A stretch of DNA of 64,000 nt from NCBI RefSeq assembly GCF_003612555.1, contig NZ_RAZF01000003.1, positions 62,001 through 126,000 of the forward strand, read 5' to 3'. Positions within the stretch are counted from its first letter, which is position 1, and each line of letters opens with the position of its first letter. Source of the DNA: Acutalibacter sp. 1XD8-33. GTDB taxonomy: Bacteria; Bacillota; Clostridia; Oscillospirales; Acutalibacteraceae. The notes under the pieces are model-generated. The model was given only the letters and a program-made list of their open reading frames with translations, ran no database searches and was not told where the DNA came from. The translations under genes and the position numbers were made by a program. Of this stretch, positions 1 to 64,000 are shown piece by piece.

Positions 1-127
1 CAGCCGAGACCCCTTGCGGCGGAGGCCACTCCGTATGACTCTCAAACCCTATACTTTCTGGACGGCAAAGGTGTTTTGGGCCTCCGGTCTCGCCCGCCGG
101 TTCGGTCAGTCGCTACATGCACGTACG
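1..127. repeat. Dispersed repeat fragment at the window edge
   Basis: Bases about 20-39 are the reverse complement of bases about 7001-7019, so the same intergenic sequence occurs here in the opposite orientation. No coding frame with a ribosome site is visible. The stretch lies downstream of the transglutaminase-like gene and continues past the window edge. Confidence 0.5.
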
Positions 128-2437
128 CTATTCGGAAAGGATCACCTGCGTCAGGTGCGCGGCCAGATCCACCGATCCCACATTGTACCCCGCGCAGGCA
201 AAGCGGCCATAGCCCTCGCCGTCCGCCAGCACCAGCAGGGGCAGACGCCCCGGCTCCAGGTACATCCGCCGGGCCGCCGCCTCCGCGGCCTCCCGGTTCT
301 CCGGCCAGAGCTTTGCTCCGGGCAGGCGCTCCCCCAGGGCCTCCCCGCCGATGAGGTGCACCCCGCAGCACAAAGCCCCCAGCTTCTCCGCCGATTCCTG
401 GAGCTCATTGAGTAGATGCTCCGTGGGCTCCGCGCCGGGGTCCACCCAGCACAGCAGGCTGGGCCCTTCCCAGGAGATCCCCAGGGGCGGCAGCTTGAGC
501 CTTTGCAAAAGCTCCTCCCGGCTGGCTTTCCGGAACCGGGCCTCCACTGTCCGGCTCTCTCCGGCCTTTAGATTGATCTCCTGCATTTCTCCCAGCTGAT
601 TCCCCCCCGGCAGGCGGGTGGAGGCAATTAGCCGGTACTCCCCGGCGGGCAGCTCCACGGCCTCCCCCGGCCGCAGGGGAGCCATCCGCCAGCCCTGGTC
701 CCAGGCCATCAGCCCCAGGGCTCCCCGCTCTCCCGGCGGGGTTTTCACCGTGAGCCAGGCGGACGCCTCGCCGCCGGCCCGGCGGAAGGCTCCCTCCCGC
801 CAGAACTCCGGCCAGCCTCCCGGCGCGATTCTGGCCGGGATTCCTTTTGCCCGGCACAGGGCGCAGAACAGCGTCCCCCGCCCGGCCTCCTGGACCGCGC
901 CTAGCTTCCAGGCTCCCGCCGGGGTCTGGGGCAACTCCGGAAAGCTCTGGATGGTGGGAAGGGCCTGAGCCAGCCCCCAAAGCTCTTCCGGGGAATCCGG
1001 CAGCGCCGCCCCTTCCAGCAGCTCCCGCCAAGGGGCCAGGGGCTCCAGCCCGATCCGGGGACAGAGCAGGGCGCTCTCGAAAACCTCCCGCGACAGGCCG
1101 CTTTCGTGGGCCAGGGCCCCTTCGCAATCCCGCCACAGGGCTTCGGGGAGGCTTCCCGCCCGGTCTTTCCGGGTCAGGGTTCCCAGAGCCCACCCGGCCA
1201 GCGGCCTCCTCTCAGAAGGGGGCTCCGCCCGCTTGCGGGCCCTGCGCGCCTCTTTCAACCGTTCCATCTCCCGGCGGCGGGACTGCTTCTCCTCCTCTGT
1301 CAGGGCCGGGGACGTGCGGCCGGAATCCGCCGGGGCCAGGAAGTCGAAGCTCCCCGGCTCCACCCGGCTCCCCGACAGAGTCAGAAGCGCCTTTTCCGTC
1401 TCTCCCGTGTGGACCAGTGCTTCCCCGAAAAGACCGTCTTTCTCCGCCGTCACCCAGAGGCTTCCCAGTCCCAGGTTCAGCCGGGCCTCGCCATTCTCTC
1501 CCGCAATCCGCCGGGCGATTTCCCGCAGTCCGCCGTCGTTCAGCAGATAGATTCCGATCTCCGCCCTGCAAAGAGGCTCTCCCTGGGGCCCGGCCACTCG
1601 CACCTCAAAGGGCCGGGCTTTGGCATACCGGGCGGTGACACTCTCATAGGCCACGCCCTCCCGCCGGTTCAGGTCCAGGGGGCTGACGCCCGGAAACAGG
1701 AACTCCCAGCCCGGGGCCTCCCCTACAAAAACTTTGGTGTGGCAGAGCATGGCCCGGCCCGCCGCCGGGATGAACCAGCCCATGTCCAGCCGGGGCTCCG
1801 GCTCGCAGGCCCCCAGAAAGCGCCAGTGCGCCCCATCCCAGGCCTCCACCCAGGCGTGGTTGTCGTCGCAGTGGGACCATCGGGGGGCATAGACCTGCCG
1901 GGCGGCGATGCCCACGCTGCGCAGGGCGTTCACCGCGAAAACCGACTCTTCCCCGCAGCGGCCCCAGCCCCGGCGGTAAATATCCAGGGCCGAGGAGGTG
2001 GTGTCATCCGTAGAGCGGTAGACCACGTTCTCCCCGCACCAGCGGTTCACCTCCAGAATGGCCTCTGGCAGGCTCAGCCCCTCCAGCCGGAGGGCCAGTT
2101 CCCGGCGAAACATGCCCCGGCAGGGGTCCAGCTTTTCCGTATTCACCCGGGGATAGAGCACGTCCTTGCAGAAGAGCTCCTCGGAAAGCGCCGTGCACCA
2201 GGGAAATTCCTCCCGGACCAAAAGCCCCTCCCGGACAGAATCCAAAACCAGCTCCGGGGCATAGTCCCCCAGGTCCGTGAGAGGCAGGGTTCCCGCCAGA
2301 TACTGGAACAAGACCCGCGCCTCCCCCTCCAGGCTCTCTAACTTTTCTCGCCAGCAGGGCAGGCGGGCCCACACGGCCCCCCGACCCGTCCAGGCGGCCC
2401 GGGCAAACTCCAGAAACTTCTCCGAAAGCTCCATCAT
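128..2437 (-). CDS. Transglutaminase-like domain protein
   Basis: A 769-aa protein whose N-terminal third carries a transglutaminase-like (papain-fold, peptide N-glycanase type) core. GRCGEES holds the candidate nucleophile Cys161, and DDNHAWVEAWD holds His194. The usual Asp-Pro is replaced by an ACEP motif, with Glu212 a possible third residue. The C-terminal two thirds look like carboxypeptidase-regulatory or Ig-like beta segments followed by a second region with a poorly conserved repeat. There is no signal peptide, so a cytoplasmic location is inferred. The ATG overlaps the stop of the fucosidase gene by four bases (ATGA), which implies translational coupling and a shared role, perhaps glycopeptide processing. 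The family is clear; the substrate is not known. Confidence 0.85.
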   Translation of the reverse strand: MMELSEKFLEFARAAWTGRGAVWARLPCWREKLESLEGEARVLFQYLAGTLPLTDLGDYAPELVLDSVREGLLVREEFPWCTALSEELFCKDVLYPRVNTEKLDPCRGMFRRELALRLEGLSLPEAILEVNRWCGENVVYRSTDDTTSSALDIYRRGWGRCGEESVFAVNALRSVGIAARQVYAPRWSHCDDNHAWVEAWDGAHWRFLGACEPEPRLDMGWFIPAAGRAMLCHTKVFVGEAPGWEFLFPGVSPLDLNRREGVAYESVTARYAKARPFEVRVAGPQGEPLCRAEIGIYLLNDGGLREIARRIAGENGEARLNLGLGSLWVTAEKDGLFGEALVHTGETEKALLTLSGSRVEPGSFDFLAPADSGRTSPALTEEEKQSRRREMERLKEARRARKRAEPPSERRPLAGWALGTLTRKDRAGSLPEALWRDCEGALAHESGLSREVFESALLCPRIGLEPLAPWRELLEGAALPDSPEELWGLAQALPTIQSFPELPQTPAGAWKLGAVQEAGRGTLFCALCRAKGIPARIAPGGWPEFWREGAFRRAGGEASAWLTVKTPPGERGALGLMAWDQGWRMAPLRPGEAVELPAGEYRLIASTRLPGGNQLGEMQEINLKAGESRTVEARFRKASREELLQRLKLPPLGISWEGPSLLCWVDPGAEPTEHLLNELQESAEKLGALCCGVHLIGGEALGERLPGAKLWPENREAAEAAARRMYLEPGRLPLLVLADGEGYGRFACAGYNVGSVDLAAHLTQVILSE

Positions 2438-3756
2438 TCGTCTCTCAGCTCCACCTTCAGCACAGTGTCCACCGGGTCCGACAAAACCGGATCCGGACCC
2501 AGATCCGCAAAGACCACGTCCGGGTAGTTATCGGTGATCCAGCTTCCCGCCAGGCGGATCTCCGCCCCGGTGGCCAGCCAGCGGACGGCTTTCACCTGTT
2601 CCTTCCGTAGGCCCGCCAGGGGCATGGCCCCGATGGTGTTCTCAAAAAGATGGTAATAGAGGATATTGCCCTTCCGGGTGATCCGGCCCATGTCGGGCTT
2701 GGGAATTCCCGCCTTACCGCAGCCGTAGACGCTCTCGCTGTTTTTGTCCATCCAGGCTCCAATCTCCGAGAGGATCTCAAGAGACTCCGCCGGGATGTTT
2801 CCCTTGGCGTCCGGGCCCACGTTCAGAAGGAGGTTGCCCCCCTTGGACACGCACTCCACCAGCTTCTTGATGAGCATGGGGGCGGGCTTGAAGAACCGGT
2901 CCAGGGCGCAGTAGCCCCAGTTGTTGTTCATGGTGACGCAGGCCTCCCAGCACAGGTCCCGGCCGTTCTTGTCCAGCAGGCCGCCCGGGGGAATGATCTG
3001 CTCCGGGCTGACGAAATCCCCGTGGTAGGGCTTGGGGTCCCCCTCCCAGAGGGAGCCGAATCCCTCGCCGCTGACCTCCAGGCGGTTGTCGATGATGATT
3101 CCGGGCTGAAGCTCCCGGACCATGGTGACCAGCTCCGTGGCCCGCCAGGTTTCCCCGCGCATACAGTTCTCCCCCTCTCCATAGGAGAAGTCGAACCAGA
3201 GGATGTCCAGCTTGCCGTAGTTCTCGCACAGCTCCCGTACCTGGCCATGCATGTAGTCCAGATAGCGGTTGAAGTCCCGGCCCTCGTTGCCACATTCCGG
3301 ATGGTTGCGCATGGGATGGTTCTGGTCCTTATAGTGGGGGTAGTCCGGGTGGTGCCAGTCCAAAAGGGAGTAGTAGAGGCCCACCTTCAGGCCCTCGGCC
3401 CGGAAGGCGTCCAGGAACTCCCGCACCAGGTCCCGGCCGCATTGGGTCTTGGTGGACTTGAAGTCCGTGAGGGCGCTGTCAAAGAGGCAGAAGCCATCGT
3501 GATGCTTGGAGGTGAGGACGGCATACTTCATCCCCGCCGCTTTGGCGGCTCTGGCCCAGGCCTTGGGGTCATAGTCCACGGGATTGAATTCGTCAAAGAA
3601 AGGGAGGTACTCCTCCTCGGGCATCTGCTCGGTGCTGCGCACCCACTCGCCCCGGGCGGGGATGGCGTAGAGCCCCCAGTGGATGAACATGCCGAACCGG
3701 GCCTCTTGATACCACTCTATGCGCTTTTCATATTCTTCTCGGTTAAACTGATACAT
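2434..3756 (-). CDS. Alpha-L-fucosidase, GH29
   Basis: A 440-aa glycoside hydrolase family 29 enzyme that releases alpha-L-fucose from glycans. Visible family marks are FGMFIHWGLYA near residue 21, SKHHDGFCLF near 83, and ILWFDFSYG, whose Asp189 matches the GH29 nucleophile. No secretion signal is present, so it probably acts on imported fucosylated oligosaccharides or glycopeptides. The chosen ATG follows AAAGGAG at good spacing; a longer open frame upstream (to 3909) has no ribosome site. It is the first gene of a two-gene leftward unit with the transglutaminase-like protein. Confidence 0.93.
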   Translation of the reverse strand: MYQFNREEYEKRIEWYQEARFGMFIHWGLYAIPARGEWVRSTEQMPEEEYLPFFDEFNPVDYDPKAWARAAKAAGMKYAVLTSKHHDGFCLFDSALTDFKSTKTQCGRDLVREFLDAFRAEGLKVGLYYSLLDWHHPDYPHYKDQNHPMRNHPECGNEGRDFNRYLDYMHGQVRELCENYGKLDILWFDFSYGEGENCMRGETWRATELVTMVRELQPGIIIDNRLEVSGEGFGSLWEGDPKPYHGDFVSPEQIIPPGGLLDKNGRDLCWEACVTMNNNWGYCALDRFFKPAPMLIKKLVECVSKGGNLLLNVGPDAKGNIPAESLEILSEIGAWMDKNSESVYGCGKAGIPKPDMGRITRKGNILYYHLFENTIGAMPLAGLRKEQVKAVRWLATGAEIRLAGSWITDNYPDVVFADLGPDPVLSDPVDTVLKVELRDE

Positions 3757-3878
3757 TTTCCTGCTCCTTTCCCTTCTTGGGTTTGATGGTATTATATCCG
3801 GGTTTTCCCCTGTGTGCTTGACGGATCCTGGCCGGTTTTTAGGATAATATTCATCTTTCCCCCACAGGCTTTGACTCC

Positions 3879-3929
3879 TATACTTTCTAAGAGACAAGCG
3901 GCTACGCACACGCTCTCTCTAAAAGTATC
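3879..3929. terminator. Imperfect hairpin overlapping the radical SAM stop codon
   Basis: Bases 3879-3894 and 3914-3929 are an imperfect inverted repeat of about 16 bp. The stop codon of the radical SAM gene (3919-3921) lies inside one arm. No clear U-tract follows on the minus strand, so termination strength is doubtful. Confidence 0.4.
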
Positions 3930-4977
3930 CAATCCGGGCCGGAATCCTCAGCTCTGTCAAGCCGCGATATATCACGCTGGGATAATCTCCAAAGAGCGCT
4001 TCCTGGGGCAGCTCCGACAGCTGGTTGATTAAGCGCTCTTTGGCGGGCAGCTTGTCCACATTATAAAACGCGCCGTAATCCCGATTGCCCGGCAGGGCCC
4101 GGATAGCCCTTGCGGCCTCTTCCAGATCAATGTGCCGCAGGTCCCCCAAGCATTGGGTTTCCGCGCCCGAATTTCCCACATAGAGCCGGCAGTCCGGATG
4201 CAAAGACAGATACAGCTCCTCCTGCTCCTGGGAAAATAAGTCCGGCAGGCTCTGGTCTTGCAGCCACCGGATTCCCGCCGCAACCGTGCTGTGCTCAATC
4301 GAATTCATCAGCGCCGCCTCATCCTGGCCCCACTCAGAAAGATGCCCGGCAAGGCCCGCCGCCATGCCGGCCGAGGCCCGGTATGGCTCGAAGTCCATCA
4401 TATTGCGGTGGGGGGTAAAAATGGGGATCACAAAGCCAATATACTGGGGACGAAGCCGGTCCAACACACGGGATATTCCGTCCGCGTCCTGGACAAAAAA
4501 GCGGTTCAGCATCAGAGTGACCTCCAAAGAAGCCCCCTGCTCTTTTAGATATTCTCCCGCAGCCACAGCGGCGTCAAAGGCTCCCCCGCGCCGGACGATT
4601 CTGTCATGATGTTCCGGGCTTCCATGGAGGGTGATGCCGAACGTATGGTAGCCGCAATCCAGATACGCGCGGACTACCTCGGCCCTATCCCCGCGCCCCA
4701 TCAGCGCAACTCCGGTGGTCATGCCATGGTGATAATTCTGGATGTTCCGGGTGTTCGCCGCAGCGGAAATAATCCGTGCAATTTCCGGGTGATTCATCGG
4801 CTCATGGTCCAATGTAAAACTGGTCTCATCGGGCAGAAGCGCCGCCAGCCTGTCCAATTTCTCCATGCACAGCAGGGCGTCTCCCGTTGCCATCATCGGA
4901 CCGGGCCCCCCGTTCACATAGCAGTGCCGGCAGCGGGTATTGCAGCCTGCCAGCAGAAAGTCGATGTTAATCATCAT
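3919..4977 (-). CDS. Radical SAM domain protein
   Basis: A 352-aa protein opening with the radical SAM iron-sulfur motif CxxxCxxC (Cys12, Cys16, Cys19, in GCNTRCRHCYV). A TIM-barrel-like body follows. There is no SPASM cysteine cluster at the C-terminus, and no nearby precursor peptide, methylase or PqqD-like partner was seen. The reaction is therefore unknown. The sequence is less GC-rich than its neighbours. It stands alone, divergent from the Na/Pi cotransporter. Confidence 0.85.
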   Translation of the reverse strand: MMINIDFLLAGCNTRCRHCYVNGGPGPMMATGDALLCMEKLDRLAALLPDETSFTLDHEPMNHPEIARIISAAANTRNIQNYHHGMTTGVALMGRGDRAEVVRAYLDCGYHTFGITLHGSPEHHDRIVRRGGAFDAAVAAGEYLKEQGASLEVTLMLNRFFVQDADGISRVLDRLRPQYIGFVIPIFTPHRNMMDFEPYRASAGMAAGLAGHLSEWGQDEAALMNSIEHSTVAAGIRWLQDQSLPDLFSQEQEELYLSLHPDCRLYVGNSGAETQCLGDLRHIDLEEAARAIRALPGNRDYGAFYNVDKLPAKERLINQLSELPQEALFGDYPSVIYRGLTELRIPARIGYF

Positions 4978-5100
4978 GCTTAAGCTCCTATCGTATCTCC
5001 ATCACTTGTCTCTCAGTATAGTATATTGATTTTACCACAAAGTGAACCGAGTTTCTACCGGTTGCGGGAATTCTCCGCATTTTTTCCAAAACCCATTGAT

Positions 5101-5130
5101 TTGCCCCCGCCCCCTATGCTATCATATATT
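5101..5130 (+). promoter_or_regulatory. Possible promoter for the Na/Pi cotransporter
   Basis: TTGCCC (5101-5106) and TATATT (5125-5130) are separated by 18 bases, about 45 bases before the start codon. The -10 match is moderate and several overlapping alternatives exist. Confidence 0.35.
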
Positions 5131-5172
5131 TGTATTGGCATAGTTCGGGATATTTCGCGAGGAGTTGTCAAA

Positions 5173-6951
5173 ATGGATATTTTTTCCGTCTTTACCCTGA
5201 TGGGTGGCCTGGCCTTCTTCTTGTACGGCATGAACGTGCTCTCCTCCGGCCTGGAGAAAATGGTGGGCGGCAAGCTGGAGTCTGTCCTGCGTGCCATGAC
5301 CTCCAACCGGTGGAAGGGACTGGCCCTGGGCGCGGTGATCACCATTGCCATCCAGTCCTCCTCCGCTATGACAGTGATGCTGGTGGGCCTTGTGAACTCC
5401 GGCATCATGGAGCTGAGCCAGACGGTCAGCGTGATTATGGGTTCCAGCATGGGCACCACCCTCACGGCCTGGATCCTCAGCGCCACGGGCATTGAAAGCG
5501 ACAGCGTCTGGCTGCGGATGCTGAAGCCGGAATCCTTCTCCCCGGTGCTGGCTCTCATCGGCATCGTCATGGTGATGGTTGGCAAAGAGGGCAAAAAGCG
5601 GGACGCGGGGAACATCCTGCTGGGTTTCTCCATCCTGATGACCGGCATGACCTTCATGAGTCAGGCGGTGAGCCCCCTGGCGGAAACCCCTTTCTTCCAT
5701 GAAATCCTCATTATGTTCCAGAACCCCCTGATGGGCGTGCTCATTGGCACAGTATTCACCGGGGTGATTCAGAGCTCCGCCGCTTCGGTAGGCATCCTCC
5801 AGTCCCTGGCCATGACCGGCAGCATCACCATGAGCATGGCCTTCCCCATCATCACCGGGGCCAACATCGGCACCTGCGTGACAGGCTTGCTCTCTGCCAT
5901 CGGCGCCAATAAGAACGCCAAGCGAGTGGTTGCCGTCAGCGTCTATTTCAAGGTGATTGGCACGGTGATCTGCCTCTCCGCGTTCTATGGCCTCAACGCC
6001 ATCTTCCATTTCGACTTTGTGGACGCGCCCATCAGCGCCTTGGGTGTGGCCGTGGTACATACGCTTTTCAACGTGGTAAACACCTTTGTGCTTCTGCCTT
6101 TTTCCAAGCAGCTGGAGCAGCTGGCCAAGCTCACCATCCGAGACAAGAACACCCAGATCTCCCTGCTGGACGAGCGCCTGATGCTCTCCCCCGGCTTCGC
6201 CATCGCGGAGTGCCGCACTTTGGCCGTAAAAATGGCCCACGCCGCCCGGGACTCCATGCTGGGGGCCATCCAGATCACCCGGGACTATGATCCAAAAATT
6301 GCCGCAGCCATCACCCAGCAGGAAGAGGAAATTGACCTGTACGAGGACACTCTGGGCACCTTCCTGGTAAAGCTCAGCAGTAAGGACCTCTCCCACAGCG
6401 ACAGCAGCGAAGCGGCGGAACTGCTCCACGCCATCGGGGATTTCGAGCGCATCGGGGACCACGCCGTAAATATTCTGCGGGTGGCTCAGGAGATCCACGA
6501 CAAAGACCTGCGCTTCTCCGACAAGGCCCAGATGGAGCTTGCGGTGATCACCCAGGCCATTGTGGACATTCTAAACCTGACGGTAGACGCCTTCGAGCGG
6601 GAGGACACCATCGCGGCCGCCCGGGTGGAGCCCCTGGAGCAGGTGGTGGATGGCCTCAAGACCGAGCTGAAAAACCGGCATATCCGCCGGCTGCAAGAGG
6701 GCCGCTGCACCATCGAGCTGGGCTTTGTGCTCACGGACCTGCTCACCAACTATGAGCGGGTGTCCGATCACTGCTCCAACGTGGCCGTAACGGTAATCCA
6801 AATCCAGAACTCCGCCGCCATGGACGCCCACGGCTACCTGAACGAGCTGAAGAACTCCGGCAGTCCGGCCTTTACCAAGGCTTACAACGCCTATCTGGAG
6901 CAGTACAGCCTGCCCGCCTCTCCCGGCTCCGCGCCGGAGGAAATCGCCTGA
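5173..6951 (+). CDS. Na/Pi cotransporter family protein with PhoU domain
   Basis: A 592-aa membrane protein. The N-terminal part (residues about 1-310) has eight or more hydrophobic segments and the paired QSSSA motifs of the NptA/YjbB phosphate transporter family (QSSSAMTVML and QSSAASVGIL). The C-terminal part (about 350-560) is a PhoU-like helical domain with two EhhRhxDH motifs (FERIGDHAVN and YERVSDHCSN). It probably moves inorganic phosphate coupled to sodium. The ATG at 5173 has AGGAG eight bases upstream; the longer frame from 5026 lacks a ribosome site. It is monocistronic and ends in a strong terminator. Confidence 0.93.
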   Translation: MDIFSVFTLMGGLAFFLYGMNVLSSGLEKMVGGKLESVLRAMTSNRWKGLALGAVITIAIQSSSAMTVMLVGLVNSGIMELSQTVSVIMGSSMGTTLTAWILSATGIESDSVWLRMLKPESFSPVLALIGIVMVMVGKEGKKRDAGNILLGFSILMTGMTFMSQAVSPLAETPFFHEILIMFQNPLMGVLIGTVFTGVIQSSAASVGILQSLAMTGSITMSMAFPIITGANIGTCVTGLLSAIGANKNAKRVVAVSVYFKVIGTVICLSAFYGLNAIFHFDFVDAPISALGVAVVHTLFNVVNTFVLLPFSKQLEQLAKLTIRDKNTQISLLDERLMLSPGFAIAECRTLAVKMAHAARDSMLGAIQITRDYDPKIAAAITQQEEEIDLYEDTLGTFLVKLSSKDLSHSDSSEAAELLHAIGDFERIGDHAVNILRVAQEIHDKDLRFSDKAQMELAVITQAIVDILNLTVDAFEREDTIAAARVEPLEQVVDGLKTELKNRHIRRLQEGRCTIELGFVLTDLLTNYERVSDHCSNVAVTVIQIQNSAAMDAHGYLNELKNSGSPAFTKAYNAYLEQYSLPASPGSAPEEIA

Positions 6952-6958
6952 AGAAAGC

Positions 6959-6993
6959 GCCCCGCTCCCCACCCATGGGAAGCGGGGCTTTTT
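6959..6993 (+). terminator. Intrinsic terminator after the Na/Pi cotransporter
   Basis: GCCCCGCT (6959-6966) pairs with AGCGGGGC (6981-6988) and is followed by TTTTT, eight bases after the stop codon. Confidence 0.9.
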
Positions 6994-6994
6994 G

Positions 6995-7445
6995 TAGCGT
7001 AATACGGAGTGGCCTCCGGCACACCGCGCCAAACGAGGCGAAATGAGCAGGCTGGGTTTCGCGGTGGTGTCAAAAAGATAGACGCTCGCGCGGCTCGGTC
7101 TATCTTTCCGTTTTGCTTCGCAAAACTCTGCCAAGCTGGGTGCGGACGCTCTCAGCTGGCCAGGGGCCTGTCTCACCTGCCGGTTCGGGCGGGTCAGAGC
7201 AAGAGTTCATGCCTGCATGAACTCTTCGCCACTGGCGATTTTCCCCGCCCCTTGACCGCGCAATGTCACTCCTCATTACATTCGTCGTGAAGGTTTTGAT
7301 GTTTTGACGAGCTGACCCAACAACCGTAAAAGTTTCGTAGACTTCGTAAAACGAAGTCTTACCTTTCTCAAAGGTGGCAGGGTGTGCCTTAGCAGAGTCC
7401 CACGACCTTGCCGGAATGCGCGAGAGTTCGCTTGCGAACTCTTCT
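6995..7445. repeat. Composite intergenic repeat with hairpin cassettes
   Basis: This stretch has no supported gene. Sequence from about 7250 to 7445 (anchor CCCCTTGACCGCGCAATGTC, then the AAAAGTTTCGT block, then the ACGACCTTGCCGGAATGCGC block) recurs in other gaps of the window. Perfect hairpins are embedded at 7203-7224 and 7424-7441; the latter is identical to one at 30159-30176. Short frames here are repeat artefacts. Confidence 0.85.
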
Positions 7446-7477
7446 GTGCGCATGGAGGCCTTCCAATACTCAAAAAA

Positions 7478-7666
7478 TTATTCTTTCTTCTTCCCCTCTT
7501 CCAGCAGGAGCTTCACCGCTCCATCCTGGTTCACCGCCCGCAGGACGCTTTGCCGCCTTTCCAGCGAGAGCAGCAGCGTCAGCAGCAGGTTCAGAAATGT
7601 AACGATTCCCAAGGCCAGTTTTGCCCCTGTTCCCGGCTTCCTCCTGGCTCCGCCTTTCTTCGCCAT
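7478..7666 (-). CDS. Small single-pass membrane protein
   Basis: A 62-aa protein with a basic N-terminus (residues 1-14), one hydrophobic segment (about 16-34) and a charged tail. AAAGGAGG lies just before the ATG and overlaps the end of addB, so the two are probably co-transcribed and coupled. No family is recognised. Good start signals, but the small size limits certainty. Confidence 0.65.
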   Translation of the reverse strand: MAKKGGARRKPGTGAKLALGIVTFLNLLLTLLLSLERRQSVLRAVNQDGAVKLLLEEGKKKE

Positions 7667-7667
7667 C

Positions 7668-10600
7668 TCAATGACCTCCTTTCTCCACGATCCGTTCCAT
7701 TGCCTCTTTTTCCGTCAGCCGCTCTTCCTCCACATCTCGCTCTCCCAGCTCCTTCCCGCATACCGCCCCGTAGGGGCAGTACTGACAGGCGCTATGATTC
7801 TTCATATTGGGCCGCGCTGCGGCTTCTCCCTCCAGCAGGGCCTGGCCCATGGAGGCAACCAGACGCTTCGAATGTTCCAGCACCAGCCCCAGATGTTCCG
7901 GGCTCAACACAGAGCTACGGCTGTCCGGAGTTCCGTCCTTTTTCAGCGCCGCAGGGATGAATTCCCCCTTGGCCCCCGCCTCCATGGCCTGAATGATCCC
8001 GCTGTCGTCCAGAACCAGCCCGCTCATCTTCAGCTGGCGGCGGTTTACCTTTTCGACCTCTTCCTGGCCCGACCCCCGCTCCGCGCTTACCGCAGGCTCC
8101 CCCGCAGGCATATAGAGGATTCCCGCCGGAAGGTTCTTTCCATCCTCCACCAGCGCCGCCAGATACACCAGCATCTGCATGTTCAGCCCATAGAGCACGT
8201 CTGCCAGCTTAAAGGACTTCTTCCCGGTTTTGTAGTCGACCACCCGCACATAGCTGCGGCCGTCCGGACGGCGGTACACGTCCACCCGGTCGATGGTCCC
8301 CCCCACCGTCACCACCCGGCCGTCCCCCGTCTCCACCCGAAGGGGCGGGGCGTCCTTTCCCAGCTTCCATTCCATATGCTCCGGCACAAATCTGCTCTGA
8401 GCCAGTTCCGCCTCAATATGCCGGATGAGCTTGCAGGCCGACTGAGCCATCCGATCCAGCCGGTATTTCTCCCGGCCGGAAAGCAACTCCAGCCCCCCCA
8501 TGTTCTCCCGGGCGTAGGCGCCGATCAGCTCCCGCACCATTTCCAGCAATTTTTCTTCTCCGTATCCCGCCCGCTCCCCAGAGGGAATCCGGAATATATT
8601 TTCCAACAGATAATGCATAATGGTGCCGTATTGCAACACATCCACCTGAGCCGGGCGGCGTTCCCGAGCGTTCAGCCCGTACCGGCAGAAATATTTAAAG
8701 GGGCAGCTGTGGTAGGTTTCCACCTGGGTGGGCGAGAGGAAGATTCTCCCGCCATAGAGCTTTTCTGCCAAAGCCAGGTCCTCTACCCGCTGGGGACGTT
8801 CTCCAGCGGCCCGTTCTAAAGCCTCCAGCCGTCCCGCATAGTCCGGGTCCTCCCGGATGAACTGCCGCAGCGCCGCCCCCTGAGGGCTGTTTTCCTGCCA
8901 CCGGGCCGCCATTCTGGAAAAAGCCGCCTCCCGGGAGTTGGCGAAAAACTCCTCGGGCAGATCCCGCACCGGCTCCAAACAGGGAAAAACGCCGCGTACC
9001 CCGGCCACCAGTTCGCTGGGCTCCTTATCTTCTCCGCCCGCCGACCGGGGCCAGGATATGGTTAGGCGTTCGCTGGGGGCGCAGGCCACCGAATAGGCCA
9101 GATATCGTTCTTCTATGGCTTTCTGTTCCAGGGGATCCCCCAAAGGCAGGTCCAGGGCGATGAGCTCTCGCCGCTCCCCATCGGAGAACACTCCCGAGGA
9201 CCGGGGGTTCAGGGGAAAATCTCCCTGTGTCACCCCGATCAAAAACACCGCCTTGGGAGAGGACTGCCGCACCTGTTCCGCCGTGCCAAAGACCACCTCG
9301 TCCACTGTTTGGGGAATTTCCGACACATCCTCCCCGGCCAGCACCTCCTTTAAAAGGCGGTAATACCGCTCCCGCGAGGTTTTCCGGTCCCCCAGGATGC
9401 TGTGCATCTGGTCCAGAACTTCCATCAGCAAATCCCACACCCGCAGCTGGCGGGCGGCAATGGCGTCCTCCCCGTCCAATTCCAGCCGCCGGCAGTACTC
9501 CGGCAAGCCCTCCTCCAATCCGAAATCCATCAGCAGCTGGTATACGGCCTCGCTGATCTCCGCCCCGGAGGCATCCGCGGTCCTCTCTCCAAAACGCGCC
9601 AGGGGAGGGATCAGACGCTCCCGCAAGGCATTCAGCTCCTCAAGGCACGCCGCGTCCTCTTCGGTCATCTCCCAGCCAAAGCCTCTGGGATGCCGGATAA
9701 ACACATCCCGCCAGGCCGCGCCGCTCAGCCTCCAGAGGAAGGCGTAGTTTTCCAAATCGGAAATCTCCTCGGGGGTAAACCCGGCCACTCCGGTTTTCAG
9801 CATTTCCAGCAGCTCCCCGGTATCCAGCCCGCTCTGCACCGCCTCAAAGGCCCCCAGCACGAACCGGGTTACAGGTTCCCCGTCCACCCGGACCGGCTGG
9901 GACAAAAAGCAGGGCACGTCCCGCTTCTTTAGCGCCACATCCAGGCTGCCATAGTACTGTTGAGGCGAACGGCAGATAATGGAAATGTCCCTGTAGCGCA
10001 TTCCCTGAGAAACCAGCCCCCGGATGGACGCCGCCACATATTCCGACTCTTGGAACACGTCTCTGGCCTCGAACAGAGTAATTCCCTGGGAGTCCTGGGA
10101 GACAAGGCCCTCTTCCGGAAAGAAAAGCTGTGCCTCCAGGAGCTTGAGGCTTTCATTTTGAAAGCGGGGAGAATGGGTGAGCGTCACCGGGGGCAGCAGG
10201 GGAATCTGATTCTCTTCCGCCAGCCGGGTAAGCCGCCAACGGGTGCGGTCTACCAGGGCAAAAAGCCCCGCGCCGTCTTGGGACAGTCCATCCGTACACA
10301 GGGAGACAAGCACGCTGTCCGCCTGGCGGAGCAATTCTTCCAGCACACCCAGCTCTTGGGGGGTAAAGCCCTCGAAAGAGTCCACCGCAATGGTATACCC
10401 GGAAAAGAGCCCCGTTCCCTTCAGCGCCTCCAAAAGACGGGTGAGGTCGTCCCGGGAGTCCAGGTAGGAGGCCGCTACCAGCGCGTTATAGGCCGCGTAA
10501 ATAATCCCCAGTTCCCGGAGCTTTTGGGCAAGGCCCAGGCTTTTCAGTTCTCCCGAGGCCTCTGTCAGCCGTTCCGGGGGAATGCCGCACAGCTTCATTT

Positions 10601-10976
10601 CGTTCACCGCCGTGAGCATCAGATCGGTAATCCTGCCGGATTTGGCGGCGCTCTTGTACACTTCCAGCTGATCTTCGCAGGCGGCGATAGCCGAGGACAT
10701 TAGAATCCGCCGGCCGCCATCGGTAAGCCTGTGCCCCGCCGCGCCCCCCACCTGGCGGAACACTGTCTCTGCCAGCCGGGTGAAGCTATAGATGCCGATG
10801 GCGTTGGCTCGCTGAGGGCCCGCCAGGCGCAGCATAGCTTTTTCTGTCTCAAAGCTGTACTGCTCCGGCACCAGCATGATGCATTTGCCGTCTCCCTGGA
10901 GGCTTCGGTCTGAAAGTACCTGGCGGAGATATTCCGTTTTCCCGCTGCCTGCCCGGCCCAATACAAATTGCAGCAT
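7668..10976 (-). CDS. addB: Helicase-exonuclease AddAB, AddB-like subunit
   Basis: A 1102-aa AddB/RexB-type protein that, with AddA, resects double-strand breaks for recombination. Walker A is GRAGSGKT at residues 7-14. The C-terminal third is a PD-(D/E)XK nuclease, with GTIDRVD and VVDYKTGKK as the metal and lysine motifs. The iron-sulfur cysteines of the family are visible: one before the nuclease in HSCPFKYFC and a CxxCx5C set near the end (CQYCPYGAVC). The ATG at 10976 has GGGAGG before it; the upstream extension lacks one. No addA follows in this window; only the 62-aa protein is downstream, so addA must lie elsewhere. Confidence 0.92.
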   Translation of the reverse strand: MLQFVLGRAGSGKTEYLRQVLSDRSLQGDGKCIMLVPEQYSFETEKAMLRLAGPQRANAIGIYSFTRLAETVFRQVGGAAGHRLTDGGRRILMSSAIAACEDQLEVYKSAAKSGRITDLMLTAVNEMKLCGIPPERLTEASGELKSLGLAQKLRELGIIYAAYNALVAASYLDSRDDLTRLLEALKGTGLFSGYTIAVDSFEGFTPQELGVLEELLRQADSVLVSLCTDGLSQDGAGLFALVDRTRWRLTRLAEENQIPLLPPVTLTHSPRFQNESLKLLEAQLFFPEEGLVSQDSQGITLFEARDVFQESEYVAASIRGLVSQGMRYRDISIICRSPQQYYGSLDVALKKRDVPCFLSQPVRVDGEPVTRFVLGAFEAVQSGLDTGELLEMLKTGVAGFTPEEISDLENYAFLWRLSGAAWRDVFIRHPRGFGWEMTEEDAACLEELNALRERLIPPLARFGERTADASGAEISEAVYQLLMDFGLEEGLPEYCRRLELDGEDAIAARQLRVWDLLMEVLDQMHSILGDRKTSRERYYRLLKEVLAGEDVSEIPQTVDEVVFGTAEQVRQSSPKAVFLIGVTQGDFPLNPRSSGVFSDGERRELIALDLPLGDPLEQKAIEERYLAYSVACAPSERLTISWPRSAGGEDKEPSELVAGVRGVFPCLEPVRDLPEEFFANSREAAFSRMAARWQENSPQGAALRQFIREDPDYAGRLEALERAAGERPQRVEDLALAEKLYGGRIFLSPTQVETYHSCPFKYFCRYGLNARERRPAQVDVLQYGTIMHYLLENIFRIPSGERAGYGEEKLLEMVRELIGAYARENMGGLELLSGREKYRLDRMAQSACKLIRHIEAELAQSRFVPEHMEWKLGKDAPPLRVETGDGRVVTVGGTIDRVDVYRRPDGRSYVRVVDYKTGKKSFKLADVLYGLNMQMLVYLAALVEDGKNLPAGILYMPAGEPAVSAERGSGQEEVEKVNRRQLKMSGLVLDDSGIIQAMEAGAKGEFIPAALKKDGTPDSRSSVLSPEHLGLVLEHSKRLVASMGQALLEGEAAARPNMKNHSACQYCPYGAVCGKELGERDVEEERLTEKEAMERIVEKGGH

Positions 10977-11028
10977 TTGCTCCTCCCACAGGCCGCGAGG
11001 GTCCCTCACATGCCCAGTTTTTGCTACA

Positions 11029-11057
11029 ATTATACACCCGTTTCAAAGTTCTGGCAA
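11029..11057 (-). promoter_or_regulatory. Promoter of addB
   Basis: On the minus strand TTGCCA (11057-11052) and TATAAT (11034-11029) are separated by exactly 17 bases, about 50 bases before the addB start. Confidence 0.75.
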
Positions 11058-11085
11058 GAGAATATGTTTTTGGACTTAATTAACG

Positions 11086-11688
11086 TTATCCCCCGGCCAA
11101 CCAGTTTTTCAGCTCCTCATACCACTCTGCCAGTTTGAACTCCACCTGATACCGGCCCGGACTCTGGGCAACCTTCCGCTGGTTTTCCGGTAGCGTGGCC
11201 AACACGTCCTTCTCCCCGGCGGCGGGCAGACAGAGAGCCGGGAACACCACGCACCACCAGTTATGCCCTTCCCCCTCTCCAATCACCACCCGTAAAGCTC
11301 GATACCGTCCTGCCGGCAGAGTGAAATTCTCATAGGTCCTGGTGGGAAAGAACTCCTCTGTCACTTGAACTGTCGCCCGGTCTGTAAAGCCATTTGCCTT
11401 TATAACATTCTCCGCCGCCCCCCGGATCCCCTCCAGATGGGTACAGATCTGTACATTCGCCTCTTCCAAGGTCTCCGCTCCCTGGCACCAGCGGTTCGCC
11501 TCTTCCAATACCGCGTCCCGGACCCGCAATTTCAAGTCCTGGTCCTCTTGCCTGTCTGAGTTGGCCACCACATGCAGGCGCAGAATATTCTCCGGCAACT
11601 GTTCGCTGGCCGCAGCCACCCGCAGCCATCCGCAGCTAGCTGCCAGCAGGAAACCGCAGGCCATCACTCTTGCCGCAAATCGTTTCAT
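11086..11688 (-). CDS. spoIIR: Stage II sporulation protein R
   Basis: A 200-aa SpoIIR, the secreted signal made in the forespore that triggers SpoIIGA to activate sigma-E in the mother cell. An N-terminal signal sequence (about residues 1-27) is followed by RLHVVANSD, which is typical of the family, and by GHNWWCVVFPALC near residue 147, the conserved core. Length agrees with the family. It is a single-gene unit. A sigma-F promoter was not identified with confidence. Confidence 0.93.
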   Translation of the reverse strand: MKRFAARVMACGFLLAASCGWLRVAAASEQLPENILRLHVVANSDRQEDQDLKLRVRDAVLEEANRWCQGAETLEEANVQICTHLEGIRGAAENVIKANGFTDRATVQVTEEFFPTRTYENFTLPAGRYRALRVVIGEGEGHNWWCVVFPALCLPAAGEKDVLATLPENQRKVAQSPGRYQVEFKLAEWYEELKNWLAGG

Positions 11689-12012
11689 GAAATCCCTCTT
11701 CTCTTCAGATCGTTGGAAAAAGTATGGGCAGCGGGATAAAGTTTATACAGGGCTTTCCAAAATTGCATTTTTGTGTTATGATGGACACAAGATTTTGCTT
11801 ATCCGGACAGAAAAGCAGCCCTTGCTATATCCCATGGGTTTTTGTTCTTCCCTTTGACGCTCTGCTCTTAAAGACTGGCAGACGCTTCTCTCCCGCTGCA
11901 GGAGTGCAAAGTGATTTTCCTTAACACAATTTGCCGCGTGTTTTCGCATTACAATTGCCCCCATTTATGTAAACTATTTTTCCTTGACATCATTTCTCTG
12001 AAAGGAGTCGAT
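11689..12012. other. Intergenic region between spoIIR and the transporter
   Basis: Divergent control region of about 320 bases with no gene. A weak plus-strand promoter candidate (TTTCCA, 17 bases, TATGAT) lies near 11757-11785. No known riboswitch fold was recognised, although a metal transporter follows. Confidence 0.4.
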
Positions 12013-12864
12013 ATGGAAAACTTATTGGAAATCATCTGGGACGCGGTCCTGGACTCGCTGAAAAACCTGCCCTTTCTCTTGGGCGCCTACCTTCTCATTG
12101 AATTCATAGAGCATCGGGCCAGTCAGCGTCTTACTCAGGCTCTGACCCGCCTGGGACCTTTGGGGCCTTTGGGCGGCGCGGTGCTGGGATGTGTTCCCCA
12201 ATGCGGCTTCTCTGTGGCTGCCGCCAATTTTTATGCTGGAAGGCTCATCTCTCCCGGAACCTTGCTGGCCGTTTTTCTGGCCACCTCCGACGAGGCCCTT
12301 CCCATTCTGCTCAGCCATCCGGAAGCTCTGGACAGTCTGGGCCGGCTGCTGGGGGTCAAGTTTGTGGCTGCGGCTCTGCTGGGAATTGCGGTGGACCTCG
12401 TGGCCGTCCACGTTTTGCACCATGAGGAAAAAGTGCCTTTCCACGACCTTTGTGAGGACTGCGGCTGCGAAGAGAAAGGAGTGCTCCGCTCTGCTCTCAC
12501 TCACACTGTAAAGGTATTTACCTTTTTGCTTTTGGTAAATTTTCTCCTGAATTGGGCAATTTTTTTAGTGGGTGAAGATCGTATCTCCCGCCTCCTGCTG
12601 TCTGGGAGTTGGTTCCAGCCTCTTTTAGCTGGACTTCTGGGCTTCATCCCCAACTGTGCCGCCTCTGTTATTCTCACCGAACTCTATTTAGGCGGTTCTC
12701 TCTCCTTTGGGTCTGCTATAGCCGGGCTCTGCACCGGGGCCGGACTCGGTCTGGCGGTACTGTTTAAGGTAAACAGAAACTTCAGGGATAACCTGTTCAT
12801 AATAGGAATACTCTACGTGGCAGCAATCCTCACCGGCACGCTGTGCCAGTTTCTCTTCTCCTAA
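12013..12864 (+). CDS. Putative manganese/arsenic transporter (PF11449-like)
   Basis: A 283-aa polytopic membrane protein. Two related halves each carry a Pro-Cys motif: GCVPQCGFS with ATSDEALP in the first, and GFIPNCAAS in the second. This is the pattern of the family annotated as putative manganese transporter or arsenic efflux protein. A His- and Cys-rich cytoplasmic loop (HHEEKVPFHDLCEDCGC, about residues 136-152) could bind metal. The ATG follows AAAGGAG; the longer frame from 11911 is not supported. Monocistronic. The substrate is inferred only from family naming. Confidence 0.8.
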   Translation: MENLLEIIWDAVLDSLKNLPFLLGAYLLIEFIEHRASQRLTQALTRLGPLGPLGGAVLGCVPQCGFSVAAANFYAGRLISPGTLLAVFLATSDEALPILLSHPEALDSLGRLLGVKFVAAALLGIAVDLVAVHVLHHEEKVPFHDLCEDCGCEEKGVLRSALTHTVKVFTFLLLVNFLLNWAIFLVGEDRISRLLLSGSWFQPLLAGLLGFIPNCAASVILTELYLGGSLSFGSAIAGLCTGAGLGLAVLFKVNRNFRDNLFIIGILYVAAILTGTLCQFLFS

Positions 12865-12875
12865 GCGCTTTCAAC

Positions 12876-12915
12876 CGAAAAAGCGGAGCAGACTTCTCGT
12901 CTCTCCGCTTTTTCG
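12876..12915. terminator. Bidirectional terminator between convergent genes
   Basis: CGAAAAAGCGGAG (12876-12888) pairs perfectly with CTCCGCTTTTTCG (12903-12915). The A and T runs make it usable in both directions, for the transporter and for ispE. Confidence 0.9.
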
Positions 12916-12962
12916 TAAAGCAAAATAGCTTGTCAAGCTCTTTCTCGCACTGCAGTATAAAG

Positions 12963-13814
12963 TTATATACCTTCACATGGCCGGATAAGAAAGGTTCTGC
13001 CCTTCCCATCCAGCTGGCGCATAGCCCATCTGGCCTGCTGCTCTGTCTCAAAAATGCCGTATACGCCGGAACCGCTGCCCGTCATCATGGCTCCCAGAGC
13101 CCCCGCCTCCATCATAGCCCGTTTCAGGGCCCGAACCGGAGCCAGTCGGATGGTCTCATCAAACCGGTTGGCCACACTTTTTGCCACCCGCCGCAAATTT
13201 CCAGCGGTCAGGGCCTCCACCATCCGAGGCGTTGCCTGGGTACTGGACAGGGGATATTGGTCCAGCAGCGCATAGGCCCGGGGGGTGCTCATACCTGTGG
13301 GGGGTTTGCAAACTACCAGCCAGCACTCTGGCATGGGGGAAACTGGGGCCACATCCGCCCCAATACCTGTACATCGGGCCGCGCCTCCCAGAACGCAGAA
13401 CGGCACATCCGCCCCTACCCGGGCTCCAATCTCCATGAGCTTTTCTGTGGAAAGCCCCTTTTGATACATCTCATTCAGTCCTCGAAGCACTGCCGCCGCG
13501 TCTGCGCTTCCGCCGCCCATGCCCGACCGGCTGGGAATATATTTGCGGATAAAGATGTAAACTCCTTCCCCTTGTATCCCCTGGTCCTCCAGGAAGAATT
13601 TCGCCGCACGAAAGGCAGTATTCTTACTGTCCACTGGCAAGCTCTCCCGGCTGCACTGCAAATGCACCCCTGGCTCATGGCTATGCTGAATCTCCAGCTC
13701 ATCCCATATAGACACGCTCTGCATCACGGTATCCAGCAGGTGGTAGCCGTCCTCCCGCCTACCTAACACATCCAAAGTCAGATTGATCTTTCCATAGGCC
13801 TTTACTTTCATCAT
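12963..13814 (-). CDS. ispE: 4-diphosphocytidyl-2-C-methyl-D-erythritol kinase
   Basis: A 283-aa GHMP kinase of the MEP isoprenoid pathway that phosphorylates CDP-methylerythritol. The N-terminal AYGKINLTLDVLGRREDGYH and the ATP loop SGMGGGSADAAAVL are diagnostic, and MMTGSGSGVYGIF is the C-terminal GHMP motif. Two adjacent ATGs (13814 and 13811) are possible; AAAGGGG lies about ten bases upstream of the first. The frame extends to 13892 without a ribosome site. Length is normal. Monocistronic, convergent with the metal transporter. Confidence 0.93.
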   Translation of the reverse strand: MMKVKAYGKINLTLDVLGRREDGYHLLDTVMQSVSIWDELEIQHSHEPGVHLQCSRESLPVDSKNTAFRAAKFFLEDQGIQGEGVYIFIRKYIPSRSGMGGGSADAAAVLRGLNEMYQKGLSTEKLMEIGARVGADVPFCVLGGAARCTGIGADVAPVSPMPECWLVVCKPPTGMSTPRAYALLDQYPLSSTQATPRMVEALTAGNLRRVAKSVANRFDETIRLAPVRALKRAMMEAGALGAMMTGSGSGVYGIFETEQQARWAMRQLDGKGRTFLIRPCEGI

Positions 13815-13934
13815 CCTCAGCCCCTTTCCTGTAACAGCACATACCTTTACACATATAACGTGCCGCCCGCATCCTCCACTATCCTTTCCCAAATCTTGGG
13901 TTTCATTCGCGCCATATTGTAACGCTAAACTTCT

Positions 13935-15104
13935 TTACAGCTCTGCCAAAAAAGCCTCCATCCGGTTTAGGGCCTCCGTAATATGCTTGATGGAATAGGA
14001 GTAGGAAATCCGCACAAATCCTTCTCCACTGGCCCCAAAAGCGTCTCCCGGCACCACCGCCACATGCTTCCCATAAATGAGCTTTTCACTAAACTCCATA
14101 GATGTCAAGCCGGTTGACTTTACGGATGGAAACACATAAAAGGCACCTTCCGGCTCAAAGCATTTCAGACCCATATTGTTTAGCCCGTCCACGATCAGCC
14201 TGCGGCGCATGTCATACTGGCCGCGCATATAGGCGATATCCTCGTCGCCATTTTTTAGAGCCTCAATGGCCGCATACTGGCTGGTGGTAGGCGCGCTCAT
14301 AATCGCAAACTGGTGGAGCTTGGTCATCAGAGAGATGATCTCCTTGGGTCCGGCCGCGTAGCCCAGCCTCCAGCCGGTCATGGAGTGAGCCTTGGAGAAG
14401 CCGTTCACCACCACGGTCCGCTCCCACATTCCCGGCAGGGAGGCAAAGGTCACATGCCCCTCCCTGGTATAGGTGAGGGCGGCATAGATCTCATCAGAGA
14501 GCACCAGCAGGTTGTGGCGTTCCACTACCTGGGCAATTTCCGCCAGGTCCTCCCGGCTCATCACGGCACCGGTGGGGTTGTTGGGGTAGGGCAGAATCAG
14601 CAGTTTTGTCCGGTCCGTAATCTTGGCTTCCAGCTGCTCCGCCGTGAGCTTGAAGCCGTTTTCCGGTCCTGTTTCAATGATAACCGGTACGCCCCCCGCC
14701 ATCTGGGTGATGGGCACATAGCACACAAAGCTGGGCTCTGGGATGAGGACCTCTTCCCCTGGATTCACCAGACTGCGCACGCACAGGTCAATGGCCTCGG
14801 ACCCCCCCACGGTGACAAGCACTTGGCTTTCCGGCTCATATTCCACGCCGTAATGCCGGGCCAGAAAACGGGCGATCTCTGTGCGCAGCTGCATAAAGCC
14901 CCGGTTGGGCGTATAGCGGGTGCGCCCCTTCTCCAAAGACGCGATTCCTGCTTCCCGTATATGCCAGGGGGTGTGAAAGTCCGGCTCACCCACAGAAAGG
15001 GAGATCACATCCTCCATCTCGTGGGCAATATCGAAAAACTTGCGGATCCCCGAGGGCTTGATCCGCTTCGCGGTAGAATTCATCAGTTTATCATAGTCAA
15101 TCAC
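13935..15104 (-). CDS. PLP-dependent aminotransferase, class I/II
   Basis: A 389-aa fold-type I aminotransferase. The PLP lysine is in NGFSKAHSMTGWRLGY, and SVGEPDFHTP and PYPNNPTGAV are typical of the aspartate/PatA branch. The probable start is a GTG at 15104 (MIDYDKL), preceded by AGAGGAAG and overlapping the end of the Lrp gene by eight bases. That overlap implies coupling. The amino acid substrate cannot be read from sequence; with an Lrp-type regulator upstream, amino-acid-responsive control is likely. Confidence 0.88.
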   Translation of the reverse strand: MIDYDKLMNSTAKRIKPSGIRKFFDIAHEMEDVISLSVGEPDFHTPWHIREAGIASLEKGRTRYTPNRGFMQLRTEIARFLARHYGVEYEPESQVLVTVGGSEAIDLCVRSLVNPGEEVLIPEPSFVCYVPITQMAGGVPVIIETGPENGFKLTAEQLEAKITDRTKLLILPYPNNPTGAVMSREDLAEIAQVVERHNLLVLSDEIYAALTYTREGHVTFASLPGMWERTVVVNGFSKAHSMTGWRLGYAAGPKEIISLMTKLHQFAIMSAPTTSQYAAIEALKNGDEDIAYMRGQYDMRRRLIVDGLNNMGLKCFEPEGAFYVFPSVKSTGLTSMEFSEKLIYGKHVAVVPGDAFGASGEGFVRISYSYSIKHITEALNRMEAFLAEL

Positions 15105-15591
15105 AAAGGTTGCTTCCTCTCTCGTCGATTTCCTCATAGTCGCTGTTAAAGATCACGCCGCCATCCTTATACTTGGTCAGCACAAAATGGGTAGCCGTGG
15201 ACAGCACGCCGTCGATGGTTGCCAGGCGCTTTGAAACAAACATGGCAATATCCTGCATTGTCCGGCCAGCCACTGTAACAGCCAGATCATATCCTCCAGA
15301 CATGAGGTACACGCTTTCCACCTCTGGAAAATTCATCACCCGGCCGGCGATCTCATCGAAGCCCGTGTCCTTCTGCGGGGAAACCCGCAGCTCGATTAAG
15401 GCCGTGGCTTTCTGGGTTTCCGTACGCTCCCAGTTAATCAGCGCATGGTATCCGTTAATCACGCCCTCCCGCTCATACCGCGCGATGGCCTTCCGCACAT
15501 TTTCTTCTGTTTCCCCCAGCATAACCGCCAGCTGATTTGCACTGAGCTTGGCTTCATCCTGCAAAAGTTCTAAGATCTGTTCCATTGCCAT
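15097..15591 (-). CDS. Lrp/AsnC family transcriptional regulator
   Basis: A 164-aa regulator with an N-terminal winged helix (residues about 1-50, KLSANQLAVMLGETEENVRKAI) and a RAM ligand-binding domain (about 65-145; VESVYLMSGGYDLAVTV is typical). Start ATG has AGGAG seven bases upstream. It overlaps the aminotransferase gene downstream. Probably senses an amino acid and controls this operon. Confidence 0.88.
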   Translation of the reverse strand: MAMEQILELLQDEAKLSANQLAVMLGETEENVRKAIARYEREGVINGYHALINWERTETQKATALIELRVSPQKDTGFDEIAGRVMNFPEVESVYLMSGGYDLAVTVAGRTMQDIAMFVSKRLATIDGVLSTATHFVLTKYKDGGVIFNSDYEEIDERGSNLCD

Positions 15592-15701
15592 ATTGGCGCT
15601 CCTCTCGTTTTCACTTCACCTGATTCGACATAAAATGTATAATTTCCTCTCCGATCTGCTGGTAGAGGCCCTTCCAATCAGAACGCAGCTTGCCCGCCGC
15701 C

Positions 15702-16511
15702 TCACTCCAAAGGCAGCATCACAGGCCGCCGTTTTTCATATATGGCGAACTCCGTAAAGCCCGCCTCTTTGAGCAGCCCCATCCCCTCGTCAATCCCTCC
15801 GCCCAAATCCTCTGTGCAGTGGGCATCGGAGCCCAAGGTCGCCAACCGCCCTCCTAACTCCCGGTAACGAGCGAGCAGGGGAAGGTCCGGCATAGTGCGC
15901 CCCAGCTTCTGCCGCAGCCCGGAGGTGTTCACCTCCAGGGCGATTTCCTTCTGGATCAGTGCTAAAAACACCTGGTCAATGGCCTCTTTGTGGGGATGCA
16001 GGTCAATAGAGATCCCCTGCTCCCCCTGGATATACCGCAGGGGATAGGTGAGATGCCCCAGGGAGTCGAACCCGCCCCAGGATATCATTTCCAGGAGCTC
16101 CCGCCAATACTCCCGCAAAAGGCCATGAATTTCCTCCAAGGGCATCCGGGTACAGTCCAGAAAATAGAAATCCTCCCGATTTTCCAGGTTGTGCAGGGAC
16201 CCTATGACGAAATCATAGGGAAAACGCTTCACTGCGTCCTCCGCCCCAGACAGGTCCTGCAGGGGTTGGCCTAATTCCAGGCCCCGGCAAAACCGGATTT
16301 CCTCCGGGGCCAGGGCCTCCATGGCCCCAAAGGCCGTCTGGGCCCTTTCCCGGTATTTTTCCCAATATTCCTGGCACTCACAGTGGTCCGTCAGAGTGTA
16401 CGCATAGAGGCCAAGTTCCCGTGCCCGGGCCAGCATGGCGGCGGGAGTATGGCGGCCATCTGGAGAACAGGCCGAATGATTGTGGCAGTCACTGGCAAAG
16501 GAGTGGAGCAT
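15702..16511 (-). CDS. Histidinol-phosphatase, PHP (HisJ) family
   Basis: A 269-aa PHP-domain phosphoesterase. The metal-binding motifs occur in order: DCHNHS, LTDHCE, RGLELG, IGSLHN, HLTYP and GSDAHC. This is the HisK/HisJ arrangement of histidinol-phosphatase, which removes phosphate from L-histidinol phosphate. No other his gene is near, so the substrate rests on family resemblance. ATG at 16511 has GAGGTGA before it; an in-frame GTG at 16518-16520 is less likely. Confidence 0.85.
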   Translation of the reverse strand: MLHSFASDCHNHSACSPDGRHTPAAMLARARELGLYAYTLTDHCECQEYWEKYRERAQTAFGAMEALAPEEIRFCRGLELGQPLQDLSGAEDAVKRFPYDFVIGSLHNLENREDFYFLDCTRMPLEEIHGLLREYWRELLEMISWGGFDSLGHLTYPLRYIQGEQGISIDLHPHKEAIDQVFLALIQKEIALEVNTSGLRQKLGRTMPDLPLLARYRELGGRLATLGSDAHCTEDLGGGIDEGMGLLKEAGFTEFAIYEKRRPVMLPLE

Positions 16512-16697
16512 GGCGATCACCTCGCAATTTCACATATACCGGGGTATTATAGCATATTTGAAGCTAAAATGGAAGAAAAACCTGGAAAAAAGCGCATTTT
16601 TAAGCAAAATACTGTGTGGCGGCGGTAATCGGCAGCGGCGATTGCCCGGCCCCTGGAGGCCAACCATAACTATAGTAAATGAACTTAATGAACCATA

Positions 16698-16727
16698 CAA
16701 AAAAGCCCCTCTCCGGCAGGGGCTTTT
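16698..16727 (-). terminator. Terminator of the polysaccharide cluster
   Basis: AAGCCCCT and AGGGGCTT pair around a short loop, and on the minus strand the hairpin is followed by TTTTTTG. It lies just after the last glycosyltransferase gene. Confidence 0.88.
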
Positions 16728-16741
16728 GGAAACAGCGCCGG

Positions 16742-17785
16742 TCAGGCGCGCTTGATATAGCGCTGAAAGAAGTATCCGCCCCAGCAGACGGCTTTCAGCA
16801 TATGATACCATCTCCGCTGGAACAAGAAAATAGCAATCCGGCTTTTTAAGATTGGGTTTTTCCGATTGTACTGAAGGGCCTCCCGGAAAATCTCATTTAC
16901 CCGGATTTCCTCGCAGACGGCGCGGCTCTCCTCAAATTTCATCCGGCTGCGTGGATCAAAGGCATCAGAGAGCAACACGTACACTATCATGCTGAGGGCG
17001 TGAATATAGAAGTATTCTTCCAGCTGTAAAAACATTCCGCCCCGTTGCAAAATCCGCTTTATCTCAGCTTCCATCCGTATGTGGTGGGCTAACCGGTGGG
17101 GATTATAGCGGCGTGTGGCAGAGCTCATGTGCGATTGCAGAAGATATACTGTCTTGGGAATATACAAGCAAGATTTCATAGCCTGCCAGTATTCCATATT
17201 AAAAAGCAAATCCTCGCTAAACCCGATCTCTCGAGCAAAGCGGATCTGTGACCGTTCTATCAATCCTCTCCTATAGGCTTTTCCCCAGGGAAACGCCAAC
17301 GCAGCCCGGCAGCCTGGCTCCAAAGACTGGAACCGCAGCATTTTCTCGGTGAACTCTCTGGCAATGGCCTCGCCGGAATATACCACCGGCTCTTTCCGGC
17401 CTGGACGCCTCTTTTTCCAGCCCCTCTCTTTCAAAGGAAAATAGTCAAACAACAGCAGGTCATACTGGCAGTATTCCTCCCGATCCACAAGGGAAAGAAA
17501 ATCCGGAGAGATGTAGTCGTCCGCGTCCGCAAAGACAACCCACTCCCCCACAGCCTCTTCCAGCCCCCGGTTTCTGGCTGCGGAAACCCCCTGGTTCTCC
17601 TGGTGGATATACTTCACCCGACCGTCCTTTTGGGCGTAGGACTTGCAGATTTCCCCGCAGCCGTCGGTGGAACCATCGTCCACCAAAATCACCTCAAAGT
17701 CCCGGAAGGCGGATCCCAACACCGAATCCACACAACGCCCCAGATATTGTTCCATATTGTAGACAGGAATGATAACCGAAATCAC
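16742..17785 (-). CDS. Glycosyltransferase family 2
   Basis: A 347-aa GT2 enzyme. SVIIPVYN, the DDGSTDG nucleotide-binding turn and the DADDY acceptor of the GT-A fold lie in the first 100 residues; the rest is a helical acceptor domain. The start is a GTG at 17785 with AAGGAGGGGG upstream, overlapping the preceding gene by GTGA. A longer frame to 17923 would run through that gene. It is the last gene of the leftward polysaccharide cluster. Donor and acceptor sugars are unknown. Confidence 0.85.
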   Translation of the reverse strand: MISVIIPVYNMEQYLGRCVDSVLGSAFRDFEVILVDDGSTDGCGEICKSYAQKDGRVKYIHQENQGVSAARNRGLEEAVGEWVVFADADDYISPDFLSLVDREEYCQYDLLLFDYFPLKERGWKKRRPGRKEPVVYSGEAIAREFTEKMLRFQSLEPGCRAALAFPWGKAYRRGLIERSQIRFAREIGFSEDLLFNMEYWQAMKSCLYIPKTVYLLQSHMSSATRRYNPHRLAHHIRMEAEIKRILQRGGMFLQLEEYFYIHALSMIVYVLLSDAFDPRSRMKFEESRAVCEEIRVNEIFREALQYNRKNPILKSRIAIFLFQRRWYHMLKAVCWGGYFFQRYIKRA

Positions 17786-18759
17786 TTCTGCCCCCTCCTT
17801 TTTGGATTGAGCCCCCGCAGGCGCCATTTGATACACGAAATCAGGATTCTGTCCAAATAAGCGCACCTCTTTCTGAGCCCCAGCCGCCGCATCTGGAATA
17901 ACGCTTTTGCGGTCCGGCCCCAATCCCGCTGCCTAACGGCCAACCCCACTCTTCTGTGGAGCTGCCATTCCAGAATCCCGGCGCGCTCCTTTTTCTCCAT
18001 CCCGCAGATCTCCGCGATCTCATCCGTCATGGCCTCATAGGCCCGGTATTTCTCGTCCTCCTGCTCCCTTGTGAGGGGCTGGCGAGAATGGCTCCCCGAC
18101 CGCTGCCAGACTCCGTAAAGCTCCCTCTGTATGGTGGGGCAGGGATAGCGGTAGAGATAGGGCAACAGCATCTGGAAGTTCTGGCCCACCGGGTACACAG
18201 GGATCCGGCTTTCCGGGTAGATCTGGAAAAAGCGGGCGGATTCCAGCATGTAGCACCCGCAGCACACAAAGGTCCGCGACCAGAGTATATCCCAGAAAAG
18301 CCGCTCTCTAGAGAGGTCGCCGAAGGATTCATCCCGTGCGGGCGCGGGCTTCCCGGTGGCGCCGTCCACGTAATAGGGCAGGGAGCGGACGCAGTGGTAC
18401 TCCGGGCGGGAGCGGAGAAACTCCACCCGCACCGCCACGGACTCCGGCTCCAGTACGTCGTCGCTGTCCGGCCAGATCAGGTACTCCCCCCGGACCCAGG
18501 GCAGGCCCAGATTCATGGCCCCCGCCGCGCAGCTGTGCTCCCCATGGACGATCTCATAGCCATAGCCCCGAGTCGCGAACCGCTCCCGGTAGCCCTCCGC
18601 CAGGGCTAGGGTGCCGTCCGTGGAGCCGTCGTCCGCCAGAATCATCTGGATGGAGGGGTAGGTCTGGGCCAGGACGGAGTCCAGCATCCGGGCAAGATGC
18701 CCCTCTCCGTTGTACACCGGCGTCACCACGGACACCAGCCCAGGCACAAACTCCCGCAT
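17782..18759 (-). CDS. Glycosyltransferase family 2
   Basis: A 325-aa GT2 enzyme with SVVTPVYN at the start, LADDGSTDGT near residue 42 and WPDSDDV near 96 as the metal and donor site. AAGGAGGGG precedes the ATG. It sits three bases after the FrhB-DUF1919 gene and overlaps the next GT2, so all are one transcript. Specificity is unknown. Confidence 0.88.
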   Translation of the reverse strand: MREFVPGLVSVVTPVYNGEGHLARMLDSVLAQTYPSIQMILADDGSTDGTLALAEGYRERFATRGYGYEIVHGEHSCAAGAMNLGLPWVRGEYLIWPDSDDVLEPESVAVRVEFLRSRPEYHCVRSLPYYVDGATGKPAPARDESFGDLSRERLFWDILWSRTFVCCGCYMLESARFFQIYPESRIPVYPVGQNFQMLLPYLYRYPCPTIQRELYGVWQRSGSHSRQPLTREQEDEKYRAYEAMTDEIAEICGMEKKERAGILEWQLHRRVGLAVRQRDWGRTAKALFQMRRLGLRKRCAYLDRILISCIKWRLRGLNPKRRGQK

Positions 18760-18762
18760 CGA

Positions 18763-20499
18763 TTATCCCCTCCTTCTGAAATTCTTCGCCGGCCTACCGT
18801 CTCGGGATGCCAGAAAGGCCGGATAATCAAACTGCTCCAGATAGCGCCGGGACAGGATCCCAGGCCGGTAATTGGTGATGACTCCCAGCTCCGGCTCCTC
18901 TGAAAAACCCCGAATCCAGAAGGCCGAGGCGAACTCCGGGTACTCCCGCTGGGTAAAGACCACCTTTTTCCCAGGCAGGCTGTCGAAGCGCCGGAGGGTC
19001 TCATAGTCGCAATCGCTCCGCTCCGTGCCCATCAGCACCAGATTGTCCCAGCAGATCCGCTTTTTGCGCTCCTCCCACTTGGCCGCCGCCTGGGAGAAGG
19101 AGTCGTAGTGGACGAAGTTGATCCGCACGTCCCCCAGCATTCCCACCGGGCATGTGGCCTCCCTGTCCCGGAGCTCCCGAAGCTCCAGCTCCATGTACCG
19201 CCGGGGGTTCTCCGCCAGCTTCACGAAGTCCTTCATGGGGATAGCCAGATTGGTGGTGGGGCTCAGATACCGCAGGCCCATGTCGTAATAGATGATGGTC
19301 CCCACGCAGTTAGAGGCCAGGAGGGTCGCCTCTCCCCCTCCAAGGCGGAGCTTGTTCCAGTGGCGGTAGAGGACCCGTTCCCGCCACGCCCCCCAATGAA
19401 GCACCTTTTCCAGCGCCGCCCAGAAGAAGGAGGCCCGGAGTGCCAGGGCACCCGGCAGAACCCGGCTGGCCCCCATGAAGAGGCCCCGTGCCTTGGGGCG
19501 CTCCGTAGGGGCCAGAAGCCTGGGCTGCATCAGGTCCTTTTTTTCGCAGGGGAACCAGCGCAGCCCGCCCTTCAGCTCCTCCCAGACCCGCCGGGCCTTT
19601 TCCGTGTGTAGGATGAGGAGGGAGGTTCCCATGCCGTCGTCCCAGTCCGGGCGGACCTTCTCGATGCCCCAGAAGTCCCCCAGAGTGAAGTCGCCGCCCC
19701 GCTCTGTGCGGGTGAACCGGCACCGGTAGCAGGCGGGCCGCAGGGTGAACGCCCCGAAGAACAGCCGCCCGAAGTGGTCCCGGCCCAAGGGGCAGGCGTA
19801 CTCCTGGCCGTCCACTGTATAGGCCCGGGTGCGGCCGCTGTCCCCGGCCCGCTTGTCCCGGAAGGAGAAGGAGGTCAGCTTCCCCTTGTGCCGGCGCTCC
19901 AGGCTGCCCACGTACTTCCCCCAGAGGCCTGGGGAGGGCGTACCGAAACAGACCAGATCCGCCAGGAGCAGCCGGGGCTCCTCCCGGCCCAAAAACAGCC
20001 GCAGGGCCTGAACCTGACAGGGTGTGCCCACAAAGAGCACCCAGCGGCCCTCTCGGAGGCGGGTTTCCACCTGGACGAACACGCCGGTGAGATTGCTCTG
20101 GACGTATTTTGTTTTTTTGAGGGCACCCAGCTCGCCGGAAGTCCGGGCCTCCCGATGGACCACGGCCATCCCCTCAGCGAACGCCGCCCCGAACACCGAG
20201 CCCTGCCGCTTCAGCACAAACTCCGCCAGAACCGGGAAAAGCCCCCCGGAGGAGCTGGCCTCCCGCGTGGCGGAGTCCAGGGCCTGTGCGCCGAAATAGA
20301 GCCGCTCTCCGGTGACGGGCTCCGGGTGCTTCACCGGACAGACGGCCTCGCAACGGCCGCAGCCGGTGCACCGGGCGGCGTCCACCTGGGGATAGGCAAA
20401 GCCCTCTTTATCTGGTTTCATTTGAATGGCCCCCGCCGGGCAGACAGCCTCGCAGGCCCCGCAGCCGCAGCAGGCGGCTTTTTCTGTGTAAAGCTCCAT
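18763..20499 (-). CDS. FrhB-type iron-sulfur protein fused to DUF1919
   Basis: A 578-aa protein of three parts. Residues about 1-65 are a 2[4Fe-4S] ferredoxin (CCGCGACEAVCP and CTGCGRCEAVCP). Residues about 75-345 are the coenzyme F420 hydrogenase beta-subunit (FrhB) N and C domains, with FVGTPCQVQAL and LGDFWG. Residues about 370-565 resemble DUF1919 of exopolysaccharide clusters (ASNCVGTIIYYDMGL; FVHYDSFSQAAAKWEERK). FrhB proteins often accompany pyruvyl-transferase proteins in polysaccharide loci; here both lie in one cluster. ATG at 20499 has TTGGAGG; the frame to 20649 enters repeat DNA. The reaction is unproven, perhaps redox modification of a glycan. Confidence 0.85.
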   Translation of the reverse strand: MELYTEKAACCGCGACEAVCPAGAIQMKPDKEGFAYPQVDAARCTGCGRCEAVCPVKHPEPVTGERLYFGAQALDSATREASSSGGLFPVLAEFVLKRQGSVFGAAFAEGMAVVHREARTSGELGALKKTKYVQSNLTGVFVQVETRLREGRWVLFVGTPCQVQALRLFLGREEPRLLLADLVCFGTPSPGLWGKYVGSLERRHKGKLTSFSFRDKRAGDSGRTRAYTVDGQEYACPLGRDHFGRLFFGAFTLRPACYRCRFTRTERGGDFTLGDFWGIEKVRPDWDDGMGTSLLILHTEKARRVWEELKGGLRWFPCEKKDLMQPRLLAPTERPKARGLFMGASRVLPGALALRASFFWAALEKVLHWGAWRERVLYRHWNKLRLGGGEATLLASNCVGTIIYYDMGLRYLSPTTNLAIPMKDFVKLAENPRRYMELELRELRDREATCPVGMLGDVRINFVHYDSFSQAAAKWEERKKRICWDNLVLMGTERSDCDYETLRRFDSLPGKKVVFTQREYPEFASAFWIRGFSEEPELGVITNYRPGILSRRYLEQFDYPAFLASRDGRPAKNFRRRG

Positions 20500-20504
20500 G
20501 AATT

Positions 20505-20990
20505 CCTCCAAGACCGTGGGGACTCTGTCTCGCCTGCCGGCTCGGTCGGCGCTTGACAGTCCCCACCGGGGACCAGCGCCCCCACACCCCTGCAATGGGG
20601 CCGAAACTTGGCAAGCCAAGTTTTCCGCCCCTTGACCGCGCAATGTCACTCCTCATTTCATTCGTCGTGAACGTTTTGATGTTTTCACCCAGCTAACCAG
20701 GGTAAAAGTTTCGTCAACCTTTTCAAAGGTTGCGGTGGTTTGGAGGCAGCGCCTCCAAGGTCTTTCCCTTGACCTTAACACCTGAGAAAACAACGCAGGA
20801 GGGTAGCATAAACGTCCCAGTGGGACGTTTTGCGTAGGGGACCCTCGTCGGGGGTCCCCTGTTTGGCTTTGCATATGCAAAGCCAACATCCCTTGGGCCC
20901 CAGAGAAGGCCAGCTCTAGGCGGAAGCACGTAGCCAATTCACCCGCTTGACGTGGTGCTCCGCAACCAGCCAGCGGGCGCACCCACGCGC
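20505..20990. repeat. Composite intergenic repeat inside the polysaccharide cluster
   Basis: Nearly 500 bases without a gene between the pyruvyl-transferase family gene and the FrhB gene. It holds the common anchors (CCCTTGACCGCGCAATGTCA, AAAAGTTTCGTCAACC, TTGACCTTAACACCTGAGAA) and several palindromes, including a perfect 24-base one at 20863-20886 with TTGGCTTTGC arms. Much of it is also found at 24350-24560 and 47770-48010. Confidence 0.85.
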
Positions 20991-20995
20991 CCATA

Positions 20996-22111
20996 TCATC
21001 CAAGACCCCGGAGCACCTCCCGCTCCAGAAAGGCCTTGGAGGCCCGGACGCTCTCTCCTCCCTTCTCCCACGCGGCCCGCCAGTCGATGGGGGCGTCCAC
21101 GTCCGTCCCGACCGGGAAAAGCCGGCCCTCCAGCCCAAAGGCCTCCAGCACACTCTGGATCCTGGCCCCGTACCGGCTGTGGGAAAAGGCCGCGAACCGC
21201 TTCTCGTAGATCAAGCTGAAGGCCACGCCGTGAAAGGAGTTGGTCACTACGTAGTCCGCCCGGTGGAGGTACCCCAGGAACTCCCGCGGTCCGGCGGCCC
21301 GGTCCACCTCAAAGCCATTTTCAAAGTCCCCGTAGGCCTGGAGCTGCACCACCGGCAGGCCCTTCTCCCGGGAGAGCCGTTCCGCCAGGGCCACCATCTC
21401 CGGGTTCCCCTGGACCTGATAGAGCAAAATGAACCCCGCCCTTTCCGGGGGCTTTTCGATCTCCTCCCAGACCGCCCGGCCGGGCAGAAACACCGGATCC
21501 AGCACGGCCCGCGCCTCCCTGCCCATCCGCCGGACAAAGGGGAGCGCCCCCGCCTCCCGCAGGGAGACCGCGTCCACATGGGAGAGCAGGCGGGCGAATT
21601 TCTTCTCATATTTTTCGGGGAGTTCCGTGCGGCCCATGCTGGCCGCGTAGGAGGCTGCTTTCCGGATATGCCTGTTCCAAAATGCGCCGAAATAGGCCCG
21701 GCGCAGGCCGTAGGTGATCTCCGGGTTCCAGATCTGGTCGCTACCCGCCAGCAGAATTTGGCAGTCCGCCCGGCCCAGGCCCCAGAACGAGCGGATTTTC
21801 TTCCGGTTCCCCTCCAGCAGGAATTCCCTCTGAAAGGCCGCCATGCTTCCTCCGGCAGAGGCTAGAGGCTTCTCTCTCCGGTAGAAATTTTTCAGCCCGT
21901 TCAGGACTTTGCTCACGTACCAGAAATTGCGCAGGAGGACCCTGGGCTGCACGTAGGGGAAGGGGCCTACATGCCCGGTGAGAAAGGGCGGCTCATAGGG
22001 AATGATCTCCGCCTGCGCGCCCTGGTCTGCCAGGTACCGTTTCAGGCCGTAGGCCTGGAGCAGCGCCCCCACGTTGTTGACGCAATGAAAGGTCAGAATG
22101 CCCACGTCCAT
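20996..22111 (-). CDS. Polysaccharide pyruvyl transferase family protein
   Basis: A 371-aa protein of the CsaB/WcaK/AmsJ family, which adds pyruvate ketals to surface glycans. The family marks GSDQIWNP (near residue 122) and TNSFHGVAFS (near 292) are present. ATG at 22111 follows AAGGAGGG; the annotated frame could extend to 22159 without support. It lies two bases after the upstream GT2 gene. With the FrhB fusion it forms a recurrent pair in surface-polysaccharide loci. Confidence 0.87.
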   Translation of the reverse strand: MDVGILTFHCVNNVGALLQAYGLKRYLADQGAQAEIIPYEPPFLTGHVGPFPYVQPRVLLRNFWYVSKVLNGLKNFYRREKPLASAGGSMAAFQREFLLEGNRKKIRSFWGLGRADCQILLAGSDQIWNPEITYGLRRAYFGAFWNRHIRKAASYAASMGRTELPEKYEKKFARLLSHVDAVSLREAGALPFVRRMGREARAVLDPVFLPGRAVWEEIEKPPERAGFILLYQVQGNPEMVALAERLSREKGLPVVQLQAYGDFENGFEVDRAAGPREFLGYLHRADYVVTNSFHGVAFSLIYEKRFAAFSHSRYGARIQSVLEAFGLEGRLFPVGTDVDAPIDWRAAWEKGGESVRASKAFLEREVLRGLG

Positions 22112-22113
22112 GC

Positions 22114-23118
22114 TCAGCCCTCCTTTTTCCGGACTTTGCCCAGCATTCTCCCACCCCACTTCATGATTCGGTGGAGGGGCCAGCAGTATATGGCAGTAAC
22201 CGCGCCGGTTCTGCCTGTCCAGTGAATCTCCCGATAGAGGGAATGCTTTCGTTCTTCTCGAACCATCTCCCGCAAGGTGGTGAAAGCCGCCTTCTGCCCA
22301 GGATGGTCCGCCGCCAGCTCCATTTTAGAGAGGAGAAGTCCCAGCAGCATCTGATGCCCGGCCACCGCATTGGCCCTCTCCCCTGCGCGGCCCTCTTCCT
22401 CTCGGATGATCTGGAACACCTTCCGGCTGGCATCCAGGCTTTGGGGACCCAAGGAGTGAGTAAGGCTTCCCGCCCTCATCCGGTAGACATACCAGGGATT
22501 CTCCAGACAGAGGGTCCGGGGGTCCTTCTGGACCAGCCGGTAAAGGAAAAGGGTGTCCTCTCCCTGAAGCAGGCCCTTCTCAAAGCGAAGCCCGGAAAGC
22601 AGCTTTCTTGAGAGAAATTTCCCTCCCATCTGCCGCAGCTGGACCCCCTGCTCGCTAGACTGAAAAAACCACCGCCGGACCTCGGAACCCTCGCCCAGCC
22701 GCCAGGAGGGCTCTTCCCGGCTCCGGAAAGCCCCCTCCATGTCTCCATCGTTCAGCTTCACCGTATATGAGAATGCCAGTTCCACCCCAGTTTCCTCCGC
22801 CTTTTGAACCAACTCTTCCAGCAGCCGGGGATGAATAGCGTCGTCGCTATCCAAAAAGAACAGATACTCCCCCCGGGCCTCGTCCATGGCCCGGTTTCTG
22901 GCGGTGGAAACGCCCCGGTTCTCCTGGGAAATCAGCCGGATCCTACGGTCCTTTTCGGCCAACGCCCGACAGATCTCCCCGCTGCCGTCCGTGGAGCCGT
23001 CATCCACTACCAGGGCTTCCCAGTCTGAAAACGTCTGCTCCATCACCGAGTTCAGGCAGGCGCCAATATATTTCTCACAATTATACAGAGGAATGATTAC
23101 GGACAGTTTCACGCTCAT
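22114..23118 (-). CDS. Glycosyltransferase family 2
   Basis: A 334-aa GT2 enzyme and the first gene of the leftward polysaccharide cluster. SVIIPLYN, VVDDGSTDGSG and LDSDDAIHP mark the GT-A catalytic domain. ATG at 23118 has AAGGAG upstream. A copy of the three-hairpin element lies directly upstream in its 5' untranslated region. Confidence 0.87.
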   Translation of the reverse strand: MSVKLSVIIPLYNCEKYIGACLNSVMEQTFSDWEALVVDDGSTDGSGEICRALAEKDRRIRLISQENRGVSTARNRAMDEARGEYLFFLDSDDAIHPRLLEELVQKAEETGVELAFSYTVKLNDGDMEGAFRSREEPSWRLGEGSEVRRWFFQSSEQGVQLRQMGGKFLSRKLLSGLRFEKGLLQGEDTLFLYRLVQKDPRTLCLENPWYVYRMRAGSLTHSLGPQSLDASRKVFQIIREEEGRAGERANAVAGHQMLLGLLLSKMELAADHPGQKAAFTTLREMVREERKHSLYREIHWTGRTGAVTAIYCWPLHRIMKWGGRMLGKVRKKEG

Positions 23119-23132
23119 AATCTTTGCTCCTT

Positions 23133-23190
23133 ATAGTTAACGCGGTTCAAAAGAGGTATATCTCTTTTGAACCCGGCGGTGTAGCCGCCG
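23133..23190. repeat. Three-hairpin element, truncated copy
   Basis: Begins with ATAGTTAAC, then a perfect hairpin at 23145-23172 (GTTCAAAAGAG arms) and a second at 23175-23189 (GGCGG..CCGCC). The third hairpin and right end seen in the other copies are absent. It lies in the leader of the polysaccharide operon. Confidence 0.8.
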
Positions 23191-23225
23191 GCCCGCTCCG
23201 CCCGGTCTCCTTGTATCTAGTGTAA

Positions 23226-23254
23226 CATAATCTCGCCGGACTGGCAATATCTAT
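23226..23254 (-). promoter_or_regulatory. Probable promoter of the polysaccharide operon
   Basis: On the minus strand TTGCCA and TACACT are 17 bases apart, about 110 bases before the first glycosyltransferase. The transcript would include the truncated hairpin element. Confidence 0.5.
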
Positions 23255-23331
23255 GGCAAAAATTCCTGCCCCACCTCTGGCCCGGCCAAGGACCCCACCT
23301 GGATATTTTTCCGTTTCCTCCCAATTTTCTA

Positions 23332-23361
23332 TTGCATTGTGCCGCTGGTTAATTGTATAAT
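23332..23361 (+). promoter_or_regulatory. Promoter of the P-loop kinase gene
   Basis: TTGCAT (23332-23337) and a consensus TATAAT (23356-23361) are separated by 18 bases, 37 bases before the start codon. Confidence 0.75.
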
Positions 23362-23398
23362 AAGTATAGAATTCATCATATAGGAAGGATGCGCTGGT

Positions 23399-24349
23399 AT
23401 GAATCCCTTAGAAGCAATGAAACAAGCAGAATTGAATTGGCAGCCGCCCCAGGTCCCCGAGGACATCCCTCAGGGGGACACGCCTGGGGATAAAATATGG
23501 ATCGGGCCCCAGCAGATCGAGAAGGCCAACACCCTCTTTCCCAAAATCCTCCCCATGCTCCGGGAGGCCATGGAGAAAAACCCCAGCCGCCGGGCGGTAA
23601 TCACCGTGTGCGGCGGCAGCGGCGTGGGCAAAACCGGCATCTCCTCCCTGCTGGCGTTCTACCTGAACCAGCTGGGCGTGGGGGCCTACACCCTCTCCGG
23701 GGACAACTACCCCCGGCGTATTCCCAGCCTGAACGACGCCGAGCGCTTCCGGATCTTCCGGGCGGCGGGGGTGGACGCCCTGGTAGCGGAAGGGCTCTAT
23801 ACCCCGGAGACCGCCGAGGTTCTGAAGAATCTGCAAGAGGAAGGGCTGGATCCCCAGCCCAAGCAGGCCGAGGCTTACCCCTGGATGGAGGTCTATCAGG
23901 CGGCGGGCCGCAAGGAGCTAGACCAATACCTGGGCAACCCCGTGGAACAGGAGTACGACCGGCTGGAGAGCGTGCTGACGGCCTTCAAGAAGGGGGAGAA
24001 CAAGCTGTGGCTGAAGCGCCTGGGCCGGGAGGAGACCGCCCTGTGGTTTGACGAGAAGGACTTTACCGGCGTGTCGGTGATCATCCTGGAGTGGACCCAC
24101 GGCAACAGCGGGAAGTTCCAAGGGGTGGACATTCCCATCCTGCTGAACAGCACCCCCGCCGAAACCCGGGAATACCGCCTGCTCCGGGCCAGAGACGCCA
24201 ACACAGACACCCCCTTCATCGCCATGGTGCTGGAGCTGGAACAGGCCAAGCTGGAGGCCCGTGCCCACGCCGCGCGGATCATCCTCTCCAAGGCCGGGAA
24301 GATTATCAGCTACGACCAGTTCAAGGCGCAAATGGACGCCAACCGGTAA
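23399..24349 (+). CDS. P-loop kinase, adenylylsulfate/uridine kinase-like
   Basis: A 316-aa P-loop protein with Walker A GGSGVGKT at residues 72-79 and SGDNYPRR shortly after, a substrate site like that of the uridine kinase/phosphoribulokinase group. A later segment VSVIILEWTHGNSG resembles the second core strand. Such proteins are often named adenylylsulfate kinase, but no sulfate assimilation genes are near. ATG follows AGGAAGGATG. The next coding gene is a GH13_18 phosphorylase in the same direction, so a sugar or glyceryl substrate is conceivable (inference). Confidence 0.75.
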   Translation: MNPLEAMKQAELNWQPPQVPEDIPQGDTPGDKIWIGPQQIEKANTLFPKILPMLREAMEKNPSRRAVITVCGGSGVGKTGISSLLAFYLNQLGVGAYTLSGDNYPRRIPSLNDAERFRIFRAAGVDALVAEGLYTPETAEVLKNLQEEGLDPQPKQAEAYPWMEVYQAAGRKELDQYLGNPVEQEYDRLESVLTAFKKGENKLWLKRLGREETALWFDEKDFTGVSVIILEWTHGNSGKFQGVDIPILLNSTPAETREYRLLRARDANTDTPFIAMVLELEQAKLEARAHAARIILSKAGKIISYDQFKAQMDANR

Positions 24350-24352
24350 GAC

Positions 24353-24660
24353 CGTGGAGGCTCTGCCTCCACACCTCCGCAAGGGGCCTAACGCCCCTTG
24401 ACCGCGTAATGTCACTCCTCATTTCATTCGTCGTGAAGGTTTTATGTTGTTTGACACGCTAACCTAACAACCGTAAAAGTTTCGTCAACCTTTTCAAAGG
24501 TTGCGGTGGTTTGGAGGCAGCGCCTCCAAGGTCTTGCCCTTGACCTTAACACCTGAGAAGCGTATTTTTGAAGGTGAATTGCCGCGCAGCGGCAAGAGGA
24601 AACTTTTTACAAGAGAAAAAGTTTCCTGAATACCGGAACCAGCCAGCGGCAAGCGTCCCC
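24353..24660. repeat. Composite intergenic repeat
   Basis: Fills the gap between the kinase and the phosphorylase. It has the GGAGGCTCTGCCTCC palindrome, the CCCTTGACCGCGTAATGTCA anchor, the AAAAGTTTCGTCAACC block, a GGAGGCAGCGCCTCC palindrome, the ACCTTAACACCTGAGAAGCG anchor and an AAACTTTTT/AAAAAGTTT hairpin. Confidence 0.85.
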
Positions 24661-24705
24661 AAAACCGCAGGCCCAAACGAAATCCAAATCAAGGGAGCGA
24701 TCCTC

Positions 24706-26247
24706 ATGAAAAACCATTCTCTCAATTTCGGCCCCATGCTCAACGCCTACCCCGACAGCCTGGGCGGCTCTCTCCAGGAGGCCGCCGCCCTTCTGGGCTC
24801 TCCTAAGCTGAAGGAGGCCTTCACCTCCTTCTACATCCTGCCCAGCCTCTTCCACACGGACCTGGACCGGGGCTTCTCCGTCCAGGACTACGGCCTCAAC
24901 GGGGACACCGCCCGGGAAGAGGACCTTGCCGCCCTGCGGGACATGGGCATGGACCTGAAGCTGGATTTCATCCTCAACCACCTCTCCGTGCTCTCCCCCC
25001 AGTTCCAAGATCTGGTGGAAAAGGGCGCGGCCTCGGAATATAAGGACTTCTTCATCCCCTGGAACCAGTTCTGGGCGGGCTGCGGGGAGATCGGCCCGGA
25101 CGGCATCCTCCAGCCCCGTGAGGAGTATCTGAAGGACATGTTCTTCCGTAAGCCCGGCCTGCCTCTTCTCATGGTGGACTTCGCCGATGGCTCCAGCGCT
25201 CCTTATTGGAACACCTTCTACCAGGAGGTCACCACGGACGAGGCCGGGAAAAAGCACTACCTAGGCCAGATGGACCTGAACATCAAGTCCCCCCTGGTGT
25301 GGGATTTCTATAAGGATACCCTGGACGCCCTGGCGGGCTACGGGGCGAAGATCGTCCGGCTGGACGCCTTCGCCTATGCCCCCAAGGAGGTGGGCTCCCG
25401 GAACTTCCTCAACGAGCCCGGCACCTGGGACCTCCTGGACAAAATCGCCCAGCTGGCCAAGCCCCACGGGGTCACCCTGCTGCCGGAGATCCACGCGAGC
25501 TACGAGGAGGGCACCTACCGGACCATCGCGGAGAAGGGGTACATGGTCTACGACTTCTTCCTGCCGGGCCTCCTGCTGGACGCCTTCGAGCAGCAGAACG
25601 GCCAGGCCCTCATCGCCTGGGCCAACGAGATTACAGAGAAAAACATGCTCACCGTGAACATGCTGGGCTGCCACGACGGCATCCCCCTCCTGGACCTGAA
25701 GGGCCTGCTGCCCGAGGAGCGCATCCAGGGCCTGATCCAGACCCTGGTGTCCCGGGGCGGCTTTGTGAAGGACCTGCACGGGGCCAAGAACGTGTACTAT
25801 CAGGTGAACGCCACTTACTACAGCGCCCTGGGAGAGGACGACCGCCGGATGCTTCTGGCCCGGGCCATCCAGCTCTTCATGCCCGGCAAGCCCCAGGTGT
25901 GGTATCTGGATCTGTTCGCCGGGAAGAACGACTACGCCGCCATGGAGCGGGCCGGGGCTGGAGGCCACAAGGAGATCAACCGCACCAATCTGAGCCTGGA
26001 GGACATCGCCGCCGGGCTGGAAAAACCCGTGGTGCAAAAGCAGCTGGAGCTGCTGAAAATGCGGTCCTCCCAGCCGGTGTTCTCCCCCGATGCAGAGATC
26101 TCCGCTGAAGCCCAGGGGAGCAGAATCGCCCTGCGCTGGCGGCGTGAGGGCCAGGAGGCCCTGCTGGAGGCCGACCTCGCCGACAGCAGCTTCCGGGCGG
26201 AAATCAAGAGCGAAACCGGAGAGACTGTTTTCGCCCTGGCGCAGTGA
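24706..26247 (+). CDS. GH13_18 glucoside phosphorylase, sucrose phosphorylase-like
   Basis: A 513-aa alpha-amylase-superfamily enzyme of the sucrose phosphorylase subfamily. The N-terminal AYPDSLGG is typical. The catalytic set is visible: nucleophile Asp220 in IVRLDAFAYA, acid/base Glu261 in LLPEIHASY and Asp324 in GCHDGIPLLD. Subfamily members split sucrose, sucrose-6-phosphate, glucosylglycerol or glucosylglycerate with phosphate, so the substrate is left open. ATG at 24706 follows AAGGGAG; the extension to 24568 is repeat DNA. Preceded by a P-loop kinase gene. Confidence 0.88.
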   Translation: MKNHSLNFGPMLNAYPDSLGGSLQEAAALLGSPKLKEAFTSFYILPSLFHTDLDRGFSVQDYGLNGDTAREEDLAALRDMGMDLKLDFILNHLSVLSPQFQDLVEKGAASEYKDFFIPWNQFWAGCGEIGPDGILQPREEYLKDMFFRKPGLPLLMVDFADGSSAPYWNTFYQEVTTDEAGKKHYLGQMDLNIKSPLVWDFYKDTLDALAGYGAKIVRLDAFAYAPKEVGSRNFLNEPGTWDLLDKIAQLAKPHGVTLLPEIHASYEEGTYRTIAEKGYMVYDFFLPGLLLDAFEQQNGQALIAWANEITEKNMLTVNMLGCHDGIPLLDLKGLLPEERIQGLIQTLVSRGGFVKDLHGAKNVYYQVNATYYSALGEDDRRMLLARAIQLFMPGKPQVWYLDLFAGKNDYAAMERAGAGGHKEINRTNLSLEDIAAGLEKPVVQKQLELLKMRSSQPVFSPDAEISAEAQGSRIALRWRREGQEALLEADLADSSFRAEIKSETGETVFALAQ

Positions 26248-26248
26248 G

Positions 26249-26860
26249 CTAAGACCTTGGAGGCGTTGCCTCCAAACCTCCACCACCTTTGAAAAGGTGG
26301 ACGAAACTTTTACTGTCACTCCTCATTGCATTCGTCGTGATGCTTTTACGGTTTTTGCATAGCCACAACATATTGCGCGGTCCAGGGGCGTTAGGCCCCT
26401 GGTAGGGTGTGGGACAACGTCCCACGGTCTTGACCTTGACCTTAACACCTGAGAAGCGCATTTTTGCCAGGGGTGAATTGGTGCGAGGCACCAAGAGGGG
26501 ACGCTTTTTCTCTTACAAAAAGCGTCCCCTGGAAACCGGAACCAGCGCCCCTCGTCGGGGGGGGGGTGAGTGTCTGCCAGTGGCAGGCAAGCCGCGAACC
26601 GACCGAGTCGGCAGACGAGACCCCCTGTTTCGCTTTGCCTTTGCAAAGCGAACAAAAAGCTGCCTAGCGCTGGCTGCTTCCGGTTTCCAGGAAACTTTTT
26701 CTCTTGTAAAAAGTTTCCTCTTGTCGCTGCGCGGCAATTCACCTCCAAAAATACGCTTCTCAGGTGTTGAAGGACAAGACCTTGGGGTTTCATCCCAAAC
26801 CCCACAAATTTTTTGAAAAAAGTTTGATCAAAAACTTTTACCCTGGTCAGCTGGGAGCGC
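26249..26860. repeat. Composite intergenic repeat, long copy
   Basis: About 600 bases without a gene. It starts with a GGAGGCGTTGCCTCC palindrome, contains the AACACCTGAGAAGCG anchor near 26445-26460 and the same anchor inverted near 26755, so the copy is partly a large inverted repeat. Open frames across it in several phases are repeat artefacts. Confidence 0.85.
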
Positions 26861-26906
26861 ACCCCAAAGGCCCCCATATAATATTAAATAAGAAAGGAGC
26901 TCCTCT

Positions 26907-27782
26907 ATGCTTGATCTCTCTTCCTTTATCGAAACCGCCGGGCCCCTGCGGGCCCTAGGCGTGGTGGTCTCCCAGAACGGGACCCAAACCGCCCGCCACA
27001 CCTGGGAGGGCGCCTGCCGCCGGAACGTGTATTCCGCCAGCAAGAGCTTCACCTCCGCCGCCGTGGGCATCGCCCTGAAAGAGGGCCTGCTCTCCCTGGA
27101 CGAGAAGCTCACGGAGGCCTTCCCCGAGGAGCTACCGGAGCAGGTCTCCGAAAACCTCCAGAAGGCCACGGTCCGGGACCTGCTCACCATGTGCCTGGGC
27201 CAGCCGGAGAGCTTCCTTATGGGGGACTTCCGCCCCTATTATCCCGAACACAACTGGGTCAAGCTAGCCCTGGCCCAGCCCTTCACCGACCCGCCGGGGA
27301 CCAAATTCGTCTACAACAACGTGGGCCCCTATCTGGCCGGAATTCTTGTCCAGCGCCGGGCCGGGTGCGATCTGGTCCACTACCTCATGCCCCGGCTCTT
27401 CCAGCCCATGGACATCCAGCTGCCCACCTGGGAGAACGACCCCCAGGGCCTCACCTTCGGCGCGGGTGGACTATTCCTCACCCTGGACGAGCTCCACAAG
27501 TTCGGCCTGCTCTACCTGCAGAACGGCCAGTGGAACGGCAGGCAGCTGGTGCCGGAGAGCTGGGTGGCGGAGTCCACCAAGAAGCAGGTGGACAATGGCA
27601 GCTATGGCTACGGCTACCTGTTCTGGGGCGGCCCCCAGGGCTCCTTCCGGGCGGACGGCAAGTATGGCCAGTTCTCCATCCTCCTGCGGGACAAGAACGC
27701 CGTGGTCACCATCGTGGCCGAAAGCCGGGAGTCGGAGAAGCTGCTGGCGGCGGTGTTCCAGCACATCTATCCCCAGCTGTGA
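26907..27782 (+). CDS. Serine hydrolase, beta-lactamase class C fold
   Basis: A 291-aa penicillin-binding-protein-like hydrolase. The SxxK motif is Ser43-Ala-Ser-Lys46 in VYSASKSF; the second motif is YNN at 136-138. No signal peptide is present, which points to a cytoplasmic esterase or amidase rather than a resistance enzyme. AAAGGAGCTCC precedes the ATG. Convergent with the ANTAR gene. Confidence 0.87.
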   Translation: MLDLSSFIETAGPLRALGVVVSQNGTQTARHTWEGACRRNVYSASKSFTSAAVGIALKEGLLSLDEKLTEAFPEELPEQVSENLQKATVRDLLTMCLGQPESFLMGDFRPYYPEHNWVKLALAQPFTDPPGTKFVYNNVGPYLAGILVQRRAGCDLVHYLMPRLFQPMDIQLPTWENDPQGLTFGAGGLFLTLDELHKFGLLYLQNGQWNGRQLVPESWVAESTKKQVDNGSYGYGYLFWGGPQGSFRADGKYGQFSILLRDKNAVVTIVAESRESEKLLAAVFQHIYPQL

Positions 27783-27800
27783 GGACGGCGGGCTCCCCCG

Positions 27801-28397
27801 CTATTCCGGCTCTTCCCCCTGTCCCCCGATGATCTCCCGTGCAACCTGACCCTTTGTTAGCCCCAGGTCCATGGCGCGCTTCTCTATAAAGCGGTGGGCC
27901 TGGGGCTCTTCCATACCCTCTTGGTTGATGAGCAGCCATTTGGCCCGGTTCACCAGCCGGATCTCCGCCATCTTCTCCTCCAGGGTGAGGCTGCGCTTTT
28001 CCAGCTTCCGCAGGCGCTCCCGGGCGCTGGCCATCCAGCGCACCGCCTGGGAGACCGCCTGCCTGGAGGTGGGTCTGGACAGGGTGAACACCCCGTGCCC
28101 CACCACCTTGGCATAGACCTCCTCGTGGATCTCCGCCCGCACGATCAGCAGCGCCACCGTGCCCTGGCTCTCGCAGGCGTCCACCGCGAACCCCACCCCG
28201 GACCCGTCCGGCAGGGGGGAATTGACCAGCACAAAGTCGAAGGGCCGCTCGGCCAAAATCCGCCGGGCGGAGCCCAGGTCTCCGGCGAACTGCGTCTGGC
28301 AGAAGCCCGGCGAGGGCAAAAGGGATTCCAGCGCCATATTGAATTTTTCCGCCTTGGACACCGCCAACAGGCTGTATTGCCGCTCCCGCAGCTCCAT
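27801..28397 (-). CDS. ANTAR-domain regulator with degenerate receiver
   Basis: A 198-aa RNA-binding antiterminator-type regulator. Residues about 1-120 form a receiver-like fold in which the phosphate-accepting Asp is replaced by Asn59 (FVLVNSPLPDG). A coiled linker (about 120-145) leads to the ANTAR domain (about 138-192; AKWLLINQEGMEEPQAHRFI). ANTAR proteins bind paired hexaloop hairpins in RNA and prevent termination, often in nitrogen genes. It lies 21 bases after glnA, with its own AAGGAGGGG. Because the acceptor is missing, control by a histidine kinase is unlikely. Confidence 0.88.
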   Translation of the reverse strand: MELRERQYSLLAVSKAEKFNMALESLLPSPGFCQTQFAGDLGSARRILAERPFDFVLVNSPLPDGSGVGFAVDACESQGTVALLIVRAEIHEEVYAKVVGHGVFTLSRPTSRQAVSQAVRWMASARERLRKLEKRSLTLEEKMAEIRLVNRAKWLLINQEGMEEPQAHRFIEKRAMDLGLTKGQVAREIIGGQGEEPE

Positions 28398-28418
28398 GCC
28401 CGTCCCCTCCTTCCGGAT

Positions 28419-29630
28419 TTATCTTCCGCAATAGCTCTCCAGAATTCTTCCCGGCACATGAGCCCGGAGAAATTCGCTCTCCCGGGCAATCCGGCGGGCG
28501 GATTCCCAATCCTCCGGCAGCCGACGGTAGCCAGCCAGCACCTCCGGCGGAGCTTTATATAGGTTGACGTCCGCCACCATGGGCAGCTCCAGCTGGTTTT
28601 CAATGCCGTATAGCCCCGCGTAGATCAGCAGTCCGAAAGCCAGATAGGGGTTGGCGGCGGGGTCCGGAGACCGCAACTCCGCCCGGCGGTACTCTCCCTC
28701 TCCGGCGGGAATACGCACCAGCTGGGAACGGTTCTCGCTGGACCAGGAGACGTATTTAGGGGCTTTTGCCGCGCCAAACCGGCGATAGGATGCCTCGGTG
28801 GGATTCAAAAACGCGGTTATCTCCTCTGCTTTACTAAGAATTCCAGCAATTATGCGGCACAAATCGGCAGAGCTATTTTCGGACTGTAAAGACAGATTAA
28901 TATGGAATCCGTTGCCCGGCTGGTCCGCTAGAGGCTTGGGAGAGAAGTCCGCCCAGAGGCCGTTGCGCCGGGCTACAGTTTTTACCACTGTCTGGAAGGT
29001 GGCGGCATTATCTGCCGCAGTGATAGGATCCGAATAGCGAAAATCAATCTCGTTCTGGCCGGGTCCCTCCTCGTGGTGGGAGCTCTCCGGCCGGATGCCC
29101 ATCTGCTCCAGGGTCAGGCAGATCTCCCGGCGGATGTTCTCCCCCCGGTCGTCGGGGGCGATGTCCATATATCCCGCCTGATCGTAGGGGGTCCGGGTGG
29201 GCCCGCCGTTCTCGTCCAGGGCAAACAGGTAGAACTCCTGCTCTGCCCCAAAGAAAAACCTTCTCCCGGCCTTTTCCCCTGCCTCCACTGCCTGCCGGAG
29301 GAATTCTCTGGTATCACAGGAAAAGGGGCGGCCGCCAGAAAGGGAGATGCTGCTAAACATGCGCACCACCTTGCCATGCTCCGGCCTCCAGGGCAGCACC
29401 GTCAAGGTGTCCGGCTCCGGGTGCAGGAGCAGGTCAGAGTAGCTTTCATCCCCAAACCCGGCAATGGCCGAGCCGTCAAAGGCGATGCCATAGGCAAAGG
29501 CCCTGGGCAGTTCTCCCGGCATAATGGAAATATTCTTTTGCCGGCCAAACACATCGCAGAAGGCTAGCCGGATAAACTTCACGTCCTCTTCCTGCACAAA
29601 CTGCATCACTTCATCAATAGAGTATCTCAT
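28419..29630 (-). CDS. glnA: Glutamine synthetase, type I, short form
   Basis: A 403-aa GlnA-like ligase that makes glutamine from glutamate, ammonia and ATP. Visible active-site segments are GAEQEFYLF, HHEEGPGQNEIDF, NGFHINLS, NRSQLVRIP and RAELRSPDPAANPY. It is about 40 residues shorter than the usual 440-residue Firmicutes enzyme, with loss mainly after the ATP-binding region and at the C-terminus. ATG at 29630 follows GGGAAGGGAA. Followed by an ANTAR regulator, as in other Clostridia. Its promoter lies beyond a three-hairpin element, giving a leader of over 200 bases. Confidence 0.87.
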   Translation of the reverse strand: MRYSIDEVMQFVQEEDVKFIRLAFCDVFGRQKNISIMPGELPRAFAYGIAFDGSAIAGFGDESYSDLLLHPEPDTLTVLPWRPEHGKVVRMFSSISLSGGRPFSCDTREFLRQAVEAGEKAGRRFFFGAEQEFYLFALDENGGPTRTPYDQAGYMDIAPDDRGENIRREICLTLEQMGIRPESSHHEEGPGQNEIDFRYSDPITAADNAATFQTVVKTVARRNGLWADFSPKPLADQPGNGFHINLSLQSENSSADLCRIIAGILSKAEEITAFLNPTEASYRRFGAAKAPKYVSWSSENRSQLVRIPAGEGEYRRAELRSPDPAANPYLAFGLLIYAGLYGIENQLELPMVADVNLYKAPPEVLAGYRRLPEDWESARRIARESEFLRAHVPGRILESYCGR

Positions 29631-29737
29631 AGATATAATTCCCTTCCCCAAGGTGTAAACCTGGCGCCTCAAAAGAGAAAGCGTCCGATTTGACGCAGCA
29701 ATCCCACGCCAAACGAACGCCATTGTCCATTTGCTTT

Positions 29738-29850
29738 ATAGTTAACGAAGTTCAAAAGAGGTATACCTCTTTTGAACCAGGCAGCGCAGCAACTGCTGTG
29801 CCGCCCAGCTTGAAAATTGGTATATACCGATTTTCAAGTGTGTTTATTAT
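29738..29850. repeat. Three-hairpin element in the glnA leader
   Basis: Bounded by ATAGTTAAC and TTTATTAT. It contains three hairpins in series: GTTCAAAAGAGG/CCTCTTTTGAAC, GGCAGCGCAG/CTGCTGTGCC and CTTGAAAAT/ATTTTCAAG. It is related to copies at 23133, 44999 and 60582. It sits between the glnA promoter and the coding region. Confidence 0.87.
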
Positions 29851-29852
29851 AT

Positions 29853-29881
29853 ATTATAGCGAATTTTCGGGGGAATGTCAA
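29853..29881 (-). promoter_or_regulatory. Consensus promoter of glnA
   Basis: On the minus strand TTGACA (29881-29876) and TATAAT (29858-29853) are both perfect, with a 17-base spacer. Transcription would start near 29846 and read through the three-hairpin element into glnA. Confidence 0.85.
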
Positions 29882-29929
29882 GAGGCTTTGGCTGATGGTT
29901 TTTTAGGGGACGATTTGGGGGCGATATTT

Positions 29930-30230
29930 ACGGCCTCCGGCGGCTGGGGGTTTCACCCCCCGTCCCCCACCACCTTTGAAAAGGTGGACGAAACTTTTAC
30001 CCTGGTTAGCTTGCAATGCTACAGTTGGCAACATCGACCGGTCCAGCTGGTCTTAAGCTGGTCGTCGTGTGGGGGTGCTGGTCCCCTGTGGGGACCGTCA
30101 AGCACCGACCGAACCGGCAGGTGAGACCGAAACCCCACGACCTTGCCGGAATGCGCGCGAGTTCGCTTGCGAACTCTTCTGTGCGCATGGAGGCCTCCCA
30201 ATACTCCAAAAAACACTTCCAGCTCCCCCC
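29930..30230. repeat. Composite intergenic repeat
   Basis: Carries the CACCTTTGAAAAGGTGGACG hairpin, the ACGACCTTGCCGGAATGCGC block and a perfect GAGTTCGC/GCGAACTC hairpin at 30159-30176. From about 30140 to 30205 it nearly matches 7403-7470. Confidence 0.83.
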
Positions 30231-30241
30231 GCGCTTTCCGC

Positions 30242-30270
30242 TTGACATTCCGGCCCGGGAAGGATATAAT
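30242..30270 (+). promoter_or_regulatory. Consensus promoter of purF
   Basis: TTGACA (30242-30247), 17 bases, TATAAT (30265-30270). Both hexamers are perfect. Confidence 0.88.
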
Positions 30271-30277
30271 CATATAG

Positions 30278-30327
30278 AAAAGGCAAAGGCGTCTTTTGGG
30301 ATCTCCCAGGGCGCCTCTGCCTTTTTT
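30278..30327 (+). terminator. Terminator-like hairpin at the 5' end of the purF transcript
   Basis: AAAAGGCAAAGGCG (30278-30291) pairs in 13 of 14 positions with CGCCTCTGCCTTTT (30312-30325), and the T run continues to 30327. It starts at the expected transcription start and ends before the purF ribosome site, so it is either an attenuator or a 5' stabilising structure. No purine riboswitch aptamer is visible. Confidence 0.75.
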
Positions 30328-30348
30328 ACCTGGAAAGGAGCTATGACT

Positions 30349-31773
30349 ATGAGCATCCACGAAGAATGCGGCGTGTTCGGCGCGGCCGCGCCCCAGACCT
30401 CCAGTATCGCCGTCCGGACCTACTACGGCCTCTATGCCCTCCAGCACCGGGGCCAAGAGAGCTGCGGCATGGTAATCAATGACGACGGCGTGTTTTCCTC
30501 TCATAAGGACCTAGGCCTTCTCAGCCAGGTTTTCTCTCCTGACGCGCTTTCCCGGCTGCCCCAGGGCAATATGGCGGTGGGCCATGTGCGCTATGGCACC
30601 ACCGGGGGCAACGAGCGCCGGAACTGCCAGCCCATTGAGGTCAACCATCAAAAGGGCAAGCTGGCCCTGGCCCACAATGGCAACCTGAGCAACGCCGCCC
30701 CGCTGCGGAACCGGCTGGAACTTTCCGGGGCCATTTTCCACACCACCAGCGACACGGAAATCATCGCCTATATCGTCACCCAGGAGCGCCTGCGCGCCCC
30801 TTCTATTGAGGAGGCGGTCAGCGCCGCCATGAACCATCTGGACGGGGCCTACTCCCTGGTGCTCATGTCCGCCCAAAAGCTCATCTGCGCCCGGGACCCT
30901 TATGGCTTCCGCCCCCTCTGCTACGGGGTCACCCCGGATGGCGTCTATGTGGCAGCCTCGGAGAGCTGCGCCCTCACGGCGGTAGGAGCTCGGTTCCTGC
31001 GGGATCTGGACCCTGGGGAGATCGTGGTGTTCGGCCCAGACGGCGTCGTCTCCCGGCGGGAGCACTGCGGCACAAAACCGAAAAAGCTTTGCGTGTTCGA
31101 ATACATCTATTTTGCCCGTCCGGATTCCGTCCTGGACGGCGTCTCTGTTCACGGGGCCCGTCTGCGAGCAGGAGAAATCCTGGCCCGCCGCAAGCCTGCT
31201 CAGGCGGATTTGGTGATCGGCGTTCCTGATTCTGGCCTGGACGCTGCCCTAGGGTTTAGCCGTGCCTCGGGGATCCCCTATGGGATCGGGCTCATCAAAA
31301 ACAAATATATTGGCCGCACCTTTATTTCTCCCGGCCAAGGAGCCCGGGTAGATCAGGTGAAAATCAAGCTCAGCGCCATCCAGGAGGCGGTTCAGGGTAA
31401 ACGTTTGATTCTGGTAGACGATTCTATTGTGCGGGGCACCACCAGCGGGCGGATCGTGGGCCTGCTCCGAGAGGCAGGGGCAAAGGAAATTCATCTGCGG
31501 GTTTCCGCGCCGCCCTTCCTCCATCCCTGCTACTATGGCACAGATATCGACTCCCAAGAGCGCCTGATCGCCTGCCATCACACGGTGGAGGAAACAGCAA
31601 AAATCATCGGGGCCGACTCTTTGGGCTATCTGCCGGTGGAGGAGCTGGGCTGTCTGGCGAAAAGTTCCGGTATCTGCACCGCCTGCTTTGACGGAGGCTA
31701 TCCCACACCCGTACCCACCGACACCCGGAAAGACCGGTTCGAGGGCAAGCTCTCAGAGCGAGGGAAAAACTAG
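30349..31773 (+). CDS. purF: Amidophosphoribosyltransferase
   Basis: A 474-aa enzyme for the first step of purine synthesis, PRPP plus glutamine to phosphoribosylamine. The N-terminal glutaminase has its Cys at position 7 (EECGVFG), with YALQHRGQESCG typical of the family. The PRPP-binding loop LILVDDSIVRGTTS lies near residue 355. AAAGGAG is two bases before a first ATG (30343) but eight before the second (30349), so the second is chosen. No other pur gene adjoins it. Confidence 0.95.
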   Translation: MSIHEECGVFGAAAPQTSSIAVRTYYGLYALQHRGQESCGMVINDDGVFSSHKDLGLLSQVFSPDALSRLPQGNMAVGHVRYGTTGGNERRNCQPIEVNHQKGKLALAHNGNLSNAAPLRNRLELSGAIFHTTSDTEIIAYIVTQERLRAPSIEEAVSAAMNHLDGAYSLVLMSAQKLICARDPYGFRPLCYGVTPDGVYVAASESCALTAVGARFLRDLDPGEIVVFGPDGVVSRREHCGTKPKKLCVFEYIYFARPDSVLDGVSVHGARLRAGEILARRKPAQADLVIGVPDSGLDAALGFSRASGIPYGIGLIKNKYIGRTFISPGQGARVDQVKIKLSAIQEAVQGKRLILVDDSIVRGTTSGRIVGLLREAGAKEIHLRVSAPPFLHPCYYGTDIDSQERLIACHHTVEETAKIIGADSLGYLPVEELGCLAKSSGICTACFDGGYPTPVPTDTRKDRFEGKLSERGKN

Positions 31774-31810
31774 GGCGTGTTCACATTAAGCTAACGCACA
31801 CGCCCTAGTT
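31768..31810. terminator. Perfect hairpin spanning the purF stop codon
   Basis: AACTAGGGCGTGT (31768-31780) and ACACGCCCTAGTT (31798-31810) are a perfect 13-bp inverted repeat. The purF TAG is inside the left arm. It has no U-tract on either strand but lies between convergent genes. Confidence 0.7.
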
Positions 31811-31821
31811 CCCCCACACAA

Positions 31822-32478
31822 CTATAGAGATTTCTCAAAATATTGGGGCAGCTCCCGAAGGCTTTCCAACACCCTCTCCCCAGTAGATTCCAGCCGTGCC
31901 CGGCTCTGGTGCCCGCCGGCCACCAACACGCACCGGCACCCCATCTCCTGAGCGACCTCCCAGTCGTGGATCGTATCTCCCACGAAAACCGCCTGGGCCC
32001 CGTCCACGCCCTGTTTCCGGAAATAGCCCCGGGCCAACCCGGCCTTGCCCGAGGCCAGCACGTCACCCACTCCTAAGATTGCTTCAAAGAACCCGCTGAT
32101 TCCACAGTTTTCCGTCTGTTCCGCCAGCGCCCCCTGCTCCGAGGCCGAGACGATGATCTGCCGCCAGCCGGTTTCCCGCAGCCGCTCCAGGGCTTCCTGT
32201 GCGCCGGGGCAGAGCCCGCAGCTTCGGGCCCGGCGGTTGTACTCCTCCACAAACTCCTGGGCCACCGCCTGGAAATCCTCCCGTTCCAGGTCCAGTCCCG
32301 CCGCCTGATAGTAGTCCCGCACCGGAAAGGTGAAGATCTCCCGGTAGCGCTCCGCTGTCAAAGGCGGAAGGCCCCGGCGTTCCAGCAGCCCATTCTCCAC
32401 TGCCAGACACACCGGAACATCGTCCAGCAGGGTGCCGTTCCAATCCCACACGATGTATTTCAAATCCATATCCTCCAT
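31822..32478 (-). CDS. HAD-family hydrolase, phosphoglycolate phosphatase-like
   Basis: A 218-aa HAD phosphatase. Motif I is DWNGTLLDD near residue 12, motif II IIVSASE, motif III the GKAG lysine, and motif IV FVGDTIHDWE. A helical cap of the Gph/PgmB kind lies after motif I. Two nearby ATGs (32478, 32469) are possible, with GGGAG and GGAGG close by. Substrate unknown. Confidence 0.85.
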   Translation of the reverse strand: MEDMDLKYIVWDWNGTLLDDVPVCLAVENGLLERRGLPPLTAERYREIFTFPVRDYYQAAGLDLEREDFQAVAQEFVEEYNRRARSCGLCPGAQEALERLRETGWRQIIVSASEQGALAEQTENCGISGFFEAILGVGDVLASGKAGLARGYFRKQGVDGAQAVFVGDTIHDWEVAQEMGCRCVLVAGGHQSRARLESTGERVLESLRELPQYFEKSL

Positions 32479-32487
32479 CTCCCGTCT

Positions 32488-32526
32488 AAAAATAGCAAAC
32501 GCCGGTTTCCTTGGACCGGCGCTTGC
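32488..32526 (-). terminator. Terminator of the 206-aa unknown gene
   Basis: Arms of 12 bp with one mismatch (GCAAGCGCCGGT and ACCGGCGTTTGC read on the minus strand), then TATTTTT. Confidence 0.85.
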
Positions 32527-32537
32527 TTATCTCAAAA

Positions 32538-33158
32538 TTAGGCCGGAATTCTTCCGGTCAACTGGTTCAGCACCGCTCGTACTTCTTCGGCGGTATCATA
32601 CTTGTTGCTGAAAAACTTCATCCCGCTGTCCAGCACCCGGAACAGCAGATCCAGGGTATCTGCCCGCATAAACGGCGCGTCAGAAAAGAAGTTCGTCCAG
32701 GTGTCCAGCCGTGGGTCATGGCCCACCGGGCCAGTACAGACGATCTTCGCGTTACCGGCGGAGCGTAGCATCAGCTTGCCCAAACCCAGGCTCTCCAGCA
32801 TCTGGTCACGGGAGATGATGCCCATTTCCACCATAGTGTCCGCCGCGTCCAGCCGCTGGAACAGATCCAGCTTGCCGGAAAAATGCTCCCGCAGATAAGC
32901 CCTGTTCTCCTCGGTCGCCCCTTGAGAGCCGGGCAACCGCCGGGGCGGCTGGGTGGCCTTCCAGGCCTCATAGTCCTCCAAAATCTGTAGCCCAGGGTTA
33001 CTGTCGCCGTCCAGAAACCCGTTCTGCACTGGCATAGACATCTTGCACAGCTGACGAAACGCGCTGCCCCAATCAAAAAAACGGGTGTCCTTGCCCTGCT
33101 GGTTCAACTGGTAGTACTGGTAGGCCTTTTCGGTAAAGCTGCTGTTACGAACTTCCAT
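32538..33158 (-). CDS. Conserved-looking protein of unknown function
   Basis: A 206-aa soluble protein with no signal peptide, membrane segment or recognised motif. The sequence is rich in helix-forming residues and includes a central proline-arginine stretch (QPPRRLPGS). GGAGGGA precedes the ATG at 33158, and a good terminator follows, so it is a real single-gene unit. No function is proposed. Confidence 0.72.
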   Translation of the reverse strand: MEVRNSSFTEKAYQYYQLNQQGKDTRFFDWGSAFRQLCKMSMPVQNGFLDGDSNPGLQILEDYEAWKATQPPRRLPGSQGATEENRAYLREHFSGKLDLFQRLDAADTMVEMGIISRDQMLESLGLGKLMLRSAGNAKIVCTGPVGHDPRLDTWTNFFSDAPFMRADTLDLLFRVLDSGMKFFSNKYDTAEEVRAVLNQLTGRIPA

Positions 33159-33324
33159 TGTAATCCCTCCAAAGGATTTGCGGCTTTCACGCTCCATCGC
33201 TCCACCGCATCTGTTTCAAATTTCCGCAGTGCCCGCGTTCCTCGCGTTTCTACTATACTTTTTGCAAGAAAGTGACTTTGCGCACTTGTCTTTCAGAAAG
33301 TTTACCTTTTATAGAGTAATCCTG

Positions 33325-33545
33325 TGTGGCTTCCGCTGGCGCAGAAGAGTTTCGCTTTGCGAACTCTCACCGACTACGGCAAGGTCGTGGGGCGCCGCGA
33401 GTCTCGCCTACCGGACCGGTCAAAACTGTCCAGGGTAAAAGTCTTGTAGACTTCGCGCGGCGAATGTCTTACTTTTCTCAAAAAGTGGCAGGGGACAGGG
33501 GCGGAGCCCTCAGCCGCCGGAGGCCATCAACACTACCCAAAAGTA
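33325..33545. repeat. Composite intergenic repeat
   Basis: Short copy with the GACTACGGCAAGGTCGTGGG block, the GGTAAAAGTCTTGTAGACTTCG hairpin region and the AGCCGCCGGAGGCCAT end sequence shared with 45640-45655 and 53505-53520. Confidence 0.75.
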
Positions 33546-33567
33546 TACCAAATGATCGACTGACTGC

Positions 33568-33605
33568 CAAAAAAATCGCGGCACTCCCCCTTGGGAAAGT
33601 GCCGC
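33568..33605 (-). terminator. Terminator of the hydrogenase operon
   Basis: GCGGCACT and AGTGCCGC form a perfect 8-bp stem, followed on the minus strand by ATTTTTTT. It lies 40 bases after the hydrogenase stop codon. Confidence 0.9.
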
Positions 33606-33645
33606 TGCCACGCTTTGCACTTTTGATTATCTGTCGGTCTGTTGT

Positions 33646-35388
33646 TTAGAACTTGTTCCCCCGCTTCACATAGCTGGTATGGAGAATCTCATGGGCCTTA
33701 TGGCTGCCGGGCTCGCCCAGGAACTCCTCGTAGCACTTCTTCACCACGGGGTTGTCGTGGGACTTGCGCAGGGGCATTCCCTTGTCCTGGTCATAGAGCG
33801 CTTTGGCGCGCAGGGCCTTGATGTCGTTATAGGCCCAGGCGTTGGCGCTCTGGACAGGCTGTCCGCCGCCGTTGACGCAGCCGCCGGGGCAGCACATAAT
33901 CTCAATAAACTGGTAGTCCGCCTCGCCCGCGCGGACCTTCCGGAGAATCTTGTCGGCGTTGGAGAGGCCGCTGGCCACGGCCACCTTCACGTCCATGCCG
34001 GCCACATTGTACACGGCCTCCTTGATGCCCTCGGTGCCCCGGATCTCCTGGTAGTCGATGCTGTCCAGGCTCTGGCCGGTGAGCACGTCGGCGGCGGTGC
34101 GCAGGGCGGCCTCCATCACGCCGCCGGTAGCGCCAAAGATCACAGCCGCGCCGGTGGACACGCCCATGGCCTCGTCGAACTTCTCATCGGGCAGGGCATT
34201 GAAGTTCAGCTGGGCGCGCTTGATCAGCCGGGCCAGCTCACGGGTGGTCAGGCTGATGTCCACGTCCGGCAGGCCGGCGGCGGACTCGTCCTCCCGCTGA
34301 ATCTCGAACTTCTTGGCGGTGCAGGGCATCACGGAAACGGAGACGATCTTCGCGGGATCGATGTTCTCCTTCTCGGCGTACCAGGTCTTGATCAGCGCGC
34401 CGGTCATGTTCTGGGGGGACTTGCAGCTGGACAGGTGGTCGATCAGGTCCGGGTAGTAGTGCTCGCAGAACTTGATCCACCCGGGGGAGCAGGAGGTGAT
34501 CATGGGCAGGGTGCCACCGTTCTTCACCCGGTCGATGAACTCGTGGGCCTCTTCCATGATGGTCATGTCCGCGCCGAAGTCGGTGTCGAACACCTTGTCA
34601 AAGCCCAGGCGGCGCAGGGCGGCGGCCATCTTGCCCTCCACATTGGTGCCGATGGGCAGGCCGAACTCCTCGCCCAGGGCGGCCCGCACGGCGGGAGCGG
34701 TCTGGACGATGACGATCTTGTCGGGGTCGTTGATGGCCTCGATCACCTCGTGGGTGTTATCTTTCTCGGTGAGGGCGCCGGTGGGGCAGCTGACGATGCA
34801 CTGGCCGCAGGCCACGCAGGACACATCGGAGAGGGGGTTCTCAAAGGCGCAGCCGATCTCCGTGTCGAAGCCACGGTTGTTGGCGCCGATGACGGCCACA
34901 TGCTGGTTCTGGCAGGCAGCCACGCACCGGCGGCAGAGCACGCACTTGGCGTTGTTCCGCTCCAGGTACTGGGTGGAGAGGTCCTTGCTTCCGGCGGGCA
35001 TTACGCCCTCGAAGCGGCTGTCCTCCTCAATGCCCATGTCGGCGCAGAGCTTCTGCAGCTCGCAGTTTCCGCTGCGCTCGCAGGTCAGGCACTTGCGCTC
35101 GTGGACGGAGAGCAGCAGCTCCAGGGTCATCTTCCGGGACTCCTGGACCTTGGGGGAGTTGGTGAAGATCTCCATGCCCTCGTTCACCGGGTACACGCAG
35201 GCAGCGGCCAGGGAGCGGGCCCCCTTGACCTCTACCATGCACATGCGGCAGGCGCCGATCTGGTTGATGTCCTTCAGGTAGCAGAGGGTGGGGATATCGA
35301 TACCAGCATGGCGGGCGGCTTCCAGGATAGTGGCGTCCTTGGGCACCTGGTAGTCCACGCCGTTGATTTTAACGTTGACCATATCCAT
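33646..35388 (-). CDS. [FeFe] hydrogenase, catalytic subunit
   Basis: A 580-aa NADH-linked type hydrogenase (HydA/HndD class). In order: a 2Fe-2S ferredoxin (GACRMCMVEV), a His/Cys 4Fe-4S motif (HERKCLTCERSGNCELQ), two 4Fe-4S clusters (CVLCRRCVAAC and CVACGQCIVSC), then the H-cluster domain with TSCSPGW, MPCTAKK and MCCPGGCVNGGGQP. All H-cluster cysteines are present. It is the last gene of the locus and should form a complex with the NuoF- and NuoE-like subunits for electron-bifurcating or NAD(P)-linked hydrogen metabolism. The start (35388 or 35382) is uncertain because the AAAGGA site is rather distant. Confidence 0.93.
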   Translation of the reverse strand: MDMVNVKINGVDYQVPKDATILEAARHAGIDIPTLCYLKDINQIGACRMCMVEVKGARSLAAACVYPVNEGMEIFTNSPKVQESRKMTLELLLSVHERKCLTCERSGNCELQKLCADMGIEEDSRFEGVMPAGSKDLSTQYLERNNAKCVLCRRCVAACQNQHVAVIGANNRGFDTEIGCAFENPLSDVSCVACGQCIVSCPTGALTEKDNTHEVIEAINDPDKIVIVQTAPAVRAALGEEFGLPIGTNVEGKMAAALRRLGFDKVFDTDFGADMTIMEEAHEFIDRVKNGGTLPMITSCSPGWIKFCEHYYPDLIDHLSSCKSPQNMTGALIKTWYAEKENIDPAKIVSVSVMPCTAKKFEIQREDESAAGLPDVDISLTTRELARLIKRAQLNFNALPDEKFDEAMGVSTGAAVIFGATGGVMEAALRTAADVLTGQSLDSIDYQEIRGTEGIKEAVYNVAGMDVKVAVASGLSNADKILRKVRAGEADYQFIEIMCCPGGCVNGGGQPVQSANAWAYNDIKALRAKALYDQDKGMPLRKSHDNPVVKKCYEEFLGEPGSHKAHEILHTSYVKRGNKF

Positions 35389-35440
35389 AGACTTGTAATC
35401 ATTCCTTTCGGGATTCTCATACGAGATATTCGATTGCAAT

Positions 35441-37231
35441 TTATTTCTTCACAACGGCGTTGAACTTGCACTTCTCCATGCACACGCCACACTTGATGCA
35501 CTTGTTGGTATCGATCACATGGGCCTCCTTCACCTTGCCGGAGATGGCGCCCACCGGGCAGTTTCTGGCGCAGAGGGTGCAGCCCTTGCACTTGTCGGCC
35601 TCAATATGGAAGTTGGTCAGGGCCTTGCAGGCGCCTGCCGGGCAGCGATGCTCGGTGACGTGAGCCTCATACTCGTCCCGGAAGTATTTCAGGGTGGAGA
35701 GCACCGGGTTGGGGGCCGTCTGGCCCAGGCCGCACAGGGAATTCTCCTTGATATAGTAGCAGAGCTCCTCCATCCTATCAATATCTTCCAGAGTGCCCTT
35801 GCCACTGGTAATCTTGTCCAGAATCTCCAAAAGGCGCTTGGTGCCCACCCGGCAGGGGGTGCACTTGCCGCAGCTCTCGTCCACGGTGAATTCCAGGAAG
35901 AACTTGGCAATATCCACCATGCAGGTGGTCTCGTCCATGACGATCAGTCCGCCGGAGCCCATCATGGAGCCGATGGCGATCAGGTTGTCGTAGTCGATGG
36001 GGGTGTCGATGAGAGAGGCGGGGATGCAGCCGCCGGAGGGGCCACCGGTCTGGGCCGCCTTGAAGGTGTGGCCGCCGGGCACGCCGCCGCCGATGTCCTC
36101 CACGACCTCCCGCAGGGTGGTGCCCATGGGAACCTCCACCAGGCCCGTGTTGGTGATCTTGCCGCCCAGGGCGAATACCTTGGTGCCGGGGGACTTCTCG
36201 GTGCCGATGGACTTGAACCAGTCCGCGCCTTTCAGGATAATCTGGGGGATATTGGCGTAGGTCTCCACGTTGTTCAGCACCGTGGGCTTGCCAAAGAGTC
36301 CCTTCAGCGCCGGGAAGGGAGGCCGGACCCTGGGCTCGCCCCGCTTGCCCTCGATGGAGGTCATCAAAGCGGTCTCCTCGCCGCACACAAACGCGCCCGC
36401 GCCCAGGCGGATGTCGATATCAAAGTCAAATCCAGAATCAAAGATGTTCTTGCCCAGAAGGCCGTATTCCCTGGCCTGATTGATGGCGATCTGCAGGCGC
36501 TTCACTGCGATGGGATACTCGGCCCGGATGTAGATGTAGCCCTGGGACGCGCCAATGGCGTAGCCCGCGATGGCCATGGCCTCCAGCACGCTGTGGGGGT
36601 CGCCCTCCAGCACGGAGCGGTCCATGAACGCGCCCGGGTCGCCCTCGTCGGCGTTGCAGCAGGCGTACTTCTGGTCGGCCTGATTGGCTGCGGCGAATTT
36701 CCACTTCAGGCCCGTGGGGAAGCCCGCACCGCCGCGCCCTCTGAGGCCGGAGGCCAGCATGGTGTCGATCACCTGCTGGGGGGTCATCTCGGTGAGCACC
36801 TTGCCCAGCGCCGCATAGCCGTCCTGGGCGATGTACTCGTCGATGAGCTCGGGGTTGATGACGCCGCAGTTCCGCAGAGCGATGCGCATCTGCTTGGCAT
36901 AGAAGGTGGTCTCGTTCAGGGACTTGGTGGTGTTGTCGTCCACCACGGTCTCCTGATACAGGAGGCGGGTGACGATGCGGCCCTTCAAAAGGTGCTCGGA
37001 CACGATCTCCGGCACGTCCTCTGGGGTGACGCGGCTATAGAACGCGCCCTCGGGGTACACCACCATGATGGGGCCCAGCGCGCACAGGCCGAAGCAGCCC
37101 GTGCGGATGACGTTTACTTCCCTCTCCAGGCCCTGGGCCTTGATCTCCTCGTTGAGCTTCTCGATGATCTGCTCGCTGTTGGAGGAGGTGCAGCCGGTGC
37201 CGCCGCAGACCAGCACATTAGATCGAAACAT
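35441..37231 (-). CDS. NuoF-like NADH-binding subunit of the hydrogenase
   Basis: A 596-aa HydB/HndC-type flavoprotein. An N-terminal thioredoxin-like 2Fe-2S domain (CGGTGCTSS; GCFGLCALGP) is followed by the FMN/NADH core (GRGGAGFPTGLKW; CNADEGDPGAFMDR) and the 4Fe-4S motif ESCGKCTPCRVG. The C-terminal 2[4Fe-4S] ferredoxin has CKGCTLCARNCP and CIKCGVCMEKC. It transfers electrons between NAD(P)H and ferredoxin or hydrogen. AAGGAGG precedes the ATG. Confidence 0.94.
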   Translation of the reverse strand: MFRSNVLVCGGTGCTSSNSEQIIEKLNEEIKAQGLEREVNVIRTGCFGLCALGPIMVVYPEGAFYSRVTPEDVPEIVSEHLLKGRIVTRLLYQETVVDDNTTKSLNETTFYAKQMRIALRNCGVINPELIDEYIAQDGYAALGKVLTEMTPQQVIDTMLASGLRGRGGAGFPTGLKWKFAAANQADQKYACCNADEGDPGAFMDRSVLEGDPHSVLEAMAIAGYAIGASQGYIYIRAEYPIAVKRLQIAINQAREYGLLGKNIFDSGFDFDIDIRLGAGAFVCGEETALMTSIEGKRGEPRVRPPFPALKGLFGKPTVLNNVETYANIPQIILKGADWFKSIGTEKSPGTKVFALGGKITNTGLVEVPMGTTLREVVEDIGGGVPGGHTFKAAQTGGPSGGCIPASLIDTPIDYDNLIAIGSMMGSGGLIVMDETTCMVDIAKFFLEFTVDESCGKCTPCRVGTKRLLEILDKITSGKGTLEDIDRMEELCYYIKENSLCGLGQTAPNPVLSTLKYFRDEYEAHVTEHRCPAGACKALTNFHIEADKCKGCTLCARNCPVGAISGKVKEAHVIDTNKCIKCGVCMEKCKFNAVVKK

Positions 37232-37245
37232 AGGTTATTTCCTCC

Positions 37246-37626
37246 TTACTTCGCGCCGATGGCGTTGGCGCCGATGGTATATTCGGTGACCACATTGCCG
37301 TTTACCAGGTGATCGTTTACCACCCGCACGGCCTTCTCTGCGGTCATTTTCACATAGGTGACCTTCTCCTTGCCGGGGGTGATCACTTCCACCACAGGCT
37401 CATACTGGCAGATGCCGATGCAGCCGGTCTGGGTGACCATGGTGTCCTTGAGGCCTCTTTTCGCGACCTCCTCCACAAAAGCGTTGAGCACCGGGCGGGC
37501 TCCGGCGGCGATGCCGCAGGTGGCCATGCCCACCAGCACACGGGTCTCGGCCTCGGCGTTCTCCCGGATGTTCACAGAGGCCCGGGCCTTATCACGAATG
37601 GCTTGCAGTTCTGCTAAAGATTTCAT
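37246..37626 (-). CDS. HndB-like 2Fe-2S ferredoxin subunit
   Basis: A 126-aa thioredoxin-like 2Fe-2S protein, similar to NADP-reducing hydrogenase subunit HndB. Cluster cysteines are in MATCGIAAGA and QTGCIGICQYEP. AAAGGAG precedes the ATG at 37626; the frame to 37749 is repeat sequence. It sits 14 bases before the NuoF-like gene. Confidence 0.88.
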   Translation of the reverse strand: MKSLAELQAIRDKARASVNIRENAEAETRVLVGMATCGIAAGARPVLNAFVEEVAKRGLKDTMVTQTGCIGICQYEPVVEVITPGKEKVTYVKMTAEKAVRVVNDHLVNGNVVTEYTIGANAIGAK

Positions 37627-37699
37627 ATTTGATGTAGCTCCTTTCCAAAATATGGGTAAACGTTCCATAAAGCATTCAGGAAAAGTTTTTGAGTACTGT

Positions 37700-37795
37700 A
37701 ATTGGTAATGTGGGGCGCTGGCGCAAAGCGACCTCCAGCGCAAGTCCACGAGACGCTGTCTCGCGCTCTGCAGCCTTGAAAGGCTGGCGAACTTT
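37700..37795. repeat. Short composite repeat within the hydrogenase operon
   Basis: About 100 bases with GACGCTGTCTCG and CTTTGAAAGGCTGGCGAAC motifs related to the dispersed repeat family, between the ATPase gene and the HndB-like gene. Confidence 0.5.
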
Positions 37796-38374
37796 TTACC
37801 CGGCTTCGCCGTCGTTCCCCAAAAGCTCAGCGGTGTTCTCCTCCAGGTATTCCTTCACCCACTGGGTCACGTCCGGGGCGTTCAGGGGCACATCCTCCCC
37901 CAGCACCTGGCGCAGCTCCCGGGTGTCCAGGTCGAACTCCCGCTCCTCCCCGCTCTCCAGCCGGAGCTTCCGGGTGTACAGAAAGTCCAGCTGGGGGTTC
38001 ATCATCACCAGCATGTTCACGGTACCATTGATATCCCCCAAAGGGATCATATCCACGCTGGAAGGCTTGAACACAGCGGCGGTGGTGGTCCCAACCCCCA
38101 CCGTGGACTGGATGGAAAAGCTCCCCCCGGTCATCTCCGCCTCCATCTTGAACAGCGGCACGCCCAGCCCCACGCTCCGGGTGGTTCGAGTGGTGAAGAA
38201 CGGATCGGTGACGTGCTCCACCTGCTCCGGGGTCATGCCCCGGCCGTTGTCGCTGATGGAGATGGACAGGGTGTCCGCCCCCGCGTCCTCCTCCACCGCG
38301 ATGGTGATCAGGCTGGCCCCGGCGGAGATGGAATTCTGGGCGATGTCCATCACATTTAAGGATAGCTCACGCAT
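37796..38374 (-). CDS. GHKL ATPase of the hydrogenase locus
   Basis: A 192-aa protein with a histidine-kinase/anti-sigma type ATP-binding fold: N box MDIAQNSISA, G1 box ISDNGRGM and G2-like TRSVGLGVPL. It has no membrane or dimerisation domain. The C-terminal part (about 125-190) is unique. AAGGAGG precedes the ATG. Such proteins recur in [FeFe]-hydrogenase loci of Clostridia; a regulatory role is inferred. Confidence 0.85.
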   Translation of the reverse strand: MRELSLNVMDIAQNSISAGASLITIAVEEDAGADTLSISISDNGRGMTPEQVEHVTDPFFTTRTTRSVGLGVPLFKMEAEMTGGSFSIQSTVGVGTTTAAVFKPSSVDMIPLGDINGTVNMLVMMNPQLDFLYTRKLRLESGEEREFDLDTRELRQVLGEDVPLNAPDVTQWVKEYLEENTAELLGNDGEAG

Positions 38375-38385
38375 GGCAGTCCTCC

Positions 38386-38532
38386 TTACTGGTCCTTTTT
38401 GAACATAGACCACCATTCGACTTCTTTTTTCGCCTCTCTGATGATCCCGGCGGCTTCTTCGGCGGTTTTTGCCTTGCTCTCCACCAGCTGGGCCAAAAGC
38501 TCCAGAAAAGCGTTTAACTGTGCGTCGCTCAT
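38386..38532 (-). CDS. Small helical protein of the hydrogenase operon
   Basis: A 48-aa acidic, helix-rich protein (MSDAQLNAFLELLAQLVESK at the start, WWSMFKK near the end). It starts just after the NuoE stop codon and ends before the ATPase gene. Its own ribosome site is weak, so it probably depends on coupling. Placement in a tight operon supports it. Confidence 0.6.
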   Translation of the reverse strand: MSDAQLNAFLELLAQLVESKAKTAEEAAGIIREAKKEVEWWSMFKKDQ

Positions 38533-38536
38533 GGGC

Positions 38537-39034
38537 TTACTCGGCGTATTTGTCCAGGATGCCGTCCACGTCCTCGGGGACCAAGCGGCCATATACATCC
38601 TCGTTGATCATCATGACCGGGGCCAGGCCGCAGGCGCCGATACACCGGCAGGCCGTCAGGGAGAACAGGCCGTCCTCGGTGCACTCCTCGGGCTGGATAC
38701 CCAACTTCTGGGTGATCCGGTCCAGCACCTTGTCAGAGCCCTTCACATAACAGGCGGTGCCCAGGCACACGGAGATATGGTTGCGGCCCTTGGGTGTCAG
38801 GGAGAACTGGGAGTAGAAGGTAGAGACCCCGTAGACCTCCTCCAGGGGCACCTCCAGGCCATCGGCGATCTTCTTCTGCACCTCCAGGGGCAGGTATCCG
38901 TAAATGTCCTGGGCCTCGTGGAGGGCGGGCATGACCGCGCCGGGCTGGCCTTTCAGACCGCTGATCACTTCATCGAGCTTCTGCGCCTGCTCTGCGGTAT
39001 CGTGGAAAGGCAGGCTGCTAATCCGTTTTTGCAT
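38537..39034 (-). CDS. NuoE-like 2Fe-2S subunit of the hydrogenase
   Basis: A 165-aa HydC/HndA-type subunit. The thioredoxin-like 2Fe-2S cysteines are in VCLGTACYVKG and TACRCIGACG; the N-terminal helical part includes MPALHEAQDIYGYLP. AAAGGAAG precedes the ATG. First gene of the structural hydrogenase transcript, directly after a region with an operator-like palindrome. Confidence 0.93.
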   Translation of the reverse strand: MQKRISSLPFHDTAEQAQKLDEVISGLKGQPGAVMPALHEAQDIYGYLPLEVQKKIADGLEVPLEEVYGVSTFYSQFSLTPKGRNHISVCLGTACYVKGSDKVLDRITQKLGIQPEECTEDGLFSLTACRCIGACGLAPVMMINEDVYGRLVPEDVDGILDKYAE

Positions 39035-39149
39035 AAATCGACCATCTTCCTTTCTTCATGCGTGCTTAGTTTAAATATAGCAAAAGAGCCGCGCCTTATA
39101 ATTCTCTTAAAGAATCATTCGTAAAAGAACAACATTTTCCAACAAAAAC

Positions 39150-39187
39150 TATCGATACTAATGGTAATTGTTACCAATATATCGATA
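39150..39187. promoter_or_regulatory. Nested operator-like palindromes upstream of the hydrogenase structural genes
   Basis: Two identical TATCGATA sites (39150-39157 and 39180-39187) flank TGGTAATTGTTACCA (39162-39176), an inverted repeat with six paired bases on each side of TTG. Its layout is close to the 7-1-7 box of Fur-type regulators. A possible -10 (TATAAG, minus strand) lies nearer the gene at about 39092-39097. Confidence 0.6.
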
Positions 39188-39202
39188 TAGGATGTGCAAA
39201 TA

Positions 39203-39928
39203 CTAAATCCTGCCGAACCGCACCGCTTCCAACACCGCCTTCCGGGATTTCTCCGGCAGGGCAATCTGCAAGGCCAGGGAGGTGGCCAGGGTATCCAGGT
39301 AGTGGCTGTCCGAGTCTCGAAGGATTCCCATCCCCCCCAACTCCGGATATTGAGCCCGGAGAGTCTCCAAATCACATTCCCGGGTGACCTCCGCCACGGT
39401 GTAGCCGCCCTCCGGAGGGATGCTGCCCAGAGAGGCGATCACACTGTAGGAATCCCGGTCCACATGGGCGGGAAAGGCCGTGCCGCCATAGCGCTCGCAT
39501 AGCTCCCGCACCTCTCCCGCCCCCACAAAAGAGGCTACCAACAGCAGGTCCTCCAGGGTTCCAGTGAGCGCATCCTGGCTGTTGAGAATGCGCTGCTCCC
39601 CAAAAATCTCCGCCTTATTCTTGATATGCGGCATGTTGTCCTGGATATACCGGTCAAATTCCAGCGCTCCCTCCAACGTCTCAAAAAGGCAGACCACATG
39701 GGCTTCTTCAGCGGTGCACAGTTCCATGCCGGGAATGGCCAGAATGCCAGCCTCCTCCGCTACGGCCAGCACCGCTGGGGCGTTTTGGCAAGTGTTGTGG
39801 TCCGTGATAGCGATGATCTCCAGGCCGGAGATGGCCGCCATGCCCACGATATTGTTGGGGGTCATATCGTTGTCCCCGCAGGGGGACAGGCAGGAGTGGA
39901 TGTGGAAGTCGTAAAAATACCGGTTCAT
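39203..39928 (-). CDS. PHP-domain phosphoesterase of the hydrogenase locus
   Basis: A 241-aa PHP-domain protein: DFHIHSCLSPCG near the start, AITDHNTCQNA near residue 45, PGMELCTAEEAHV near 67 and RDSDSHYLDT near the end are the metal-binding motifs. The true start is the ATG at 39928, overlapping the stop of the DRTGG gene (ATGA); the long frame to 40345 is out-of-frame with that gene and not coding. PHP proteins of this kind accompany [FeFe] hydrogenases in Clostridia; the substrate is unknown. Confidence 0.85.
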   Translation of the reverse strand: MNRYFYDFHIHSCLSPCGDNDMTPNNIVGMAAISGLEIIAITDHNTCQNAPAVLAVAEEAGILAIPGMELCTAEEAHVVCLFETLEGALEFDRYIQDNMPHIKNKAEIFGEQRILNSQDALTGTLEDLLLVASFVGAGEVRELCERYGGTAFPAHVDRDSYSVIASLGSIPPEGGYTVAEVTRECDLETLRAQYPELGGMGILRDSDSHYLDTLATSLALQIALPEKSRKAVLEAVRFGRI

Positions 39929-40257
39929 TGCAACGTGTCGTGGACCTTGATGGCGGTCCGGTACAGGTTCTCCCCCGTCCCGTAAACGGGGATACCCTGC
40001 ATCTCCGCCCGCTTGGCGGCGTCCTGGTCCAGGGCGGCGTCCTCGCAGAGCACGATGCAGGCGGTGTCCGCCAGGGCCGAAACGGCGATGGCGTTCAGGT
40101 TGCCCATCACGGTCAGCCACACGTCCCCGCTCTGGGCCCGGCCCATCACCCAGCTGAGCAGGTCCCCTATGTAGCAGCCCTCGGCCTGGTTCTCCTGGCC
40201 GTCCTCTCCGGCGAGAAGCCTCCAGCCGCAGATTCCCGCCAGTTCCTTTACAGTCAT
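39925..40257 (-). CDS. DRTGG-domain protein of the hydrogenase locus
   Basis: A 110-aa DRTGG-like protein (MTVKELAGICGWRLLAG; CYIGDLLSWVMGRAQSGDVW; CIVLCEDAALDQ). DRTGG domains are nucleotide-sensing partners of CBS and phosphotransacetylase domains, here stand-alone. AAAGGATG precedes the ATG. A second, related protein is encoded at 42741-43091, so the locus has two. Confidence 0.82.
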   Translation of the reverse strand: MTVKELAGICGWRLLAGEDGQENQAEGCYIGDLLSWVMGRAQSGDVWLTVMGNLNAIAVSALADTACIVLCEDAALDQDAAKRAEMQGIPVYGTGENLYRTAIKVHDTLQ

Positions 40258-40274
40258 GTGAATCATCCTTTCTA

Positions 40275-40815
40275 TTGTGTGAGACCTTGGGGCTCTGCCC
40301 CAAACCCCGCAAGGGGCCTAACGCCCCTTGACCGCGTAATGTCACTCCTCACTTCGTTCGTCGTGAACGTCTTACGATTTTTTGACGAGCTGACCTAACA
40401 ACCGTAAAATGTTTCGTAGACTTCGTGAAACGAAGTCTTACCTTTCTCAAAGGTTGCAGGGGTTTGGGGGCGCTGGTCCCCAGTGGGGACCGTCAAGCGC
40501 TGACCGAGCCGGCAGGCGAGACCAGAGTCCCCAAGGTCTTTCCCTTGACCTTAACACCTGAGAAGCGCAATTTTTGCGGGTGTGAATAATAGTTAATCTC
40601 GCTCTGCTCGATTAACTATCCGAGTTTTGCAAAGCAAAACTCTTACAAGAGGGGGGCGGAGAGTTCATCTCGTGTAACGAGATGAAACTCTTTTGCAACT
40701 GAATAAAAAGCTCCCCTAGTACCAGAGAAAGCCAGCTCCAGCCGCAGTATCCCAGCCAAAGCGCCCGCCCAGCCGTGTGCTCCGCAACCAGTCGGCGCGC
40801 GCACTCACGCGCCCA
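40275..40815. repeat. Composite repeat splitting the hydrogenase locus
   Basis: About 540 bases without a gene. The sequence from about 40545 to 40700 (ACCTTAACACCTGAGAAGCG, then TTAATC..GATTAA, GAGTTTTGC/GCAAAACTC at 40622-40642, GAGTTCATCTCG/CGAGATGAAACTC) reappears inverted at about 53085-53260. The tail (AGCCAGCTCC..GTATCCCAGCCAA) recurs at 43565-43615 and 52355-52415. Confidence 0.87.
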
Positions 40816-40863
40816 TACAAACTCTCAAAACGATATTCTCCGGCCAAGCCCCTCTGCCCCGGT

Positions 40864-42186
40864 CTATTTCTCCGGCTTATCCCCGCCGTTCCAGCCAAAG
40901 CCCTCCAGCTCCGAGAGGGTGCTGGCAACCTTCTGCATCTCCTTGCGGTAGACGAACACGCAGTCGGTTTTCTTGCACATGCCCTTCACCACGTCCTCGG
41001 CGAAGGCCCGGCAGGTAGGGGCCCCGCAGGCGCCGCAGTCCAGGCCGGGCAGCTCCTCCTCGATGCCGTCGATCTCCACCATCATCTGCATGGCCTGCTT
41101 CAGGTCCGTGGAGAGGGTCATCACATTGGAGAACTCCAGCTCCTCCTCCCACTCCATCTCGTTGGGCACGGGCCCTCCGGCCAGATGGTTCTGGCTGACA
41201 GGCAGGTATTTCCGCAGCCGCTGGATCCGGGCCTTGGCCACATAGGGGTTCTCCACGCAGAGCACGCCCCCCACGCAGCCCCCGGAGCAGGCGTTCAGCT
41301 CGATGAAGTCCAGGTCGCCGATGCGTTCGTCCTCCACCTCTTCCAACACCCGAATCACGTTCTCGATGCCGTCCGCCGCCAGATATTTCTCGTTGAGCAG
41401 CGCCGCCGACTCCCCGCCGCTGGTGGACCAGCCCACGCCGATGATCCCGGAGTTGGCGATGGGCTCCACGCTCTCCAGCCGGTCCATGGTGTGGCTGAGG
41501 GTGGGGAACACCTCGCTGATGGCGATGGCCCCGTCCACGCTGGACTTCTCCACGCCCAGGGGCATTTTGATGTCCGTCACCTTGGCCGGGCAGGGGGTGA
41601 TGAAAAAGCAGCCGATGTCCTTTTCCGGCAAGCCGGTTTTCTCCATGGCCTCCTTCTTGGCCATGATGGCCGCAGTCTCCATGGGGGACTTCAGGGGCAG
41701 CACATGGTCGCACAGGTCCGGAAAGCGTACCCGGATCAGCCGCACCACCGCTGGGCAGGCCGAGCTGATGATGGGCCTGGGCAGGGGCAAGGCGCTCTCC
41801 GAGTTGTACATGAGCTTACGGGTGGCCTCGCTGACCAGCTCCGCCGCCCGGGACACCTCGTAGACCTGATCAAAGCCCATCTGCTTGAGGCCCGTAAGTA
41901 CATAGTCGATATCGTCCAGATTGTTGAACTGCCCATAGAGGGACGGGGCCGGCAGGGCGATGGTATATTGAAACTTGCCCAGAGCCTCTAGATGGGTGAA
42001 ATGGGCCCGCTTGGCGTGATGGGGGCAGATGCGGATGCACTCCCCGCAGTCGATGCACCGTTCCTTGGCGATGAACGCCTTGCCGTCCCGGATGCGGATG
42101 GCCTCTGTGGGGCAGCGCTTCACGCAGTTGGTGCAGCCCACGCATTTCTCTTCCTTTAATGTAACCGAATGGTAAAATTCCGGCAT
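40864..42186 (-). CDS. [FeFe] hydrogenase-like protein with FeS (PF04060) domain
   Basis: A 440-aa protein with an N-terminal 2[4Fe-4S] ferredoxin (CVGCTNCVKRCP; CIDCGECIRICP), then a shortened hydrogenase large-subunit domain. Its H-cluster motifs are altered: SSACPAVV instead of TSCSPGW, TPCPAKV instead of MPCTAKK, and ACSGGCVGGVLCVENP as L3. Four cluster-type cysteines remain. The C-terminus has the CGACGAPTCRAF iron-sulfur motif. The divergence and the regulator-like neighbours suggest a sensory or slow-turnover hydrogenase (inference). AAGGAGG precedes the ATG. Confidence 0.85.
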   Translation of the reverse strand: MPEFYHSVTLKEEKCVGCTNCVKRCPTEAIRIRDGKAFIAKERCIDCGECIRICPHHAKRAHFTHLEALGKFQYTIALPAPSLYGQFNNLDDIDYVLTGLKQMGFDQVYEVSRAAELVSEATRKLMYNSESALPLPRPIISSACPAVVRLIRVRFPDLCDHVLPLKSPMETAAIMAKKEAMEKTGLPEKDIGCFFITPCPAKVTDIKMPLGVEKSSVDGAIAISEVFPTLSHTMDRLESVEPIANSGIIGVGWSTSGGESAALLNEKYLAADGIENVIRVLEEVEDERIGDLDFIELNACSGGCVGGVLCVENPYVAKARIQRLRKYLPVSQNHLAGGPVPNEMEWEEELEFSNVMTLSTDLKQAMQMMVEIDGIEEELPGLDCGACGAPTCRAFAEDVVKGMCKKTDCVFVYRKEMQKVASTLSELEGFGWNGGDKPEK

Positions 42187-42315
42187 AATTGATGACAATC
42201 CTCCTTCTTTACGGGGCGCGAGTAGAATTCCCGACGGGCATCCCGGCCGGTGCGCCCGCGGGGACGGCAAAGCCCCGCCCTCCCCGGGCATGTTCCCCGC
42301 AAAGCAGAACCTCTG

Positions 42316-42744
42316 CTATTTTCTTCCGGGACAGACCGCCATTTTCACCGTGGTGCCCTCGCCCACGACAGAATCGATGGTCATCTCGTCGGTATATTTC
42401 TTCATGTTGGGCAGGCCCATGCCCGCACCGAAACCCAGGGCCCGCACATTGTCCGGGGCGGTGGACCAGCCGGCCTGCATGGCCTGCTCCACGTCCGGAA
42501 TGCCGGGGCCGTGGTCGATAAGGGCGATGTCCACCCGATCGGGGTCCACATCCACAATGGCCACGCCGCCGCCGCCGTGGATCACCAGGTTGATCTCCCC
42601 CTCGTACATGGCGATGGCCACCCGGCGGATGGCGTCCGGCTCGTAGCCCAGCTTCTTCAGTTTATGTTTCACATCTCCGGAGGCCTCGCCCGCCCGGGTG
42701 AAGTCATCCCCCGGCACTTGGTATTCCAGATGCAGCATGCTCAT
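42316..42744 (-). CDS. RsbW-like ATP-binding protein of the hydrogenase locus
   Basis: A 142-aa anti-sigma/serine kinase-type ATPase: YEGEINLVIHGGG (N box), LIDHGPGIPD (G1) and FGAGMGLPNMKKY (G2). Overlaps the DRTGG gene by ATGA and has GGGAGG upstream. It could phosphorylate or bind the DRTGG protein or an unseen regulator; the partner is not identifiable here. Confidence 0.85.
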   Translation of the reverse strand: MSMLHLEYQVPGDDFTRAGEASGDVKHKLKKLGYEPDAIRRVAIAMYEGEINLVIHGGGGVAIVDVDPDRVDIALIDHGPGIPDVEQAMQAGWSTAPDNVRALGFGAGMGLPNMKKYTDEMTIDSVVGEGTTVKMAVCPGRK

Positions 42745-43091
42745 TGGATCTCGCAGCCTCCCCTCAGCCCGCCCTCAAACAGCAGTCCGCAGGCGGTAAA
42801 CATCCGGTATGGCGTGGAGAGCACGGTCATATCTTTCATCTCCGCCAGGTCCAGTACCTGCTGGTTCACGGGCTTGCCCCGCACAAAGATGATACAGTGC
42901 ATATCCATCATCTCGGCCGTGCGCACCACCTGGGGGTTCATCAGCCCCGTCAGCAGCACGGACTGGTCTTTCACAAAGGCCAGCACGTCGCTCATCATGT
43001 CGCTGCCGCAGGCGGTTTTCACCTCCTGCTCCATGTCGCCCTCAATGAGCACCTGGCATTTCAGTATGTCCACAATGTCCTTTACTTGCAT
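42741..43091 (-). CDS. DRTGG-domain protein, first gene of the hydrogenase locus
   Basis: A 116-aa DRTGG-type protein (MQVKDIVDILKCQVL; MMSDVLAFVKDQSVLLTG; MHCIIFVRGK). CAGGAGGAAA precedes the ATG. It resembles the protein at 39925-40257 in length and layout. Translational coupling to the RsbW-like ATPase suggests that the two act together. Confidence 0.83.
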   Translation of the reverse strand: MQVKDIVDILKCQVLIEGDMEQEVKTACGSDMMSDVLAFVKDQSVLLTGLMNPQVVRTAEMMDMHCIIFVRGKPVNQQVLDLAEMKDMTVLSTPYRMFTACGLLFEGGLRGGCEIQ

Positions 43092-43137
43092 AATGTTTCC
43101 TCCTGGTATTTATATTTTGTGGTGATAGGGTATGCCT

Positions 43138-43645
43138 CTTCAGACCTTGGAGGCTCTGCCTCCAAGCCTCCGCAATGGGGCCGAAACTTGGCAAAGCCAA
43201 GTTTTCCGCCCCTTGACCGCGCAATGTCACTCCTCATTTCATTCGTCGTGAAGATTTTATGTTATTTGCCAAGCTGACCAGGGTAAAAGTTTCGTCCACC
43301 TTTTCAAAGGTGGGAGGGTGTGCCTTAGCAACGTCCCACGGCCTTGCCCTTGACCTTTACTCCTGAGAAAAAAGCGCAGGAAGGGTAAATGAAAGTCTCC
43401 AGTGGGACGTTTTGCGTAGGGGGTCTACGCTTCCGCTCCGGTCGGCGCTGAACGGTCCCCACAGGGGACCAGCGCCCCTCGTCGGGGGGCGACAATCGCC
43501 AGTGGCGATTTCCCGTCGCCGACCGAGCCGACAGGCGAGACCCCCTTGGAAAAGGGGAAGCCCATCTGTGGGCGGAGTATCTCAGCCAGAATGCCCGCCC
43601 AGACTGGTGCTCCTTACCGTACCCCCGGCCCCGGCAGGCCTCCGG
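43138..43645. repeat. Composite intergenic repeat
   Basis: About 500 bases without a gene between the hydrogenase locus and serC. It holds the GGAGGCTCTGCCTCC palindrome, the CCCTTGACCGCGCAATGTCA anchor, the AAAAGTTTCGTCCACC block, ATCGCCAGTGGCGAT hairpins and the AGTATCTCAGCCAG tail. Confidence 0.85.
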
Positions 43646-43777
43646 AGCATCATCCGAAAGCCACTTTTGGACACAAAATTCCCCGCAACCAGTATAACAT
43701 ATTCCTGCGGGAAGTGCAATCATTTTGTGAATTCCGCCGCATTTTTCCGCCAGTCCCTTTTCCTTCCGGTTTTTTTC

Positions 43778-43806
43778 TTGCATTTCCCGCTCCCAAAGGG
43801 TATAAT
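43778..43806 (+). promoter_or_regulatory. Promoter of serC
   Basis: TTGCAT (43778-43783), 17 bases, TATAAT (43801-43806). The start codon is 71 bases downstream. Confidence 0.8.
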
Positions 43807-43876
43807 GAAAGTCACACACATTTTTCACCGCGCTAATTTATCAAAATACCACACTGAATTTTTAGGAGGCGTTTGT

Positions 43877-44962
43877 ATGAACCGAGTCTACAATTTTTCC
43901 GCCGGTCCTTCCATGCTGCCGGAGCCTGTGCTGCAAAAGGCCGCCGGGGAGATCCTGAACTATGAGGGCAGCGGCCAGTCCGTAATGGAGATGTCTCACC
44001 GCTCCGGCGTGTTCGAGGGCATTATGGAGAGCGCCCAGTCTCTTCTGCGGGAGGTCATGGGCATCCCACAGAACTACAAGGTGCTCTTTCTCCAGGGCGG
44101 GGCCTCCAGCCAGTTCGCTGCCGTGCCTATGAACCTGATGACAGGTTCCCGCAAGGCGGACTACGTGCTCTCCGGCCAGTTCTCCACAAAGGCTTTCCAA
44201 GAGGGCTCTCGCTATGGCGACTGCAAGGCCGTGGCCTCCTCCAAAGAGGACAATTTCTCCCATATCCCCTATCTGGACAAAAACGAATTCCGCCCAGACG
44301 CGGACTATTTCCACATCTGCATGAACAACACCATCTATGGCACCCTGTGGCATGAGTTGCCCGACACCGGCAATGTACCCCTGGTGGCGGATATCTCCTC
44401 CTGCATTCTCAGCCAGCCCATCGACGTGGCCAAGTTCGGCCTTTTGTATGCGGGCGCCCAGAAGAATGTGGCCCCGGCGGGCCTGACCATTGTCATCGTC
44501 CGGGAGGACCTGATCGGCGAGCCCCAGGAGGGCACCCCCACCATGTTCAACTACGGCGTCATGGCCAAAAACGACTCCATGTACAACACGCCTCCCTGCT
44601 GGCCCATCTACATCTGCAAGCTGGTATTGGACTGGATCAAGGAGGACATCGGCGGCCTCAAGGCCATGGAGGAGCGCAACGTGAAGAAGGCCCAGGTGCT
44701 CTACGATTTTCTGGACAGCTCCCGGCTGTTTAAGCCCTGCGCGGAAAAGGACAGCCGCTCCATCATGAACGTCACCTTCGTCACCGGCGACAAGGACCTG
44801 GACGGCAAATTCGTGAAGGAAGCTACAGAGGCTGGTTTCGTGAACCTGAAGGGCCACCGGAGCGTGGGCGGAATGCGGGCCTCCATCTACAACGCCATGC
44901 CCCCCGAGGGAATCGACAAGCTGGTGGAGTTCATGGCGAAGTTCGAGAAGGAGAACAGCTGA
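43877..44962 (+). CDS. serC: Phosphoserine aminotransferase
   Basis: A 361-aa PLP enzyme that turns 3-phosphohydroxypyruvate into phosphoserine. YNFSAGPSMLP at the start, FLQGGASSQFAAVPMNL, and the PLP lysine in LLYAGAQKNVAPAG are diagnostic. TAGGAGGC precedes the ATG. The next biosynthetic gene in the same direction is serA, but a toxin locus and repeats lie between them. Confidence 0.95.
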   Translation: MNRVYNFSAGPSMLPEPVLQKAAGEILNYEGSGQSVMEMSHRSGVFEGIMESAQSLLREVMGIPQNYKVLFLQGGASSQFAAVPMNLMTGSRKADYVLSGQFSTKAFQEGSRYGDCKAVASSKEDNFSHIPYLDKNEFRPDADYFHICMNNTIYGTLWHELPDTGNVPLVADISSCILSQPIDVAKFGLLYAGAQKNVAPAGLTIVIVREDLIGEPQEGTPTMFNYGVMAKNDSMYNTPPCWPIYICKLVLDWIKEDIGGLKAMEERNVKKAQVLYDFLDSSRLFKPCAEKDSRSIMNVTFVTGDKDLDGKFVKEATEAGFVNLKGHRSVGGMRASIYNAMPPEGIDKLVEFMAKFEKENS

Positions 44963-44998
44963 GACCCCTTTGACAAATTTCCCCATATCCTGTAAAAC

Positions 44999-45103
44999 AT
45001 AGTTAACACCGTTCAAAAGAGGTTTTCTACCTCTTTTGAACCCGGCGGCGTAGCCGCCTAGCTTGAAAATCGGTAAATAACGATTTTCAAGTGTGTTTAC
45101 TAT
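44999..45103. repeat. Three-hairpin element downstream of serC
   Basis: ATAGTTAAC at the left and GTTTACTAT at the right frame three hairpins: TTCAAAAGAGG/CCTCTTTTGAA, GGCGGCGTAGCCGCC and CTTGAAAATCG/CGATTTTCAAG. About 105 bp, the most complete copy with the one at 60582. Confidence 0.88.
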
Positions 45104-45217
45104 AAAAGCGCCCCTCCCCCGCCGTGTCTGCGGGAAGAGGCGGGCGCTGTCTGTCATAAAACGGTAGGCGGTCGGCCCCCAGCATCAGGGACTCATCCCC
45201 CGGAAAGGGGGATTGCC

Positions 45218-45304
45218 ATGGTTACATACGCGGGACTGTTTCAGTTCACGCTGGTAATGATCGGCATTGCGTCTCTGGTCATCCAGATATGCAAAAGAAA
45301 ATGA
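45218..45304 (+). CDS. Putative holin-like toxin of a type I system
   Basis: A 28-aa peptide, MVTYAGLFQF then a hydrophobic stretch ending in ICKRK. This is the layout of the small holin-like toxins of Firmicutes (MVTYExLFQF type) that insert in the membrane. AAAGGGGGA lies before the ATG, and a hairpin with ATGACCGC/GCGGTCAT arms follows the stop codon, as in known members. A strong antisense promoter downstream could make the antitoxin RNA. Located between serC and serA. Too short for ordinary gene callers. Confidence 0.75.
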   Translation: MVTYAGLFQFTLVMIGIASLVIQICKRK

Positions 45305-45336
45305 CCGCCCCCAGCCTAAGCTAGCGGTCATTTCGA
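45299..45336. terminator. Shared terminator of the toxin and antisense RNA
   Basis: AAATGACCGC and GCGGTCATTT form a stem around a short loop directly at the toxin stop codon. The A and T ends make it symmetrical, so it can act on both strands. Confidence 0.7.
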
Positions 45337-45375
45337 CCTGAAATCCAAGGGCCGACCGTTTACCGGTAGCGCCTC

Positions 45376-45404
45376 CTTATAATCATGTTTTTTGCGGATC
45401 TCAA
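45376..45404 (-). promoter_or_regulatory. Antisense promoter, candidate antitoxin RNA
   Basis: On the minus strand TTGAGA (45404-45399), 17 bases, TATAAG (45381-45376). The transcript would start near 45369 and run into the toxin 3' end. Confidence 0.6.
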
Positions 45405-45424
45405 TACTCCGCTCTGCCAGGGAG

Positions 45425-45670
45425 TGTCCAAAGCGAGTGCTTTTTTGAAGTAATGGAAGGCCTTCGGGCCAAAGGACGGCCCTACGGCAAGGTCGTGGGG
45501 CTCCGCGCCCCACACCCGCGCCAGCTTAAGACCAGCTGGACCGGTCACTGTTGTTAACTGTAGCATTCATAGCTAACCAGGGTAAAAGTTTCGTCAACCT
45601 TTTCAAAGGTTGCGGGGTTTTCAGGGGCAGGGCCCCTGAACCGCCGGAGGCCATTACGTCGTCATAAAAC
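45425..45670. repeat. Composite intergenic repeat
   Basis: Contains GAGTGTCCAAAGCG, also present near 52039, plus the AAAAGTTTCGTCAACC block and the GCCGCCGGAGGCCAT end sequence. No gene with a ribosome site. Confidence 0.8.
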
Positions 45671-45728
45671 ACTCTCATTGGACACTCCCTCTGCCACCCC
45701 CAATGATTTTCATGAAAGGATGATTCCC

Positions 45729-46895
45729 ATGTACAAGATTCTCTGCCTCAATAAAATCAGTCCCACCGGCACCAAGCGCTTCGGCGAGAGCTACACCTTC
45801 TCCCCCGAGATGAAGAACCCCGACGCCATTCTGGTGCGCTCCGCCTCCATGCACGGCATGGACTTTGAGGACAATCTGCTGGCCATCGCCCGGGCCGGGG
45901 CCGGCGTAAACAACGTCCCTGTGGAGGACTGCGCCAAAAAGGGCATCGCCGTCTTTAATACCCCCGGCGCCAACGCCAACGCCGTGAAGGAACTGGTGCT
46001 CTGCGCCCTGCTCCTCGCCTCCCGGAAGATCGCCCCGGCCATGGACTGGGTCAAGACCCTCAAGGGCCAGGGCGCGGAAGTGAGCAAGCTGGTGGAAAAG
46101 GGCAAGTCCCAGTTCGCCGGGCCGGAGATCCAGGGCAAGACCCTGGGCGTGGTGGGCCTGGGTGCCATCGGCATCCTGGTAGCCAACGCCGCTCACTCCC
46201 TGGGCATGGAGGTCTACGGCTACGATCCCTTCCTCTCTGTGGACGCAGCCTGGAGGCTGTCCCGGTCCGTGCACCGGTCCATGAGCCTGGACGAGATCTA
46301 CCAGAACTGCGACTACATTACCCTGCACCTGCCCGCCACCGCCGAAACCAAGGGCATGATCAACGGCGAGACCATCGGCAAGATGAAGGACGGCGCGCGC
46401 CTTCTGAACTTCGCCCGTGGGGAGCTGGTGGATTCCGCCGCCCTGCTGGAGGCCCTGGAATCCGGTAAGATCGCGGCCTATGCCACGGACTTCCCCACCG
46501 ACGGGATGCTGGGTGCGGAAAACGTCATCGCCCTGCCCCATCTGGGGGCCTCCACCCCGGAAAGCGAGGATAACTGCGCCCAGATGGCCGTAGACCAGAT
46601 CAAAGAATACCTGGAAAACGGCAACATCATTAACTCTGTGAACTTGCCGGGCCTCACCATGTCCCGGGAGCCGGGCACCAGCCGCATGTGTGTCATCCAC
46701 CGGAACGTGCCTGGCGCCATCGCCACCTTCACCTCCGTGTGCGGTCAGGCGGGCATCAACATTGAGAATATGCAGAGCAAATCCCGGGGAGAGTTCGCCT
46801 ATACCGTGCTGGACGTCTCCGGCGGGGACGTGGCCTCCGCCGCCCAGTCCCTGGAAAACCTGGACGCTATCATCCGGGTGCGAGTGATTCACTGA
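45729..46895 (+). CDS. serA: D-3-phosphoglycerate dehydrogenase
   Basis: A 388-aa SerA that starts serine synthesis by oxidising 3-phosphoglycerate. The NAD-binding loop is GVVGLGAIGILVAN; the catalytic Arg, Glu and His lie in NFARGELVD, the following segment and LPHLGAST. A C-terminal ACT domain (about residues 318-388; NVPGAIATFTSVCGQAGINI) suggests feedback by serine. GAAAGGATG precedes the ATG at 45729; the frame to 45678 is not supported. MazG follows two bases later. Confidence 0.94.
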   Translation: MYKILCLNKISPTGTKRFGESYTFSPEMKNPDAILVRSASMHGMDFEDNLLAIARAGAGVNNVPVEDCAKKGIAVFNTPGANANAVKELVLCALLLASRKIAPAMDWVKTLKGQGAEVSKLVEKGKSQFAGPEIQGKTLGVVGLGAIGILVANAAHSLGMEVYGYDPFLSVDAAWRLSRSVHRSMSLDEIYQNCDYITLHLPATAETKGMINGETIGKMKDGARLLNFARGELVDSAALLEALESGKIAAYATDFPTDGMLGAENVIALPHLGASTPESEDNCAQMAVDQIKEYLENGNIINSVNLPGLTMSREPGTSRMCVIHRNVPGAIATFTSVCGQAGINIENMQSKSRGEFAYTVLDVSGGDVASAAQSLENLDAIIRVRVIH

Positions 46896-46897
46896 CC

Positions 46898-47224
46898 ATG
46901 GCCCGGTTTGGCTTTGAGGAGATGCAGGCCATCCAGAGGGAGCTGCAGGAGAAATATTTCGACCAGTGGGGTGGGCTGCGCCCGGAAACCGGCCGGGATT
47001 CCCTCCTGTGGATGATGATCGAGGCCGGAGAGGCCGCAGATGTGATTAAGAAGCAAGGAGACGGGCTGATTATAGAGGACTCGGATATCCGCCGCCACTT
47101 CATCGAAGAGCTCTGCGACGTGATGATGTACTTCAACGACGTGATGCTGTGCTACGGTGTGACGCCGGAAGAGCTGGAACAAGTGTACCGGGAGAAGCAT
47201 CGGCGGAATATGAGCCGGTGGTAA
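46898..47224 (+). CDS. MazG-like nucleotide pyrophosphohydrolase
   Basis: A 108-aa all-alpha NTP pyrophosphatase-type protein. EAGEAADVIKK (near residue 42) and EELCDVMMYFNDV (near 70) supply the paired EExxD-like metal sites of MazG proteins. The ATG is two bases after serA, with no strong site of its own, so translation is coupled. Probably removes aberrant nucleotides. Confidence 0.82.
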   Translation: MARFGFEEMQAIQRELQEKYFDQWGGLRPETGRDSLLWMMIEAGEAADVIKKQGDGLIIEDSDIRRHFIEELCDVMMYFNDVMLCYGVTPEELEQVYREKHRRNMSRW

Positions 47225-47323
47225 AAAACTTTTTGCTTAGTGCTGGAAACAATCATAAAAGCTCCCGCAATTTGTCTGCCGGTGTACTATTAAGCTGACA
47301 AGTTCCAAAGTTTCACAATAAAG

Positions 47324-47357
47324 AATCCCTGGAGAGTACTGTCTCCGGGGATTTTCG
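47324..47357 (+). terminator. Terminator after serA-mazG
   Basis: AATCCCTGGAGA (47324-47335) pairs with TCTCCGGGGATT (47342-47353), followed by TTCG and a T-rich stretch. Confidence 0.8.
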
Positions 47358-47370
47358 TGCTTATTTGCCC

Positions 47371-47420
47371 TTGACAAATACTCCCATGGGGTATATAATC
47401 AAGATACCCCGGTGGGGTAT
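47371..47420 (+). promoter_or_regulatory. csoR promoter with two CsoR operators
   Basis: TTGACA (47371-47376), 17 bases, TATAAT (47394-47399), all consensus. One palindrome, ATACTCCCATGGGGTAT (47378-47394), fills the spacer; a second, ATACCCCGGTGGGGTAT (47404-47420), covers the start of transcription. Both match the CsoR box pattern (TACCCC..GGGGTA). Confidence 0.88.
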
Positions 47421-47457
47421 TATTCGCCCAGAAGCGGGCAGACTATGGAGGCAAGCC

Positions 47458-47754
47458 ATGTGTGAGGACTGCGGCCCCAAGACCAGAGAGCGCTCGGAGG
47501 ACGAATACCGCCGCCTGTGCAACCGCCTGTGTCGGATTGAGGGGCAGATCCGGGGGATTCGGGGGATGCTGGAAAAGGACGCCTACTGCGTGGACATTTT
47601 GGCCCAGGCGGCCGCCGCCGGGGCCGCCCTGAATGCCTTTTCCCGGGAGTTGATCGCCCAGCACCTGCGCACCTGCGTGGCGGACGGCCTGCGGCAGGGG
47701 GACGACGGCAAGGTAGAGGAGCTCTGCGACGCCCTGGGGAAGCTGATGAAGTAG
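47458..47754 (+). CDS. csoR: CsoR-type copper-sensing repressor
   Basis: A 98-aa four-helix repressor. The Cu(I) ligands Cys44, His69 and Cys73 have exactly the spacing of CsoR (25 and 4). An N-terminal CEDC pair may add a site. ATG follows ATGGAGG; the frame to 47365 would run through the operators. It should repress its own promoter until copper binds. copA lies downstream beyond a composite repeat. Confidence 0.92.
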   Translation: MCEDCGPKTRERSEDEYRRLCNRLCRIEGQIRGIRGMLEKDAYCVDILAQAAAAGAALNAFSRELIAQHLRTCVADGLRQGDDGKVEELCDALGKLMK

Positions 47755-47764
47755 GAGGAAATCT

Positions 47765-48330
47765 CGGAACAAGCCAACCAGGGTAAAAGTTTTGCTCGAG
47801 CTTTTTCAAAAGCTCGCAGGGGTTTGGGGACAGCGTCCCCAAGGTCTTGCCCTTGACCTTAACACCTGAGAAAACAACGCAGGAGGGTAACATAAACGTC
47901 CCGGTGGGACGTTTTGCGTAGGGGACCCTCGTCGGAGGGCGCTGGTCTCCGCTGGAGACCGTCAAGCGCCGACCGAGCCGGCAGGCGAGACCCCCTGTTT
48001 CGCTTTGCATCTGCAAAGCGAACGAAAGCTGCATAGCGCTGGCTGGTTCCGGTTTCCAGGAAACTTTTTTTCTTGCAAAAAGTTTCCTCTTGACGCTACG
48101 CGTCAATTCACCTTCAAAAATGCGCTTCTCAGGTGTTTAAGGGCAAGACCTTGGAGGCTCTGCCTCCAAACCACCGCGAGCTTTTGAAAAAGCTCGCGCA
48201 AAACTTTTACGGTTGTTAGGTCAGCTCGTTAAAAAACGTTAATCGTCTGCGACGAACGAAGTGAGGAAGCAGGGTAAAAGTCTCGTCAACCTTTTCAACG
48301 GTTGCAGGGTGTGGGACAGCGTCCCACGAC
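47765..48330. repeat. Composite repeat between csoR and copA
   Basis: About 570 bases without a gene, with the full run of modules: AAAAGTTTTGCTCGAGC, CCTTGACCTTAACACCTGAG, AAACGTCCCGGTGGGACGTTT, CGCTTTGC..GCAAAGCG, AAACTTTTT..AAAAAGTTT and the inverted AACACCTGAGAAGCG near 48120. It would give a highly structured leader if csoR-copA were one transcript. Confidence 0.87.
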
Positions 48331-48349
48331 CTTAAAAGGAGGTCTTTCT

Positions 48350-50878
48350 TTGAAGCAATATTCCGTCACCGGCATGACCTGCGCCGCCTGCAGCGCTCGG
48401 GTGGAGAAGGCGGTTTCCAAGGTGCCAGGGGTCACCGCCTGCTCGGTCAGCCTGCTCACCAATTCCATGGGCGTGGAGGGCTCCGCCGCCCCCGGCGAGA
48501 TCGTCGCCGCCGTAGAAGAGGCCGGCTATGGGGCCGCGCCAAAACAAGGCGGCCGGATGGCCGCGGACCCCCCTGCCCTTGAAAAAGACCTGGAGGACCG
48601 GGAATCCCCCCGGCTGAAAAAACGCCTCTTCTGGTCCCTGGGCTTCCTGCTTGTGCTCATGTACTTCTCCATGGGCCATATGATGTGGGGCTGGCCGGTC
48701 CCAGAAGCTCTCGGGCACAACCATGTGGCCCTGGGCCTCATCCAGCTGCTGCTCACCGGCGTCATCATGGTCATCAATCAGCGGTTTTTCGTCAGCGGCT
48801 TCAAGAGCCTCTGGCACCGGGCTCCCAATATGGATACCCTGGTGGCCCTGGGCTCCGCTGCCGCCTTCGGCTACAGCACCTACGCCCTCTTCGCCATGAC
48901 CTTCGCCCAGGCCGCCGGGGATATGGCCGGGATGGAGGCCTGGATGATGGAGCTCTACTTCGAGTCCGCCGGGATGATCCTCACCCTCATCACCGTGGGC
49001 AAGATGCTGGAGGCCCGGTCCAAGGGCCGCACCACCGACGCCCTGAAGAGCCTGATGAAGCTGGCCCCCAAAACCGCCTCCCTCCTACGGGACGGGCAGG
49101 AGGTCCAGGTGCCGGTGGAGGAGGTCCGGCCGGGGGACCTGTTCGCCGTGCGGCCGGGGGAGAACATCCCCGTGGACGGCGTGGTGGAGGAGGGGACCGC
49201 AGCCGTGGACGAGAGCGCCCTCACCGGGGAGAGCGTCCCGGTGGACAAGGGCCCCGGCGACCCGGTCTCCGCCGCCACTCTGAACCAGTCCGGTTATCTC
49301 CGCTGCCGGGCCACGCGGGTGGGCCAGGACACCACCCTCTCCCAGATCATCCAGATGGTCAGCGACGCGGCGGCCACCAAGGCCCCCATCGCCAAGGTCG
49401 CCGACAAGGTCTCCGGGATCTTCGTGCCCGCCGTCATCGCCATCTCCGGGGTGACGGCCTTGGTCTGGCTGCTGCTGGGCCGGGGGGCGGGATTCGCCCT
49501 GGCCCGGGGGATCTCCGTGCTGGTGATCAGCTGCCCCTGCGCTCTGGGCCTGGCGACGCCGGTTGCCATTATGGTGGGCAGCGGCCTGGGGGCGAAAAAC
49601 GGCATCCTCTTCAAGACCGCAGTGGCCCTGGAGGCGGCGGGCCGCACGGAGATCGTGGTCCTGGACAAGACGGGCACCATCACCAGCGGGCAGCCCAAGG
49701 TGACGGATCTGGTCCCCGCCTCCGGCGTGGAGGAAGCCGGCCTGCTGGCTCTGGCGGCGGGGCTGGAGTCCCCCTCCCAGCACCCCTTGGCCTCGGCCAT
49801 AGTGGATGAGGCGAAACGCCGGAACCTGGCGGTTTCCCAAGCGGTGGGATTTACCGCCATTCACGGAAAAGGGATCCGAGGGGACCTGGAAGACGAAACC
49901 TATCTGGGGGGAAATCAGGCCATGCTGGAGGATGCGGGAATTTCCCTGGGAAATCTGGCCTCCCGTGGAGCGGAGCTGGCCGCACAGGGAAAAACCCCCA
50001 TGTTCTTCGCCAATGAGAGCCAAAAACGGACCCTGGGGATCATCGCCGTGGCGGACACCATCAAAGAGGACAGCCCGGGGGCCATCCGGGACCTGCGGAA
50101 CATGGGCCTGCGGGTGGTGATGCTCACCGGGGACAACCAGCGCACCGCCAAGGCTATCGGGGCCCAGGCCGGGGTGGACGAGGTGATCGCCGGAGTCCTG
50201 CCCGACGGCAAGGAGGCGGTGGTCCGCCGGCTGAAACAGGAGGGCCGGGTGGCCATGGTGGGGGACGGCATCAACGACGCCCCGGCCCTGACCCGGGCGG
50301 ACACGGGCATCGCCATCGGCGCGGGCACGGACGTGGCCATCGACGCGGCGGACGTGGTGCTGATGAAGTCCCGGCTGTCCGACGTGCCCGCCGCCATCCG
50401 CCTGAGCCGGGCCACCCTGCGGAACATCCACCAGAACCTGTTCTGGGCGTTCTTCTACAACACGGTAGGCATTCCCCTGGCGGCGGGGCTGTTCATCCCC
50501 CTGGGGCTGACCTTGAACCCCATGTTCGGGGCCGCGGCCATGAGCCTCTCCAGCTTCTGCGTGGTGTCCAACGCCCTGCGGCTGAACCTGTGCAGGATCC
50601 ACGATTCCAGGCACGACCACCGGTTTCTGGGAAAGTCGAAACCCAAAATTCAAAAGGAGGAAAAAACCATGACAAAGGCCATGAAAATCGAAGGCATGAT
50701 GTGCGGTCACTGCGAGGCCCGGGTGAAGAAGGCCCTGGAGGCCCTGGCCCAGGTGGAGGAGGCCGCTGTGAGCCACGAGGCCGGCACGGCGGTGGTCACC
50801 CTTTCCGGGGAGATCGCCGAGAGCGAGCTGAAGGCCGCCGTGGAGGCTCAGGACTACACGGTGCTGGAGATTCAGTAA
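48350..50878 (+). CDS. copA: Copper-exporting P1B ATPase with C-terminal CopZ-like domain
   Basis: An 842-aa Cu(I) ATPase. It has an N-terminal HMA domain (GMTCAACS, Cys11/Cys14), eight membrane helices, the TGES actuator motif, the [11 protein letters not shown] metal channel in helix 6, the DKTGTITSG phosphorylation site and [10 protein letters not shown]. After the last helix a linker leads to a second HMA domain ([10 protein letters not shown]) in the same frame. The start is TTG at 48350 after AAAAGGAGG. An internal ATG at 50669 with its own AAAAGGAGG could also give a free chaperone. Expels Cu(I) from the cytoplasm; copper control through csoR is likely. Confidence 0.93.
50669..50878 (+). 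CDS. Possible internal translation product: CopZ-like copper chaperone
   Basis: A 69-aa HMA domain in the same frame as copA. CAAAAGGAGGAAAAAACC gives an excellent ribosome site before the ATG, which would be needless inside a plain fusion. It has MxCxxC (MMCGHC) and the length of CopZ. Either a recently fused copZ or a deliberate two-product gene. Confidence 0.6.
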
Positions 50879-50892
50879 GAGGGAGACGGGAA

Positions 50893-50930
50893 GGAGCCGG
50901 GCGGAAGTCCGGCTCCTCTTCTGTCTCTTT
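50893..50930 (+). terminator. Terminator after copA
   Basis: GGAGCCGG (50893-50900) and CCGGCTCC (50909-50916), followed by a T-rich run. Confidence 0.85.
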
Positions 50931-50946
50931 TCTTGCTTCCTGCTTC

Positions 50947-50975
50947 TTGCATTTCTCCACCCAATGTTTTATAAT
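50947..50975 (+). promoter_or_regulatory. Promoter of the DUF6625-like gene
   Basis: TTGCAT (50947-50952), 17 bases, TATAAT (50970-50975), about 50 bases before the start. Confidence 0.75.
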
Positions 50976-51024
50976 GCGGTTAAACCAGTTTTGGGTAGGT
51001 GTCATCTCATTGAATACAAAAGTA

Positions 51025-52020
51025 ATGATTATTGCCTGTTATTACGGCGATCTTCCAGACTGGATGGATTTGTGGTTACTATCCTGCAAATATAATCCGC
51101 AATTTCACTTTATGCTGGTGACGGACTGTGCTATCGCCTCTCTCCCCGGCAATGTCACTTTGCTGCACTTGAGCATGGACGAGCTTCGCCGCCGGTTCAG
51201 CGATGTGGTGGGGTTTCCCGTCGCCCTTTCTTTCCCCTATAAATTGTGCGACTTTAAGCCTGTGTATGGATTGGCGTTTCAAAAAGAACTCGCCGGCTAT
51301 GGTTTTTGGGGACACTGCGATTTGGACCTCATTTGGGGAAATCTGCGGGCATTCATTTCTGATGATCTGCTTAGCCACTACGATCGCATCGGGGCTGTCG
51401 GACATCTGACGCTCTATCGAAACTGTGAGAATATCAATCGCTTTTTCATGAGGCCGGGAGCGGCTTTTCCATACCGCACTGTCCTGACCGACCCTGACCA
51501 CTACGGCTTTGACGAGTTTGCTGGCACCAATCTGATTTTTCATAAAAATAACCACCCGTTTTATACAGAGCTTCCCATCGCAGACGCGGCCCGATTTCTC
51601 TCGCGCATTTCCGTTTTTCCTGGAAATACAGGTCCTGAGATCTATTTCTGGAAGGATGGGCGGGTTATCCGCGCATATCAAGACGGAGACGGCTATAAAT
51701 CATCCGAATATGCGTATCTTCATTTTCAGAAAAAGCACCCTCCACATGATTCTGGCCAGAATTACGAAGAGGGTTTTTACATTAAATCAAAGGGATTCCA
51801 GCCTCGAAAAAGCACATTTCCTTCCCTTGATGAAATTCAATCAGAAACGGAATTTTCCAGCCGGTTTCAAGACCGTTTAGATCTGTACAGAGGAACCAGA
51901 AATAGAATCTGGGATTTTCTTGTTGGAAAATCCGGACATCAAAAGGCTATTATGCTAAAAAAAGCAGGAGTCTATTTTCTGGACAAATGGAAGCGCGCCC
52001 TTGCTTCCCCTAAAAAATGA
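51025..52020 (+). CDS. DUF6625-like, possible glycosyltransferase
   Basis: A 331-aa protein resembling DUF6625 of surface-glycan loci. MIIACYYGDLPDWMDLWL at the start is a nucleotide-sugar-binding-like strand-turn, and GFWGHCDLDLIWGN carries a DxD-type metal site, suggesting a GT-A-like transferase. The body is clearly more AT-rich than adjacent genes, which hints at recent acquisition. Two starts are possible: ATG at 51025 or TTG at 51010, which has an AGGTG before it. Monocistronic, with its own promoter. Confidence 0.72.
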   Translation: MIIACYYGDLPDWMDLWLLSCKYNPQFHFMLVTDCAIASLPGNVTLLHLSMDELRRRFSDVVGFPVALSFPYKLCDFKPVYGLAFQKELAGYGFWGHCDLDLIWGNLRAFISDDLLSHYDRIGAVGHLTLYRNCENINRFFMRPGAAFPYRTVLTDPDHYGFDEFAGTNLIFHKNNHPFYTELPIADAARFLSRISVFPGNTGPEIYFWKDGRVIRAYQDGDGYKSSEYAYLHFQKKHPPHDSGQNYEEGFYIKSKGFQPRKSTFPSLDEIQSETEFSSRFQDRLDLYRGTRNRIWDFLVGKSGHQKAIMLKKAGVYFLDKWKRALASPKK

Positions 52021-52546
52021 GAATTGCCAAAACACAGAGTGTCCAAAGCGTATGCCTTTTGAAACAGTAGGGGGCCTTCAAGTGGGACCCCAAAAATTTC
52101 CCTAAAATGAGATATTTTTCTCCTCTCAAGGGTATTATGGGTGAAGGCCTTTCTATTTTTGTTCTATTGACAATTCCCACAGAAGGTGGTATGCTATGTT
52201 TATAGGTTTTTGTGCTTTCTGAGAATTGTTTTTTTGAGGGGGCCGGGTCCGCTCGGGTTCGTCCTTCGGACGAACCGCCGGGGAAACGGGCTTTGCCCGT
52301 TTCCCCACGGCCATTTTGCGGCTTGCCGCAAAATGCGAGCGGGGCGGATGGGGCAAAAGCCAGCTCTGTGCGCAGCATCCCAGCCAACTCACCCGCCCGG
52401 ACTGGTGCTCCTTGCCATTCTTCGCGCCGTGTGCCCCCCTCTCACATACAACCCTCAAAAAGGATTGGTTGAGCCCGCTGGCCCCGGGAGGGGCTTGATG
52501 CATGTGCAAAAAGGTGATATAATGAAACAAAGAGGGGATGATTTTG
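52021..52546. other. Intergenic region with promoter and a three-hairpin array
   Basis: About 520 bases without a gene. It holds GAGTGTCCAAAGCG near 52039 (shared with 45423), a promoter (TTGACA 52167-52172, 17 bases, TATGCT 52190-52195), a run of Ts, then three perfect hairpins: 52256-52276, 52280-52306 and 52312-52335. From about 52355 to 52415 it has the repeat tail also found at 40735 and 43565. Confidence 0.75.
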
Positions 52547-53047
52547 GTGAAAAAGAAAAAAGTCATCGTGTGGAGCGTTATCGCCCTGCTGGTCGTGGCG
52601 CTTGCCGCTTGGCGGGTCTGGCCCCGGAGCATCGATTCCTATTTGAAGCAGCCCAGCCAGAATACGGTCTGGGTCGGAGGTTCTCTCAACGAAATCAAAT
52701 TGGAGGACGGCCAGACCACTCATCGTCTTTATGAGATTGACGTGGAAACAGAGGAGGGAATTCGCCATGTGCTGGACATCCTGCGCCGTGGGCGGTATCA
52801 GGCCTCGCTGACAAACCTGCTCCCCTGGACCTGGGGAAAACTCGGCTCGGGCCGGGGCTACGACGGCAGGACCATCACACTCTGCGCGTCCTTCCACGCG
52901 ACAACGCCGGAGGACGCGGAAGCGAGCATATTCACTTTTGTCGGCAGCGATAGGGCTACGGTGGACGACAGGCGCATTGTCCCTATGGGAAACGAGACGT
53001 TCGAGGAGCTGGCCCAGTACATAAAGGCCAACGGGAGGGAAAAATAG
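52547..53047 (+). CDS. Membrane-anchored protein of unknown function
   Basis: A 166-aa protein with a lysine-rich N-terminus and one hydrophobic segment (about residues 6-23), then a soluble domain. No family is recognised. The start is probably the GTG at 52547 after AGAGGGGATG; an ATG at 52538 is too close to that site. A stand-alone gene with repeats on both sides. Confidence 0.65.
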   Translation: MKKKKVIVWSVIALLVVALAAWRVWPRSIDSYLKQPSQNTVWVGGSLNEIKLEDGQTTHRLYEIDVETEEGIRHVLDILRRGRYQASLTNLLPWTWGKLGSGRGYDGRTITLCASFHATTPEDAEASIFTFVGSDRATVDDRRIVPMGNETFEELAQYIKANGREK

Positions 53048-53084
53048 GGATCTTTCCGGGGAGATGGCGGGTTCCGGGACTAGG

Positions 53085-53525
53085 GGTGCTTTTTATTCAG
53101 TTGCAAAAGAGTTCATCTCGTTACACGAGATGAACTCTCCGCACCCTCTTGCAAGAGTTTTGCTTTGCAAAACTCGGATAGTTAACCGAGCGCAGCGAGT
53201 GTTAACCTATAATTCACCACCCGCAAAAATTGCGCTTCTCAGGTGTTTAAGGTCAAGGGCAAGACCGTGGAGCTCAAGAGTTCGCGAAGCGAACTCTCCC
53301 ACGCCTCGCCGCCTTTAAGAAAGGCAAGACTTCGTTTCACGAAGTCTACGAAACATTTTAATCTGGCTGGCTGAGTGCCCAAAAGCCAACAAGGGTAAAA
53401 GTTTTGTCCACTTTTTCAAAAGTGGTGGGGTTCTTAGGGGGCGACAATCGCCAGTGGCGATTTCCCGTCGCCGACCGAGCCGGAAGGCGAGACCCAACGC
53501 CCCTAAGCCGCCGGAGACCACACAG
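53085..53525. repeat. Composite repeat, partly inverted copy of 40.5-40.7 kb
   Basis: From about 53085 to 53260 it is the reverse complement of about 40545-40700 with small changes, including the perfect GAGTTTTGC/GCAAAACTC hairpin at 53155-53175. A second part (53395-53520) has AAAAGTTTTGTCCAC, ATCGCCAGTGGCGAT and the GCCGCCGGAGACCA end. Confidence 0.87.
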
Positions 53526-53550
53526 TCTTACATTAAAAGGAGGTTATCGT

Positions 53551-55296
53551 ATGAAAAAAGCTCTATCCGTCCTGATGGTCCTCTGTCTCTTGCTGGGGAT
53601 CGTTCCCCTGTCCGCCAGCGCGGCGGAGAGCCCCTTCACCGTAGAGGAAGGCGTGCTCATCGCCTACACCGGCTCCGGGGAAAACGTCACCGTGCCCGAG
53701 GGCGTCACTGCCATTGGCCCCGGCGCATTCGCGGGCTGCACCACCATCAAAACCCTCTATCTCCCCGGCGGCGTGGCGTCAATCGGGGAGAACGCACTCC
53801 AGGGCTGCGAAGCCCTCCACACCGTCACCATCCTGAACCACAGCTGCCAGATCGCGGACACCCCCGAAACCCTGGGCACCCCCGCTTTCACCACTCTGCG
53901 GGGGCAGATGGATTCCACCACCAGCGGATACGCCCAGCGCCACGGCTACAACTTCTCCGGCTTCGTGGACTACATCCCCGCCCCAGATACGGATCCCACG
54001 CCTCCCCCCACGGACCCCGACCGGTTCACCGACGTGCCCTGGAACCACTGGGCTCACCAGGACGTGGACGACGTGTGCGACCGGGGCCTGATGACCGGCA
54101 TGGGCGGTCCCTACAAGTTCAACCCTAACGGCTACACCACCCGGGCCCAGCTGGTAACTATCCTCTACCGCATGGCCGGGTCCCCCTACCCGGAAACCGT
54201 GATGCACCGCCCGGACGTGCCCGCCAACAGCTGGTTCCGCCCCCAGATCCAGTGGGCCCTCTCCAAGGATATCCTCACCGGCTACGCCGACGGCACCTTC
54301 CGGCCCAACAACCCGGTCAGCCGCCAGGATTTCGCCGTGATCCTGGCCCGCTACGCCAACTACCGGGGCATGAATATGGACGTGGCGGCCTCCGGGGATT
54401 TCGTGGACTTCCAGGAAGCCGGAAGCTACGCCCAGTCCGCCCTGAACTGGGCCACCGGCACCGGGATCCTCACCGGCACCCCCTCCGGCGGCTTCCTGTA
54501 CCTGGACCCCAAGGGAAAGGCCACCCGGGCCCAGACCGCCGTCATGCTCAACCGCTTCTGCAAGCTGGTGGACTCCACCCCGGAGCCCGCCCGGATCCCC
54601 TACACCATCGACGGCCGGGAGATCTTCTCCGTGGCCATCCCGGACAGCTGGAACGGCACCTGGGGAAACGGCTTCGTCTATGAGCTCTATGAGCTGGAAG
54701 AGGAGCCCGGCGAGCCTTCCGGCCAGCTCCCCCGCCTGTCTTTCTATGACAAAATCAACCGGGAAAACGGTATGGGCGGCCACCTTTTCTCTGTGACGCT
54801 CCTCCGGGAGAAGGAGGAGATCTACTTCCCCCAGTACCGGACCTGGGGCACTATTGTGCTCGACGGCGTGCGCTACTGGCTGATCTTCACCTACCCTTCT
54901 GACGTGCAGTTTGAAACGGAGTCTCCGGGACCCATGCATAGCTACCTGAGCAAATATGACCAGCGGCAGGGGATCTTCGACTATGGCGTCACCCTGGCGA
55001 AGGACGTGGAGCTGATTGTGCCGCCGCCCTCCCCCGCTCCAACCCCCACACCTACGCCCAAACCGACCCCGAAACCCACTCCAAAGCCCACGCCTAAGCC
55101 GACCCCAAAGCCTACGCCGAAACCCACGCCCAAGCCCACCCAGCCCCCGGTGGTGACCGGCACAGTATACTGGACCGCCAACGGGGAGAAGTACCACTCC
55201 ACACGCAACTGCGTGGCCTTGAAGCGCTCCACCCGTATCAGCAGTGGCACCGTGGCCCAAGCGGGCCGCCGTACCCCCTGTAAGCTGTGCCATTGA
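53551..55296 (+). CDS. S-layer-homology surface protein with BspA-like repeats
   Basis: A 581-aa secreted protein. Signal peptide (1-25, ending SASA), then a BspA-type leucine-rich stretch (about 28-115; VPEGVTAIGPGAFAGC), then three SLH repeats (about 150-345; FTDVPWNHWAHQDVDDV, FRPQIQWALSKDILTGYADG, YAQSALNWATGTGILTG). A domain of unknown type follows (about 350-490), then a Pro-Thr-Lys repeat linker (about 497-532). The C-terminal domain has HSTRNCVAL and PCKLCH, like the small metal-binding-like tails of secreted proteins. SLH repeats bind pyruvylated wall glycans. AAAAGGAGG precedes the ATG. Confidence 0.88.
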   Translation: MKKALSVLMVLCLLLGIVPLSASAAESPFTVEEGVLIAYTGSGENVTVPEGVTAIGPGAFAGCTTIKTLYLPGGVASIGENALQGCEALHTVTILNHSCQIADTPETLGTPAFTTLRGQMDSTTSGYAQRHGYNFSGFVDYIPAPDTDPTPPPTDPDRFTDVPWNHWAHQDVDDVCDRGLMTGMGGPYKFNPNGYTTRAQLVTILYRMAGSPYPETVMHRPDVPANSWFRPQIQWALSKDILTGYADGTFRPNNPVSRQDFAVILARYANYRGMNMDVAASGDFVDFQEAGSYAQSALNWATGTGILTGTPSGGFLYLDPKGKATRAQTAVMLNRFCKLVDSTPEPARIPYTIDGREIFSVAIPDSWNGTWGNGFVYELYELEEEPGEPSGQLPRLSFYDKINRENGMGGHLFSVTLLREKEEIYFPQYRTWGTIVLDGVRYWLIFTYPSDVQFETESPGPMHSYLSKYDQRQGIFDYGVTLAKDVELIVPPPSPAPTPTPTPKPTPKPTPKPTPKPTPKPTPKPTPKPTQPPVVTGTVYWTANGEKYHSTRNCVALKRSTRISSGTVAQAGRRTPCKLCH

Positions 55297-55352
55297 GAGG
55301 CTTTCGTTCCTGCCAAATCGTTTTGAAAGATTCAGAAAGGATGACTGAAGCC

Positions 55353-57050
55353 ATGAAAAAGAAACTGCTGTCGTTCCTGCTGGCCTTGATCCTGGTGCTG
55401 GGAATGCTTCCCCTTGCCGCCTCCGCCGGAGGGTGGTTCAGGCTCTATGTATTCAAAGAGGACGGCGTATGGTATCAGGTGCCCAACCAAGGGGGAGGGA
55501 CCAAGGTGTCCAATCAGGGCAAGGGCTGGGAGTGGGATCCCGTCACAAAAACCCTCACGCTGCATAACGCCTCGTTCAAATCCTCCTCTGGAGGCATTCA
55601 GTTCTGTGATGGCGCTACGATCCGAATGGATGAGGGCTCCGTCAATACACTGAGCGGCCGGTCTTTGGGAGATCTGGAGGCCAAGGGAGATCTCACCATC
55701 CTCGGAAAAGGCACTTTGGAGGTTATTTCCCAAGATGCGGGAACAGGGGCAATCCGCATTGGAGGCAAAGCTGTGATCCAGCAGGGCACCATAATCGCAG
55801 GAACCAGCTTCTCCTGCAATGGACTGGAACTCGCGGACGGTTCTGTCTCCTGCAACAGCTTTTCTGCCGGTTCCGTTTACAAGGACAACCCCTCCTCCAT
55901 CATTAACAGCAGCGTCTCCATAGAGGGCTGGTCCTTCACCTCCTCCGGCAAAGAGGAATATCGAGGCAGCTTCTACGCGGGGAACATGACCGTGGAAAGC
56001 AGCACCATCACCGCCCACAACCTGGGAGATTCCATCTGGATCGGGGATCTGTCCGCAGTGGATTCTTCCATTATCCTTGAGCGGCACCCCGCATGCCTGA
56101 CGCCCGAAGCTCTGGGGGAATATTTCCACTATACCCCGGGCTCGGAAAACCAGGGACCCTCCTTCTCCTTTACCAGCGGAAAGATCTGGATAGACACCCA
56201 AAATCTGCGCTTGGACCATTCTTCTCTGTCCTCCAACGTGCACGTGAAATGCGAAGGCCTGCCCAGCTTAAAGAACACTCAGGGTGGCAAAATCGCCGTT
56301 GCCAATGGTGATTTTTATGTTGTCTCCCCTGATGTGGCCGAAAATTATCTCGGCTATATGCAGGATGTGGCGACCGGCAGCCGCGAGATGGGCCCCATTG
56401 AAATCACCCCTTCTGACCCCAAGCCTATTATACCGATGGGGTCAAAGTTCCAGGATGTAAAGCCCGGACAATGGTATACCCCGGCGGTGCAGTACGCTTA
56501 CGAGAACGGCCTGATGACAGGCACCAGTGCCAAGCAGTTTGGTCTCAATTCCACCATCTCTCGGGCTCAACTTCTGACCATTCTCTACCGGCAGGAGGGT
56601 GAGATGGAAATTGCCGCTGATTCTGGCACGGACACTGCGTTTTCCGATGTGAAGGCTGGAGACTGGTTCGCCAAAGAGGTAAAATGGGCGGCGCTCTGCG
56701 GCATCGTCCACCCCTACAATAACCACCCCCTGAAGCCGAACGCTTCCCTGACCCGGGCCGAATTTGCTGAAATCATGTTTCAATACGCTTTGGTCAAAAA
56801 TGATACCTCCTGGAGAGATTTTCCCGATGAGGAGTCCATTAACAGCCAGCTCTCTTCCTTTATAGATGAAAAAGAGCTCAGGTATGGACGTCAGGCTATG
56901 GCCTGGGCTGTTTCCAAGGGAATTATCCGAGGCTCTTCCACAAAAGATGGTCAAAAGCTGAATCCCCTGGGAACCATCAAGCGTTCCGAAGCCGCTACCA
57001 TTTTCATGCGCTTCTTCCAAGGGGAATCCGTGCCTTCTTCCCTGGAATAA
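55353..57050 (+). CDS. S-layer-homology surface protein
   Basis: A 565-aa secreted protein with a signal peptide (1-25, ending ASA). The N-terminal two thirds are beta-rich and repetitive (GTLEVISQDAG, GNMTVESSTITAH), like a beta-helix. Three SLH repeats end the protein (about 365-560; FQDVKPGQWYTPAVQYAYEN, FSDVKAGDWFAKEVKWA, RQAMAWAVSKGIIRG). It lies 56 bases after the first SLH gene, likely one transcript. GAAAGGATG precedes the chosen ATG. Ligand unknown; probably cell-wall attached. Confidence 0.87.
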   Translation: MKKKLLSFLLALILVLGMLPLAASAGGWFRLYVFKEDGVWYQVPNQGGGTKVSNQGKGWEWDPVTKTLTLHNASFKSSSGGIQFCDGATIRMDEGSVNTLSGRSLGDLEAKGDLTILGKGTLEVISQDAGTGAIRIGGKAVIQQGTIIAGTSFSCNGLELADGSVSCNSFSAGSVYKDNPSSIINSSVSIEGWSFTSSGKEEYRGSFYAGNMTVESSTITAHNLGDSIWIGDLSAVDSSIILERHPACLTPEALGEYFHYTPGSENQGPSFSFTSGKIWIDTQNLRLDHSSLSSNVHVKCEGLPSLKNTQGGKIAVANGDFYVVSPDVAENYLGYMQDVATGSREMGPIEITPSDPKPIIPMGSKFQDVKPGQWYTPAVQYAYENGLMTGTSAKQFGLNSTISRAQLLTILYRQEGEMEIAADSGTDTAFSDVKAGDWFAKEVKWAALCGIVHPYNNHPLKPNASLTRAEFAEIMFQYALVKNDTSWRDFPDEESINSQLSSFIDEKELRYGRQAMAWAVSKGIIRGSSTKDGQKLNPLGTIKRSEAATIFMRFFQGESVPSSLE

Positions 57051-57152
57051 GTGAAAAATCAGCAGAGAATTTTCAAATAGAAAAACCCAGCACCCCAAGC
57101 CAGTGTTATACATGTTCAAAAAGGCAAGAGTTCAGATAAGAGGGTGATTTCA

Positions 57153-57227
57153 ATGAACATCTCAATAGCTCCAGCAATCCACCATGGGATGTTTTTCAGA
57201 TTTCCGCCGGATGGTGATGTAAAATGA
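57153..57227 (+). CDS. Possible 24-aa leader ORF coupled to the lipoprotein
   Basis: Starts MNISIAPAIHHGMF and ends GDVK. GAGGGTGA lies before its ATG, and its stop overlaps the lipoprotein start (ATGA). The lipoprotein itself has only a weak site, so this short frame may drive its translation. No homolog is known to me. Confidence 0.35.
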   Translation: MNISIAPAIHHGMFFRFPPDGDVK

Positions 57228-57838
57228 ATGCTTTCCTAAAGCGGGTCCTTCCCTGGCTTCTCTGCGTTCCGTTGCTGGCCTCCTGCAAGGCCTCGGAGAA
57301 GCCCGCCGCTGTGCCGGTGGATTTACTGGAGGCGTACTCCCTCTCTCGGCCGGAGGCTCTGGCCCTGCTCCGCCTGGCGGATTCGGATTTTCAAAGCTCC
57401 AGCGGGGTTGATCTTTATGAAACAGAGGCGGTCTGGTGCGGAAAGAAGCTGCCCACAACCCTGGCTTTCCAGGAGGATGTCCCCCGGCTATTCCAGGCGG
57501 ACGCAGAGCGGAAGGCTTCTTCAAAAACCCCGGAGGAGCTCACCGGCTTTCTTTCCCTTTTTGAGGCGCAGTTTACGCGGCCAAAGAGCATCGCGGTGGT
57601 GGATGAAACAGGAAGCGGAAAATCCCTGGAATACTCCAGCGAACAGGCCATGAGGGAGATCCAGGCCTTTTGCGAGGCAGCCGGCCCCCGCGAGGCGCGC
57701 TTTACCTTTTCCCTTTCCAGCGAGGGGGATGACTGCGTCTTGGCGGAATTTGTCTGTCGGAAAACCGGCGAAACCCCTGAAAAAATTCTTATCAGCTATT
57801 CCATTCAAAACTTGCCGCCCCCCTTGAACACACCCTAA
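57224..57838 (+). CDS. Lipoprotein of unknown function
   Basis: A 204-aa protein with a lipobox LLAS-Cys at about residue 21, so a membrane lipoprotein. The mature part is acidic with no recognised domain. Start ATG overlaps the short upstream frame by ATGA; its own site is GGTGATG. Followed by a bidirectional terminator. Confidence 0.75.
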   Translation: MNAFLKRVLPWLLCVPLLASCKASEKPAAVPVDLLEAYSLSRPEALALLRLADSDFQSSSGVDLYETEAVWCGKKLPTTLAFQEDVPRLFQADAERKASSKTPEELTGFLSLFEAQFTRPKSIAVVDETGSGKSLEYSSEQAMREIQAFCEAAGPREARFTFSLSSEGDDCVLAEFVCRKTGETPEKILISYSIQNLPPPLNTP

Positions 57839-57880
57839 AAAAGCGCCCCCAAGCCAACCGCCTGGAGGCGTTTTTGTTTT
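57838..57880. terminator. Bidirectional terminator between lipoprotein and citrate synthase
   Basis: AAAAAGCGCC pairs with GGCGTTTTT with one mismatch; an inner CGCC/GGCG hairpin is also present. T runs occur on both strands. Confidence 0.7.
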
Positions 57881-57975
57881 GTGTGGAGAATCTGGCTAAG
57901 CCAGGCGCTTTATAGGAAACAGCTGTGCCTATACCGCCCGGTTCAGAAGAAGCAACAAGCCTCTTTTCAGCCGCG

Positions 57976-59334
57976 TCAGCTGCATCCGCCCTCCGGAAAC
58001 GCCCTGTGCTCCTGCACCGCTTTGTAAGAGGGGCGAATGATCTTGCCCCCACCTACCAGCTCCTCAATGCGGTGGGCGCTCCAGCCCGCAATGCGGGAAA
58101 TGGCGAATATGGGCGTATACAGCTCCATGGGCAGGTCCAGCATACTGTAAATGAAGCCGCTGTAGAAGTCGACGTTGGCGGAGACGCCCTTGTAGATCTT
58201 CCTGTCCTTGGTGATGGCCTCCACAGCCAGACGGGCCACCTTCTGGTATAGCCTGTATTCCTCTGTGCGGCCCTTCTCTTGGGAGAGCCCTTCCACAAAG
58301 CTGGCCATGGTCTTGGCACGGGGATCAGAGATGGAATATACCGCGTGTCCCATGCCGTAGATCAGGCCAGAACGGTCAAAGGCCTCTTTGTGGAGCAATT
58401 TATAGAGGTAGGCAATAATCTCCTCCTCGTCCTCCCAATCCTGAATATGGGCCTTGATGTCCTCAAACATCTGCACCACTTTGATGTTGGCTCCGCCATG
58501 CTTGGGCCCTTTCAGAGAACCCAGGGCCGCGGCAATGGCGGAATAGGTGTCCGTGCCGGAGGAGGTGACCACATGAGTAGTGAAGGTGGAGTTGTTGCCG
58601 CCGCCGTGGTCCGCGTGGAGGATCAGGGCAATGTCCAGCACTTTGGCCTCCAGGGCGGTATACTGACAGTCTGGGCGGAGAATCCGCAGGATGTTCTCGG
58701 CGGTGGAGAGGCCAGGGTCCGGCTGGTGGATGAACAGGCTCTGGCCGTCGTGGTAGTGGCGGTAGGCCTGATAGCCGTACACCGAAAGCAGGGGAAACAG
58801 AGCGATCAGCTGCATACACTGACGCAATACGTTTGGAATAGAAATATCTTCTGCCGCTTCATCATAAGAATAGAGCGTGAGCACGCTGCGGGCCAAGGTA
58901 TTCATCATATCCCCGCTGGGGGCTTTCATAATAATGTCCCGGACAAAGCTGGTGGGCAGGGTGCGATAGAAAGAGAGCAGCTGGCAGAACTCCTGAAGCT
59001 GGCCCGCGTCAGGCATCTGGCCAAACAGCAGGAGATAGGCGGTGCGTTCGTAACCAAAGTTTTCGCCTTTTGGCTGGCGGCGGATAAGCTCCTCCACATC
59101 ATAGCCCCGATAGTAGAGTTTGCCCTCGCAGGGGACGCTTTTGCCATCTACAGTTTTGGTGGAGACAATTTCAGATATGTTGGTGAGGCCGGTAAGCACG
59201 CCTTTGCCGTTCAGATCTCGCAGGCCCCGCTTCACATCGTATTCCGTGTAAAGCGCGGGGTCGATCCGGCTGTTTTCTACGCAAGCCTGCGCCAATTTTT
59301 CTACTTCCGGCCGGATTTCCGAGTAAATCGACAT
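57976..59334 (-). CDS. gltA: Citrate synthase
   Basis: A 452-aa citrate/2-methylcitrate synthase that condenses oxaloacetate with acetyl-CoA. Catalytic residues are in HADHGGGNNST, GPKHGGAN, GMGHAVYS and ANVDFYSG. It is about 80 residues longer than the 370-residue bacterial type because of its N-terminal region, as in other Clostridia. AAAGGAG precedes the ATG. Single gene. It probably supports glutamate synthesis rather than a full TCA cycle (inference). Confidence 0.93.
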   Translation of the reverse strand: MSIYSEIRPEVEKLAQACVENSRIDPALYTEYDVKRGLRDLNGKGVLTGLTNISEIVSTKTVDGKSVPCEGKLYYRGYDVEELIRRQPKGENFGYERTAYLLLFGQMPDAGQLQEFCQLLSFYRTLPTSFVRDIIMKAPSGDMMNTLARSVLTLYSYDEAAEDISIPNVLRQCMQLIALFPLLSVYGYQAYRHYHDGQSLFIHQPDPGLSTAENILRILRPDCQYTALEAKVLDIALILHADHGGGNNSTFTTHVVTSSGTDTYSAIAAALGSLKGPKHGGANIKVVQMFEDIKAHIQDWEDEEEIIAYLYKLLHKEAFDRSGLIYGMGHAVYSISDPRAKTMASFVEGLSQEKGRTEEYRLYQKVARLAVEAITKDRKIYKGVSANVDFYSGFIYSMLDLPMELYTPIFAISRIAGWSAHRIEELVGGGKIIRPSYKAVQEHRAFPEGGCS

Positions 59335-59484
59335 GAGGAAAATCTCCTTTCATTTCTTTATTTTATTACAGCACAAAAAAATATTTAGTTTTTATTATAC
59401 TAAAAATTCAGCGTTTCCGCAAGGGGAAAAATGTAAACAATTTTCGAAGCCCCCTGGCAGCGCAAGAAAGGAATGGTGCGGTTG

Positions 59485-60582
59485 ATGGAGAAACTCTGCC
59501 GTTTAGGAAAAAACCTGGTCGTGCTGGCCTGCGCGGCGGTATGCATCTGGTGCGTTGCCGAAAATTTCCAAAGCTGGGCAAAGGAGCAAGGAGGCAAAGC
59601 ACTGCTTTTTGCCGCGGGAATGGGCATTCAGGAAACGCCGGTCCCCGCGGCAGGTATGGCCTCGGATTCTCCGGTGACAACGGCGGAACCGCAAAAGCCT
59701 CAGACCGTCCAGCCCATGGAGCTGAACCTGCCCGATGACGGCATCGTCCCCTTTCACAGCGATCTGTTTCCCGGGCAGAACGCCACACCGGACCCTGACC
59801 GAGCCAACGGGCCGGTGGAAGAAATCCAGATGGATGGGGGAACCCAGATTGGCAATTTCTATGTGCGGGATTCCACCGAGTCGGGAACAGATCTGGCGGC
59901 GGAGCTGTTGGAGCAGCCGGATGTGGACATCAAAGCCGACGGCAGCGTGGAGGTACTGATCTACCATACCCATACCTCCGAGGCATATTCGGCCAGCAGC
60001 CCAGGCTTTTACTATACGGATATGGAGACCAGGACGCAAAACCAAGACATGAGCGTAGTCGCCGCAGGAGAAGAGCTGTGTAAGGCCCTGCAGGCCCGGG
60101 GGATCGGCGCGGTCCACGACAAGACGGTAAATGACGGAGTCTATAACGGGTCCTATGCCCGGTCATGGGAGGTAATCCAGAAAAACCTCCAGGAGCATCC
60201 GGGAATCCAGGTGACCATTGACCTGCACCGGGACTCTATGACCACGGAGTCCGGTGTGAAATACAAGCCCACGGCAGAGGTTGGCGGCCGAAAGGCGGCC
60301 CAGGCCATGCTGCTGGCCGGGTGCGACGCCGACGGCAGCTGGGGGGACTTTCCAGACTGGCGGCTGAACCTGCGGCTGATGCTGCGGGTCCAGCAGAAGG
60401 CCCAGGAGCTCTATCCGGGGCTGATGCGGCCCATGAATTTTTCCAACAGCAAGTACAACATGAACGCCACCCACGGTTCCATGCTCATTGAGGTGGGAAC
60501 AGAGGTGAACACAGCGGCAGAGGCCCGGTACACCGGACAGCTGCTGGGAGAAATTCTGGCGGAGGCTCTGACCACAATATAA
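59485..60582 (+). CDS. spoIIP: Stage II sporulation protein P
   Basis: A 365-aa SpoIIP, a peptidoglycan amidase/endopeptidase needed for engulfment. An N-terminal membrane anchor (about 10-25) is followed by a linker and the catalytic domain, with zinc motifs HTHTSE (near residue 168) and DLHRDS (near 246) and the late EVGTEVNT. AAAGGA touches an ATG at 59473, so that start is unlikely; TTG 59482 and ATG 59485 have workable spacing. A three-hairpin element starts at its stop codon. Confidence 0.92.
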   Translation: MEKLCRLGKNLVVLACAAVCIWCVAENFQSWAKEQGGKALLFAAGMGIQETPVPAAGMASDSPVTTAEPQKPQTVQPMELNLPDDGIVPFHSDLFPGQNATPDPDRANGPVEEIQMDGGTQIGNFYVRDSTESGTDLAAELLEQPDVDIKADGSVEVLIYHTHTSEAYSASSPGFYYTDMETRTQNQDMSVVAAGEELCKALQARGIGAVHDKTVNDGVYNGSYARSWEVIQKNLQEHPGIQVTIDLHRDSMTTESGVKYKPTAEVGGRKAAQAMLLAGCDADGSWGDFPDWRLNLRLMLRVQQKAQELYPGLMRPMNFSNSKYNMNATHGSMLIEVGTEVNTAAEARYTGQLLGEILAEALTTI

Positions 60583-60688
60583 TAGTTAACGCAGTTCAAA
60601 AGATGTAGAATACCTCTTTTGAACCCAGCGGCGTAGCCGCCTAGCTTGAAAATCGGTATTTACCGATTTTCAAGTGCGTTTTACTATA
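60582..60688. repeat. Three-hairpin element at the spoIIP stop codon
   Basis: ATAGTTAAC begins on the last base of the spoIIP TAA. Hairpins TTCAAAAGA../..TCTTTTGAA, GGCGTAGCC and CTTGAAAATCGGTA/TACCGATTTTCAAG follow; the right end is TTTTACTAT. Confidence 0.88.
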
Positions 60689-60691
60689 TGA

Positions 60692-60738
60692 CTGCGAAAA
60701 AGCAGCCGCGCCCGAGGAGGGGTGCAACTGCTTTTTTA
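60692..60738 (+). terminator. Terminator after spoIIP
   Basis: AAAAAGCAG (60697-60705) pairs with CTGCTTTTT (60728-60736), with an inner GCGCCC/GGGGTGC stem. The T run ends at 60737. Confidence 0.85.
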
Positions 60739-61040
60739 TGTGAGCGCATTTTACTATAGTATACTTTTCAAAGATCAACAATCCTCCATCGGTGCTCTAT
60801 CGTTTCAGCGAAATTGCAGAAGAGGCGAAAGTTGAATCTTCTTGTCTATCATTCCAATCCCTTCGATTTTCACTTGTGCTAATTCAACAATTGTCAGAGC
60901 GTTTTGAATTGATTTTTTCCCAAAACCCTTGACATATTTAAAGTTGGGTGCTAGTATAATAGTATCCACAAAAGGAGGGAGGAATCTTTTCTTAATTAAA
61001 CCGTAGTTTTTTTAATCCGAAAACAAGAAGGAGATTTTTT
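60739..61040. other. AT-rich control region of the C10-like protease
   Basis: About 300 bases without a gene, visibly AT-rich. A promoter is likely at TTGACA (near 60929) with TAGTAT 17 bases on, or TATAAT 20 bases on. A strong orphan ribosome site (AAAAGGAGGGAGG, near 60970) has no start codon at proper distance. Confidence 0.5.
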
Positions 61041-62339
61041 ATGAAAAAACTGTCAACGCTAAAAAGATTTTTCTGCTTCTTGCTGGTTGGTGTACTTATG
61101 ACATGCTCTATCCATGCTTCCGCTCTTGAAAAAGGAAATCTTGTTTTAACTCCTGAGCTTCAAGAATCAGATCTCGTTATTTCTCAAGAAGTTGCAAAAT
61201 ATATCGCGACGTTCTTTCTTCAAGATATGATAGAGGATGGACATACAGTTTGGACCGATAGCACAGTAGTAGTTAATGAAATTCCTTTATATGATGAGAC
61301 TGGAGAGGGTATAACTGCATATGGTTTTACACTTTCTTCAGGATATATCATTGTTTCGGCATATGTAGATATGCCAAACCTTATACTAGAATGGGCTGAC
61401 GATGGGGAACCTGTCTATTCTCAATTTGCAGCAGAGATGGCTAACTCTACTACTACTGATTCTATCTCCAGAATTATTTATTTGGGGGGATTAGATTATT
61501 ATTATGATACTGGTGCAAATGAGGTAATGGATACCCAGGGTGCTAAGGTAAACAGAACCAACCTGCATCATGAATTCAATGCTATTCGAGATGTTAAGAA
61601 TATTCCACAAGCCTTACTGACATATTTATCTGGAACACCATCAGTTTTTGGTGATACTATTATGCCTCTGGATAATAAGCCCGGCGAACCTATATCCGAT
61701 CCCTTTGCTTATGCGAAGTATTATTACCCTGGTACTTGGAAAGCAGTAGATTGGCAAAACAAGTGGGAAAAGTATGCTAATTATGCTACAGTCAATGGCT
61801 TTGTTATCCACAAAGAATGTTGTGGACCAGTAGCTATCACTAATCTAATTAAAATGTACGGGAACATGTACTATGCTAAGAAGGGTATTACTCTTTCTGC
61901 CAAATCCAAAAGTAACACTGATATTTTCCTCTCTGTTCTATCCACTAATACCGAGAATGGAAACAAATACTATACTGATGCATCCAATGGGGGTTCTCCA
62001 TGGAATCTTATGGGAGAATTCACGAAAAAATCTTTTGCTAGGCTTGGTATTACGGTTTCGATATACGGAACATATTCACCAACTTATGATGATATAAAGA
62101 ATGCGACAACTGACTATCGCCTGATGCTTGTAAATATCAAAGGACATAATGGATATAATGGGGGGCATGCTGTTGTCGGTTATGCTTGTACTACTTTACA
62201 AGAAAGCAGTACTGGACGGCAATACAAATTTTTAAAGGCTTGTGATGGAAAGTCAACTACTGCAAGGTATTTTGATGTTGATTCTATGACTGGATGTGGT
62301 GACGAATATTGGGAGGTATACTTTAATGGGCTCCGATAG
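61041..62339 (+). CDS. Streptopain-like (C10) or C39-type cysteine protease
   Basis: A 432-aa secreted protein. Signal peptide (about 1-28). Residues about 40-125 resemble the Spi/streptopain propeptide (GFTLSSGYIIVSAYVDMP). The C-terminal part (about 225-430) has the catalytic Cys in HKECCGPVAITNL and His in GGHAVVGYA, the papain-like layout. The gene is far more AT-rich than its surroundings, which suggests transfer. AAGGAGA precedes the ATG. It overlaps the next gene by 14 bases. Substrate unknown. Confidence 0.8.
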   Translation: MKKLSTLKRFFCFLLVGVLMTCSIHASALEKGNLVLTPELQESDLVISQEVAKYIATFFLQDMIEDGHTVWTDSTVVVNEIPLYDETGEGITAYGFTLSSGYIIVSAYVDMPNLILEWADDGEPVYSQFAAEMANSTTTDSISRIIYLGGLDYYYDTGANEVMDTQGAKVNRTNLHHEFNAIRDVKNIPQALLTYLSGTPSVFGDTIMPLDNKPGEPISDPFAYAKYYYPGTWKAVDWQNKWEKYANYATVNGFVIHKECCGPVAITNLIKMYGNMYYAKKGITLSAKSKSNTDIFLSVLSTNTENGNKYYTDASNGGSPWNLMGEFTKKSFARLGITVSIYGTYSPTYDDIKNATTDYRLMLVNIKGHNGYNGGHAVVGYACTTLQESSTGRQYKFLKACDGKSTTARYFDVDSMTGCGDEYWEVYFNGLR

Positions 62340-63240
62340 AGTTTACGGCTCTGGCCATATGTTTCAGAATCTCTCGCTCTTGGGGTGTCTTTTTGCTCTG
62401 GTTTTATTCTGCTCCGGCTGCTCTGCCAGCGCTGTCCCCGAAGAGGAACCCGCCTCCTGCGCCTGCAACTGCTGGACCTGCGTCACCGCCTCCGCCGACC
62501 GCCTCTTTTCCCTGACGGAGGACGACATTCTCCACGATATCCTGTACCTGTCCGACGGCGACAAGCGCGTCTACCTGGAGGGCGGTGACCTGAGCTCCGC
62601 TCTTGGGCTGCTCAACAGCTTCCAGCCGGTCCGCCAGGAGGAGGCCGGGGCAGCGGAGAGGGAGGGCTGCTATCTCTTCCTGAGCCTCCTGGACTCCGAC
62701 CGGGAATTCTGGATCACCCGGGACTCCATCTCCATAGGGGACACCCGCTATGTGGGGGAGGAAGACTGTCTGGGCGGCCTCCTGGACGCCTTCCTGGAGG
62801 GCAAGCCCTTGGAAGCGCCCGCCACCAAGGAGCCGGAACCCGCCGCCCCCCAAAATGCTGAGGAAAATCCGGAGAACGCCTGCCCCTGCGGGTGCCAATC
62901 CTGCGGATGCGAGCCCTTCGGCCGGCTCTTCGCCTATCCCCGGGACCGAGTGATCTCCGTGTGGGCCGACGATGGCGGCGGGCGGATCGTCCTGGAGGGG
63001 GACCGCGCCCGTGCCTGCGTGGACATCCTCAACGATTTCCAGCCCCAGAAGGCCGAAAAGGTGCCCGAAATGGTGGGCGGCGGGGGCTACGGGCTGATCC
63101 TCCTGCTCCCGGACAGCGACCGGAGATTTACCGTATTCCCCGACTCTGTGCTTATTGGCGATGTTCTGTATTCCGGTGAAGAGGGCTGCATGGACGAGCT
63201 GATCACCTTCCTGGGCAGGACCGCAAGCGCAGAGCGCTGA
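62326..63240 (+). CDS. Cys-rich lipoprotein with an internal duplication
   Basis: A 304-aa protein. The lipobox FCSG-Cys is near residue 22. Two related halves follow: each opens with a cysteine cluster (CACNCWTC near 36, CPCGCQSCGC near 189), then a module with DILxDFQP-like and LLPDSDRxFxxxxDSxxIGDxxYxGEEGC elements. GGGAGG nine bases before the ATG at 62326 lies inside the upstream gene. High GC, unlike the protease before it. The function and the metal or redox role of the cysteines are unknown. Confidence 0.8.
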   Translation: MGSDRVYGSGHMFQNLSLLGCLFALVLFCSGCSASAVPEEEPASCACNCWTCVTASADRLFSLTEDDILHDILYLSDGDKRVYLEGGDLSSALGLLNSFQPVRQEEAGAAEREGCYLFLSLLDSDREFWITRDSISIGDTRYVGEEDCLGGLLDAFLEGKPLEAPATKEPEPAAPQNAEENPENACPCGCQSCGCEPFGRLFAYPRDRVISVWADDGGGRIVLEGDRARACVDILNDFQPQKAEKVPEMVGGGGYGLILLLPDSDRRFTVFPDSVLIGDVLYSGEEGCMDELITFLGRTASAER

Positions 63241-63381
63241 ACCGCCTCTGTGGGGCCATTGGTTTTCCGGCTTTGAGCGGAGGAATCCGCCACGCTGTTT
63301 ATGCTGCATTTTTATGAACAAACGATCGATTGCATAGGATTTCTCTTCTGGGGAACGATACTCCCGAATGGAGGTGGTCCT

Positions 63382-64000
63382 ATGTTTCAACATGAAAAAA
63401 TGCTTTTTCACCCTGTGGAGGTGGAAAAAGCAAATCCCCAGTATGCCGCTCTGCTCCAGGAACAACTGGGCGGCGGCAACGGCGAACTAAAAGCCGCCAT
63501 GCAGTATATGTCCCAGAGCTTCCGCATAAAGGATCCCGAAATCAAAGACCTATTTCTGGATATTGCCGCAGAGGAACTGGGCCATATGGAGATGGTGGCT
63601 CAAACCATCAATCTTCTCAATGGCCATGACCTGGACGTCTCCGCTGTGCCGGCCGGGGAAATCCAGTCCCATGTCCTGCTGGGCCTGAACCCCGGCCTGA
63701 TCAACGCCTCCGGCTATTCTTGGACCGGAGACTATGTCACTGTGACAGGCGACCTGTGCGCCGACCTGCTGTCCAATATTGCCTCAGAACAGCGGGCAAA
63801 AGTGGTATATGAATATCTGTACCGGTTGATCGGCGACAAAAAGGTGCGGGACACCATCGACTTCCTGCTAAACCGGGAAGAAGCCCACAACGCCCTGTTC
63901 CGCGAGGCCTTTAACCGGGTACAGGATACTGGCTCCAACCGAGACTTTGGAACCACAAAGGCGGCAAAAATGTACTTTAGCATGTCCCAGCCCTCTCCCG
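63382..64000 (+). CDS. Manganese catalase family protein, partial
   Basis: 206 codons up to the window edge. A ferritin-like four-helix protein of the manganese catalase/CotJC type: LGGGNGELKAAMQYMSQS near the start, AAEELGHMEMV with Glu and His metal ligands, and REEAHNALF later. It breaks down hydrogen peroxide; CotJC forms are spore-coat proteins. GGAGGTGG precedes the ATG at 63382. The 3' end lies outside the window. Confidence 0.9.
   Translation, partial: MFQHEKMLFHPVEVEKANPQYAALLQEQLGGGNGELKAAMQYMSQSFRIKDPEIKDLFLDIAAEELGHMEMVAQTINLLNGHDLDVSAVPAGEIQSHVLLGLNPGLINASGYSWTGDYVTVTGDLCADLLSNIASEQRAKVVYEYLYRLIGDKKVRDTIDFLLNREEAHNALFREAFNRVQDTGSNRDFGTTKAAKMYFSMSQPSP

Follow-up and report, generated by a model that had tools for sequence, protein, structure and literature searches.

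Several described systems resemble parts of the repeat reported here. REP sequences are single palindromes of 20-40 bp, most of them tagged with GTAG or CGTC and many accompanied by a linked RAYT gene; like our repeat, REPs and BIMEs, and REPINs with their RAYTs, form many dispersed extragenic palindromes, mosaic composites and units of alternating orientation (PMC2817692, PMC3116915, PMC3733652). The double-hairpin and repetitive hairpin-forming elements of mitochondria are, as described, comparable as spreading intergenic hairpin units (PMC5910586, PMC2800124). At the level of mutation, template switching between inverted repeats homogenises their arms and inverts their spacers, with ttc/gaa flips in arms longer than 9 bp (PMC8604942), and it both creates and maintains hairpins with multi-base compensatory changes (PMC8794818). 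Bacterial MITEs are short, non-coding and intergenic, with lineage-specific copies, as is the case here; their inverted ends have a possible counterpart in motifs at the ends of many arrays, though not of all. The terminal repeats of parvoviruses consist of a multi-arm palindrome closed by an outer stem and occurring in flip and flop orientations.

In the 64,000-nucleotide stretch of DNA analysed (the window), one intergenic gap contains a 98-nt palindromic cassette with a cloverleaf fold (Table 1). Our verdict is that this cloverleaf is a new, species-restricted variant of the dispersed intergenic palindromic repeats and not a small RNA gene. More fully, we put at roughly 0.72 the probability that it is a dispersed palindromic DNA repeat cassette, restricted to one species, which forms a block of intergenic hairpin-mosaic arrays, holds no independent small-RNA gene and is maintained by DNA-level processes. 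It differs from REPs in being a 98-nt cloverleaf of three perfect hairpins with no linked Y1 gene. In the consensus of alignment A1, GTAG is absent and CGTC lies inside hairpin 1 only, not as an end tag. Compared with MITEs, neither a parental transposase nor, at three array-free sites with diverged flanks, a target-site duplication was found, and the internal cassettes are exchanged independently. The mitochondrial elements are organellar and, as described, include no closed three-arm cloverleaf (PMC5910586, PMC2800124); we claim no sequence kinship with them. In contrast to the parvoviral ends, the cassette is chromosomal, internal and three-armed. We know of no replication protein associated with it.

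Table 1. Features of the cloverleaf cassette, its array and the upstream DNA (window positions)
Feature	Position	Strand	Sequence and remarks	Comparison or pairing
Promoter-like TTGACA-17-TATGCT	52167..52195	+	unique DNA, outside the array, not in the repeat	
Left array end (the T-rich stretch)	52229..52242	+	TTTTTTTGAGGGGG; a similar motif ends arrays L016, L017 and L021	
Cloverleaf cassette	52247..52344	+	98 nt, four-way junction, one of 26 genome copies	BLAST and covariance-model copies; alignment A1
Outer stem, left arm	52247..52255	+	consensus CCCCGCTCG, here GTCCGCTCG	pairs with 52336-52344
Hairpin 1	52256..52276	+	GGTTCGTCC-TTC-GGACGAACC, 9 bp	TTC/GAA loop flips among copies
Hairpin 2, extended	52277..52311	+	GCC + GGGGAAACGGGC-TTT-GCCCGTTTCCCC + AC bulge + GGC	both arms change in mirror fashion between copies
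Hairpin 2, perfect part	52280-52306	+	GGGGAAACGGGC-TTT-GCCCGTTTCCCC, 12 bp	
Hairpin 3	52312..52335	+	CATTTTGCGGC-TT-GCCGCAAAATG, 11 bp	standard pairs throughout in all 26 copies
Outer stem, right arm	52336..52344	+	CGAGCGGGG	alignment A1
Module A, adjoining	52345..52415	+	CGGATGGGGCAAAAGCCAGCTCTGTGCGCAG...; common to other arrays, also without cloverleaf	
Module B' fragment	52416..52435	+	CATTCTTCGCGCCGTGTGCC; elsewhere abuts the other side of the cloverleaf	flanks of L007 and L010
Right array end	52452..52461	+	CCCTCAAAAA; inverted relative to the left end	

The first-pass annotation had described a promoter leading through a T-rich stretch into three consecutive perfect hairpins with loops of 2-3 nt. 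Direct reading of the sequence bears out both the promoter and the hairpins, which lie 3 and 5 nt apart. Two features had escaped notice. An outer stem (CCCCGCTCG/CGAGCGGGG; core CCGCTCG/CGAGCGG at 52249-52255/52336-52342) surrounds all three arms and closes them into a cloverleaf; hairpin 2, for its part, is lengthened by a GCC/GGC pairing that uses most of both linkers. Hardly any base of the cassette is left unpaired, the AC bulge and the three tiny loops being nearly the sole exceptions, and 97.4% of outer-stem cells are paired across the 26 copies in the genome. Perfect hairpins of at least 8 bp are numerous in the 64-kb window (50, against 3-11 in Markov sequences of equal composition), and three adjacent ones in a single run occur only here within it. 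No other enclosed multi-hairpin junction was found in about 1.25 Mb of DNA from this genome and the genomes G003 and G026.

A covariance search, proposed in the first-pass annotation, returns 26 full copies from the genome (3.62 Mb in 106 contigs), the identical set to that found by BLAST. They occupy 26 intergenic gaps and are 87-99% identical to the consensus. The question of whether individual hairpins recur in other gaps had also been raised: they do recur, but across the whole genome only as part of the cloverleaf. Exact patterns of hairpins 1, 2 and 3 match at 21, 16 and 24 places, respectively, all of them inside cloverleaf copies, and the unit of dispersal is therefore the cloverleaf and not the hairpin. 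A partial copy (L029, at C12:20128) lacks hairpins 1 and 2, and the exact point at which its outer stem meets hairpin 3 is the helix base. BLAST and covariance searches recovered no cloverleaf from the 28 other species of the genus; there was likewise none in 150 sampled genomes of the family and 394 of the order (the samples overlap), in phage, plasmid and viral collections, or in a pattern scan of reference genomes. Other genomes (G130, G008 and others) gave weak matches to single hairpins, which were set aside as isolated or imperfect hairpins without the remainder of the cassette. A copper ATPase encoded nearby has its best relatives, at 72-78%, in assemblies of gut Oscillospiraceae type.

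As one of two alternatives, the first-pass annotation had suggested a cassette of the mosaic-repeat type, and this is the one that finds support: the dispersed cloverleaf copies are embedded in mosaic arrays of hairpin cassettes. Shared modules border most copies, namely module A (GGAGAAAGCCAGCTCTGTGCGCAG...CTCACGCGCCCATA), which is an array end, module B (CACACCGCGCC...GGTTTCGCGGTAGTGTC) and module C (CGCCTGACG...). Modules A and B are also found without the cloverleaf; a B'-A junction lacking it was found neither in this genome nor in the genus. The array at 52229-52461 is a short one. Many arrays, not all, end in inverted TTTTTTGAGGGG/CCCCTCAAAAAA motifs or in TATGGGCGCG motifs. A second recurring end, TGGCCTCCGGCGGC, lies opposite the A/T-rich end at window positions 29932, 45653 and 53516 and at L025, which suggests that arrays have two distinct defined ends. 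Further composite arrays are visible in the window at 7010-7412, 20509-20854, 24355-24645, 26250-26847, 40282-40736, 43142-43542, 47776-48333 and 53097-53516, with many other hairpin cassettes (stems GAGTTTTGC, GACTTCGT, TTGGAGGC, CCACCTTT and others). Almost every genome of this gut Oscillospiraceae genus (28 of 29) contains parts of such hairpin-mosaic arrays. The literature searched has no account of mosaic or cloverleaf repeats in these bacteria.

The neighbouring modules provide a frame, with B' or C' to the left of the cloverleaf and A to its right, in which the orientation of each cloverleaf can be read, several copies having only one recognisable neighbour. Read in this way, 14 copies point forward and 12 are inverted, the junction bases being identical in both orientations. 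The loops also occur in two states. That of hairpin 1 is TTC in 14 copies and GAA in 7; for hairpin 2 the counts are AAA 8/TTT 8, AAG 5/CTT 2 and AGA 1/TCT 1, and for hairpin 3 TT 8/AA 2, TC 7/GA 3 and CT 2/AG 3. Reverse-complement pairs dominate in all three. Complement-only pairs are also common in hairpins 2 and 3, since for AAA/TTT and TT/AA the complement equals the reverse complement, and hairpin 1 is therefore the clean case: it yields 98 reverse-complement sequence pairs, none complement-only and none reverse-only. Column shuffles lead one to expect 24.5 such pairs and reached 98 in none of 2000 trials, in a set of 26 copies that are not independent (effective sequence number 0.29) and whose shared ancestry limits the statistics. 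In hairpin 2 both arms change together, G-C being replaced by C-G or A-T in mirrored fashion. Common descent could explain some of the mirrored changes and, in part, why the loops occur in two states. A correlation of loop orientation with cassette orientation was also examined and was not convincing.

The pattern of these flips and mirrored changes makes template switching their most likely cause. A replicating strand would fold at the inverted repeats, allowing the polymerase to switch template between arms; such a switch could copy one arm onto the other, producing mirrored changes, and could invert either the loops of 2-3 nt or the entire three-arm interior between the 9-bp outer arms. In L029, hairpins 1 and 2 may have been lost, or never gained, exactly at the base. 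At single hairpins, both the homogenising of arms and the inversion of spacers have been described, down to identical ttc/gaa flips (PMC8604942, PMC8794818), whereas here the process is apparent also at the nested level of the whole cassette and over 26 paralogous copies. Since loop flips and mirrored arm changes are footprints of template switching, the paired changes in the cloverleaf are no proof of an RNA. This carries a more general caution, in that perfect stems and compensatory changes, commonly taken as proof of a functional RNA, can originate at the DNA level. Equally, 26 nested inverted repeats in one genome offer a natural set in which to count template switching, arm homogenisation and loop inversion.

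The occurrence of both orientations (14 forward, 12 inverted) between unchanged neighbour junctions might instead reflect a true invertible switch, with a site-specific recombinase turning over the three-arm interior that the 9-bp outer arms enclose. However, the same flipping is seen in hairpin loops of 2-3 nt, too small for a recombinase site, and arms of 9 bp are short for known invertases, making such a switch highly improbable. Another unlikely reading is that undescribed machinery, which also builds the arrays of the genus, moves the cloverleaf as a folded single strand, so that it inverts actively and spreads in two forms comparable to the flip and flop of parvoviral ends.

The other alternative of the first-pass annotation, a promoter-driven small structured RNA, is not supported. 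All parts of the supposed promoter-and-hairpin unit are present, but the promoter and the T-rich stretch lie outside the repeat. TTGACA-17-TATGCT matches at 10 of 12 positions, has TG before the second hexamer and stands about 50 nt upstream of the cloverleaf; the 1.4 kb scanned contains 3 promoter-like sites, where shuffled sequence gives 0.7. An upstream promoter in the same direction with at least 10/12 matches accompanies two of the 26 copies, the one at 52247 and L021, where the match is 12/12; the remaining 24 have no such site, and the promoter seen here recurs at no other copy. In the orthologous L021 gap of the relative G026 the promoter is present (TTGACA-17-TATACT) beside a different array, so it appears to belong to the locus rather than to the cassette. 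The gene downstream (169 aa, no Pfam match) has a nearer promoter candidate at 52495-52523.

These two promoters, together with perfect stems that change in both arms and the folding energy (z = -4.5) of the 301 nt around the hairpins, are what one might expect if TTGACA-TATGCT drove transcription of a small structured RNA or a 5' leader element under selection for its RNA fold. Against it stand the 24 copies without such a promoter, the link of the L021 promoter to its locus and the near-equal occurrence of both orientations in the same array frame. Moreover, the outer stem and hairpins 1 and 3 have single mismatches of 5 G-T and 6 A-C; the preference for G-U that an RNA on this strand should show is absent, and with it any RNA-strand bias. 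Rfam gave no match in the window at the gathering score, relaxed thresholds yielding only sub-threshold hits (E 0.29-4.1), and no intrinsic terminator (stem plus T-run) was found in 51900-53300. We therefore regard the RNA explanation as very unlikely. A side effect on nearby transcripts is nevertheless likely where arrays are transcribed. In about 12 of the 26 copies the A-side array end points towards a gene start some 50-320 nt from the core, and effects on, or a role in, 5' regions are possible; the cloverleaf's own orientation is free.

G026 is a close relative whose DNA is 87-91% identical at one locus and 68-86% identical at other loci; about 1.0 Mb of it was covered. Three orthologous gaps are short and array-free in G026: between aligned flanks, L025 measures 16 nt there and 789 nt here, L026 92 and 948 nt, and L008 173 and 995 nt, so that this genome has some 0.8-0.9 kb more at each. 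In this two-genome comparison, the difference may represent either array gain here or loss in G026. At L011, L019 and L021 both species have array-like repeats, differing in content and without a cloverleaf in G026. We infer that the arrays spread passively, in a selfish-like manner, and the cassette may be inserted alone or be carried with whole arrays of about 0.2-0.9 kb.

Array-free sites in the relative would also suit a non-autonomous mobile element, MITE- or REP-like, whose folded single strand is read by a transposase in the manner of IS200/IS605-type TnpA or TnpA-REP. The dispersed copies, the inverted TTTTTTGAGGGG/CCCCTCAAAAAA motifs at array ends and one intact Y1 transposase gene in the genome (C9:15610) are all compatible with this. 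Yet neither a cloverleaf nor an array module lies beside that gene, Y1 transposases are present in 9 of 29 genomes of the genus as against array parts in 28 of 29, and no clean target-site duplication was recognised at the array-free L025, L026 and L008 sites, where the flanks are too diverged to show one. A mobile element is thus possible but on balance doubtful, and passive spread of arrays remains our preferred reading.

Some further observations concern the arrays and their surroundings. At L011 (L237, G000:C17:322000-334000, compared with L235, G026:C38) the two genomes agree in gene order on a single side of the array and differ on the other within the stretch read, and the array may mark a rearrangement breakpoint. 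Module B forms three tandem repeats with a 95-nt period elsewhere in this genome (G000:C6:81935-82198). Finally, a separate two-hairpin repeat, GTTCAAAAGAGGT...ACCTCTTTTGAAC plus CTTGAAAATCGGTA...TACCGATTTTCAAG, is found in three gaps of the window, at 29737-29838, 45011-45105 and 60582-60674.
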